Of a stretch of 39,493 nt of DNA, positions 1 to 39,493 are shown one piece after another. The notes beneath the pieces were generated by a model, which was given only the letters and a program-made list of their open reading frames with translations, did no database searches and was not told the origin of the DNA. This DNA is from Clostridiales bacterium. Lineage in GTDB: Bacteria > Bacillota > Clostridia > Lachnospirales > Lachnospiraceae. The stretch covers positions 1-39,493 of the forward strand of contig JAJQCD010000026.1 of assembly GCA_021202925.1 (NCBI GenBank). The letters are read 5' to 3'. The number at the start of each line of letters is the position of its first letter. Within the stretch, counting starts at the first letter, position 1. Both the position numbers and the translations under genes were made by a program.

Positions 1-1
1 A

Positions 2-1117
2 CAGAGCATGGACGAATACAATCAGGCATTGACCGATCAGGGATACAGTGAAACCTATTATCTGAGAAAGATCCTGTTGGGTTGTCTGAGACTGCAGGAT
101 GAGGTTGCCGAGGAAGATCAGGAGTTTACACTGGAAAGCAATGGCGCCACCCTGACGTCTTCCACGGCGAGTATGGATGAGGACAGTGAGTTTGTCTGGG
201 AGAGGATCAGTGAGGATGAGACGACGATCGAGGCAGCGACCATCAAAAACATTGCCGGTTTTTCCAAAGGCGGGGACAGCTACGAGATCTGGCGGCTGTC
301 GCTGACAAAGGACGGCGAGAACGTCGTCCCGCTTTACCCGGTGACGGTCACGCTGCCGGTGCCGGAGGGGCTGTCTGTGGAGACCCTGTCTGTCACAAGG
401 AAGAATGATCAGAGGATTACCGGAGAGTGGAGCAAGATCGGCACACTGGACGAGGATTCACGGACGATCACGGCGACGCCGGACGTCAATTATATCAACG
501 CGGACTATGTGTTCTATGACCGGGGCGAGGTGCTGCAGGAGAGCGAGCTTGCCGAACTGGAGGAGGGCCTGTATCAGGTGCAGGTGACGACGTCGCATGC
601 TTCGGTGGCGTATACATATTCCATGAGCAACGCGGCCTTTGCGGACAACACCGGTTATCTGGAGGTGCTGAGCAAGGGGAGCGATTACCGGCTCTATGTC
701 GAGATGCAGCCGGTCTATGTGGCGGGATCAGACGGATATATGTCTGCGGTCCATTATTACGATGGTTCGGATAATTCAACCCGCGAGGAGGCGGAGTATC
801 TGAGCTACCACGTCTGGGATGAAGGCACAGAGGATGAGACCACGGTTTATACTGACTGGGAGGAGACCTATCATCTGCAGTATCCGCGGCGGTTGTCGAT
901 GCCGCTCCAGGAAGCGCTTAGCGACGGGAGCTATCAGGTGAGCTTTATCATACCGATCATGGACAGCTTCAGCGGGACTCCGGGAGACGGGAGCGCGCTG
1001 GCCTACGCCCGCCTGCGGCTGATCAAGGGAACGCTGGAGGAGATAGAGGACGGAGTCAACCCGCTGGCGGGATATGACAAGTCTGTGCTGTTGGCATTGA
1101 TCACAGAGACGGAGTAG
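2..1117 (+). CDS. NEAT/FIVAR giant surface protein, N-terminal part (cut by window edge, ends at in-frame TAG)
   Basis: The frame is already open at base 2, so the true start lies left of the window. The visible residues begin with a beta-rich domain (about nt 125-550) resembling the one near the C terminus of the downstream part. Next comes a NEAT-like domain (about nt 560-1040; it contains S-M-S-N-A-A-F and ends ARLRLIKG) and the first helix of a FIVAR module. NEAT domains bind heme or heme proteins at the Gram-positive surface; FIVAR modules are three-helix spacers. The frame stops at TAG (1115-1117) in the middle of the FIVAR helix (ITETE-stop-YLATLED). The same frame continues open to 8452 with the rest of that module, so this is the front of one protein, not a separate gene. 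It may be a truncated secreted product, or readthrough may rejoin it. Confidence 0.75.
   Translation, partial: QSMDEYNQALTDQGYSETYYLRKILLGCLRLQDEVAEEDQEFTLESNGATLTSSTASMDEDSEFVWERISEDETTIEAATIKNIAGFSKGGDSYEIWRLSLTKDGENVVPLYPVTVTLPVPEGLSVETLSVTRKNDQRITGEWSKIGTLDEDSRTITATPDVNYINADYVFYDRGEVLQESELAELEEGLYQVQVTTSHASVAYTYSMSNAAFADNTGYLEVLSKGSDYRLYVEMQPVYVAGSDGYMSAVHYYDGSDNSTREEAEYLSYHVWDEGTEDETTVYTDWEETYHLQYPRRLSMPLQEALSDGSYQVSFIIPIMDSFSGTPGDGSALAYARLRLIKGTLEEIEDGVNPLAGYDKSVLLALITETE
1115..1117 (+). other. Premature in-frame TAG inside a FIVAR module
   Basis: TAG interrupts a frame that is open and homologous on both sides. Within the same protein another FIVAR module reads AAAEQYLEETG where this one reads TETE-stop-YLATLED, so the expected residue is Gln. 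The simplest origin is one CAG-to-TAG transition. Confidence 0.8.
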
Positions 1118-1309
1118 TATCTCGCGACGCTGGAGGACGGCGATGTAAAGGACGCCCTGGAGGCGGCGCTGGAGACGGCGAAGGCCGCTTATGAGGAGGA
1201 GCTCACGGAGGAGGAGCTCCTGGCGGCGGTCGCGGCGCTGCAGCAGGCTCTGGAGGACGCCGGCGGCGGGAGCGACAGCGAACAGACGCTGACGGACGGG
1301 GTCTATACG

Positions 1310-4300
1310 GTGCCTCTCACGGTGTACAATTCGGATCTGGATACGGAATCCGGGCGCAAGGATTACTTTGGCGAGACCGCCGGGGTGACTGTCTCGGGGA
1401 GCGAGATGGAGATCGTTGTCAGCATGCAGGAGGTAAACGGCGATACGGTGACCGGGCTTTATTATCTGGATGAGGCTTCCGGGGAATACGAGGAGGCCGA
1501 ACCGACGCTCGCGGAGGATGGGAGCGTGGAGAGCTTCCTTCTGAATCTGGCATATACAGAGGAGCGGATCGGGATTTACTTTGTGACTGAGAAGTATACC
1601 TATGAGACCTATGCGGATCTGTGGCTTGATCTTGCGAATGCGGAGAAGGAGATGGCGTCGGACGAGAGTGTGCAGGCGCTGGAGAGCCGGATCGAGGAGA
1701 TCCGGACATGGGATTCGTCCGATTACACGGCGAGTTCCTGGGAAGCGCTGATGCAGGCGGTCGAAGAGGTGGAAGTCGTCCTCGAGGCGAACACGGGAAG
1801 CTATACGCTGTCGCTGATCACGGCGCAGAGCGCGAAGCTGGAGGCGGCAGTCAGTGCTCTGGTGGATCTGACGGATTTGCGGACGTGGATTGAGACAGCG
1901 GAGGCGCTGGACGAAGAGAATTACCGGAAAGCGTCTTATGCGGCGTTAACAGAAGCGATCGAAACGGCAACCGGGGTCTTAAACCAGGAGGACGCGACCG
2001 GGGATGAGGTTCTCGAACAGGTGACGGCATTAAAAGCGGCGATCCGCGGGCTGCTGGCGGTGGATCATCTGGCGGACGGACAGTATTCGTTGCCGTTTAC
2101 CTACTGGAAGCAGACGAATACGTCGTCGAACAATAAAGTCATGGTAAACGTGACCGAGGAGGTCGATGTGATAGTCGACGGCGACCAGATGACGGTTATC
2201 CTGACGATGCAGGAGCATCCGACCGGCGCGAAGTGGGCGACCGCGTGTTATTACAACCCGGACGGGACGACGTCGACGGCGGACGCGTGGAGCGCGGAGG
2301 CGACGCAGACCGATGAGGAAGGTCACATCACGGAATTCCAGTATACGATGGACTACACGGAAGAGTGGATTCCGATGCACATGACCTATAACAATGTTTA
2401 TCAGTCCGGATATCTGGACATGGATTTTGACACAGCGACCGTAACGGTGTTAAAGGGCGACGCGACGGAGCTGACCGCCCTGGTGGAGAGCACAGCGGAA
2501 CTGGAGGAAAGCACGTATACGGCTGACAGCTGGGCAGCGTTTACGGAGGTCCTGACGGCAGCTGAGACGGTACTGGCAAAGGAGATGCCGGAGCAGGAGG
2601 AGCTGGATGAACAGACCGCCCTGCTGCAGGCGGCGATCGAGGCCCTGATTGCCAGAGGGGATACCAGTACACTGGAGGAACAACTGGCGGCAGCAGAGCA
2701 GTATCTGGAGGAGACCGGGACTTATCAGAAGTCTTCCCTGGAAGATCTGGCGGAGGTAATCAGCGAGATCCGGGCCGCGCTCGAATCGGCGGACAATCTC
2801 TCGCAGGACGATGTGGACGCGCTGGCAGAGACTCTGCAGGCGGCGATCGACGCGCTGGAGGAACGGCTCCTGCAGGATGGAACCTATATCGTTCCGGTGA
2901 CTGTCTATGACGCGGGCGAGGATACCGTATCGGCGCTGCAGGGATATTTTGACACCGCGCAGATTACGCTGGACGGCGACGAGATGCAGGTGACCCTCTA
3001 TACGCAGGAAGTGGACGGCGACACGGTGACGGAGCTTTTCTACTACGATGGGATGGAGTACCAGTCCGCGGAGGCGGGAAGCGGCGGCTATACCTTTACC
3101 GTGGAGTATACGGACGAACGGCTGGAAATCTATATCCTGACGGATAACCGGAATTATGCCTCCTATCTTGAGGTAAGCCTGGATGAGGAGAGCGCGACCG
3201 AGGAGGAGGCGTCCGAGGAGGCCGTTGAGGCGCTGAGGGAGAGCCTGGCACAGGCGACGGCGCTTACAGAGACGGATTATACGGCCGACTCTTGGGCAAA
3301 CATGACGGCGGTAATCGCCGGGATCGAGGAAACGCTGGCTTCACAGGAGAGCTTTACGGAAAATGAGATCAGCCGGCTCAGCAGCCGGTTAGCTGAGGCG
3401 ATGAGCGCTTTGGTGGATCTGACGGAGCTGAGGGCATGGATCGAGACGGCGGAGAATGTAGACGCGGAAAAGTACCGGGAAGCGTCGTACACGGTGCTGA
3501 CGGAAGCGATCGAGGCGGCGACCGAAGTCTTAAACCGGGACGACGCGACCGGGGATGAGGTCCAGGAGCAGGTAACAGCGTTAAAAGCGGCAATTCACGG
3601 CCTGCTGACGGTGGATCAGCTGGCGGACGGACAGTATTCGCTGCCGTTTACCTACTGGAAACAGACCAATACGTCGTCGAATAATAAAGTCATGATAAAC
3701 GTGACCAAGGCGGTGAATCTGCTGGTCGATGGCGATCAGATGACGGTCATCCTGACGATGCAGGAGCACCCGACCGGCGCGAAGTGGGCGACCGCATGTT
3801 ATTACAATCCGGACGGGACGACGTCGACTGCAGATGCATGGAGTGCGGAAGCGACCCAGACCGACGAGGACGGACACATCACGGAATTCCAGTATACGAT
3901 GGACTACACAGAAGAGTGGATTCCGATGCATATGACGTATAATGGAGTTTATCAGTCCGGATATCTGGATCTGGATTTTGACAGCGCGACTGTGACGGTG
4001 TTAAAAGGTGACGCGACGGAGCTGACCGCTCTGGTGGAGAGCGCTGCGGAGCTGGCGGAGAGCGACTATACGGCTGACAGCTGGGCGGCGTTTGCAGAAG
4101 CCCTGGCGGCGGCCGAGACGGTGCTGGCGCAGGAGATGCCGGAGCAGGAGGAACTGGATGAACAGACAGCCCTGCTGCAGGCGGCGATTGACGCACTGGT
4201 GGCAAAAGGCGATGCCACTGCCTTGCAGGCACGGATCGAGCAGGCACAGGCACTGGCAGAGGAGGATTACACGGCAGAGAGCTGGGAGATTCTGGCAGAC

Positions 4301-7300
4301 GCGCTGGCCGCGGCCGAGGAGGTCCTGGCGGACGCGGACAATCTGGGACAGAGCGAACTGGATGAGGCCGAGGAAAATCTGACTGCCGCGATCACCGCGC
4401 TTAAGCTGCGCGGCGATACGTCGGCGCTGGAAGCCCTGATCACGAGCGCAGAAGCATACTTAAGCGGCTCCTACACAGAGGAAAGCCTGGCAAACTTAAG
4501 CGAAGTGCTGGAGGCGGTAAAGAGCGCGATCGAAGACGCGGAAAACCTGACGGCGGATGAGGTGGCGGAACTGGAGCAGCAGCTGCAGGAGGCCATAGAC
4601 AGTCTGGAAGCCGAGGAGACAGAATCAACCGCGAAATATAAGCTCAGGATTCTGATCGAATCCTGCTATTACGAGGAGGAGGATTACACCGAAGAGACCT
4701 GGAGCGTCTATGCCGAGGCGCTGGCCAATGCGGAAAACGTTTACGCGGATTCATCCATGACGGACGACGACTACAAGGAAGCCTACACGGCGCTTCTGGA
4801 GGCGATCGACCAGCTGGCAGAATACGACGAAGCGGCGGAGGCGCTGGCGGAGTGGGTCGCTCTGGCCGAGGAGCTGAAGGAAACGATCGGAGAGACAAAC
4901 AGCGGATACGAGGAAACCAGCTGGGCGGCTTATGTGGCTGCGCTCTCCATGGCGGACGAGGATAATCCATATTCTCTGACCGACGCGCAGATCCGCTCGC
5001 AGATCGCGTGGCTGGAATGGGAGTCCGAGGCGCTCATCCTCCTGTCGGATCTGGAATCTGATGCGGGTACGAGCACGGCTTCCGTGGCGTCCCTGATCTG
5101 GGATACCTATGAGGAGAACGCGATCTCCGTGGCGAGCGAGGATGAAGAGGCAGAAATTGCGCTGATTGACGATCTGGAAGACGAGGAGGACGAAGAAGAG
5201 GAAGAGACCACGGCGAGCAGTGCCGCGGAGACGAGTGCAACTGTTTTCGAGGAAATGGCTGTTTCCACGGAGACAGAAGCCGAGACCGAAGCTTCGGGAA
5301 AGACGGAAGCAGAGGAGGAAACCGGAGCGGCAGCAGAAACGGATGCAGCCGATGAGACAGAAGCGGAGAAGGAAACCGAAGAGGAGACGGCAGTCGAAAC
5401 CGAGACGGAAGACGAAGCAGAGGAAGAGACCGAGGCGGAATCTGAGGAAGACGAATCTGAGGAAAAAGCTGAAGACGAAGAAGCCGAGGATGAGGAAACG
5501 GCAGATGAGGAAGATGCCAAACAGGATACCGATGAATTAAAAATCAGTCGTTCCCGTTCTTATCTGTCCCTGTTCCGACTGGGAAGCTCGTTAGCGAGCG
5601 GCAGCAATGCGCAGACGAAAGAGACCGAGACCACAACAACTTCCCTGATGACAAGCGCAGCGGCGGTCAGCGTGGCATCTGTGGCGAGCGAGGATGACGA
5701 CCCGGACGATGGCACATATACGGTGAATTATGCGCTGTATAAGTACGATGAAGAGAAGACGTCCATGGGCAATCCCGCCTTTGTGAAACCGGCGACGGTT
5801 ATTATCGAGGACGGGGAAGCAACCGTTTACATGGAGCTGCAGGGAATGACCTATTCCAGTTTGTACGGCCATCTTCTGAGCATCCAGCTGATGACCAATC
5901 TGGTGACGGATTCGGACGGAGTGATTGAGTCCTATAAGCTGGTGGATCCGGTTTACGTGGTCTATACGGACGAGACGGATGATTACGGACCGCCGGCAGG
6001 TGAAAAATATCCGCAGATCGTGGGACACGAGATTCCCCTGTATCAAACCAATACGCCGGTGCTGGTGAATGTGCCGGTCATGGGTTCCAGTGCGGAACAG
6101 CCCGCGCGGCTGAGAATTTACTGGGATACCCTGACGTATCAGAGCTCATCGACCAATATTGACGGCAGTATCGACGTGACGGAAGAAGAGGAAGAAACGG
6201 TTACGGAGACCCTGGATTATGACAATCTGAACGACGCCATCGACGCCTTTGACGAGGCGACCAGCGATACGTCTGTCTGGCTCAGCGCATCATATTACGC
6301 GGCGCTCAAGAGCAGGACGGCGGGCAAGACGCTGCTGACATTGAGCGGGGCGACGCAGACGATGGTGGATGAGCGGACGACTGCTCTGAATCTGGCGATC
6401 AGCGCCCTGGTGCCGGTGGCGACAGACGATGAACGGGCAGAACTGGAAGCAAAGATTGAGGAAGCGGAAGGCTATTCCATCAGCGACTATACGGAGGACT
6501 CCTACCAGAATCTGGCGCAGGCGGTCATCGACGCGGATAAGCTGCTGATGGAGACGGACATTACCTCCGGCATGGTAGCAAAGCAGATCAAGGCGTTGGA
6601 TAAGGCAATCAGCGCTCTGGTAGAGGACACCTCGACAGACGTGAAGACTTCGGAGCTGGAGCTTTGGATCAGTACGGTGAAGAGCTACCTGGTTTCCGAC
6701 GATTACACAACCGCCAGCAAGAGCAATCTGGTCGAGGCATTGTATGAAGCGGTGGAAGTCCTGGCCAACCAGGACGCGACGCAGGACGAGGTTGACGCGC
6801 AGGTAACCGCGCTGAAAGCAGCGGTAAGCGCACTGGAGAAGGCCGTGGATAAGAGTACGCTTTATGATCTCCTCGCGGAGGCCTGGACGTATTCGTCCGA
6901 CGATTACACGAGTGAGAGCTACAGCGCACTGGTAGAGGCACTGGCCGTGGCGACCTTTGTCTACAAGGATACGTCGGCCACGTCCGATACGGTGAGCCTG
7001 GCGGCAGCGGAGCTGCAGACCGCGATTCTTAATCTGGTCAGCACGACTTCGGATGAGAGCAGCACGACCTCCTCCGCGGAGGAACTGCTGTACAGCTGGA
7101 TGCAGGTGGCGGCAGGGTATTCCTCCAGCGACTATACGGAGGATTCCTGGGCGGAGCTGGCGACGGCGCTGGCAAGCGCGCGCCAGGTCTATGTGAGCGC
7201 GAGCTCGACCTCGGCGGAGAAGAAAGCAGCCGCGCTGGATATCCAGACCGCGATCAACGGCCTGGTAGCGGTCAGCGACTCCTCGTCGGACAGCAGCACA

Positions 7301-8452
7301 GGCAGCTCGAGCTCGGTCAGCACCGATGAGGCGTATTACACGGTGAAGGTGCGACTGTGGCATTCGACTTTAAATAAGGCGTCCATGGGCGATGACGCCG
7401 TGGTCACCAAGGCATATGTCCACGTCGACGGCGACCAGACGACCATGCGTCTGCTGACCAAGAAGATGACGGTCAGCGGCATCACGGCCCATCTTCATGA
7501 TTTCTGGATTTATGACGGAACGGATTACGAGGAGGCGGAGCTGATCTCGACGGAGAACAGCCGGTGGATCTATGAGTTTGAGTTGCCGGACAATTCCTCT
7601 ACCTATTATAAATGTAAGGTTGACCCGCAGGTCGACGTCATGGGCGACGACCCGGTCAAGGCGCGGCTGAAGGTGAGCTGGACATCGTTAGACGAGATCG
7701 ACGAGGACGACTGGGATGATCTGGAGGGCGACACCGACGATGAGGATGAGAGCAACACCTATTCCGGTTATACGTCGAGCAGCGATTACAGCACGGAGCT
7801 GGTTCATGAAGAGACCGGTATCCGCGTGAAGGGCAATACCGGCGGCCCGGGCGTCGTGCTGATGGCAGAGAAAAAGGAAGAAGGAGATGATTATGAACGT
7901 GCGACCCGCGTGCTCGCGGGCGTGGCGGAGCGGCTTGTCGTCTATGACATCAAGCTGCGCTCCGGAGAAAGTACGGTACAGCCGACGGCGGCGGTGACGC
8001 TTAAGATTCCGATCCCGGTAGACTATGACGTCAGCAAGCTGGTCCTTTACCGGATCAACGACGACGGCACGTCAGACCGGATCGAGGGCGCGGTCAACGG
8101 GCTCTACTACGAGGCCAGCGTGGAGCATTTCAGTATTTACACGCTGATCGAGAGCAATGCCGTACAGACGGCGGCGGCTCCGGTGAGTACCGGCAGCGCG
8201 GGCGGAAGTTCCACGCGCAATACCGGGAACACATCCGGGACGAAGAGCAGCTCCGGCAGCAGCAGAAGCAGCGCCGCGGAAGCCGCCGATGACGCGCAGG
8301 AGAGCGGCAAGGTGGTGCAGATGGTAGCCGGACGGGTGATCCCGTACACCGGAGACCGCATGCCGGTGAAGGAGCTGATGGGACTTACCGTTCTGTCTGT
8401 CCTGATTTTTGCCGGGACAGCCGTTGGCGATAAGAGAAGAGAAAGAAGATAA
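1310..8452 (+). CDS. Giant NEAT/FIVAR cell-wall-anchored protein, C-terminal part (possible heme-binding surface protein)
   Basis: This 2,380-residue reading frame really continues from 1118. The GTG at 1310 has no convincing ribosome site, so it is the downstream part of the gene interrupted at 1115. Modules in order: NEAT-like (about 1295-1650), two FIVAR, NEAT (2070-2450), two FIVAR, NEAT-like (2875-3180), two FIVAR, NEAT (3620-4010), about five FIVAR, a Glu/Thr-rich acidic linker (about 5130-5530), NEAT (5710-6150), about five FIVAR, NEAT (7330-7690), and a beta domain (7800-8150). The Ser-rich tail ends in IPYTG (8339-8353), a hydrophobic stretch and KRRERR, an LPXTG-like sortase signal. 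The two modules near 2070 and 3620 carry YQSGY, matching the YxxxY heme-ligand pattern of NEAT domains. Heme scavenging at the surface is inferred. Roughly 2,400 codons without a further stop argue for recent or current selection. Confidence 0.8.
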   Translation: MPLTVYNSDLDTESGRKDYFGETAGVTVSGSEMEIVVSMQEVNGDTVTGLYYLDEASGEYEEAEPTLAEDGSVESFLLNLAYTEERIGIYFVTEKYTYETYADLWLDLANAEKEMASDESVQALESRIEEIRTWDSSDYTASSWEALMQAVEEVEVVLEANTGSYTLSLITAQSAKLEAAVSALVDLTDLRTWIETAEALDEENYRKASYAALTEAIETATGVLNQEDATGDEVLEQVTALKAAIRGLLAVDHLADGQYSLPFTYWKQTNTSSNNKVMVNVTEEVDVIVDGDQMTVILTMQEHPTGAKWATACYYNPDGTTSTADAWSAEATQTDEEGHITEFQYTMDYTEEWIPMHMTYNNVYQSGYLDMDFDTATVTVLKGDATELTALVESTAELEESTYTADSWAAFTEVLTAAETVLAKEMPEQEELDEQTALLQAAIEALIARGDTSTLEEQLAAAEQYLEETGTYQKSSLEDLAEVISEIRAALESADNLSQDDVDALAETLQAAIDALEERLLQDGTYIVPVTVYDAGEDTVSALQGYFDTAQITLDGDEMQVTLYTQEVDGDTVTELFYYDGMEYQSAEAGSGGYTFTVEYTDERLEIYILTDNRNYASYLEVSLDEESATEEEASEEAVEALRESLAQATALTETDYTADSWANMTAVIAGIEETLASQESFTENEISRLSSRLAEAMSALVDLTELRAWIETAENVDAEKYREASYTVLTEAIEAATEVLNRDDATGDEVQEQVTALKAAIHGLLTVDQLADGQYSLPFTYWKQTNTSSNNKVMINVTKAVNLLVDGDQMTVILTMQEHPTGAKWATACYYNPDGTTSTADAWSAEATQTDEDGHITEFQYTMDYTEEWIPMHMTYNGVYQSGYLDLDFDSATVTVLKGDATELTALVESAAELAESDYTADSWAAFAEALAAAETVLAQEMPEQEELDEQTALLQAAIDALVAKGDATALQARIEQAQALAEEDYTAESWEILADALAAAEEVLADADNLGQSELDEAEENLTAAITALKLRGDTSALEALITSAEAYLSGSYTEESLANLSEVLEAVKSAIEDAENLTADEVAELEQQLQEAIDSLEAEETESTAKYKLRILIESCYYEEEDYTEETWSVYAEALANAENVYADSSMTDDDYKEAYTALLEAIDQLAEYDEAAEALAEWVALAEELKETIGETNSGYEETSWAAYVAALSMADEDNPYSLTDAQIRSQIAWLEWESEALILLSDLESDAGTSTASVASLIWDTYEENAISVASEDEEAEIALIDDLEDEEDEEEEETTASSAAETSATVFEEMAVSTETEAETEASGKTEAEEETGAAAETDAADETEAEKETEEETAVETETEDEAEEETEAESEEDESEEKAEDEEAEDEETADEEDAKQDTDELKISRSRSYLSLFRLGSSLASGSNAQTKETETTTTSLMTSAAAVSVASVASEDDDPDDGTYTVNYALYKYDEEKTSMGNPAFVKPATVIIEDGEATVYMELQGMTYSSLYGHLLSIQLMTNLVTDSDGVIESYKLVDPVYVVYTDETDDYGPPAGEKYPQIVGHEIPLYQTNTPVLVNVPVMGSSAEQPARLRIYWDTLTYQSSSTNIDGSIDVTEEEEETVTETLDYDNLNDAIDAFDEATSDTSVWLSASYYAALKSRTAGKTLLTLSGATQTMVDERTTALNLAISALVPVATDDERAELEAKIEEAEGYSISDYTEDSYQNLAQAVIDADKLLMETDITSGMVAKQIKALDKAISALVEDTSTDVKTSELELWISTVKSYLVSDDYTTASKSNLVEALYEAVEVLANQDATQDEVDAQVTALKAAVSALEKAVDKSTLYDLLAEAWTYSSDDYTSESYSALVEALAVATFVYKDTSATSDTVSLAAAELQTAILNLVSTTSDESSTTSSAEELLYSWMQVAAGYSSSDYTEDSWAELATALASARQVYVSASSTSAEKKAAALDIQTAINGLVAVSDSSSDSSTGSSSSVSTDEAYYTVKVRLWHSTLNKASMGDDAVVTKAYVHVDGDQTTMRLLTKKMTVSGITAHLHDFWIYDGTDYEEAELISTENSRWIYEFELPDNSSTYYKCKVDPQVDVMGDDPVKARLKVSWTSLDEIDEDDWDDLEGDTDDEDESNTYSGYTSSSDYSTELVHEETGIRVKGNTGGPGVVLMAEKKEEGDDYERATRVLAGVAERLVVYDIKLRSGESTVQPTAAVTLKIPIPVDYDVSKLVLYRINDDGTSDRIEGAVNGLYYEASVEHFSIYTLIESNAVQTAAAPVSTGSAGGSSTRNTGNTSGTKSSSGSSRSSAAEAADDAQESGKVVQMVAGRVIPYTGDRMPVKELMGLTVLSVLIFAGTAVGDKRRERR
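1860..4210 (+). repeat. Two-copy internal duplication, period 1,551 bp (FIVAR-NEAT-FIVAR)
   Basis: The block starting near ALVDLT (about 1860) recurs 1,551 bp (517 codons) later. Long stretches are nearly identical at both protein and DNA level, for example GAKWATACYYNPDGTTST and the YQSGY motif (2399-2413 and 3950-3964). The first-copy NEAT spans about 2070-2450 and the second about 3620-4010. The spacing is a whole number of codons, so copy number could change without breaking the frame. Confidence 0.85.
8339..8353 (+). other. Sortase-like sorting motif IPYTG
   Basis: IPYTG is an LPXTG variant placed 33 residues from the C terminus. It is followed by a hydrophobic segment (LMGLTVLSVLIFAGTAVG) and a basic tail (KRRERR). 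That is the standard layout of a cell-wall sorting signal. No sortase gene is visible in the window. Confidence 0.7.
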
Positions 8453-8460
8453 CATGGCTG

Positions 8461-8487
8461 CGGGGAACCGGGTATACCGGTTCCCCG
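8461..8487 (+). terminator. Perfect 11-bp hairpin after the NEAT gene
   Basis: CGGGGAACCGG (8461-8471) pairs perfectly with CCGGTTCCCCG (8477-8487) around a 5-nt loop, just after the TAA at 8450-8452. There is no T-run, so it may stabilise the 3' end or act as an imperfect terminator. Confidence 0.5.
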
Positions 8488-8599
8488 TGCCGCGGCCTCT
8501 CCGGGGTCGTAGCGGGCGTTCCAGGTGTGAAATGTGTCTGGAACATCTGTCAGAGCCCCGGAAGTTTTGCATAAAAAAGCGGTAGCAGGAGTTGAGAAT

Positions 8600-9013
8600 A
8601 TGAAACGAATATTAAATGGAATCTGTGTGGCGCTGGCCTTTTTCTGTGTCGGCATCGGCTGTGTGGGGATCGTGTTGCCGATCCTGCCGACGACGCCTTT
8701 TTTGCTTTTGGCGGTGGTGTTATTTGCGAAGGGATCGGAGCGGTTTCACCGCTGGTTTTTATCCACGGGACTGTATCGAAGGTATCTGGCGGATTTTGTG
8801 GCGACGCGGTCGATGACCCGGCGGGCGAAGAGTCGCGTGCTTGTCGTCGTGACCGTTCTTGTTACGGTCGGGTTTATCTTTTCGCCATGGTTTGCCCGGA
8901 TCATCCTGGCAGTAGTTCTGGTATTTCATTATGTTTATTTTATCTTTGGGATTCGAACCATAGCAGAGGAGGGAGAGAATGATCAAGAAGCGTCTGGTCA
9001 GTCTGCTGGCTGA
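8600..9013 (+). CDS. DUF454 (YbaN-like) small inner-membrane protein
   Basis: The 137-residue product has hydrophobic segments at about residues 5-45 and 78-115. Its conserved-looking core (GIGCVGIVLPILPTTPFLLLA followed by RFHRWF) matches the DUF454/YbaN family of integral membrane proteins, whose biochemical role is not established. I chose the ATG at 8600 because AGGAG (8587-8591) lies at good spacing; the frame extends upstream to 8534 without a better start. The gene overlaps the start of the cydD-like gene at 8979 by 35 bases, so the two are probably co-translated. That places it in the same unit as the ABC transporter and suggests a shared job, perhaps in heme or redox-cofactor handling. 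That link is inference from context only. Confidence 0.8.
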   Translation: MKRILNGICVALAFFCVGIGCVGIVLPILPTTPFLLLAVVLFAKGSERFHRWFLSTGLYRRYLADFVATRSMTRRAKSRVLVVVTVLVTVGFIFSPWFARIILAVVLVFHYVYFIFGIRTIAEEGENDQEASGQSAG

Positions 9014-9296
9014 TGCAAAGAAACAGATTGCCTGGAATGTGTTCTGGCAATGGGTCGGGCTGATGGCTTCGATCATTATGATGGGGACGGCGGGCCGGTT
9101 GCTTGCTTGCGCGGCCGATATGCTGGCTGGCTCTGGTGAACACATGAATCGGGAGCTGGCCGTTTCGGCTGTGGTGATTCTGGCGGCTGTCGCGGTGCGT
9201 CTGGTGTGCGCCAGGCAGGCGGCGCGGGCTTCCTTTCTCGCGGGACGGGACGTCCGCAGCAGGCTGCGGAGCCTGTTGTATCAGAAGCTCACGTGA
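8979..9296 (+). pseudogene. cydD: CydD-like ABC transporter, N-terminal fragment ending at in-frame TGA
   Basis: The ATG at 8979 follows GGAGGGAGAG and overlaps the end of the DUF454 gene. The 105 residues cover transmembrane helices 1 and 2 of a type IV (CydD-family) ABC exporter half (WQWVGLMASIIMMG and the helix before RQAARASF). They stop at TGA (9294-9296) in LYQKLT-stop-LGASYHEK. The frame continues without shift in the next 1.5 kb with the rest of the transporter. CydD homologues usually have a coding residue here, commonly Arg before LG, so one CGA-to-TGA transition would explain the break. On its own this piece cannot form a transporter. Whole-gene length would be about 616 residues, close to the family norm. 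Confidence 0.75.
9294..9296 (+). other. Premature in-frame TGA in cydD
   Basis: TGA lies between ACG and CTG in a frame that is open both before (from 8979) and after (to 10829). The flanks read KLT-stop-LGASY, matching the KLxxLG region at the second helix of CydD-type proteins. Confidence 0.8.
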
Positions 9297-9320
9297 CTGG
9301 GCGCTTCCTATCATGAGAAG

Positions 9321-10829
9321 GTGTCCACGGCGCAGGCGGTTCAGGTGGCGGTCGAGGGCGTGGAGCAGCTGGAGGTTTATTTCGGAAAATATCTGCCGCA
9401 GCTTATTTACAGCGTCCTGGCGCCGGTGACGCTGTTTGTGGCGCTGGCTCCGATCAGTGTGCGGGCGGGCGCGGTGTTGCTCCTTTGCGTGCCGCTCATT
9501 CCGCTGACGATTGTCGCGGTGCAGCGGATCGCGAAGCGTCTGCTGGGCAAATACTGGGATGTGTATACGGAGCTTGGGGACAGCTTTCTGGAAAATCTGC
9601 AGGGTCTGACGACGCTGAAAATCTATCAGGCGGACGGGCAGAAAGCGCAGGAGATGGATCGGGAGGCGGAGGAATTTCGCAGAATCACGATGAAGGTGCT
9701 GATGATGCAGCTCAATTCGATCATTGTCATGGATGTCGTTGCCTACGGCGGCGCGGCGGTCGGGATGATGGTCGTGCTTGGTGAATTTTTTGCCGGACGC
9801 GTCGGGATCGGCGGCGCGGCGACGGTGATTCTGCTTTCTGCGGAATTTTTTCTGCCCATGCGGCTGCTCGGCTCTTATTTTCATATCGCCATGAACGGCA
9901 TGGCGGCGTCGGATCAGCTGTTTGCGATCCTTGATATTCCGGAGGAGGTGAAGGGAACCGGAACTTTGCCGGACGGGCCGCTTGGGGTAGAGTTTTCTCA
10001 TGTGGATTTCTCTTATGAGGAGGATCGCATGGTGCTGCGGGACGTTTCCCTTCGGATACCGGAGCGCGGGATGGTCTCGCTTGTCGGCGTATCCGGCTGT
10101 GGGAAGAGTACGGTGGCGGCGGTTACCGCCGGGAGTCGCACCGGATACCGGGGAAGTGTGCGGATCGGCGGCATGGAGCTGGGCGGGATCGCGGAGGAGA
10201 GTCTGCTTTCTCATGTCACCCTGGTCGGATCTTACAGTTATCTTTTTAAGGGAACCGTAGAGGAGAATCTGCGGCTTGCGACGCCGGAAGCGTCGGAGGC
10301 GGAGCTGATCGCCGCGTTAAAAAAGGTGAATCTGTATGATTTTCTTGTGACGCAGAAGGGGCTGGCAACGGAGCTTACCGAGCGCGGATCAAACCTGTCC
10401 GGCGGACAATGCCAGCGGCTGGCGCTCGCGCGGGCGCTGCTGCACGACACGCCGGTCTATATCTTTGACGAGGCGACGTCCAATATCGACGTCAAGAGTG
10501 AGAATCAGATCATGGAGGTAATTCGTGAGCTTGCGTGTGATCACGCGGTTCTTTTCATCTCACACCGCCTGGCAAATGTCGTTGGTTCCGACCGGATCTA
10601 TGTTTTGCATCAGGGGCAGATCGCCGGGGAGGGGACGCATGCGGAGCTGATTGAAAAAGGCGGCAGGTACGCCGCGCTTTACCGGGAGCAGAGAGCGCTT
10701 GAGGAGTATGGTCTGGATCAGGCGGAGGCAGAGAAGGATGAAAAAATTCCGATTGTGCGGACAGATGGCAGGCCGGGCAGTGTGACTGCGGTGCGGACGG
10801 ATGAGAGGGGAGTGATGCGCTATGCGTAG
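9321..10829 (+). CDS. cydD: CydD-like ABC transporter, C-terminal part (membrane helices 3-6 and ATPase)
   Basis: The frame is open from 9297 directly after the TGA. GTG at 9321 is the first possible start but has no clear ribosome site. It holds the remaining transmembrane helices (EQLEVYFGKYLPQLIYSVLAP and following), then an ABC ATPase with Walker A GVSGCGKST, signature LSGGQ, Walker B VYIFDEATSNID and H-loop ISHRLA. E. coli CydDC supports cytochrome bd assembly and has been reported as a cysteine/glutathione exporter and as a heme transporter. No cydAB is visible here. The end overlaps the cydC start by 8 bases, so the pair was built to be made together. Without the first two helices the half-transporter is probably non-functional unless the TGA is read through. 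Confidence 0.78.
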   Translation: MSTAQAVQVAVEGVEQLEVYFGKYLPQLIYSVLAPVTLFVALAPISVRAGAVLLLCVPLIPLTIVAVQRIAKRLLGKYWDVYTELGDSFLENLQGLTTLKIYQADGQKAQEMDREAEEFRRITMKVLMMQLNSIIVMDVVAYGGAAVGMMVVLGEFFAGRVGIGGAATVILLSAEFFLPMRLLGSYFHIAMNGMAASDQLFAILDIPEEVKGTGTLPDGPLGVEFSHVDFSYEEDRMVLRDVSLRIPERGMVSLVGVSGCGKSTVAAVTAGSRTGYRGSVRIGGMELGGIAEESLLSHVTLVGSYSYLFKGTVEENLRLATPEASEAELIAALKKVNLYDFLVTQKGLATELTERGSNLSGGQCQRLALARALLHDTPVYIFDEATSNIDVKSENQIMEVIRELACDHAVLFISHRLANVVGSDRIYVLHQGQIAGEGTHAELIEKGGRYAALYREQRALEEYGLDQAEAEKDEKIPIVRTDGRPGSVTAVRTDERGVMRYA

Positions 10830-12495
10830 GTCGGGAATCCGGATCATGGCAGAGTTAATCGGACTGGTACGTCCGCTAGCGCCGGTGATGCTGGCGGCGA
10901 TCCTGTTTGGGACGGTCGGATATCTGTGCGCCATTTTTCTGACGGTACTGGCAGGAGCGGGACTTCTCATGGGGCTGGGGCAGCCGGTTCCGTCCTTTTT
11001 CCCGGATCGTACTTCCCTTCTTTTTTCTGCGCTGGCGGTGATCGCCGTGCTTCGGGGCGTGCTGCATTACCTCGAGCAGCAGTGCAATCACGATATTGCC
11101 TTTCGGCTGCTTGCCCTGATCCGCCATCAGGTTTTTGAGGCGCTGCGCAGGCTTTGTCCGGCGAAGCTGGAGGGAAAGGACCGGGGAAATCTGATCTCGG
11201 TTCTTACCTCGGATATTGAGCTTCTGGAGGTTTTTTATGCACATACCATTTCCCCGATTGCGATCGCGGTACTGACCAGCCTGGTCATGATCCTTTTTAT
11301 CGGCAGCTTTCATCCGCTCTGTGGAGCGCTGGCTCTGACCGGATATCTCACAGTCGGGGGGGCGCTTCCTCTGATAAATGGCAGGAGGGGCCGGGAGGCG
11401 GGGATGGTTTACCGCAACCGCTTTGGCGAGATGACCAGCTTTGTGCTTGACAGTCTGAGGGGATTGCGCGAGACGCTGCAGTACGGAGGCGGCGAACGAC
11501 GGCTTCACGAGCTGAATCGCCGGTCCGATGAGCTGGCCGGATGTCAGGAACGCTTAAAAAAACTGGAAGGAGATTCCAGCGCGGTTACGGGGATGTGTAT
11601 TTCGCTGTTTTCCTTTGGGGTGCTGTTTTTGAATCTGTTTCTTCATGGACGGGGACAGATGGATGTTTCCGGCGTGGTACTTGGGAGCATTGCCATGATG
11701 AGCTCGTTCGGGCCGGTTACCGCGCTCTCGAATCTTTCCAACAATCTGTCGCAGACGCTGGCCTGCGGAGAGCGCGTCTTGTCTGTGCTGGAGGAGACGC
11801 CGCAGGTGGAGGAGGTTGCCGGGGAGTCAGAGATTTCTTTTGACGGAGCCGGATTGCACGGGGTGACGTTTTCCTATCCGGGCTCCGAGGCTGTCCTGGA
11901 TGAGGTGACGATAGGTTTCCCGGCGGGAAGGATCGTGGGGATCCATGGCCGCAGCGGTTCCGGAAAATCTACGATCCTAAAGCTGCTGATGCGCTTCTGG
12001 GACGTCGGGCAGGGATGCGTGAAAATTTCCGGTCGGGATGTGCGTGAGGTGAATACCGGAAATCTGAGAGACATGGAGGCTTATGTCACTCAGGAGACGG
12101 TTCTGTTTCATGACTCGATTGCCGCCAATATCGCGATCGGAAAGATCGGCGCGAGCCGGGAGGAGGTGATCGCCGCGGCCAGGAAAGCGTCGATCCATGA
12201 GGCGATTGAAGCGCTGCCGCGGGGGTATGATACGCCGGTAGCGGAGCTGGGCGACAGCCTCTCAGGCGGCGAGCGTCAGCGGATCGGCCTTGCGCGCGCA
12301 TTCCTGCACGATGCGCCGTTTCTGCTGCTGGACGAGCCGACGTCCAATCTGGACAGCCTGAATGAGGGCGTGATCCTGAAGGCGTTAAAGGAGGAGAAGG
12401 AAGATCGGACCGTGGTGCTTGTCTCGCACAGGGACTCGACGATGAAGATCGCGGACTGCGTGCTGGAAATGCAGGCTGGAAGGAGAAGATCATGA
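10822..12495 (+). CDS. cydC: CydC-like ABC transporter half (membrane + ATPase)
   Basis: This intact 557-residue half-transporter has six predicted membrane helices in the first 300 residues. The ATPase has Walker A GRSGSGKST (residues 376-384), signature LSGGERQR, Walker B FLLLDEPTSNLD and H-loop VSHRDS. It overlaps the 3' end of the cydD part by 8 bases, which is typical of translationally coupled CydD-CydC partners. The start at 10822 has a GGGGAG ribosome site about 9 bases upstream; an in-frame ATG also follows at 10846. The substrate is inferred to be heme or thiols by family. Next to a NEAT protein and a DtxR-type regulator, heme or iron handling is the more attractive reading. Other type IV ABC exporters cannot be excluded from sequence alone. 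Confidence 0.8.
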   Translation: MRRSGIRIMAELIGLVRPLAPVMLAAILFGTVGYLCAIFLTVLAGAGLLMGLGQPVPSFFPDRTSLLFSALAVIAVLRGVLHYLEQQCNHDIAFRLLALIRHQVFEALRRLCPAKLEGKDRGNLISVLTSDIELLEVFYAHTISPIAIAVLTSLVMILFIGSFHPLCGALALTGYLTVGGALPLINGRRGREAGMVYRNRFGEMTSFVLDSLRGLRETLQYGGGERRLHELNRRSDELAGCQERLKKLEGDSSAVTGMCISLFSFGVLFLNLFLHGRGQMDVSGVVLGSIAMMSSFGPVTALSNLSNNLSQTLACGERVLSVLEETPQVEEVAGESEISFDGAGLHGVTFSYPGSEAVLDEVTIGFPAGRIVGIHGRSGSGKSTILKLLMRFWDVGQGCVKISGRDVREVNTGNLRDMEAYVTQETVLFHDSIAANIAIGKIGASREEVIAAARKASIHEAIEALPRGYDTPVAELGDSLSGGERQRIGLARAFLHDAPFLLLDEPTSNLDSLNEGVILKALKEEKEDRTVVLVSHRDSTMKIADCVLEMQAGRRRS

Positions 12496-13475
12496 AGATC
12501 AGGAGAATGACAGGGAGAAAACGGGCGGTGCTTGTGTTGCTTTCTGTCTGTCTGATGGCAGGCGGCTCAACGCAGGCGTTCGCTTCGGACACGATTGATG
12601 CCGTGAAGGTGACATTTACCGTGGCCGGGCTGGATGCGGACGGGATTCCTCTGATTGAGGGAGAGACAAAGAGCAGGGAGTATACGATCAACGAAATCAG
12701 TATTCTGGAGGATTATGAAGTCACCCGCGATTATGATTTTGATGATGAGGACGGGGTCAGTGATGGAAGCGACCCAAACCGGATCGGAAATCTTGGAAAC
12801 CGTGTTTATGTTGACGCGGGGCCGGGCAGTGCGAGCGGTAACCAGGGAAGCGGCCTGGCGTCGGACGACGAGGACGGGGAGCTTGTGGACGATTCGGATG
12901 AGACATTTGACAGTGTGTATGGGCTGACCACGACGAACCGGGATGAGATTGAGGCGCTGATTGCAGAGGAATACAAGAACAGCGGACTGCTTTCCTACAA
13001 TCTGACCTGCCGTAGCATGGGGCTTCTGTCCGGCCTGACTTATGTCATAACGTTTGATGCGGAGGAGGGATATATTTTCAGTATTGACACGGAAAAACTC
13101 CGTCTGGACGGGCTTGGCGCAACGTATCTCAAGCACGAGCGGGAGGACAGTCGGAAAAAGCTGATTCTCTATGTGAGGTTTGACGAACTGGACAGTCTTG
13201 CGTGGGAAATTGAGAACCCTGGCTGGTCATCGGAGGAGGTGGGAATCGCCGAGTGGGGAGACTCTGTGAGCGGTTCTCCGGCCTGGTATGAGCTGCGGCT
13301 GGAGCGGGGGACGAGCCGTGCGGCCGAAGGAAAGATTACCGGGGCGACTGCGTACGATTTCCGGCCTTACATGCTGACGGAGGGAGAATATGTCTATTCC
13401 ATTCGACCGGTTTCGGACAGCGGAGAGAAGGGAGACTGGCGGACGTCGACCGGTTGCCGGGTCAGTGCGGAATAG
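12492..13475 (+). CDS. Exported cell-wall protein, N-terminal part (broken by in-frame TAG)
   Basis: The ATG overlaps the cydC stop (ATGA) and follows GGAAGGAG, so the gene is translationally coupled to the transporter. A signal peptide (KRAVLVLLSVCLMAGG, cleavage near QAFA-SD) leads into a secreted domain with an acidic Asp/Glu-rich insert (about 12730-12920). A fibronectin-like stretch (AWYELRLERG, VYSIRPVSDSGEKGDW) follows. The 327 residues end at TAG (13473-13475). The frame then stays open for 348 bases encoding cell-wall-binding repeats. The intact paralogue at 28600-29577 aligns through this point (GDW...SREQA against GDW...SAE-stop-A), showing that the stop replaces a Gln. If translated only to the TAG, the protein would be secreted without its wall-binding tail. 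Confidence 0.8.
   Translation: MKIRRMTGRKRAVLVLLSVCLMAGGSTQAFASDTIDAVKVTFTVAGLDADGIPLIEGETKSREYTINEISILEDYEVTRDYDFDDEDGVSDGSDPNRIGNLGNRVYVDAGPGSASGNQGSGLASDDEDGELVDDSDETFDSVYGLTTTNRDEIEALIAEEYKNSGLLSYNLTCRSMGLLSGLTYVITFDAEEGYIFSIDTEKLRLDGLGATYLKHEREDSRKKLILYVRFDELDSLAWEIENPGWSSEEVGIAEWGDSVSGSPAWYELRLERGTSRAAEGKITGATAYDFRPYMLTEGEYVYSIRPVSDSGEKGDWRTSTGCRVSAE
13473..13475 (+). other. Premature in-frame TAG before the wall-binding repeats
   Basis: TAG sits after GTC-AGT-GCG-GAA. The paralogue at 28600-29577 has GAA-CAG-GCG at the aligned place, so a single CAG-to-TAG change accounts for the interruption. Confidence 0.8.
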
Positions 13476-13823
13476 GCCGCAGAGAATCGGGCGCGGTTCG
13501 GACTGGAGATCGAAGAGGTGTTTGACGGGGACGGGCCGCCGGTTGAGACCATTTATCATAACGTGGGCTGGATGCAGAGTGAGGACGGCAGGTGGTGGTA
13601 TCACGAACAGGATGGCGGCTATGTGCAGCAGAACTGGCAGGAATCGGAGGGAGAGTGGTATTTCTTTGATGAATACGGGTTCCTGGAGACTGACGCCTAT
13701 ATCAGATGGGGAAAGAATATCTATTATGTGGATAAGGACGGACGTATGATAACGGAAGGATGCGCGCCGGACGGCAGACAGGTGCAGGAGGACGGCAGCC
13801 TGAAATGGCCGGATCCGGCGTGA
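13476..13823 (+). pseudogene. Detached cell-wall-binding repeat tail of the broken surface protein
   Basis: This continues the frame of the gene at 12492 after the TAG. It encodes wall-binding repeats with the W-x-x-x-x-G-x-W-Y-Y/F pattern (NVGWMQSEDGRWWYHEQ, NWQESEGEWYFFDEYGF, IYYVDKDGRM), matching the tail of the 28600 protein. GTG at 13518 has a GGAG-like stretch about 10 bases upstream and could in principle reinitiate, but without a signal peptide the product would stay inside the cell. It is best read as the 3' end of a 443-codon gene. The stop is TGA at 13821. Confidence 0.7.
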
Positions 13824-13896
13824 GCCGAAATGCTGTCTGTGGCGGTCAGTGGCCGTTGCAGCCATGGGGTGAAGACAAAGAGAGAGGTGTTTTGAT

Positions 13897-14280
13897 ATGG
13901 AAGAATCCGGTGAGAATTATCTGAAGGCGATCTATATCCTCGGACAGAGGAACGGGACGGTTCGGAACAAGGATCTCGTCGAATATATGGGATATTCAAA
14001 AGCAAGCGTCAGCGTTGCCGTACACCGGCTGGAGAAGAAGGGCTATGTTGCAATTGACAGGAAGAAGCTGGTTCTTACAGAGGAGGGGAAACGGCGGTCG
14101 CAGCGTGTGCTGGAACAATATGAGTTCTGGCGTGACGTCCTGATCCACTGGGGAATCGGGGAGATTGATGCGGAGCGGGAAGCCTGTTCCATTGAACACG
14201 CCCTGAGTAATGAGACCTTCGAACGTGTGCGGGATCATCTTGGGTGGAAGTCGGATGGTGCTTCGCGGGCGGATTCATAA
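13897..14280 (+). CDS. DtxR/IdeR-family metal-dependent repressor
   Basis: This 127-residue protein has an N-terminal winged helix (ENYLKAIYILGQRNG, YSKASVSVAVHRLEKKGYV) and a dimerisation/metal-binding segment. The motif EACSIEHALS places Cys97, Glu100 and His101 where DtxR/IdeR have Cys102, Glu105 and His106 of the main metal site. The Cys favours an iron-type regulator over MntR, which has Glu there. The N-terminal ligand (DtxR Met10) looks like Asn here, and there is no C-terminal SH3-like domain, so metal preference is uncertain. The ATG follows AGAGGTG. Its position just after the NEAT/CydDC/surface-protein block suggests it controls that block in response to iron (inference). No operator was identified. 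Confidence 0.82.
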   Translation: MEESGENYLKAIYILGQRNGTVRNKDLVEYMGYSKASVSVAVHRLEKKGYVAIDRKKLVLTEEGKRRSQRVLEQYEFWRDVLIHWGIGEIDAEREACSIEHALSNETFERVRDHLGWKSDGASRADS

Positions 14281-14320
14281 AACCGAAAGGAAATCGTCAG
14301 ATTCGAACGGGAAAATTTCG

Positions 14321-14349
14321 TTGACGAAGCGAGAGGCGAACGTTATAAT
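14321..14349 (+). promoter_or_regulatory. Sigma-A promoter for the wall-binding protein pair
   Basis: TTGACG (14321-14326), 17-bp spacer, TATAAT (14344-14349). It lies 76 bases before the start codon at 14426. Its first 11 bases and a GGCG in the spacer are shared with the promoter at 33308. Confidence 0.8.
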
Positions 14350-14425
14350 TGACCATATAATAACAACGGATTGAGAGGGCATTGATTGCCTTTTTCGTTT
14401 CAGTAACGAAGGAGAGGATTCCATT

Positions 14426-14947
14426 ATGATGAAGAGAAAACTGATCGCGGCTTCGGCCATTCTTCTGGCGCTTTCTACCCTGACGCCGATGGCGGCTTTC
14501 GCGGAGGAAGGATGGAACAAGGTTGGTTCTTCCTGGTATTATTATCTGGAAGACGGTACGGTAGCGAAGAACCAGTGGATCGAGGGAGAGGGCACGGCGT
14601 ACTGGGTGAGCAGCGACGGTACGATGGCGAAGAGCTGCTGGATTTATGCAGACGAGGTCTGGTATTATGTGGATGGCGACGGCGCCATTGTGAAGGGGCA
14701 GCTGCTGACGCTGAACAACGACACTTATTATCTGAAGGAAGACGGCGCCATGGCGGCGGATGAGTGGACGCAGACGGAGGACGGCCGGTGGCGTTATATG
14801 GATTCGGACGGGAAGGCAGTGAAGAACGGCTGGAAGCTGATTGACGGCGATTATTATTACTTCACGAAGAGTGGCGTGATGGCTGTTGACGCGCTGGTTC
14901 CGGGCGGATATCGCGTCGGTGCGGACGGCAAGTGGGTTCAGAACTGA
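14426..14947 (+). CDS. Secreted cell-wall-binding-repeat protein
   Basis: This 173-residue protein begins with a signal peptide (MMKRKLIAASAILLALSTLTPMAAFA, cleavage before EEGW). The rest is a run of about six wall/choline-binding-type repeats of roughly 20 residues, with the pattern W-x-x-x-x-x-x-W-Y-Y-x-x-x-D-G (SSWYYYLEDGTVAKNQW, VWYYVDGDGAIVKG, DYYYFTKSGVMA). There is no separate catalytic domain, so it is probably a small wall-coating or anchoring protein. The start has GGAGAGG 8 bases upstream; ATG-ATG makes 14429 an alternative. Transcription comes from the promoter at 14321. The next gene is a close relative 33 bases downstream and likely in the same transcript. Confidence 0.82.
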   Translation: MMKRKLIAASAILLALSTLTPMAAFAEEGWNKVGSSWYYYLEDGTVAKNQWIEGEGTAYWVSSDGTMAKSCWIYADEVWYYVDGDGAIVKGQLLTLNNDTYYLKEDGAMAADEWTQTEDGRWRYMDSDGKAVKNGWKLIDGDYYYFTKSGVMAVDALVPGGYRVGADGKWVQN

Positions 14948-14980
14948 TTGCGGTTGGCGGACAGAAAGGATGTGGCAGGG

Positions 14981-15382
14981 ATGAGGCGGAACCGGTGGAA
15001 GATGGCGGCTCTGGCAGTCGCGTGGACGGTTTGTTTCGCGAGCCCCTGCTTTGCCGGGACGGAGACGGGCTGGGTTTACAACGATGAGACAGAGGCCTGG
15101 AATTATTACAGCCCGGATGGCGAACTGGCGGCGAATCAGTGGTTGAAGGAGGGCGACTCCCTGTTCTGGATCAATGAGGACGGGAGTATGGCTGTCTGCG
15201 AGTGGCATCAGGAAGGCAGAGCCTGGTACTGGCTGGATGCCAGCGGTACGGCAGCGGTCGGCTGGCAGGAGATTGACGGCAAATGGTATTATTTTAATAA
15301 GGACAATACGATGGCGGTCAGCCAGTATATTGACGGGTTCTATGTCGGCAGGGATGGAGCCTGGATCATTGGCCGCCAGTGA
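14981..15382 (+). CDS. Second secreted cell-wall-binding-repeat protein
   Basis: This 133-residue product has a signal peptide (RWKMAALAVAWTVCFASPCFA, cleavage before GTETGW). Wall-binding-type repeats follow (WNYYSPDGELAANQW, LFWINEDGSMAVCEW, AWYWLDASGTAAVGW, KWYYFNKDNTMAV). It ends FYVGRDGAWI, similar to the YRVGADGKWV end of its neighbour, so the two are tandem paralogues. I chose the ATG at 14981; the frame extends to 14948 with no better ribosome site, and the GTG at 14972 is an alternative after AAAGGA. Its function beyond wall association is unknown. Confidence 0.75.
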   Translation: MRRNRWKMAALAVAWTVCFASPCFAGTETGWVYNDETEAWNYYSPDGELAANQWLKEGDSLFWINEDGSMAVCEWHQEGRAWYWLDASGTAAVGWQEIDGKWYYFNKDNTMAVSQYIDGFYVGRDGAWIIGRQ

Positions 15383-15417
15383 GAGGGCTGTTATTCGGCC
15401 GTTTGATGCGGATTATC

Positions 15418-15453
15418 AAGAGGTGGGATGTCTGTTGGCGTCACACCTCTTTT
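15418..15453 (+). terminator. Terminator after the wall-binding protein pair
   Basis: AAGAGGTG (15418-15425) pairs with CACCTCTT (15444-15451), followed by a short T-run. It separates the surface-protein pair from leuB. Confidence 0.55.
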
Positions 15454-15533
15454 GTCTGTCAAAGCATGAATTCTGGTTATGTGCGCAATTCCAATCCTGT
15501 ATGGATTTTCTGAAATATTTTCGGTTGTTTCAG

Positions 15534-15562
15534 TTGAAAAAAGAAATTAAATGCGTTAGTAT
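15534..15562 (+). promoter_or_regulatory. Promoter of the leuB-ilvD-ilvB operon
   Basis: TTGAAA (15534-15539), 17-bp spacer, TAGTAT (15557-15562), about 60 bases before the leuB start. I see no T-box or leader-peptide attenuator in the 170 bases between the terminator and leuB. Confidence 0.6.
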
Positions 15563-15621
15563 AAAAGGCAGCATACCCTTTTGTCGCGCAAAACAGGAGG
15601 GAAGAGACGAGGAGAAACGTT

Positions 15622-16707
15622 ATGGATTGCAGGATTGTGACGATTCCGGGTGACGGGATTGGACCGGAGATTGTAAGGGAAGCATGCAAGGTGCTTGACC
15701 GTGTGGGAGAGGTATTTGGCCACACATTTACTTACACGGAGATTTTGATGGGCGGATGCTCGATCGATGCGTATGGAGTGCCGCTGACTGACGAGGCCCT
15801 CGCGACGGCAAAGGCGGCAGATGCGGTTCTGCTGGGAGCGGTCGGAGGCAATGTGGGAAATTCCAGATGGTATGATGTGGCGCCGAATTTGAGACCTGAG
15901 GCGGGGCTGCTGGCGATTCGCAAGGGTCTTAATTTATTTGCGAATCTGCGTCCGGCGTATCTGTACCGGGAGCTTGCCGGAGCGTGTCCGTTAAAGAGCG
16001 AGATCATCGGCGACGGATTTGATATGGTGATTGTGCGTGAACTGACCGGCGGCCTGTATTTTGGAGAGCGCCATACCGAAGTCGTAGATGGTGTGACACA
16101 GGCGACGGACACACTGGTTTACAATGAGAATGAGATTCGCCGCATCGCGGTGAAGGCATTTGCCATCGCCGAAAAGCGGTCAAAGCGGGTGACCAGCGTG
16201 GACAAGGCGAATGTGCTGGATTCCTCCCGCCTGTGGAGAAAGGTGGTTGAGGAGGTCGCGCAGGATTATCCGGAGGTAGAGTACTCGCATATGCTGGTAG
16301 ATAATTGCGCCATGCAGCTGGTGATGAATCCGGGGCAGTTTGATGTGATACTGACGGAGAACATGTTTGGCGATATTCTCTCGGATGAGGCGAGCATGAT
16401 CACCGGTTCGATCGGCATGCTGCCATCCGCGAGTCTGAATGAGACGAAGTTCGGCCTGTATGAGCCAAGCCACGGTTCTGCGCCGGATATCGCCGGGAAG
16501 GATCTGGCGAATCCGATCGCGACGATCCTGTCGGCGGCGATGCTGCTGCGGTATTCCTTTGATCTGGATGCGGAAGCGGATGCGGTTGAGGCGGCCGTGC
16601 GGCAGGTCCTGGCAGACGGATATCGCACGACGGACATCCTCTCGGATGGATGTACGCAGGTCGGTACGGTTCAGATGGGCAGCCTGATTGCAGAGAGAAT
16701 TCAGTAG
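15622..16707 (+). CDS. leuB: 3-isopropylmalate dehydrogenase
   Basis: LeuB oxidises and decarboxylates 3-isopropylmalate to 2-oxoisocaproate with NAD in leucine synthesis. The 361-residue length fits the family. Visible marks are the N-terminal IPGDGIGPE, the substrate-binding region ([28 protein letters not shown]), the metal-binding stretch [13 protein letters not shown] from about residue 246, and the NAD-binding [18 protein letters not shown]. The start is ATG at 15622 with an AGGAG-type site (GACGAGGAGAAACGTT). It opens a unit with ilvD (82 bases downstream) and ilvB, so leucine and valine/isoleucine steps are made together. The other leucine genes (leuA, leuC, leuD) are not in the window. 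It stops with TAG, so TAG is used as an ordinary stop here. Confidence 0.93.
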
Positions 16708-16789
16708 TTAAATTGAAAAAGAATTCTCCGGGCCGGAGGAATCAACCGGATCCGGAAGGATTGTATGATAACAGGAGGAGTTGAATACG

Positions 16790-18451
16790 ATGAGAAGTGA
16801 TAACGCAAAATCCGGTATGCAGCAGGCGCCGGCGCGCTCGCTGTTTCGCGCGCTTGGTCTGACGGATGAGGAGCTGGGGAAGCCGTTAATCGGCATTGTC
16901 AGTTCGTACAATGAGATCGTTCCGGGGCATATGCATCTGGACAGGATTGTGGATGCGGTGAAACAGGGGGTCGCGCTTGCTGGTGGTGTGCCGATTGTGT
17001 TCCCGGCGATTGCGGTCTGCGATGGGATTGCCATGGGCCATGTCGGCATGAAGTATTCCCTGGTGACCAGAGATCTGATTGCGGATTCCACCGAGTGCAT
17101 GGCCATCGCGCATCAGTTTGACGCCCTGGTGATGGTGCCGAACTGTGATAAGAATGTTCCGGGTCTTCTGATGGCGGCGGCGAGACTGAACATCCCGACG
17201 GTGTTTGTCAGCGGCGGTCCGATGCTGGCCGGCCATGTGAAAGGACAGAAGAGAAGCCTTTCGAGCATGTTTGAGGCGGTCGGTTCTTATGCGGCCGGTC
17301 TGATGACCGAAGAAGATGTGAAGGAATTTGAGTGCAAGACCTGCCCGACCTGTGGTTCCTGTTCCGGTATGTATACGGCGAACAGCATGAATTGTCTGAC
17401 CGAGGTTCTTGGTATGGGCCTGCAGGGGAACGGTACGATTCCGGCGGTTTATTCCGAGCGTATTGTGCTGGCAAAGCATGCTGGCATGGCGGTGATGGAT
17501 ATGCTGAAGAAGAATATCTGTCCGAGAGACATTATGACGGAAGCGGCCTTCCGCAATGCGCTGACGATGGATATGGCTCTGGGATGCAGCACGAACAGTA
17601 TGCTGCATCTGCCGGCGATTGCACACGAGGCCGGTGTGGAGCTGAATGTGGATATCGCGAATGACATCAGCGCGAAGACGCCGAATCTGTGTCATCTGGC
17701 GCCGGCGGGCCCGACTTATATGGAAGATCTGAACGAGGCCGGAGGCATTTATGCGGTGATGAAGGAGATCAGTAAGCTTGGACTGCTGAATCTGGACTGC
17801 ATGACGGTGACCGGCAAGACGGTGGGCGAGAATATTGCAAATGCGGTGAATAAGGATACGAGCGTGATCCGGACCGTTGAGGATCCCTATTCTAAGACCG
17901 GCGGAATTGCAGTTCTGCGCGGCAATCTGGCGCCTGATTCCTGTGTGGTGAAGCGCTCGGCGGTTGCGCCGGAGATGCTGGCCCATGAGGGACCTGCGCG
18001 GGTGTTCGACAGCGAGGAAGAGGCAATCGAAGCGATCAAGGGCGGCAGGATTGTGGCCGGTGATGTGGTTGTGATCCGTTACGAGGGTCCGAAGGGTGGT
18101 CCTGGTATGAGAGAGATGCTGAATCCGACTTCCGCGATTGTTGGTATGGGACTTGGTTCAACGGTTGCGTTGATCACGGATGGCCGTTTCTCCGGCGCGT
18201 CCCGTGGTGCTGCCATCGGACATGTCTGCCCGGAGGCGGCTGCCGGTGGCCCGATCGGACTGGTGCAGGAGGGCGATATCATTTCCATCGATATCAATGC
18301 CAATGCGATCAATATGAAGGTCTCCGATGAGGAGCTTGCGAGACGCCGTGAGAACTGGACACCGAAGCAGAAGGAAGTGACCGGTTATCTGAAGCGTTAC
18401 GCGAGACTGGTGACCAGCGCGGACAAGGGCGCTGTCCTGGAAGGGAATTAA
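16790..18451 (+). CDS. ilvD: Dihydroxy-acid dehydratase
   Basis: IlvD dehydrates 2,3-dihydroxy-3-methyl-butanoate and -pentanoate to the 2-oxo acids in valine and isoleucine synthesis, using an iron-sulfur cluster and Mg. The 553-residue product shows the cluster and active-site regions PNCDKNVPG (about residue 117) and [20 protein letters not shown] (about 182). It also shows the C-terminal [12 protein letters not shown] and [11 protein letters not shown] blocks. I chose ATG at 16790 because AGGAGGAG (16773-16780) sits 9 bases upstream; the in-frame TTG at 16781 is too close to it. A short GC hairpin (TTCTCCG/CGGAGGAA, about 16725-16742) lies in the gap after leuB. An 11-bp perfect hairpin follows the gene before ilvB. 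Confidence 0.95.
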
Positions 18452-18458
18452 TGAGACG

Positions 18459-18489
18459 CCCGGAGCGATCGGATCGGTATCGCTCCGGG
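18459..18489 (+). other. Intercistronic perfect hairpin between ilvD and ilvB
   Basis: CCCGGAGCGAT (18459-18469) pairs perfectly with ATCGCTCCGGG (18479-18489) around a 9-nt loop. No T-run follows, so it is unlikely to terminate. It could protect the upstream mRNA end or set the ratio of the two enzymes. Confidence 0.7.
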
Positions 18490-18530
18490 TATCCAATATG
18501 GACGAGATACAGACAAAGGAGTTTGGTTAT

Positions 18531-20237
18531 ATGGCTGAGACCAGAGTATTAAACGGTTCGGAGATCGTGATCGAGTGCCTGAAGGAGCAGGGCGTGAAGA
18601 CTGTGTTCGGGTATCCGGGCGGCGCGATCCTGAACATTTATGACGCGCTTTACAAACATCAGGATGAAATCACGCACATTCTGACATCCCACGAACAGGG
18701 AGCGTCCCACGCGGCGGACGGGTATGCCAGGGCGACCGGCAAAGTGGGCGTCTGCTTTGCCACATCCGGACCGGGAGCGACGAATCTGGTCACCGGAATC
18801 GCGACGGCGATGATGGACTCCATTCCGATCGTGGCGATCACCTGTAATGTGGGAGTCAGCCTGCTTGGGCGGGACAGCTTTCAGGAAGTAGATATTGCCG
18901 GCATTACGATGCCGGTTACCAAATACAATTTTATCGTGAAGGATGTGTCGAAGCTGGCGTCAGTGATCCGGCGTGCGTTTACGATTGCCCAGACTGGCCG
19001 CCCGGGGCCGGTGCTGATTGATATCACGAAGGATGTGACGGCTGCCGAATACACCTATACGCCGGAGAAACCGGAACCAATCGTGCGCCAGACGGATACC
19101 ATTCGCGAGGAGGATCTGGAAACGGCGATTGAGATGATTCACCAGTCACGCAAACCGTTCCTTTTTGTCGGCGGAGGTGCGGTGGCATCGAACGCTTCCG
19201 ATGAGCTGCGAACCCTGGCGCATCGGATTCAGGCGCCGGTGGCGGATTCCCTGATGGGAAAGGGTGCGTTTGACGCGACGGATGAGCTTTATACCGGTAT
19301 GCTTGGCATGCATGGAACGAAAACGGCGAATTTCGGCGTGACGGAGTGCGATCTGCTGATTGTGGCAGGAGCCCGTTTCAGTGACCGCGTGACCGGCAAT
19401 ATCGCGAAATTTGCTCCGGCGGCGAAGATTCTGCAGATCGATGTGGACGTGGCGGAGATCAACAAAAATGTCCGCACGCATGCGAGCATTGTCGGAGATT
19501 TAAAGACGGTTCTGCGCAGACTGAATGCGCGTCTGGATCCGATCAATCATGACGAGTGGATTGCACATGTCGAGCGGATGAAAGATATGTATCCGCTGCG
19601 CTACGATAAGAGTGTGCTGACCGGGCCTTATGTGATTGAGACCATCAACGAGCTGACACAGGGCAATGCGATTATCTGTACGGAGGTCGGACAGCATCAG
19701 ATGTGGACCGCTCAGTATTATCGTTTCCGCAGGCCGAGGACGCTGCTGACGTCCGGCGGACTGGGAACCATGGGGTATGGCCTGGGAGCCGCGATGGGCG
19801 CGAAGATGGCCTGTGGCGACGAGGGACATCCGGAGACGCTTGTTTTCAATATCGCCGGAGACGGATGCTTCCGTATGAATATGAATGAGATCGCGACAGC
19901 GGTCCGATACAATATTCCGGTGATTGAAGTGATTATCAATAATCATGTGCTTGGCATGGTTCGTCAGTGGCAGACGTTATATTATGGCAAGCGCTATGCG
20001 GCGACAGAACTCTATGATCCGACGGACTACTGCAAGGTTGCAGAAGGGATGGGCGCGAAGGCATATCGGGTGACCGGGAAGGAAGATCTGAAGCGGGTGC
20101 TGAAGGAAGCAATGGAGCTGCAGGCGCCAGTTGTGATCGACTGTCTGATCAACTGCGATGACAAGGTATTCCCCATGGTATCGCCGGGAGCACCGATTCA
20201 GGATGCCTTTGACGACCTGGATCTGAAGATCAAGTAG
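18531..20237 (+). CDS. ilvB: Acetolactate synthase large (catalytic) subunit
   Basis: This thiamine-diphosphate enzyme condenses two pyruvates to acetolactate, or pyruvate with 2-oxobutyrate, as the first common step of valine and isoleucine synthesis. The 568 residues show the catalytic Glu in TSHEQGASHAADGYARA (about residue 54), the central FAD domain (TECDLLIVAGARFSDRVTGN), and the ThDP/Mg motif GDGCFRMNMNEI to NNHVLGMVRQWQ (from about residue 444). The start is ATG 18531 with AAAGGAG 9 bases upstream; an upstream in-frame ATG at 18498 lacks a good site. No ilvN/ilvH regulatory subunit follows, unlike many operons. The stop is TAG. Confidence 0.93.
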   Translation: MAETRVLNGSEIVIECLKEQGVKTVFGYPGGAILNIYDALYKHQDEITHILTSHEQGASHAADGYARATGKVGVCFATSGPGATNLVTGIATAMMDSIPIVAITCNVGVSLLGRDSFQEVDIAGITMPVTKYNFIVKDVSKLASVIRRAFTIAQTGRPGPVLIDITKDVTAAEYTYTPEKPEPIVRQTDTIREEDLETAIEMIHQSRKPFLFVGGGAVASNASDELRTLAHRIQAPVADSLMGKGAFDATDELYTGMLGMHGTKTANFGVTECDLLIVAGARFSDRVTGNIAKFAPAAKILQIDVDVAEINKNVRTHASIVGDLKTVLRRLNARLDPINHDEWIAHVERMKDMYPLRYDKSVLTGPYVIETINELTQGNAIICTEVGQHQMWTAQYYRFRRPRTLLTSGGLGTMGYGLGAAMGAKMACGDEGHPETLVFNIAGDGCFRMNMNEIATAVRYNIPVIEVIINNHVLGMVRQWQTLYYGKRYAATELYDPTDYCKVAEGMGAKAYRVTGKEDLKRVLKEAMELQAPVVIDCLINCDDKVFPMVSPGAPIQDAFDDLDLKIK

Positions 20238-20297
20238 GAACCGGTAACGATGCAGGAGGATGGGAGCCGAAGCGAAGAGTTCCCGCCGCGCTGTCCG

Positions 20298-20313
20298 CCC
20301 GCCGTCTGGCGGG
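20298..20313 (+). other. Short GC hairpin in the serC leader
   Basis: CCCGCC (20298-20303) and GGCGGG (20308-20313) flank GTCT in the 130-base gap before serC. There is no T-run. I see no T-box antiterminator motif in this leader. The role is unknown. Confidence 0.4.
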
Positions 20314-20367
20314 ATCCCCCAATGCGGTACGGCGCATGTAAATATACAATACAGGAGGCGTAAAGAG

Positions 20368-21453
20368 ATGGGAAGAGTATACAACTTTTCGGCTGGTCCG
20401 GCGGTACTGCCGGAGGAGGTTCTGAGAGAAGCCGCAGCAGAGATGCTGGACTATGATGGCACCGGCATGTCCGTAATGGAGATGAGTCACCGGTCGAAGG
20501 CTTTTGAGAAGATCATCGGTGATGCGGAGCAGGACATTCGCGATCTGATGCAGATTCCGGATAATTATAAGGTGTTGTTTCTGCAGGGCGGTGCGCATCT
20601 GCAGTTTTCCGCGATTCCGCAGAACCTGATGAAAAATGGAGTTGCCGATTATATCATTACCGGGCAGTGGGCGAAGAAGGCGTTCAAGGAAGCGCAGAAG
20701 TATGGCCGGGCGGTTGCGGTTGCATCCAGCGAGGATAAGACCTTCAGCTATATTCCGGACTGTTCGGATCTGCCGATCGATGAGGACGCAGATTATGTAT
20801 ACATCTGCGAGAACAATACGATCTATGGCACAAAGTATAAGAAGCTGCCCAACACGAAGGGCAAGACGCTGGTGGCGGATGTGTCTTCCTGTTTCCTGTC
20901 TGAGCCGATTGATGTGACGAAATATGGCCTGATCTACGGAGGCGTTCAGAAAAATGTCGGCCCGGCGGGTGTGGTGATCGTGATTATCCGTGAAGATCTG
21001 ATCACGGAGGATGTGCTTCCCGGCACGCCGACCATGTGCCAGTACAAGATTCACGCCGATGCGAAGTCCCTGTACAATACGCCGCCGTGCTACGGCATCT
21101 ATATCTGCGGCAAGGTCTTCAAATGGCTGAAGAAGCAGGGCGGCCTGGAAGCGATGAAGGAGATCAATGAGAAGAAGGCAAAAATCCTTTATGATTTCCT
21201 CGATGAAAGCAAACTGTTCCACGGACCGGTTGTGAAGGAAGATCGTTCTCTGATGAATGTGACGTTTGTGACGGGTGATGCGGATCTGGATGCGCAGTTT
21301 ATCAAAGAAGCGACGGCTGCGGGTTTTGTGAACCTGAAGGGCCATCGGAGCGTGGGCGGTATGAGAGCCAGCATTTATAATGCGATGCCGATCGAGGGCG
21401 TGCAGAAGCTGGTTGAGTTTATGAAAGCATTCGAGGAGGCGCACCAGGCATGA
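20368..21453 (+). CDS. serC: Phosphoserine aminotransferase
   Basis: SerC transfers an amino group from glutamate to 3-phosphohydroxypyruvate, the second step of serine synthesis, and also acts in vitamin B6 synthesis in some bacteria. The 361-residue PLP fold-type I enzyme starts NFSAGPAVLPEEVL and contains FLQGGAHLQFSAIP. The PLP-binding Lys195 lies in YGGVQKNVGPAG, and the C-terminal GHRSVGGMRASIYNAMP is typical of SerC. I chose ATG at 20368 because AGGAGG (20353-20358) precedes it; an in-frame extension to 20260 crosses the leader and looks non-coding. The stop overlaps the serA start (ATGA), so the two are translationally coupled. Confidence 0.94.
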   Translation: MGRVYNFSAGPAVLPEEVLREAAAEMLDYDGTGMSVMEMSHRSKAFEKIIGDAEQDIRDLMQIPDNYKVLFLQGGAHLQFSAIPQNLMKNGVADYIITGQWAKKAFKEAQKYGRAVAVASSEDKTFSYIPDCSDLPIDEDADYVYICENNTIYGTKYKKLPNTKGKTLVADVSSCFLSEPIDVTKYGLIYGGVQKNVGPAGVVIVIIREDLITEDVLPGTPTMCQYKIHADAKSLYNTPPCYGIYICGKVFKWLKKQGGLEAMKEINEKKAKILYDFLDESKLFHGPVVKEDRSLMNVTFVTGDADLDAQFIKEATAAGFVNLKGHRSVGGMRASIYNAMPIEGVQKLVEFMKAFEEAHQA

Positions 21454-22610
21454 AAAATATTTACTGTTATAATGTGATTTCTCATTACGGGACAGACATG
21501 TTCACCGATGAGTATGCGATGGTGGACGATGTCAGCCAGGCGGACGGAATTCTGGTTCGCAGCGCGTCGCTGCACGAGGTAGAATTTCCGGCGTCTCTGA
21601 AGGCGATTGCCCGCGCGGGAGCCGGTGTGAACAATATACCGCTGGAGAAGTGCGCGGATGAAGGGATTGTTGTGTTTAACACGCCGGGCGCGAACGCGAA
21701 TGGCGTGAAGGAGCTGGTGTTTGCCGGACTGCTTCTGTCGGCGCGTGATATCGTCGGCGGAATCGAGTGGGTGAAGGAAAATCAGGCAGACGAGGGAATT
21801 GCGAAGTCGGCGGAGAAGGCGAAAAAAGCGTTTGCCGGTCATGAGATCCAGGGCAAAAAGCTGGGCGTCATCGGTCTGGGTGCAATCGGTGTGCTGGTGG
21901 CGAACATGGCGGCGAACCTGGGCATGACCGTCTATGGCTACGATCCTTTCATTTCGATCCGCAATGCGTGGATGCTGAGCGGCGACGTCAGGCACACGGC
22001 GAATGTGGAGACCATTTACGAGGAATGTGATTACATTACCATTCATGTGCCGGCGATGGATTCGACAAAGGGAATGCTGAATAAGGACGCGTTTGCAAAG
22101 ATGAAGGACGGAACGGTCATTCTGAACTTTGCGCGTGACGTGCTGGTGAACGACGATGATATGATCGAGGCGCTGGCATCCGGGCGGGTACGCCGGTATG
22201 TGACGGATTTCCCGAACTCGAAGTCCGCCAGAATGAAAGGCGCAATTGTGATTCCGCATCTGGGCGCTTCGACGGAGGAATCGGAAGACAACTGCGCGAA
22301 GATGGCGGTTGTCGAGCTGAAGGATTATCTGGAGAACGGAAACATCCGCAATTCGGTTAATTATCCGGCCTGCGACATGGGACCGAAGAAGGCTCCCTGC
22401 CGGATGGCAGTGATGCACCTGAACATTCCCAACATGATCGGTCAGGTAACCGGCGCACTGGCTGCGAGCGGAATTAATATTTCCGATATGACAAATAAGA
22501 GCCGGGATAAGTATGCGTACACCCTGTTGGATATGGACCGGGTGCCGGAAGATGCGATTGTGCAGAAGCTGTCCGGCATCGAAGGCGTGTTGAGAGTGAG
22601 GATTATTTAA
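21450..22610 (+). CDS. serA: D-3-phosphoglycerate dehydrogenase with C-terminal ACT domain
   Basis: SerA oxidises 3-phosphoglycerate to 3-phosphohydroxypyruvate with NAD, the entry step of serine synthesis. The 386 residues show the substrate domain (ARAGAGVNNIPLEKC, NTPGANANGVKELV), the Rossmann motif GLGAIG near residue 142, catalytic Arg in NFARDVLV and catalytic His in PHLGASTEE. An ACT domain begins near residue 318 (MAVMHLNIPNMIGQVTGALAASGINIS), where serine feedback would be expected. The usual LDVFE-x-EP around the catalytic Glu reads TDFPNSK here, a subfamily difference. The ATG overlaps the serC stop, and the DUF1015 gene starts 2 bases after the TAA. Confidence 0.93.
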   Translation: MKNIYCYNVISHYGTDMFTDEYAMVDDVSQADGILVRSASLHEVEFPASLKAIARAGAGVNNIPLEKCADEGIVVFNTPGANANGVKELVFAGLLLSARDIVGGIEWVKENQADEGIAKSAEKAKKAFAGHEIQGKKLGVIGLGAIGVLVANMAANLGMTVYGYDPFISIRNAWMLSGDVRHTANVETIYEECDYITIHVPAMDSTKGMLNKDAFAKMKDGTVILNFARDVLVNDDDMIEALASGRVRRYVTDFPNSKSARMKGAIVIPHLGASTEESEDNCAKMAVVELKDYLENGNIRNSVNYPACDMGPKKAPCRMAVMHLNIPNMIGQVTGALAASGINISDMTNKSRDKYAYTLLDMDRVPEDAIVQKLSGIEGVLRVRII

Positions 22611-22612
22611 AT

Positions 22613-23887
22613 ATGGCAGAAGTAAGACCATTTCGGTGTATTCGGCCCAATCAGGAAGCGGCGTCAGCAGTGGCGGCGCTTCCTTATGATGTATACGACC
22701 GTAACGAAGCGAGGGCGGAGGTGGAGAAGAATCCGCTTTCGTTTCTGGGAATTGACCGGGCGGAGACACAGTTTGAACCGGGAACGGATCCCTATGCCCC
22801 GAAGGTATATGAAAAGGCAAGGGAAATGCTGGATGACTGGCAGAAGCAGGGAATTCTGGCAGAGGATACGGATGAGAGTTATTATATCTATGAACTGACC
22901 ATGGATGGACGATCCCAGACAGGAATCGTGGCATGTACGGCGGTGGACGATTACCTGAGCGGCGTGGTGGCGCGGCATGAGAATACTGTCGAGGCAAAAG
23001 AACAGGACCGGATTCATCATGTGGATGTGACGGATGCGCAGACCGGACCGATTTTTCTTGCTTATCGCTCGGTGGAGAAGCTGAACCGGCTGGTGGACGC
23101 GGTAAAGGAGACGGCGCCTCTTTATGACTTTGTCGCGGAGGACGGAATCGGCCATCGTGTCTGGAAAGCGGGCAGTGAGGACGTAGTTACACAGATTTAT
23201 CAGGCGTTTCAGGCGATTGGGCGCGTGTATATTGCGGATGGTCATCATCGCGCGGCATCCGCGGTGAAGGTGGCGTTGAAACGGCGCGGGGAGCATCCGG
23301 GTTATACCGGAGAGGAACCGTTCAATTATTTCCTTTCGGTTCTGTTCCCGGACGATCAGCTGATGATTCTGCCGTATAACCGTGTGGTGAGCGATCTGAA
23401 CGGGTATTCAGTGGAAGAATTTTTACAGCTTGTGAAGGAACGCTTTGCGGTTGTCTGCTGTGGACATGAGGTCTGTGTGCCACAAGAGCGACGCCACATC
23501 GGAATGTACCTGAAGGGAACCTGGTATGAACTGAGGGTGAAACCGCAGGCTGAGTCAGCAGACCCGGTTCAGGGACTGGACGTTTCGATGCTGCAGGATC
23601 TTTTGCTGGAACCGGTGCTGGGCATCCGCAACCCGCGCGCGGACGCGCGGATCCGGTTCGTGGGAGGAATTCGTGGCGCGGCAGAACTGAAGCGGCTTGC
23701 GGATGCCGGGACGACGGCAGAGCCGCAGCGTGTGGCGGTGGCCTTCCTCATGTATCCGACTTCGATCGGAGAGTTGTTTGCCGTGGCGGATGCGGGGCGC
23801 CTGATGCCGCCGAAGTCAACCTGGTTTGAACCGAAGCTGCGGAGCGGGCTGTTTATTCACCGGCTGACGGATTCAGCAGATTCTTAA
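22613..23887 (+). CDS. DUF1015 family protein (possible serine-metabolism enzyme, SerK/SbnI-like)
   Basis: This 424-residue DUF1015 protein has the family marks VRPFRCIRPN near the start, ALPYDVYDRNEARAEVEKNPLSFLGIDRAE, and the strongly conserved ADGHHRAASA (about residues 207-216). DUF1015 is related to the ParB/Srx-fold group that includes the free-serine kinases SerK and SbnI. The GHHR stretch is the feature shared with that group, as I recall it. It starts 2 bases after serA and so belongs to the serC-serA unit. No serB phosphatase is in the window. A role in making or using phosphoserine or serine is a reasonable but unproven inference. The last 35 bases overlap the end of the convergent protease gene. 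Confidence 0.8.
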   Translation: MAEVRPFRCIRPNQEAASAVAALPYDVYDRNEARAEVEKNPLSFLGIDRAETQFEPGTDPYAPKVYEKAREMLDDWQKQGILAEDTDESYYIYELTMDGRSQTGIVACTAVDDYLSGVVARHENTVEAKEQDRIHHVDVTDAQTGPIFLAYRSVEKLNRLVDAVKETAPLYDFVAEDGIGHRVWKAGSEDVVTQIYQAFQAIGRVYIADGHHRAASAVKVALKRRGEHPGYTGEEPFNYFLSVLFPDDQLMILPYNRVVSDLNGYSVEEFLQLVKERFAVVCCGHEVCVPQERRHIGMYLKGTWYELRVKPQAESADPVQGLDVSMLQDLLLEPVLGIRNPRADARIRFVGGIRGAAELKRLADAGTTAEPQRVAVAFLMYPTSIGELFAVADAGRLMPPKSTWFEPKLRSGLFIHRLTDSADS

Positions 23888-24752
23888 GGTTTAAAAGTCC
23901 CCAGCCCTGCCGGTTGCGCGGCAGGGCCAGATCGGTGGAAGTCTCACGCAGACGCAGCTTGACATCACGGTTGGTCAGGGACGGTTCTTTTTCAAGAAGC
24001 AGGGCGATCGCTCCTGCAACGAGCGGGGTTGCCATGCTGGTGCCGCTGCGGGTGGCGTAGGCGTGGGAACGTGGAGCGCAGCTGGCGATGGATGTGCCGG
24101 GGGCGACCAGATCCGGCTTGCAGACACAGGCCGCGGTTGGTCCCCGGCCGGAGTAGTTGACCATCCGGGTCCCCATAACGCGCACTTCCTGATCGTCATC
24201 GAAACATCCGACGGTGATAACTTTGCGGCTGATGCCGGGCGTGGTGATGGTGCCATCTTTGGGACCCATATTCCCGGCGGCGACGACGACGATGAGTCCG
24301 TCGTCCCATGCGGCGTCGACGCCGCACACCAGAGCAGAGTTTTCGCTCATGTTTCTGCAGGGGAAGGAGCCGACGGAAATATTTACAATCCGGATGTTGT
24401 GTTCTTCCTGGTGTTTGCGCACCCAACGCAGCCCGGCAAGAACATCGGAGGTATAGCCGTTGCCCCGCCGGTCGAGAACCTTGACCGGAATCAGACTGCA
24501 GCCGGGGGCGATTCCGGCGTAACGACCGCCGGAGGAGACGCCGTTTCCCGCGATGATGCCGCAGACATGCGTTCCGTGGCCATTGTCGTCGTAGGGGGCC
24601 GGGCGGTGCCGGATCATATCGCAGAACACGGCGATCTGGTTATTTATGTCTTCATGGGGGAAACAGCCGGTGTCGAGGACGGCGACTCCAATGCCGCGCC
24701 CGGTGAGCATGCTGCCTTCCTCTCCATGGATAAGGGGTTTGGTGTGATCCAC
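23853..24752 (-). CDS. Subtilisin-like (S8) serine protease, no signal peptide
   Basis: This 299-residue S8 peptidase has the catalytic triad Asp27 (AVLDTGCFPHED), His59 (DNGHGTHVCGI) and Ser239 (SGTSMATPLVAGA), with the oxyanion Asn in VVAAGNMGP. There is no signal peptide and only a short N-terminal extension (MDHTKPLIHGEEG). It is probably a cytoplasmic protease of the AprX/ISP type rather than a secreted subtilisin. I chose the GTG at 24752-24750 because AGGA lies 7 bases upstream and an in-frame TAA is 12 codons further up. It runs opposite to its neighbours, and its last 35 bases overlap the 3' end of the DUF1015 gene. Confidence 0.88.
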   Translation of the reverse strand: MDHTKPLIHGEEGSMLTGRGIGVAVLDTGCFPHEDINNQIAVFCDMIRHRPAPYDDNGHGTHVCGIIAGNGVSSGGRYAGIAPGCSLIPVKVLDRRGNGYTSDVLAGLRWVRKHQEEHNIRIVNISVGSFPCRNMSENSALVCGVDAAWDDGLIVVVAAGNMGPKDGTITTPGISRKVITVGCFDDDQEVRVMGTRMVNYSGRGPTAACVCKPDLVAPGTSIASCAPRSHAYATRSGTSMATPLVAGAIALLLEKEPSLTNRDVKLRLRETSTDLALPRNRQGWGLLNLKNLLNPSAGE

Positions 24753-24968
24753 AAAGGTATCCTGAGATGGTTGCGTTTTAACTTATGATATTCGTGCAGA
24801 GGCGTGAGTGTTCGGGCGGACATACCGGGAATGATGAAAAGTAATCTTAATAATTTCTTCATAATCTATTTAAACAATATACAATCTTTTCCAAAAACGA
24901 TATGTTATACTTTACACATAATAAATGCAGGAAATAATCCTTAATCCTTTTTTGAAATCCGAATTCCT

Positions 24969-25016
24969 AATGAAAAGATACCCTGTGCTTCCCATCACGG
25001 CACAGGGCTTTTCATT
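24969..25016. terminator. Long bidirectional terminator-like hairpin upstream of recA
   Basis: AATGAAAAG (24969-24977) and CCCTGTGC (24981-24988) pair perfectly with GCACAGGG (25000-25007) and CTTTTCATT (25008-25016), with only an ATA bulge. An A-rich arm on one side and a T-rich arm on the other allow termination in both directions. It shields the recA promoter from upstream transcription. Confidence 0.65.
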
Positions 25017-25032
25017 TCCAGGGAAAAACTGG

Positions 25033-25061
25033 TTGACAAGTGGGGAGGAGTATACTATGAT
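25033..25061 (+). promoter_or_regulatory. recA promoter
   Basis: TTGACA (25033-25038), 17-bp spacer, TATGAT (25056-25061). The predicted transcription start is near 25068, just before the LexA box. Confidence 0.8.
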
Positions 25062-25075
25062 TAGGGAAACAGATA

Positions 25076-25089
25076 AGAACATGCGTTCG
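25076..25089 (+). promoter_or_regulatory. LexA/DinR SOS box
   Basis: AGAACATGCGTTCG matches the Gram-positive SOS core GAACRNRYGTTY exactly and forms GAAC-N4-GTTC. It lies between the -10 element and the recA ribosome site, where bound LexA would block transcription until DNA damage. Confidence 0.8.
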
Positions 25090-25104
25090 AATGGAGGAAG
25101 ATTG

Positions 25105-26178
25105 ATGAATAAGGATGAGAGGCAGAAGGCGCTTGACGCAGCCATTACACAGATTGAGAAGTCCTACGGGAAGGGATCGATTATGAGGCTGGGGGCATCC
25201 GGCGCGAATATGAATATAGAGACGATACCGACCGGTTCGATCAGTCTGGATCTGGCTCTGGGTCTGGGCGGAGTCCCGAGAGGGAGAGTCGTGGAGATTT
25301 ACGGACCGGAGTCCAGTGGTAAGACGACGGTAGCGCTGCATATGGTCGCGGAGGTTCAGAAGCGCGGCGGGATCGCCGGTTTTATTGATGCGGAGCATGC
25401 GCTGGATCCGGTGTATGCGAAGAATATCGGCGTGGATATTGACAATCTTTATATTTCCCAGCCGGACAATGGCGAGCAGGCGCTTGAGATTACCGAGACG
25501 ATGGTTCGTTCCGGAGCGATTGACATTGTGATTGTCGATTCCGTAGCGGCTCTGGTGCCGAAGGCGGAGATTGAGGGAGATATGGGCGACGCCCATGTGG
25601 GCCTTCAGGCGAGACTGATGTCCCAGGCGCTGCGGAAGCTGACCGGCGTGATCAGCAAGTCCAACTGTACGGTGATTTTCATCAATCAGCTGCGTGAGAA
25701 GGTTGGCGTGATGTACGGCAATCCGGAGACGACGACCGGAGGGCGTGCGCTGAAGTTCTACGCTTCGGTGCGTCTGGATGTGCGCAGGATTGAGTCGATC
25801 AAGCAGGCCGGAGAGGTGATCGGCAACCATGTTCGCGTGAAGGTAGTGAAGAATAAGATCGCGCCGCCGTTCAAGGAGGCGGAGTTTGATATTATGTTTG
25901 GCCAGGGGATCTCCCGTGAGGGCGACATTCTGGATCTGGCTGCGAAGGACAATGTGGTTGAGAAGAGTGGCGCCTGGTATGCGTACAATGGTGTGAAGAT
26001 CGGCCAGGGACGTGAGAACGCGAAGAAGTATCTGCTGGAGCATCCGGCGGCTTTCGCTGAGATAGAGAAGAAGGTGCGGGAGATCCATGGCCTGCAGGGG
26101 GATGTGGTCGCGCCGGAAGAGACCATTGCGGCAGATACGCCCATCTCAGAGGACGGAGCGATGGATGAGACCGTCTAA
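25105..26178 (+). CDS. recA: Recombinase RecA
   Basis: RecA forms the ATP-dependent filament on single-stranded DNA for homologous recombination and triggers LexA cleavage. The 357-residue protein has the N-terminal [14 protein letters not shown], Walker [10 protein letters not shown] (residues 67-75), [13 protein letters not shown], loop L1 [19 protein letters not shown], and [28 protein letters not shown] around loop L2. I chose ATG 25105 because GGAGGA lies 7 bases upstream; the open frame further up runs through the promoter and SOS box. An acidic C-terminal tail is present ([20 protein letters not shown]). recX overlaps the last 14 bases. Confidence 0.96.
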
Positions 26179-26632
26179 GGCAGCGGGTACGAGTGTACGT
26201 GCGTGCGCACTGTTTTTGCTGGAGTACAGAGACCGCACGGAAGCAGAGCTTCGAAGGAAGCTGTGCGAGCGTGAATATGGGGAAGAGGAGATTGAAGAAG
26301 CGATCTCCTGGCTGAAAAGCTGCCGCTATCTTGATGATGAGAGGTATTCCCATCGTTACATTGAGAGCCATATCCGCAGCCGGAGTGTGCGCCAGATCTG
26401 CGCCGAGCTTGCGCGTCGTGGCGTGTCGCGCACGGTTATCAGCTGCTGCATGGAGGAAGTGGAGGTGGATGAAGGAGCTCAGATTCGTGCCTTTCTGGAG
26501 AAAAAGGGCTTTCTGCCCGGTATGCCCGTGTCGCGGGAGGATCGCCAGAGAATCGTTGCGGCGCTGATGCGCCGCGGGTATCCGCCGGAAGCGATTTGCC
26601 GCACGATGGATGGAGAAGATCTGGACATGTGA
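26165..26632 (+). CDS. recX: Regulatory protein RecX
   Basis: RecX modulates RecA filament growth. The 155-residue product shows the helical-repeat pattern of the family: [24 protein letters not shown], then [33 protein letters not shown], then a third repeat ending [10 protein letters not shown] chose ATG 26165, which overlaps the end of recA by 14 bases with GGAG at 26155-26158, so the pair is translationally coupled and shares SOS control. A longer in-frame extension to 26087 lies entirely within recA and is unlikely to be used. Confidence 0.9.
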
Positions 26633-26699
26633 GACAGGATAAGCATCCGGATGATTGTTGACATTCTGCCGGGAATCTTTGAGGAACCTTCGGTAATGC

Positions 26700-26728
26700 T
26701 TGACATACTGCATAAAACAGTTTAAAAT
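26700..26728 (+). promoter_or_regulatory. rny promoter
   Basis: TTGACA (26700-26705), 17-bp spacer, TAAAAT (26723-26728), about 50 bases before the rny start. A second TTGACA at 26658 has no matching -10. Confidence 0.75.
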
Positions 26729-26777
26729 TGTAGTGTTGTATTGGTGTACAATGAAAACTAAATAAGGAGGTGCTCCT

Positions 26778-28322
26778 GTGTCAACAATCATTGCAGTTGT
26801 AATCACACTGTGTGTTGTGGCGCCCATTACCTGGGTTCTTGCTGTGAAAAACCGGATTCGTACTTATGAGTCCAAGGTCGGCACGGCAGAAGAAAAAGCC
26901 AGGGAAATCATAGATGAAGCGTTAAAGACGGCAGAGACAAAGAAGCGAGAAGCTCTCCTGGAGGCGAAGGAAGAGTCGTTGAAGACGAAGAATGAGCTGG
27001 ATAAGGAAACCAAGGACAGAAGAGCGGAGCTTCAGCGCTATGAACGGCGTGTACTGAACAAGGAAGAGAATCTGGACAAGAAAGCGGAGTCACTGGAGAA
27101 GCGGGAGATGACAATCGCATCCCATGAGGAAGCAGTAGCCAGACGACGAGCGGAGACGGAAGCGTTGTACGAGAAGGAAGTGCAGGAACTGGAACGAATT
27201 TCCGGATTGACAACGGAGCAGGCGCGAGAGATTTTGCTGCAGTCGGTAGAAGCGGATGTGAAGCACGACACGGCAAAGATGGTGAAGGAACTGGAGAACA
27301 GAGCCAAAGAAGAAGCAGACAAGAAAGCCAAGGATTATGTGGTGACCGCTATTCAGAGATGTGCGGCGGATCATGTTGCTGAGTCGACCGTGTCTGTGGT
27401 ACAGCTTCCCAATGATGAGATGAAGGGCCGCATCATCGGACGGGAAGGACGGAATATCCGTACTCTGGAGACGATGACTGGTGTAGAGCTTATCATTGAC
27501 GACACTCCGGAAGCAGTCGTATTGTCCGGGTTTGATCCGATCCGTCGTGAGGTGGCGAGGATTGCCCTGGAACGTCTGATTGTGGATGGCCGTATCCACC
27601 CGGCCAGGATAGAAGAAATGGTGGAGAAGGCGCAGCGCGAAGTGGAAGCAAATATGCGTGAGGATGGCGAGGCAGCCACCCTGGAAGTTGGTATTCACGG
27701 GATTCATCCGGAACTGGTAAAGCTTCTTGGTAAGATGAAGTTCCGAACAAGTTATGGACAGAATGCACTGAAGCATTCGATTGAGGTTGCTCAGTTAGCC
27801 GGTCTTCTGGCGGCTGAGGTAGGAGTCGATGTCCGTATGGCAAAACGTGCCGGACTATTACATGATATTGGTAAGTCCATTGACCATGAGATGGAGGGAT
27901 CTCACGTGCAGCTCGGCGCAGAGCTTTGCAGGAAGTATAAGGAATCCGCGATTATTGTGAATGCGGTGGAGTCCCATCATGGCGATGTTGAGCCGCAGAG
28001 CCTGGTTGCGTGTCTGGTTCAGGCTGCAGATACGATATCAGCAGCGAGACCGGGTGCAAGACGTGAGACTCTGGAAACATACACGAACCGGTTGAAACAG
28101 CTGGAAGAGATTACCGGTTCATTCAAGGGTGTTGACAAGTCGTATGCCATTCAGGCTGGCCGTGAGGTGCGTATTATGGTGATACCGGAACAGGTCAGCG
28201 ATGACGATATGGTACTGATGGCACGCGAGATTTCAAAGCGAATCGAAAATGAGCTGGAGTATCCGGGACAGATCAAGGTAAATGTCATTCGAGAGTCCCG
28301 TGCGACAGATTACGCAAAATAA
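26778..28322 (+). CDS. rny: Ribonuclease Y
   Basis: RNase Y is the membrane-bound endoribonuclease that starts mRNA decay in many Gram-positive bacteria. The 514 residues are in the usual order: an N-terminal membrane helix ([20 protein letters not shown]), a long charged coiled coil (about 25-200), a KH domain with [15 protein letters not shown] (about 217-232), and an HD domain with [17 protein letters not shown] (about 360) and ESHHGD. It starts with GTG at 26778 after AAGGAGG. It has its own promoter at 26700 and a terminator at 28389, so it is a single-gene unit. Confidence 0.95.
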
Positions 28323-28388
28323 CAGCTTCGAAAACGACAGGATCTGCCATTGGCAGGTTCTTCCATATGCTATGACAGACAAAAGAAA

Positions 28389-28425
28389 AGTTCCGTGGGG
28401 AAGAGATTCCTCGCGGGACTTTTTG
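28389..28425 (+). terminator. Terminator after rny
   Basis: AGTTCCGTGGGG (28389-28400) pairs with CCTCGCGGGACT (28409-28420), including G-U pairs, followed by TTTTT. Confidence 0.75.
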
Positions 28426-28486
28426 ATTGTTGTTCGAATGGATTCTTACAATTTGTGTGTGTAAGTTTAAGAATTTTGGAACTGCC

Positions 28487-28515
28487 TTGACAGAAACAGA
28501 CAGATGTAATAGAGT
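28487..28515 (+). promoter_or_regulatory. Promoter of the exported wall protein at 28600
   Basis: TTGACA (28487-28492), 17-bp spacer, TAGAGT (28510-28515). The -35 is perfect and the -10 is weaker. Confidence 0.5.
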
Positions 28516-28599
28516 GAAGATATCAATACAGGACGTGAGAATGGCAGGGTGAGCGAGACAGTTTTTTGGTCGTTGTCTCGAAAGAAATGGAGGGAACTT

Positions 28600-29577
28600 A
28601 TGAGAAGCGGACGAGGAATCGGGCGGATTCTGATGATACTATGTGCGATGACAGTGTTTTTTGTCACACCGACAATGGCGGAGACGAAGAAGAAGATATC
28701 CTCGGTGAATATATCGGTAGAAGCGGATATCAAACCGGGTGCCAGGTTTGGCACGGAGACGGTTGAGGTAGAGACGAGAAGTGAGAAATATTATTTTGAT
28801 TACTATGACCTGGATATGGAAGGATTTGAGTGGGAAGCAGATATGGTTCCCCAGATCGTGATCTATCTGCGGGCGGAGTCGGGGTATTATTTTTCTCTGA
28901 CGAATGCCAGTTCCGTGAAGCTGAATGGCGCGACTTATGTGAAGGCGAGTAAGCAGGATTCTTCACAGACGCTGAAGCTGACGGTGAAGCTGACGTCCTT
29001 AAAGGAGAGTGTGGCGGATCTTGAGGAGGTGACGCTGACGGACAATGGATACGCGATGTGGGATGAGGTTCAGGGTGCTGCGACCTATGAACTCAGACTA
29101 TATCGAAATGATCAGGCGATCGGCGTCACTCCGCAGAGCACGGATGAGTTGAGCTACAATTATCAGAGTATGATGAATAAGGCCGGTACCTATTATGTGA
29201 AGGTGCGGCCAGTGAACGGTGTGAATACATCGAACAAGGGAGACTGGGTTTCATCGGATTCCATCACGCTCAGCAGGGAACAGGCGTCTGTTCTGCGGAA
29301 GGGAGAGGGAGGCGCAATGCCGATGACCAGAGAGTGGGTCAGTGATGAGAACGGCTGGCGGTATCAGCACAGAGACAGTTCCTATACGCAAAACGGCTGG
29401 GAAGAGATTAAGGGTGAATGGTATTTCTTCGATGAGAACGGTTATATGCAGACCGGCTGGATCGAATGGAACGATGAGCGGTATTACTGTGACAATTCCG
29501 GAAAGATGCTTCGCAATACGATTACGCCGGATGGTACGATCCTGAACAGCCAGGGGACGCCGAAGACCGGAAACTGA
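28600..29577 (+). CDS. Exported cell-wall-binding protein (intact paralogue of the broken gene at 12492)
   Basis: The 325 residues begin with a signal peptide (GIGRILMILCAMTVFFVTPTMA, cleavage before ETKK). A beta-rich domain follows (ISSVNISVEADIKPG, VTLTDNGYAMWDEVQGA), then a fibronectin-III-like part (ATYELRLYRNDQ, GTYYVKVRPVNGVN). The tail holds three wall-binding repeats (GWRYQHRDSSYTQNGW, GEWYFFDENGYMQTGW, RYYCDNSGKM). I chose ATG 28600 with GGAGGG just upstream; the frame extends to 28549 without a better site. The protein aligns along its length with the product at 12492-13823 and has Gln where that gene has TAG. Its function beyond wall attachment is unknown. Confidence 0.82.
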   Translation: MRSGRGIGRILMILCAMTVFFVTPTMAETKKKISSVNISVEADIKPGARFGTETVEVETRSEKYYFDYYDLDMEGFEWEADMVPQIVIYLRAESGYYFSLTNASSVKLNGATYVKASKQDSSQTLKLTVKLTSLKESVADLEEVTLTDNGYAMWDEVQGAATYELRLYRNDQAIGVTPQSTDELSYNYQSMMNKAGTYYVKVRPVNGVNTSNKGDWVSSDSITLSREQASVLRKGEGGAMPMTREWVSDENGWRYQHRDSSYTQNGWEEIKGEWYFFDENGYMQTGWIEWNDERYYCDNSGKMLRNTITPDGTILNSQGTPKTGN

Positions 29578-29595
29578 CGATATCAATATGGTTAT

Positions 29596-30630
29596 TCAGG
29601 ACCCTGCCGGGATGGCGGGGTCTTTCATTTGCCAGGCACGGTTATGCTCTTTGGTTTGCGAATCGCGGATCGTCTCCGAACGGTGTGCCGACAGGAAGCG
29701 GGTCAGCTGATAACAGTCGATCCAGATTTCATTGCTTCCGTCTTTCTGCGATTCATCGAAAATGAGCTGGAGACCAAAATGGAGATGCGGTTCATCAATG
29801 TTGTTGGTGTTTTCGGTCCGGCTGTAGCCGGTACGGCCGAGGTAGCCGATCACATCTCCTGCCTGAACGGTGCATCCTTCCGACAGCGATTTGTGATAGG
29901 GGTAATTTTTTCGCAGATGGGCGTAATAATAGTATCTTTTTCGGTCGAAGCTGCGGATGCCGATGCGCCAGCCGCCGTATTGATTCCAGCCGAGAGCTTC
30001 CACATAGCCGGATTCCACGCAGATGATGGGAGTCCCAACCTGTCCCATCAGGTCGTGCCCCAGATGTTCCCGCTGGTATCCGTAACTGCGGGAGGCACCA
30101 AAGTCGTCGTAGTCATTGTAAGGGAAATAGCGGGCAATCGGGGAGAATGCTTTCAGGCCATATTTGCTGACCCAGACGATGGCTTCAGAGTCATCCGTCT
30201 CCTGAATCTCGTACGGCCCGACCATTCCGCCGAGGACGGCATCGTAGGCTTCCCGATAATAGGAATAATATTTCATATCTGCCGTCAGCTCGCTCATGGT
30301 TGTGCCCTGCTGCAGATTTTGAACGAGAGCGTCCAGGTTTGCTTTCTGATAGCGGGAGAAATCACCGCCGTATCGTGCGCCCAGATAAGCAAGAAGGTCA
30401 ATCCAGTTCAGATGGATGGTCTGGCCGTAGCTGTCCACATCATAACGAAGCGCATCGTTCATCGCTTCTGCGGTGACGTTAAAGTCTACCCATTTGATAT
30501 AGCTGTTTTCGGTATCCGAAACGGTGACCGGAAGGATGCGGTGATATACCTGCAGGCAGACTCCGGTAATGACAAAAGCCGCGGCCAGAGTAAGCCAGAG
30601 CACGTGGAATTGATGATATAGCCATCTCAT
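29596..30630 (-). CDS. Membrane-anchored M23 (LytM-type) metallopeptidase
   Basis: This 344-residue protein has an N-terminal membrane helix (VLWLTLAAAFVITGVCLQVY), an extracytoplasmic region of about 150 residues, and a C-terminal M23 domain. Zinc ligands are visible as His189 and Asp193 in HLGHD and His284 in PHLHFG, with His282 in the same HxH motif. VGTPI, GDVIGYLGRTG and the strand YYYYAHL are also typical. Such enzymes cut peptidoglycan cross-links. The start ATG (30630-30628) has GAGG 8 bases upstream. It is divergent from fbp and convergent with the wall-binding protein gene. Its last codons lie within that gene's terminator hairpin. Confidence 0.88.
   Translation of the reverse strand: MRWLYHQFHVLWLTLAAAFVITGVCLQVYHRILPVTVSDTENSYIKWVDFNVTAEAMNDALRYDVDSYGQTIHLNWIDLLAYLGARYGGDFSRYQKANLDALVQNLQQGTTMSELTADMKYYSYYREAYDAVLGGMVGPYEIQETDDSEAIVWVSKYGLKAFSPIARYFPYNDYDDFGASRSYGYQREHLGHDLMGQVGTPIICVESGYVEALGWNQYGGWRIGIRSFDRKRYYYYAHLRKNYPYHKSLSEGCTVQAGDVIGYLGRTGYSRTENTNNIDEPHLHFGLQLIFDESQKDGSNEIWIDCYQLTRFLSAHRSETIRDSQTKEHNRAWQMKDPAIPAGS
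29600..29626. terminator. Terminator hairpin overlapping the 3' end of the M23 gene
   Basis: GACCCTGCC (29600-29608) pairs with GGCGGGGTC (29614-29622), followed by TTTC. It serves the plus-strand wall protein but also encodes the last residues (DPAIPAG) of the minus-strand peptidase. Confidence 0.65.
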
Positions 30631-30699
30631 TGAGCAAACCTCGCGAAGGGATAAAGGACTCTGCTGCTAAGAATACGCGAATTGTCTTTGGTTTAGAAC

Positions 30700-30728
30700 T
30701 TTTCATTTCAGAAATAGTGTGCTACTAT
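30700..30728 (+). promoter_or_regulatory. Possible fbp promoter
   Basis: TTTTCA (30700-30705), 17-bp spacer, TACTAT (30723-30728), 64 bases before the fbp start. The -35 matches only 4 of 6 bases. Confidence 0.4.
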
Positions 30729-30791
30729 GAAGAAAAAGAAATCGACCGGATGGCCGGTCGTACTATATTTGCAGAGGTGGGGAGGATTGTA

Positions 30792-32738
30792 ATGAGAGAT
30801 CTGGCATATTTGAAACTGTTGGCCCGGGAGTATCCGACGGTTCGCGCAGCGAGCAGCGAGATGATTAACCTGAACGCAATTTGCGGCCTGCCGAAGGGAA
30901 CCGAATATTTTTTCAGCGACCTGCATGGCGAGTATGAGGCATTTATTCATTTGCTTCGCAGCGCATCCGGTGTGATTCGTGTAAAGATCCGGGATACCTT
31001 TGGTTATGTGATTCCGGAAGAGGAGCAGGTTGAGCTGGCGAACCTGATTTATTACCCGGACCGCAATCTGACAAAGATGAGACGTGAGGGGAAGATCACG
31101 GATGACTGGAGACGGATTACGATTTACCGCCTGGTCGAGATCGGAAAGGCGGTTGGTTCGAAATACACCCGCTCGAAGGTTCGCAAGAAGATGCCGAAGG
31201 ATTTTGATTATGTAATGGATGAACTGCTCCATGTGGATTATAATGAGGAGAATAAACGGGTTTACTTCGAGGAGATTATCCGTTCCATCATTGAGACGCC
31301 GGTGGCGGACAATTTTATCATTGCGCTCTGTGAACTGATCCAGAATCTGGTTATTGACAGTTTGCATATCATCGGCGATATTTTTGACCGTGGCCCACGG
31401 GCAGATATTATTATGGAGGAACTCAGAAATTTCCACGATGTGGATATTCAGTGGGGGAATCACGATATTTCCTGGATGGGAGCGGCGACGGGGAATCCGG
31501 CCTGTGTATGCAATGTCCTGCGGATTGCGATCAGCTACAATAGCTTTGATGTCCTGGAGGATGGGTACGGGATCAATCTCCGTCCGCTTTCCATGTATGC
31601 CTCCCGGGTGTATCGGGATGATCCGTGCGAGCGTTTCCAGCCGAAGATTCTGGATGAGAATATTTACGACGCCGTGGATCCGGGGCTGGCGGCGAAGATG
31701 CACAAGGCGATTACAGTGATTCAGCTGAAAGTGGAGAATCAGATCATTCATCGCCATCCGGAGTATGAGATGGAGCATCGGCTGTTGCTGGAAGCGATTG
31801 ATTATACGAACTGGACGGTGACGATAGAGGGAAAGGTCTATCCGATGCTGGATACCCGGTTCCCGACAATCGATCCGGCCGATCCATTGAAACTGACAGA
31901 GGAAGAGGAGGAACTGCTGCAGACGCTGGTGATGTCATTCTGGCACAGTGATCTGCTGCAGAAGCACATTCGCTTCCTGTATTCGCATGGCGATGTTTAT
32001 AAGTGCTGTAACGGGAATCTGCTGTACCATGGCTGCATCCCGATGAAGGAGGACGGCAGCTTTGAGACAATGATGTGCAACGGCAGACCGTTGGCCGGAA
32101 AAGCGCTGATGGATTACATCAGTACGCAGGTGCGTAAGGCATATTTTCTGGAAGAGGGAGTCGCAGAGAAGGAGGACGCCAGAGATTTCATGTGGTATCT
32201 GTGGGCCGGTGCCAAATCTCCGGTGTTCGGCAAGGACAAGATGGCGACCTTTGAGAATTATTTTGTGGAAGACAAAGCGACACACAAGGAGCATTTCAAT
32301 CCTTATTATCAGCTCAGTCATCAGGAAGCGGTGTGCGACCGGATTTTCCGGGAATTCGGACTGCCGACGGAGGGTTCTCATATCATCAACGGACATGTGC
32401 CGGTTAAGATCAAGGATGGCGAGACGCCGGTGAAGGCGGGCGGCAAACTGTTTGTCATTGACGGCGGGCTTTCCAAGGCCTATCAGGGGAAGACAGGAAT
32501 CGCCGGATATACTTTGATCTACAATTCGCATCATCTGGCGCTGGCGGAGCATATGCCGTTCCATCCGGATCAGGAGAATACGCCGCGGGTGGCGATCGTG
32601 GAGAAGATGAAATCCCGCGTCATGGTGGCGGACACAGACGATGGCGTAGAGATTCGGGAGAAGATAGAGGATTTGAAAGAACTGGTGGCAGCGTATCGTC
32701 GCGGCGATCTGAAAGAAGGTTCCCGCAGACGTAAATGA
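30792..32738 (+). CDS. fbp: Fructose-1,6-bisphosphatase, class III (Firmicutes type)
   Basis: This enzyme removes the 1-phosphate from fructose 1,6-bisphosphate in gluconeogenesis. The 648-residue length and sequence match the B. subtilis-type class III enzyme, a metallophosphatase-fold protein unrelated to E. coli Fbp. Motifs visible are FFSDLHGEYEAF, IGDIFDRGPRAD, WGNHDISWMG, SHGDVYKCCNGNLLYHGCIP and INGHVPVKIKDGE. I chose ATG 30792 after GGGAGG; the open frame upstream to 30630 runs through the promoter region and lacks a ribosome site. The DUF1700 gene follows 40 bases downstream and may share its transcript. Confidence 0.94.
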   Translation: MRDLAYLKLLAREYPTVRAASSEMINLNAICGLPKGTEYFFSDLHGEYEAFIHLLRSASGVIRVKIRDTFGYVIPEEEQVELANLIYYPDRNLTKMRREGKITDDWRRITIYRLVEIGKAVGSKYTRSKVRKKMPKDFDYVMDELLHVDYNEENKRVYFEEIIRSIIETPVADNFIIALCELIQNLVIDSLHIIGDIFDRGPRADIIMEELRNFHDVDIQWGNHDISWMGAATGNPACVCNVLRIAISYNSFDVLEDGYGINLRPLSMYASRVYRDDPCERFQPKILDENIYDAVDPGLAAKMHKAITVIQLKVENQIIHRHPEYEMEHRLLLEAIDYTNWTVTIEGKVYPMLDTRFPTIDPADPLKLTEEEEELLQTLVMSFWHSDLLQKHIRFLYSHGDVYKCCNGNLLYHGCIPMKEDGSFETMMCNGRPLAGKALMDYISTQVRKAYFLEEGVAEKEDARDFMWYLWAGAKSPVFGKDKMATFENYFVEDKATHKEHFNPYYQLSHQEAVCDRIFREFGLPTEGSHIINGHVPVKIKDGETPVKAGGKLFVIDGGLSKAYQGKTGIAGYTLIYNSHHLALAEHMPFHPDQENTPRVAIVEKMKSRVMVADTDDGVEIREKIEDLKELVAAYRRGDLKEGSRRRK

Positions 32739-32778
32739 GGAAGATTCAGGCTTCAAATGACTGACAAAGGAGAATCGG

Positions 32779-33285
32779 ATGAACAGAGGAGAGTTTTTGC
32801 AGGGTCTGCAGAATGCCCTTTCCGGGAAGGTTCCACCTGTCGTGGTTCGGGATAACCTGAACTATTACAATGATTATATCCGCGGCGAGGTGCAGAAGGG
32901 TCGCGATGAGCGGGATGTGATGGAGGAACTGGGCGATCCCCGGCTGATTGCCAGAACCATCATCGACACGACGCCGGATGCAGGCGATGGGATGTATGAG
33001 GAGTATCGCCCGTTTGGTTCCTATGTGGGCGGAGCAGGCAGTACAGAATGGGAGAAATCAGAATCGGGTGCAGGGGCTTCTCCGGAGGATGTATTTGGCA
33101 GACAGATTCATTATTTTGACCTCAGCAAATGGTATTGGAAGGTTCTTGCTGTTGTGATCGTCATTCTGGTTATGACCGTCGTGATTACGATTGTGACCGG
33201 ATTGCTGGCGTTTCTGATTCCGCTTCTTCCGGCTATTATTGTCGTGTGTTTTATTATGTGGTTTATTCAGCGATATGGGGGATAA
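32779..33285 (+). CDS. DUF1700 (HAAS-type) membrane protein
   Basis: This 168-residue protein has an N-terminal helical region (MNRGEFLQGLQNALSGKVP, NYYNDYIRGEVQKGRDERDVMEELGDPRLIARTII) typical of DUF1700/HAAS proteins. A polar linker follows, then a hydrophobic C-terminal part with one long or two membrane helices (VLAVVIVILVMTVVITIVTGLLAFLIPLLPAIIVVCFI). In many Bacillota such proteins pair with PadR regulators, but none is adjacent here. The start ATG 32779 has AAAGGAG upstream. Its role is unknown. Position after fbp suggests co-transcription only. Confidence 0.78.
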   Translation: MNRGEFLQGLQNALSGKVPPVVVRDNLNYYNDYIRGEVQKGRDERDVMEELGDPRLIARTIIDTTPDAGDGMYEEYRPFGSYVGGAGSTEWEKSESGAGASPEDVFGRQIHYFDLSKWYWKVLAVVIVILVMTVVITIVTGLLAFLIPLLPAIIVVCFIMWFIQRYGG

Positions 33286-33307
33286 TCGAACTTTCTAGAA
33301 ATAAAGG

Positions 33308-33336
33308 TTGACGAAGCGGACAGGCGTGTGTATAAT
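33308..33336 (+). promoter_or_regulatory. Promoter of the NlpC/P60 hydrolase
   Basis: TTGACG (33308-33313), 17-bp spacer, TATAAT (33331-33336), 101 bases before the start codon. It shares TTGACGAAGCG and a GGCG in the spacer with the promoter at 14321. Confidence 0.8.
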
Positions 33337-33436
33337 AATCATGTAACAAATTTAACATTTGCGTAACATTTTGGCCCTGGACAGGGATTCATTTAGAACA
33401 GGACGCCGGATGGTTTACAGGAATGGGAGTGTTTGC

Positions 33437-34204
33437 ATGATGAAATCAGTGATATACATGACAGCGGCAGCGTTGACAGTGGGAACGATGCTGTGGACAG
33501 CTCCGATGGCGGTATATGCGGGCGAGATCAATAAGGCAGTACTTATTTCCGAGACACTTGAGATAGAGGAAACGACGACGGTGGTGGAGGATACCGAAGA
33601 GACGGATCCGGTGGTTCAGGCAGGGGAGACCAGGACGGCTCAGGTGAAAGCCCCTGAGAGCAGGTCGGAAGCGATCCGGGTCGAATCGACAGTTGAGTCG
33701 AAGATGGAGACGACTGGCGAAACGGATGACGAGACAGCTGACAAAGAAGATTCGGAGGCTGTTGCGGAAGAAGACGAGGCATTGGAGCATACGGAAGCGG
33801 TGGCTTCTGAGTTTGAGGCGACGGAAGCGGTGAGCGCAGCGAATGTGAGACAAAACGTTGTCAACTACGCGCTTCAGTTCCTTGGTGGTAAATATCGTGA
33901 TGGCGGCAATGACCCACACAGTGGTGTTGACTGTTCCGGATTTGTCCGTTATGTCATGCAGAACGGAGCGGGGATTTCGATGAACCGTTCGTCTGTTTCT
34001 CAGGCAACGCAGGGACGATCGATCAGTTCCAGTGAGATGCAGCCCGGAGATCTGGTTTTTTACGGAGAGGGCTCCAGGATCAACCATGTGGGGATGTACA
34101 TAGGCAATGGACAGATTGTTCATGCTTCAACCTATAAGACCGGGATCAAGATATCAAAGTGGAATTACCGTGACCCGATCAAGATTATCAGTATGTTTGG
34201 CTGA
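33437..34204 (+). CDS. Secreted NlpC/P60 peptidoglycan hydrolase with acidic linker
   Basis: This 255-residue protein has a signal peptide (MMKSVIYMTAAALTVGTMLWTAPMAVYA, cleavage before GEIN), a Glu/Thr-rich acidic linker of about 110 residues, and a C-terminal NlpC/P60 domain. The catalytic Cys166 is in GVDCSGFVRYV, His217 in RINHVGMYIGNG and a further His229 in QIVHAST. Such enzymes cut between D-Glu and the diamino acid of stem peptides. I chose ATG 33437 (or 33440) with GGGAG upstream; an in-frame extension to 33359 covers the promoter leader. The acidic linker resembles that of the NEAT protein in composition and may reach through the wall. Confidence 0.88.
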   Translation: MMKSVIYMTAAALTVGTMLWTAPMAVYAGEINKAVLISETLEIEETTTVVEDTEETDPVVQAGETRTAQVKAPESRSEAIRVESTVESKMETTGETDDETADKEDSEAVAEEDEALEHTEAVASEFEATEAVSAANVRQNVVNYALQFLGGKYRDGGNDPHSGVDCSGFVRYVMQNGAGISMNRSSVSQATQGRSISSSEMQPGDLVFYGEGSRINHVGMYIGNGQIVHASTYKTGIKISKWNYRDPIKIISMFG

Positions 34205-34232
34205 GTGACAATTACATAGGAAGAAAGAAAAG

Positions 34233-34266
34233 GGAAAGCGACTTGGGATCGGTGCTTTCCTTTTTT
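34233..34266 (+). terminator. Terminator after the NlpC/P60 gene
   Basis: GGAAAGC (34233-34239) pairs with GCTTTCC (34254-34260), followed directly by TTTTTT (34261-34266). Confidence 0.8.
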
Positions 34267-34295
34267 GTATGTGCAGGAAGAAAACATGGACATGG

Positions 34296-34328
34296 AAAGA
34301 GCCGGACAGGGGAGCTGTCTGGCTCTTT
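34296..34328. terminator. Second, bidirectional terminator-like hairpin
   Basis: AAAGAGCCGGACAG (34296-34309) pairs with CTGTCTGGCTCTTT (34315-34328) around a 5-nt loop, with a single G-U pair. The A-rich and T-rich ends let it work in both directions. Confidence 0.7.
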
Positions 34329-34358
34329 CTGAGGGGAGTATAAATAATTAATAAGGCT

Positions 34359-34393
34359 GAAGAAAATGATTTTAAGGGAAATCAGTTTTCTTC
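34359..34393. other. AT-rich hairpin in the gap after the NlpC/P60 gene
   Basis: GAAGAAAATGATTT (34359-34372) pairs with AAATCA and TTTTCTTC (34379-34393), with one bulged base. It is the third stable hairpin in the 411-base gene-free stretch 34205-34615. No clear gene lies in that stretch. Confidence 0.5.
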
Positions 34394-34449
34394 TCGTTTA
34401 TTATATGATATTCATGGGAAAATTGCAAGAAGCATCGGATGAACATTCG

Positions 34450-34498
34450 GAATGTTACGGCAGACCATATACCGGCCTGTCTGTCTGCAGGTTTTTTT
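34450..34498 (+). terminator. Possible terminator with long T-run
   Basis: GCAGAC near 34450 can pair with GTCTGC near 34483, followed by TTTTTTT (34492-34498). The stem is short and the loop large, but the T-run is strong. It could end a small RNA made from the gap. Confidence 0.35.
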
Positions 34499-34615
34499 AT
34501 TGGATTGTATAATTGATGAGAAAGTGTTCATACTATGCCTGTATCAAATTTGACGCGGCGATCAGGACAGTGGCATTTTACTGGAGACGCCGCCATCTAT
34601 CAGGAGGTATGAATC

Positions 34616-34855
34616 ATGAAAGACAGCTATAACGACATCGAAGGCGGAAAGGACTGCAAGAACAACAGTCAGAATGGCACAGGCAACTATCAGAACAGCA
34701 GCCGTAACTCCAGCCGTAACAATGGAAGCGGCAGCTATCAGAATGACACACAGAATTCGGGGCAGAATTCCAGCCAGAATTCCAGTCAGAACACGAGCCG
34801 CAACAAGGCTCAGAACAGCGGTCAGAATTCCAGCCAGAATTCCAGCCAGCGGTAA
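34616..34855 (+). CDS. Small Asn/Gln/Ser-rich repeat protein
   Basis: This 79-residue low-complexity protein is built of repeated QNSSQNSS, QNSGQNSS and SRNSSRNN units after a short charged start (MKDSYNDIEGGKDCKNN). A near-perfect ribosome site (AGGAGGT, 34602-34608, 7 bases before ATG) and a hairpin right after the stop support it as a real gene. It has no signal peptide or membrane helix. I do not recognise the family. A small spore-coat-like or acid-soluble spore protein is one idea, since those are also Gln/Asn/Ser-rich, but the sequence does not match known ones closely. A disordered RNA- or matrix-associated peptide is another possibility. Confidence 0.6.
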   Translation: MKDSYNDIEGGKDCKNNSQNGTGNYQNSSRNSSRNNGSGSYQNDTQNSGQNSSQNSSQNTSRNKAQNSGQNSSQNSSQR

Positions 34856-34862
34856 GCGGGAA

Positions 34863-34893
34863 AAGCCGTCCCTGGGACAGGGGCGGCTTCTCT
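34863..34893 (+). terminator. Terminator-like hairpin after the Asn/Gln/Ser protein
   Basis: AAGCCGTCCC (34863-34872) pairs with GGGGCGGCTT (34880-34889), including G-U pairs. It is followed by a weak T/C stretch. Confidence 0.55.
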
Positions 34894-34902
34894 ACATATA
34901 AT
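34874..34902 (+). promoter_or_regulatory. Possible rhodanese promoter overlapping the terminator
   Basis: GGGACA (34874-34879), 17-bp spacer, TATAAT (34897-34902). The -10 is perfect. The -35 lies in the loop of the preceding hairpin. Confidence 0.4.
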
Positions 34903-34933
34903 AAATCAAAGAGTAAGACAGGCGGTCCGTATC

Positions 34934-35239
34934 ATGTGGAATGTGATCAGCGCGGCAGAGTTTCATCAGTATCAAAAGGAAGGGCGGCCCATGGTGGTGA
35001 TTGACATGAGAAATCCGGAGGATTATGAGCGGGGGCATGTCCCGGACGCCGTGAACCTGCCGGGGAATTCATGGATGAACTACCGGGATGCACTGCCGCG
35101 GGACCGACTGCTGGTTTTTTACTGTTATCATGGCGGAAACAGCATGCAGGCGGCCAGACAGTTCTCGAGAATCGGATATCAGGCGGTCAGTGTGTACGGC
35201 GGAACGATGTTTCTGAGCAGAAATGGTGAAGATTTTTAA
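34934..35239 (+). CDS. Single-domain rhodanese
   Basis: This 101-residue rhodanese-like sulfurtransferase domain has the CH2A-type stretch VVIDMRNPEDYERGHVPDAVNLP and the active-site Cys64 in the loop YCYHGGNS. It ends with the Gly-rich VYGGTMFL typical of the fold. Such proteins carry persulfide sulfur or detoxify sulfide, with partners set by context. No sulfur-metabolism gene is adjacent. The start ATG 34934 has only a weak AGGCGG-like site about 10 bases upstream. It is likely expressed alone. Confidence 0.83.
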   Translation: MWNVISAAEFHQYQKEGRPMVVIDMRNPEDYERGHVPDAVNLPGNSWMNYRDALPRDRLLVFYCYHGGNSMQAARQFSRIGYQAVSVYGGTMFLSRNGEDF

Positions 35240-35281
35240 TTTTCTGCGGCATTCTTCTTAACTTGTTGAAGTGGTATCGGG

Positions 35282-35310
35282 TTGACAATCAAGTAACCAG
35301 GCTATAAAAT
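35282..35310 (+). promoter_or_regulatory. Promoter of the RNA methyltransferase operon
   Basis: TTGACA (35282-35287), 17-bp spacer, TAAAAT (35305-35310), 30 bases before the start codon at 35341. Confidence 0.75.
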
Positions 35311-35340
35311 ATAGTTTATTGGGTGAATGGAGAAAAATTC

Positions 35341-36513
35341 ATGGCAACAAAAGTGTATGAATTGATTGCGCCGTGCCATTTTGGTCTGGAGGCGGTGCTG
35401 AAAAAAGAAATTCTGGATCTGGGTTATGAGATTGCCGCGGTGGAAGACGGAAAGGTTACTTTCTATGGAGATGCGGAGGCGATCTGCCAGGCCAATATTT
35501 TCCTGCGGACAACGGAGCGGATTCTTCTGAAGGTGGGAGAATTTACGGCGACGACGTTCGAGGAATTGTTTCAGGGAACGAAGGCTCTTCCCTGGGAGGA
35601 GTTCATTCCTGCGGATGGGAAGTTCTGGGTGAAGAAGGCGAATTCGATCCGCAGTAAGCTGTTCAGTCCGTCTGATATTCAGTCGATCATGAAGAAGGCG
35701 ATGGTGGATCGGATAAGACAGGCCTGCAACGTGAATGTGCTTCCGGAGAGCGGCGCCAGCTATCCGGTCCGGGTATCCCTGTATCGGGATCGGGTGACAG
35801 TGGCGCTTGACACAACAGGAGAGTCCCTGCATAAACGGGGATATCGCAGGCTGGTAAGCCGGGCGCCGATCGAGGAGACGCTGGCGGCGGCGCTGATCCT
35901 GCTGATGCCATGGAATAAGGATCGTATTCTGGTGGATCCATTTTGTGGAAGCGGAACATTTTGCATTGAGGCGGCGATGATGGCGGCCGGAATCGCTCCG
36001 GGGATGAAGCGGTCGTTCCTCTCGCAGAGCTGGGAGAATCTGATTCCTCAGAAGTGCTGGAACGATGCGTTTGAGGAGGCGAGAGAGCAGGTGGATGATA
36101 CCGTGACGGTAGACATTCAGGGCTATGATATTGACGGAGAGGTGATCCGCTCGGCGAGGGCGAATGCGGAGCTGGCCGGAGTCGGGCATCTGATTCATTT
36201 TCAGCAGAGACCGGTGAGCGCACTCAGTCATCCGAAGAAATATGGATTCTTGATTACGAATCCGCCCTATGGGGAACGTCTGGAGGAGAAGAAAGACCTG
36301 CCGGTGCTTTACAGGCAATTTGGCGAGCGGTTTCGTATGCTGGATACCTGGTCTGCATATGTGATTACATCATATGAGAATGTGGAAGCAGATATGGGAA
36401 GAAAGGCAGACCGGAACCGGAAGATTTACAATGGCATGATGAAGACCTATTATTATCAGTTCCTGGGGCCGAAGCCGCCGAAGAGGAGAGCGGATGATGA
36501 TACGGCACGCTAG
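35341..36513 (+). CDS. THUMP-domain RNA methyltransferase (YpsC/RlmL-like)
   Basis: This 390-residue protein has an N-terminal ferredoxin-like/THUMP part (YELIAPCHFGLEAVLKKEI, FWVKKANSIRSKLFSPSDIQ) followed by a Rossmann methyltransferase domain. SAM-binding motif I is DPFCGSGTFCIEAA (from Asp199) and catalytic motif IV is NPPYGERL (Asn307-Tyr310), which marks N2-guanine methylation of 23S rRNA in the RlmL family. It is the short single-enzyme form, not the E. coli RlmKL fusion. I chose ATG 35341 with GGAG 9 bases upstream; a GTG at 35323 is less likely. The stop is TAG, overlapping the next start by 20 bases. Confidence 0.88.
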   Translation: MATKVYELIAPCHFGLEAVLKKEILDLGYEIAAVEDGKVTFYGDAEAICQANIFLRTTERILLKVGEFTATTFEELFQGTKALPWEEFIPADGKFWVKKANSIRSKLFSPSDIQSIMKKAMVDRIRQACNVNVLPESGASYPVRVSLYRDRVTVALDTTGESLHKRGYRRLVSRAPIEETLAAALILLMPWNKDRILVDPFCGSGTFCIEAAMMAAGIAPGMKRSFLSQSWENLIPQKCWNDAFEEAREQVDDTVTVDIQGYDIDGEVIRSARANAELAGVGHLIHFQQRPVSALSHPKKYGFLITNPPYGERLEEKKDLPVLYRQFGERFRMLDTWSAYVITSYENVEADMGRKADRNRKIYNGMMKTYYYQFLGPKPPKRRADDDTAR

Positions 36514-37993
36514 GACGGTTATCCTGGTTTGCGTGGCGCTGTTTGCACTGGCTGGATGTGGAAGTGCCGGAAAGAGAGAGGAAGGCAGATTCGATGAGAC
36601 TGGTTCCCTGACGAATGATGCAGAGGTGCAGGAGACTGCGGAGACGGAGACCCCGGGGGTCGGGAGCGAACCATTTGCGCAGTTGCCGATAGAAACGGAA
36701 GCGTCTGGTCCGCAGATGGGGGCGGCGCAGGATGACGAATCATCGGATGTGCAGCCAGGGATGGAGACGGCAGATGGTGAAGAAGCTTCGGTGCGGCTTC
36801 CGGAACGGTACGATGCGAGAGAAGACGGCCGGACTTCCCCGGTAAAGAACCAGGGCGATCTGGGCACATGCTGGGCGTTTGCTTCCCTGTTGGCGCTGGA
36901 GAGCTCTCTTTTGCCGGATGAGGCGTTTGATTTTTCCGAAGACCATATGTCGCAGAACCCGTATTTTGCGCTTCGCCAGGACGAGGGAGGAGATTACACC
37001 ATGTCAATGGCGTATCTGCTCGCCTGGCAGGGACCGGTTCTCGAAGAGGAGGATCCTTACGGCGACGGTGTTTCACCGGAAGGATTGTGCGCGGTGAAGC
37101 ATGTGCAGGAGATTCAGATTCTTCCGGAGAAGGATCGCGAAGCAATCCGGCAGGCAGTGTATACCGTCGGCGGCGTTCAGAGTTCCCTGTATACAACGAT
37201 GCGAAACGATGCGAGCAGTTCGGAATATTACAATCGGGAGTCCAGAGCCTATTGCTGTACGGAGGATCGGGACCCGAACCATGATGTGGTGATTGTGGGC
37301 TGGGATGATGCGTTCCCGAAAGAAAGTTTTCCCGTGGAGGTTCCCGGGGACGGGGCCTTCCTCTGTGAGAACAGCTGGGGGACGCAGTTTGGGGAGGATG
37401 GTTTTTTTTATGTTTCTTACTATGATGAGAATCTGGGAAAGAACAATATCCTCTATTCCGTGGTAGAGGATGCGGATAATTATGACAGGATTTATCAGAG
37501 TGACCGCTGCGGTTGGATCGGTCAGCTTGGTTATGGGGATGAGACTGCCTGGGCGGTGAATGTCTATGAGACGGAGGCGCAGGACGAATGTCTGGAAGCC
37601 GTCGGGTTCTATGCAACGGATCGGGACACGGATTATGAGCTTTATGTTGTGACGAATGTGCCGGAGGATCCGTCTGCAGACAGCGGCGCATGCTTTGCCG
37701 GACGCCTGCCCGTGGCATCCGGTCATCTGCAGTACAGCGGGTACTATACGATTCGTCTGGAGGAAGCGGTGTCTCTTGCGGCAGGAACACGGTTTGGAGT
37801 GATGATGCGGCTGACGACCCCGGGGGTGATTCATCCAATCGCGATTGAGTATGACGCCGGCGACGGGAAGAGTCGGATTGATCTTGGCGACGGGGAGGGT
37901 TACATCAGCCCGGACGGAGATCAGTGGGAGAATACAGAGGCGAATCAGGCGTGCAATCTGTGCCTGAAGGCGTATACGTCAGGGACAGACTGA
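36494..37993 (+). CDS. Papain-like (C1) cysteine protease, predicted lipoprotein
   Basis: This 499-residue protein starts with a lipoprotein signal (VILVCVALFALAGC, lipid Cys22). An acidic low-complexity stretch (about 25-100) leads into a C1A peptidase domain. The catalytic set is visible: Gln120 in KNQGDLGTCWAFAS, Cys126, His263 in DPNHDVVIVGWDD and Asn293 in CENSWGTQFGEDGFFYVSYYD. A C-terminal beta region (about 350-499, VGFYATDRDTDYELYVVTN) resembles the lectin-like domain found behind such proteases in Clostridia. It is predicted to be a surface-attached protease. Its start overlaps the methyltransferase stop by 20 bases, suggesting co-transcription without an obvious functional link. 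Confidence 0.87.
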   Translation: MMIRHARTVILVCVALFALAGCGSAGKREEGRFDETGSLTNDAEVQETAETETPGVGSEPFAQLPIETEASGPQMGAAQDDESSDVQPGMETADGEEASVRLPERYDAREDGRTSPVKNQGDLGTCWAFASLLALESSLLPDEAFDFSEDHMSQNPYFALRQDEGGDYTMSMAYLLAWQGPVLEEEDPYGDGVSPEGLCAVKHVQEIQILPEKDREAIRQAVYTVGGVQSSLYTTMRNDASSSEYYNRESRAYCCTEDRDPNHDVVIVGWDDAFPKESFPVEVPGDGAFLCENSWGTQFGEDGFFYVSYYDENLGKNNILYSVVEDADNYDRIYQSDRCGWIGQLGYGDETAWAVNVYETEAQDECLEAVGFYATDRDTDYELYVVTNVPEDPSADSGACFAGRLPVASGHLQYSGYYTIRLEEAVSLAAGTRFGVMMRLTTPGVIHPIAIEYDAGDGKSRIDLGDGEGYISPDGDQWENTEANQACNLCLKAYTSGTD

Positions 37994-38074
37994 CATGGCA
38001 CCATCGGGTTTGACGGAGGATGAGATGGCCGGGAAGACGTTTTGCCGGACAGTGGAGACGAGAGGAAGAATTGG

Positions 38075-38686
38075 ATGAAACACAGGATTGTTTTTGCAAC
38101 CGGAAATGCGGATAAGATGCGGGAAATCCGTGAGATCATGAGTGATCTGGATTGCGAGATCGTGTCCATGAAGGAGATCGGGGTGCAGACGGAAATCATG
38201 GAAGACGGGAAAACATTCGGGGAGAATGCGGAAATCAAGGCGCGTGCCGTGTGGTCGTGTACGGGCGGAATTGTTCTGGCGGATGATTCCGGCCTGGTTG
38301 TCGATTATATTGGCGGTGCGCCCGGAATTTATTCTGCCCGGTACATGGGTGAGGCGACCTCCTATGAGATCAAGAACCAGAGCATCATCGATCAGCTGGC
38401 GGACGCGAAGGGAGAAGCCCGTGCCGCACGGTTCGTGTGCAACATCGCGGCTGTGCTGCCGGATGGACGGATTCTGCACACGGAGGCGACCATGGAAGGT
38501 CAGATCGCCTGGCAACCGGCCGGATGCGGCGGATTTGGTTATGACCCGATTCTCTATCTGCCGGAATTCGGAATGACTTCCGCCGAACTGACGTCGGAGC
38601 AGAAGAACCGGATCAGCCATCGGGGGAAGGCACTGGAAGCGATGAGGGAGACTCTGAAGCGGGAACTGGGGGAGGATATCGGATGA
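38075..38686 (+). CDS. rdgB: XTP/dITP pyrophosphatase
   Basis: RdgB/HAM1 hydrolyses non-canonical purine nucleoside triphosphates (ITP, dITP, XTP) to monophosphates, keeping them out of DNA and RNA. The 203-residue protein shows ATGNADKMREIREIM at the start, TFGENAEIKAR, LADDSGLVVDYIGGAPGIYSARYMGE, GCGGFGYDPILYLPE and SHRGKALEAM, all family hallmarks. I chose ATG 38075 with AGAGGA upstream; the frame is open to 38042. The gene overlaps the following phosphoesterase by 4 bases (ATGA), a pairing common in Bacillota. Confidence 0.94.
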   Translation: MKHRIVFATGNADKMREIREIMSDLDCEIVSMKEIGVQTEIMEDGKTFGENAEIKARAVWSCTGGIVLADDSGLVVDYIGGAPGIYSARYMGEATSYEIKNQSIIDQLADAKGEARAARFVCNIAAVLPDGRILHTEATMEGQIAWQPAGCGGFGYDPILYLPEFGMTSAELTSEQKNRISHRGKALEAMRETLKRELGEDIG

Positions 38687-39177
38687 AGATATTGATTGTA
38701 AGCGATACGCATCGCAAGGATGATAACCTGCGCCGGGTGATCGAGGAGGAGACACCGCTCGATATGCTGATTCATCTGGGGGATGTGGAAGGAACCGAAT
38801 ATGAGATCCCGGGCTGGGTGAATGAGGGCTGTCAGCTGGAAATTGTCTGCGGAAACAATGATTTCTTCTCCACACTGGAGCGGGAGATTGAACTGGAAGT
38901 GGGGCCGCACCGGATCCTTCTGACTCATGGGCACTATTATAATGTGTCGCTGGGGGTAGAAGGGCTGCGCCAGGAGGCGTTGGAGAGAGGGTGCGACATT
39001 GCCATGTATGGGCATACACACCGGCCGTTCCTGGATATTCGTCCGGAGATTACCGTGCTGAATCCGGGCAGTCTCTCTTACCCGCGGCAGGAGGGGCGTC
39101 TGCCTTCCTATATGATCATGAATATGAATGAGGAGGGGCGCGTGAACATTCACACCTACTACATTGGCGGCAAATGA
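38683..39177 (+). CDS. YfcE/MJ0936-type metallophosphoesterase
   Basis: This 164-residue calcineurin-like phosphoesterase has the metal-binding motifs SDTH (Asp8, His10), HLGDVEG, GNND, LTHGH and YGHTHRP. The size and order match the small YfcE/YsnB group, metal-dependent phosphodiesterases whose natural substrate is not settled. The start overlaps the rdgB stop (ATGA), so the two are translationally coupled. That pairing suggests nucleotide housekeeping. Confidence 0.88.
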   Translation: MKILIVSDTHRKDDNLRRVIEEETPLDMLIHLGDVEGTEYEIPGWVNEGCQLEIVCGNNDFFSTLEREIELEVGPHRILLTHGHYYNVSLGVEGLRQEALERGCDIAMYGHTHRPFLDIRPEITVLNPGSLSYPRQEGRLPSYMIMNMNEEGRVNIHTYYIGGK

Positions 39178-39254
39178 AGGGCACGGTTCTACCGTCTGTG
39201 CAGAACCTTAAATATATGGAAAGAGCGTTTGCTTGCGGGTTTTGAAAAATTCAG

Positions 39255-39283
39255 TTGACAAATGGAGGGCGTTATTATATAAT
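39255..39283 (+). promoter_or_regulatory. Perfect consensus promoter for the tRNA cluster
   Basis: TTGACA (39255-39260), 17-bp spacer, TATAAT (39278-39283), 61 bases before tRNA-Pro. Both hexamers are exact, as expected for a stable-RNA promoter. Confidence 0.85.
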
Positions 39284-39344
39284 AAAATTCGTGTTGTTCG
39301 ACAGTCGATGGTTTGAACTGGTGAGCAGTCGATTGACAGACCCT

Positions 39345-39419
39345 CGGGGTGTGGCTCAGTTTGGCTAGAGCGCCTGGTTTGGGACCAGGAAGTCGCAGGT
39401 TCGAATCCTGTCACCCCGA
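39345..39419 (+). tRNA. tRNA-Pro (anticodon TGG)
   Basis: The acceptor stem is CGGGGTG (39345) with CACCCCG (39412-39418) and discriminator A. The anticodon stem CCTGG/CCAGG encloses loop TTTGGGA, giving anticodon TGG. The T-arm GCAGGTTCGAATCCTGT is standard. CCA is not encoded. Confidence 0.93.
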
Positions 39420-39438
39420 CTGTGTTTGACTACGATAC

Positions 39439-39493
39439 GCGGGTGTAGTTCAGTGGTAGAACACCAGCCTTCCAAGCTGGATATGTGGGTTCG
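39439..39493 (+). tRNA. tRNA-Gly (anticodon TCC), cut by window edge
   Basis: It starts GCGGGTG with D-arm TAGTTCAGTGGTAGAACA. The anticodon stem CCAGC/GCTGG encloses CTTCCAA, giving TCC. The window ends inside the T-arm (GTGGGTTCG). It lies 19 bases after tRNA-Pro, in the same cluster. Confidence 0.9.

Follow-up and report, generated by a model that had tools for sequence, protein, structure and literature searches.

Single in-frame stops in three genes of a NEAT, CydDC-like and choline-binding protein cassette: recent gene decay weighed against draft sequence error

Three neighbouring genes that are each interrupted by exactly one in-frame stop raise the question of whether they are decaying, are decoded past their stops, switch on and off, or have been misread. 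The genes lie in a window of 39,493 bases, the whole stretch of DNA analysed here, which constitutes an entire contig (C5) of the 3.17 Mb draft genome G000 (39 contigs; listed completeness 100%, contamination 1.04%); the contig edge cuts the first gene of the window. The host is inferred to be a gut commensal, as most named relatives of its CydD-like gene come from gut genomes of Lachnospiraceae type. Comparison genomes were drawn from the same genus, with one genome per species. The three stops are observations on the assembly, and the organism itself may or may not carry them.

The interrupted genes and their homologues

Translation places the single stops at 1115-1117 (TAG), 9294-9296 (TGA) and 13473-13475 (TAG), with the frame open on either side of each, confirming for the assembly what a sequence-only reading of this DNA had reported. 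The features of the cassette are as follows.

2..1117, + strand, NEAT/FIVAR wall protein, piece before TAG 1115, 5' end off the contig
1118..8452, + strand, NEAT/FIVAR wall protein, piece after the TAG, 2,444 open codons with FIVAR repeats and NEAT domains
8600..9013, + strand, DUF454 membrane protein, intact, ATG start at 8600 picked by eye (mechanical ORF starts at 8534)
8979..9296, + strand, CydD-like ABC subunit, piece before TGA 9294
9297..10829, + strand, CydD-like ABC subunit, piece after the TGA, membrane region and ATPase
10822..12495, + strand, CydC-like ABC subunit, intact
12492..13475, + strand, choline-binding-repeat surface protein, piece before TAG 13473
13476..13823, + strand, choline-binding-repeat surface protein, piece after the TAG, weak choline-binding-repeat matches
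13897..14280, + strand, MntR/DtxR-like metal regulator adjoining the cassette, below curated cut-offs
6801..12480, no strand, tract of low synonymous divergence to genome G007, borders approximate

The piece before the first stop has no Pfam match at E<=0.001 and has homologues in genomes G013 and G014. The open frame after that stop, whose length agrees with the more than 2,400 codons claimed earlier, ends in a wall-sorting-like tail recognised by eye and matches the NEAT family PF05031 with 115.9 bits against a curated cut-off of 32.8, two of its six single NEAT domains exceeding the cut-off individually. In a profile search of the genome, all six NEAT domain matches fell in this gene (2..8452). 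The best NCBIfam matches of the two ABC genes lie below their cut-offs, namely CydD (TIGR02857) with 348.7 against 435, scored on the piece after the stop only, and CydC (TIGR02868) with 316.6 against 329.05. The first stop sits in a FIVAR-type repeat, the second towards the end of the initial 105 codons of the CydD-like subunit, and the third precedes the choline-binding-type repeats.

Homology on both sides of the stops, also proposed earlier, was borne out: proteins of other genomes align across each site and carry ordinary residues in the stop column. A filtered homology scan yielded 79 such alignments at 9294, two at 1115 and one at 13473, and a separate homologue comparison 109, three and three proteins, respectively, one of the three spanning 13473 being a paralogue within the window. 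The genes thus show the hallmark of nonsense pseudogenes, an in-frame stop that homologues lack, with few homologues at 1115 and 13473. The CydD frame is intact in G007 of the same genus (618 codons), and a single open frame of 1,128 codons in G013 spans both sides of the 1115 site; together with the homologues across all three sites, these intact copies mean that the stops are derived in G000. No frameshift pattern was seen at the three sites. The claim that housekeeping genes are unbroken holds insofar as the window scan revealed no other clean break, but homologues covered only 27.8 of the 39.5 kb.

Spread, exchange and constraint of the cassette

The cassette is accessory, with CydD present in four of 24 genus genomes including G000 (E<=1e-60, at most 63 candidates scored per genome). 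The order NEAT protein, CydD, CydC and choline-binding-type protein recurs at four loci (L092, L093, L094 and L021), while L012 has no choline-binding-type protein within its flank and L013 has CydD and CydC only. Among the 80 best-matching named CydD loci, the fetched flanks contain CydC in all 80 cases and a NEAT-like neighbour in 12. In G007 the cassette is followed by leuB and ilvD, whereas the flanks fetched for G013 and G014 yielded neither. A search of the 24 genus genomes gave no match to cytochrome bd subunit I in any of them, and the CydDC-like genes therefore do not serve that oxidase. Judging from the NEAT domains, from which genes lie alongside and from the MntR/DtxR-like regulator, the cassette presumably handles heme or iron at the cell surface.

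Synonymous divergence between G000 and G007 is uneven along the locus. Values of dS are 0.13-0.16 in cydD, cydC and the C-terminal part of the NEAT gene. They are higher elsewhere: the NEAT part just before that has a dS of 0.60, the choline-binding gene 0.37-0.59 and RNase Y 0.65, and the values for leuB, ilvD, ilvB, serC and the gene at 21450 span 0.72-1.16. In 400-base bins, the two genomes share 91-98% of nucleotides from 6800 to 12400 and 76-90% in most other bins, with exceptional bins outside the tract at 4800 (96%) and 13600 (92%). The low-dS tract, window positions 6801-12480, aligns to positions 2041-9238 of L092 in G007. Because its dS is so much lower than the 0.37-1.16 nearby, the pattern is best explained by, and suggests, a recent inter-species exchange of the NEAT/cydDC part of about 5.7 kb. 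The CydD stop lies inside this tract and is lacking in G007, and the split between G000 and G007 predates it; the stops at 1115 and 13473 lie outside the tract, and G007's contig stops short of the 1115 site.

The two sides of the CydD stop have similar dN/dS, and values are low throughout. Against G007 they are 0.19 before the stop, 0.18 after it and 0.17 in CydC, so that the break looks young; in the NEAT part after 6801 the value is 0.06 over 549 codons, a strong constraint that counts against decay. Low dN/dS reflects constraint over the history shared with G007, and is not proof of present translation past the stops. The choline-binding gene of G007 carries, at about 10286-10328 of L092, an 8-base gap and a frame change just ahead of the site that corresponds to the 13473 stop.

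Mutational origin of the stops and single-stop genes elsewhere

All three stops had been read as C-to-T changes, with Gln in paralogous sequence at either TAG. A single GC-to-AT transition agrees with the homologues at two sites but not at 1115, where the Gln claim also fails: Gln occurs in none of the 12 window stretches that give a residue in the stop column, some of which are not FIVAR repeats, and one window repeat shows it only when anchored by eye. The three intact homologues at this site have other residues. Since for every TAG or TGA there is some codon that a GC-to-AT transition would turn into it, C-to-T explainability in itself says little; the chance of three out of three new stops arising in this way is about 0.02 to 0.15 under assumed mutation rates and near zero with uniform rates. 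With GC-to-AT supported at only two of the three stops, there is no evidence of a special process. Polarised changes in cydDC (eight outgroup loci; 124 further differences unpolarised) were GC-to-AT in 10 of 20 cases along the G000 lineage and in 13 of 22 along that of G007. Damage-like C-to-T error was rejected for want of a GC-to-AT excess in these changes, a weak test on small numbers.

Single-stop genes were surveyed by homology, searching proteins from the other genomes against 439 kb of G000 (about 14% of the genome, window included) and against samples of G016, G013, G015 and G007. Homologues covered 180 kb in G000 (41% of the survey), 113 kb in G016, 98 kb in G013, 126 kb in G015 and 93 kb in G007. 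Clean single-stop genes numbered five in G000 (three in the window), one each in G016 and G007, and none in G013 and G015; a G016 gene with several stops (331280-331899) was left out of this count. The two G000 cases beyond the window, which show that such stops are not special to the surface/heme block, are an OmpR-type response regulator with one TGA in its receiver domain (C18:115475, L104) and an iron-complex-type ABC ATPase with one TAG that adjoins an intact binding protein and permease (C19:21339, L115). The G007 case is a TAG in peptide deformylase just before a conserved motif (L238:471, contig C60), and the G000 copy on C18 is open. Separately, in a genome search for ABC matches with stops, three of four proved to be natural gene ends.

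The contrast between G000 and the rest is five in 180 kb versus two in 431 kb (p = 0.027), and shrinks if the dropped rows are kept; these were C19:57601 (a pair of neighbouring genes that form one gene in the homologue), G016:88226 (weak, gapped alignment), and G007_L237:121 and :472, each with one query and judged antisense by eye. Without the window the comparison becomes two in 152 kb versus two in 431 kb (p = 0.28). Three of the five clean matches fall in the window's covered share of 27.8 kb (p = 0.029), but the window was picked for this feature, so the evidence for clustering is weak and a local excess of single-stop genes is at most mild. A stop scan based on codon bias only, which caught 1115 and C18:115475 and missed 9294, 13473 and C19:21339, returned six candidates each in G000, G016 and G013, of which four, two and two were without an RBS-preceded start. 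Given these equal totals, no general excess of broken genes is established in G000.

Decoding and the competing explanations

Recent decay is the most likely of the explanations considered, consensus error is its main and serious rival, and programmed readthrough is unlikely. Were the stops read through or suppressed to give full-length proteins, the frames beyond them would be expected to be open and constrained, as they are, and the low dN/dS also fits a translated gene. The genetic code is standard, though: TAG and TGA are common normal stops, ending 58 and 156 of 348 script-called ORFs in the G000 sample (broken pieces counted in), rather than rare or absent as in recoding, and the earlier remark that TAG is not simply a sense codon stands, since TAG ends leuB, ilvB and an RNA methyltransferase-like gene. 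The proposed search for suppressor tRNAs found no stop-reading anticodon (cta, tca or tta) among 49 typed tRNA matches of the genome, an incomplete set with no His tRNA. The best PylS score was 24.9 bits (cut-off 178.15), and the best for tRNA-Sec was 42.5 (cut-off 47), from a locus typed as tRNA-Ser by ARAGORN. Selenocysteine, pyrrolysine and suppressor decoding were rejected on these grounds, and with ordinary residues at the sites in homologues, the readthrough option raised by the sequence-only reading appears very improbable. Within-population on/off variation of surface genes is hardly better placed and we regard it as improbable. Variation of this kind often affects surface and iron genes, and G007 has a different lesion in the same choline-binding surface gene; against this, inspection of the sites by eye showed no repeat-mediated switching element, and point nonsense changes revert slowly.

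Consensus or assembly errors, or minority alleles, in a draft of 39 contigs are a more serious concern, and this option raised in the sequence-only reading stays among the leading two. Peptide deformylase is usually essential, so the TAG in the G007 gene suggests that some single-stop calls in these drafts are errors; the G007 contig also bears Ns and a break in the DUF454 frame, and the window, itself a complete contig, begins with a gene truncated by the contig edge. The polarised cydDC changes with their lack of a GC-to-AT excess speak against error, if weakly, as does the lack at the three sites of a frameshift pattern, which is commoner in many sequencing errors. Error is thus a possible, though not the likely, source of the three stops.

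We consider ordinary and recent nonsense pseudogenisation of an accessory NEAT-CydDC-choline-binding-protein cassette to be somewhat probable. It is favoured because homologues span the sites, CydD is patchy in the genus, other single-stop genes occur in G000, and the choline-binding gene is also broken in G007 by a different lesion. The cassette would be dispensable in this lineage, selection on it would have lapsed, and single nonsense changes may have accrued too recently for further lesions to follow; the breaks would remove working parts, namely the NEAT/FIVAR region with the wall anchor, the bulk of the ABC subunit, and the repeats that bind the wall. Very recent decay of a linked locus, as first suggested, accordingly keeps its place as a leading option, but its being special to one locus is weakly supported. 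A broader version, in which the lineage is shutting down iron/heme acquisition around or just after the inter-species exchange, with the only NEAT protein detected in the genome, the CydDC-like pair, the surface protein and the C19 ABC ATPase each cut by single recent nonsense changes, seems unlikely.

If the stops are real, a gut-type anaerobe has recently lost an accessory heme/iron cassette, and the middle part of that cassette seems to have passed from one species to another not long before the loss; if they are not, they show how draft consensus errors can mimic linked gene decay. Neither decay nor error needs a new mechanism, and the kind of event is well known, which makes the finding largely ordinary. 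Like other bacterial pseudogenes with a single nonsense change, these genes have one in-frame stop, homologues open across it and little other decay, whereas here three such genes stand in one cassette and are known from an assembly. As a large surface protein with NEAT domains, in a gut-type anaerobe, the window protein recalls the clostridial NEAT surface proteins (PMC4143258); unlike those, it has FIVAR repeats, has CydDC-like genes after it and is interrupted. The two ABC genes resemble CydDC exporters in that their best NCBIfam matches are CydD and CydC, and differ from them in falling below the curated cut-offs and in belonging to a genus without a match to cytochrome bd subunit I.
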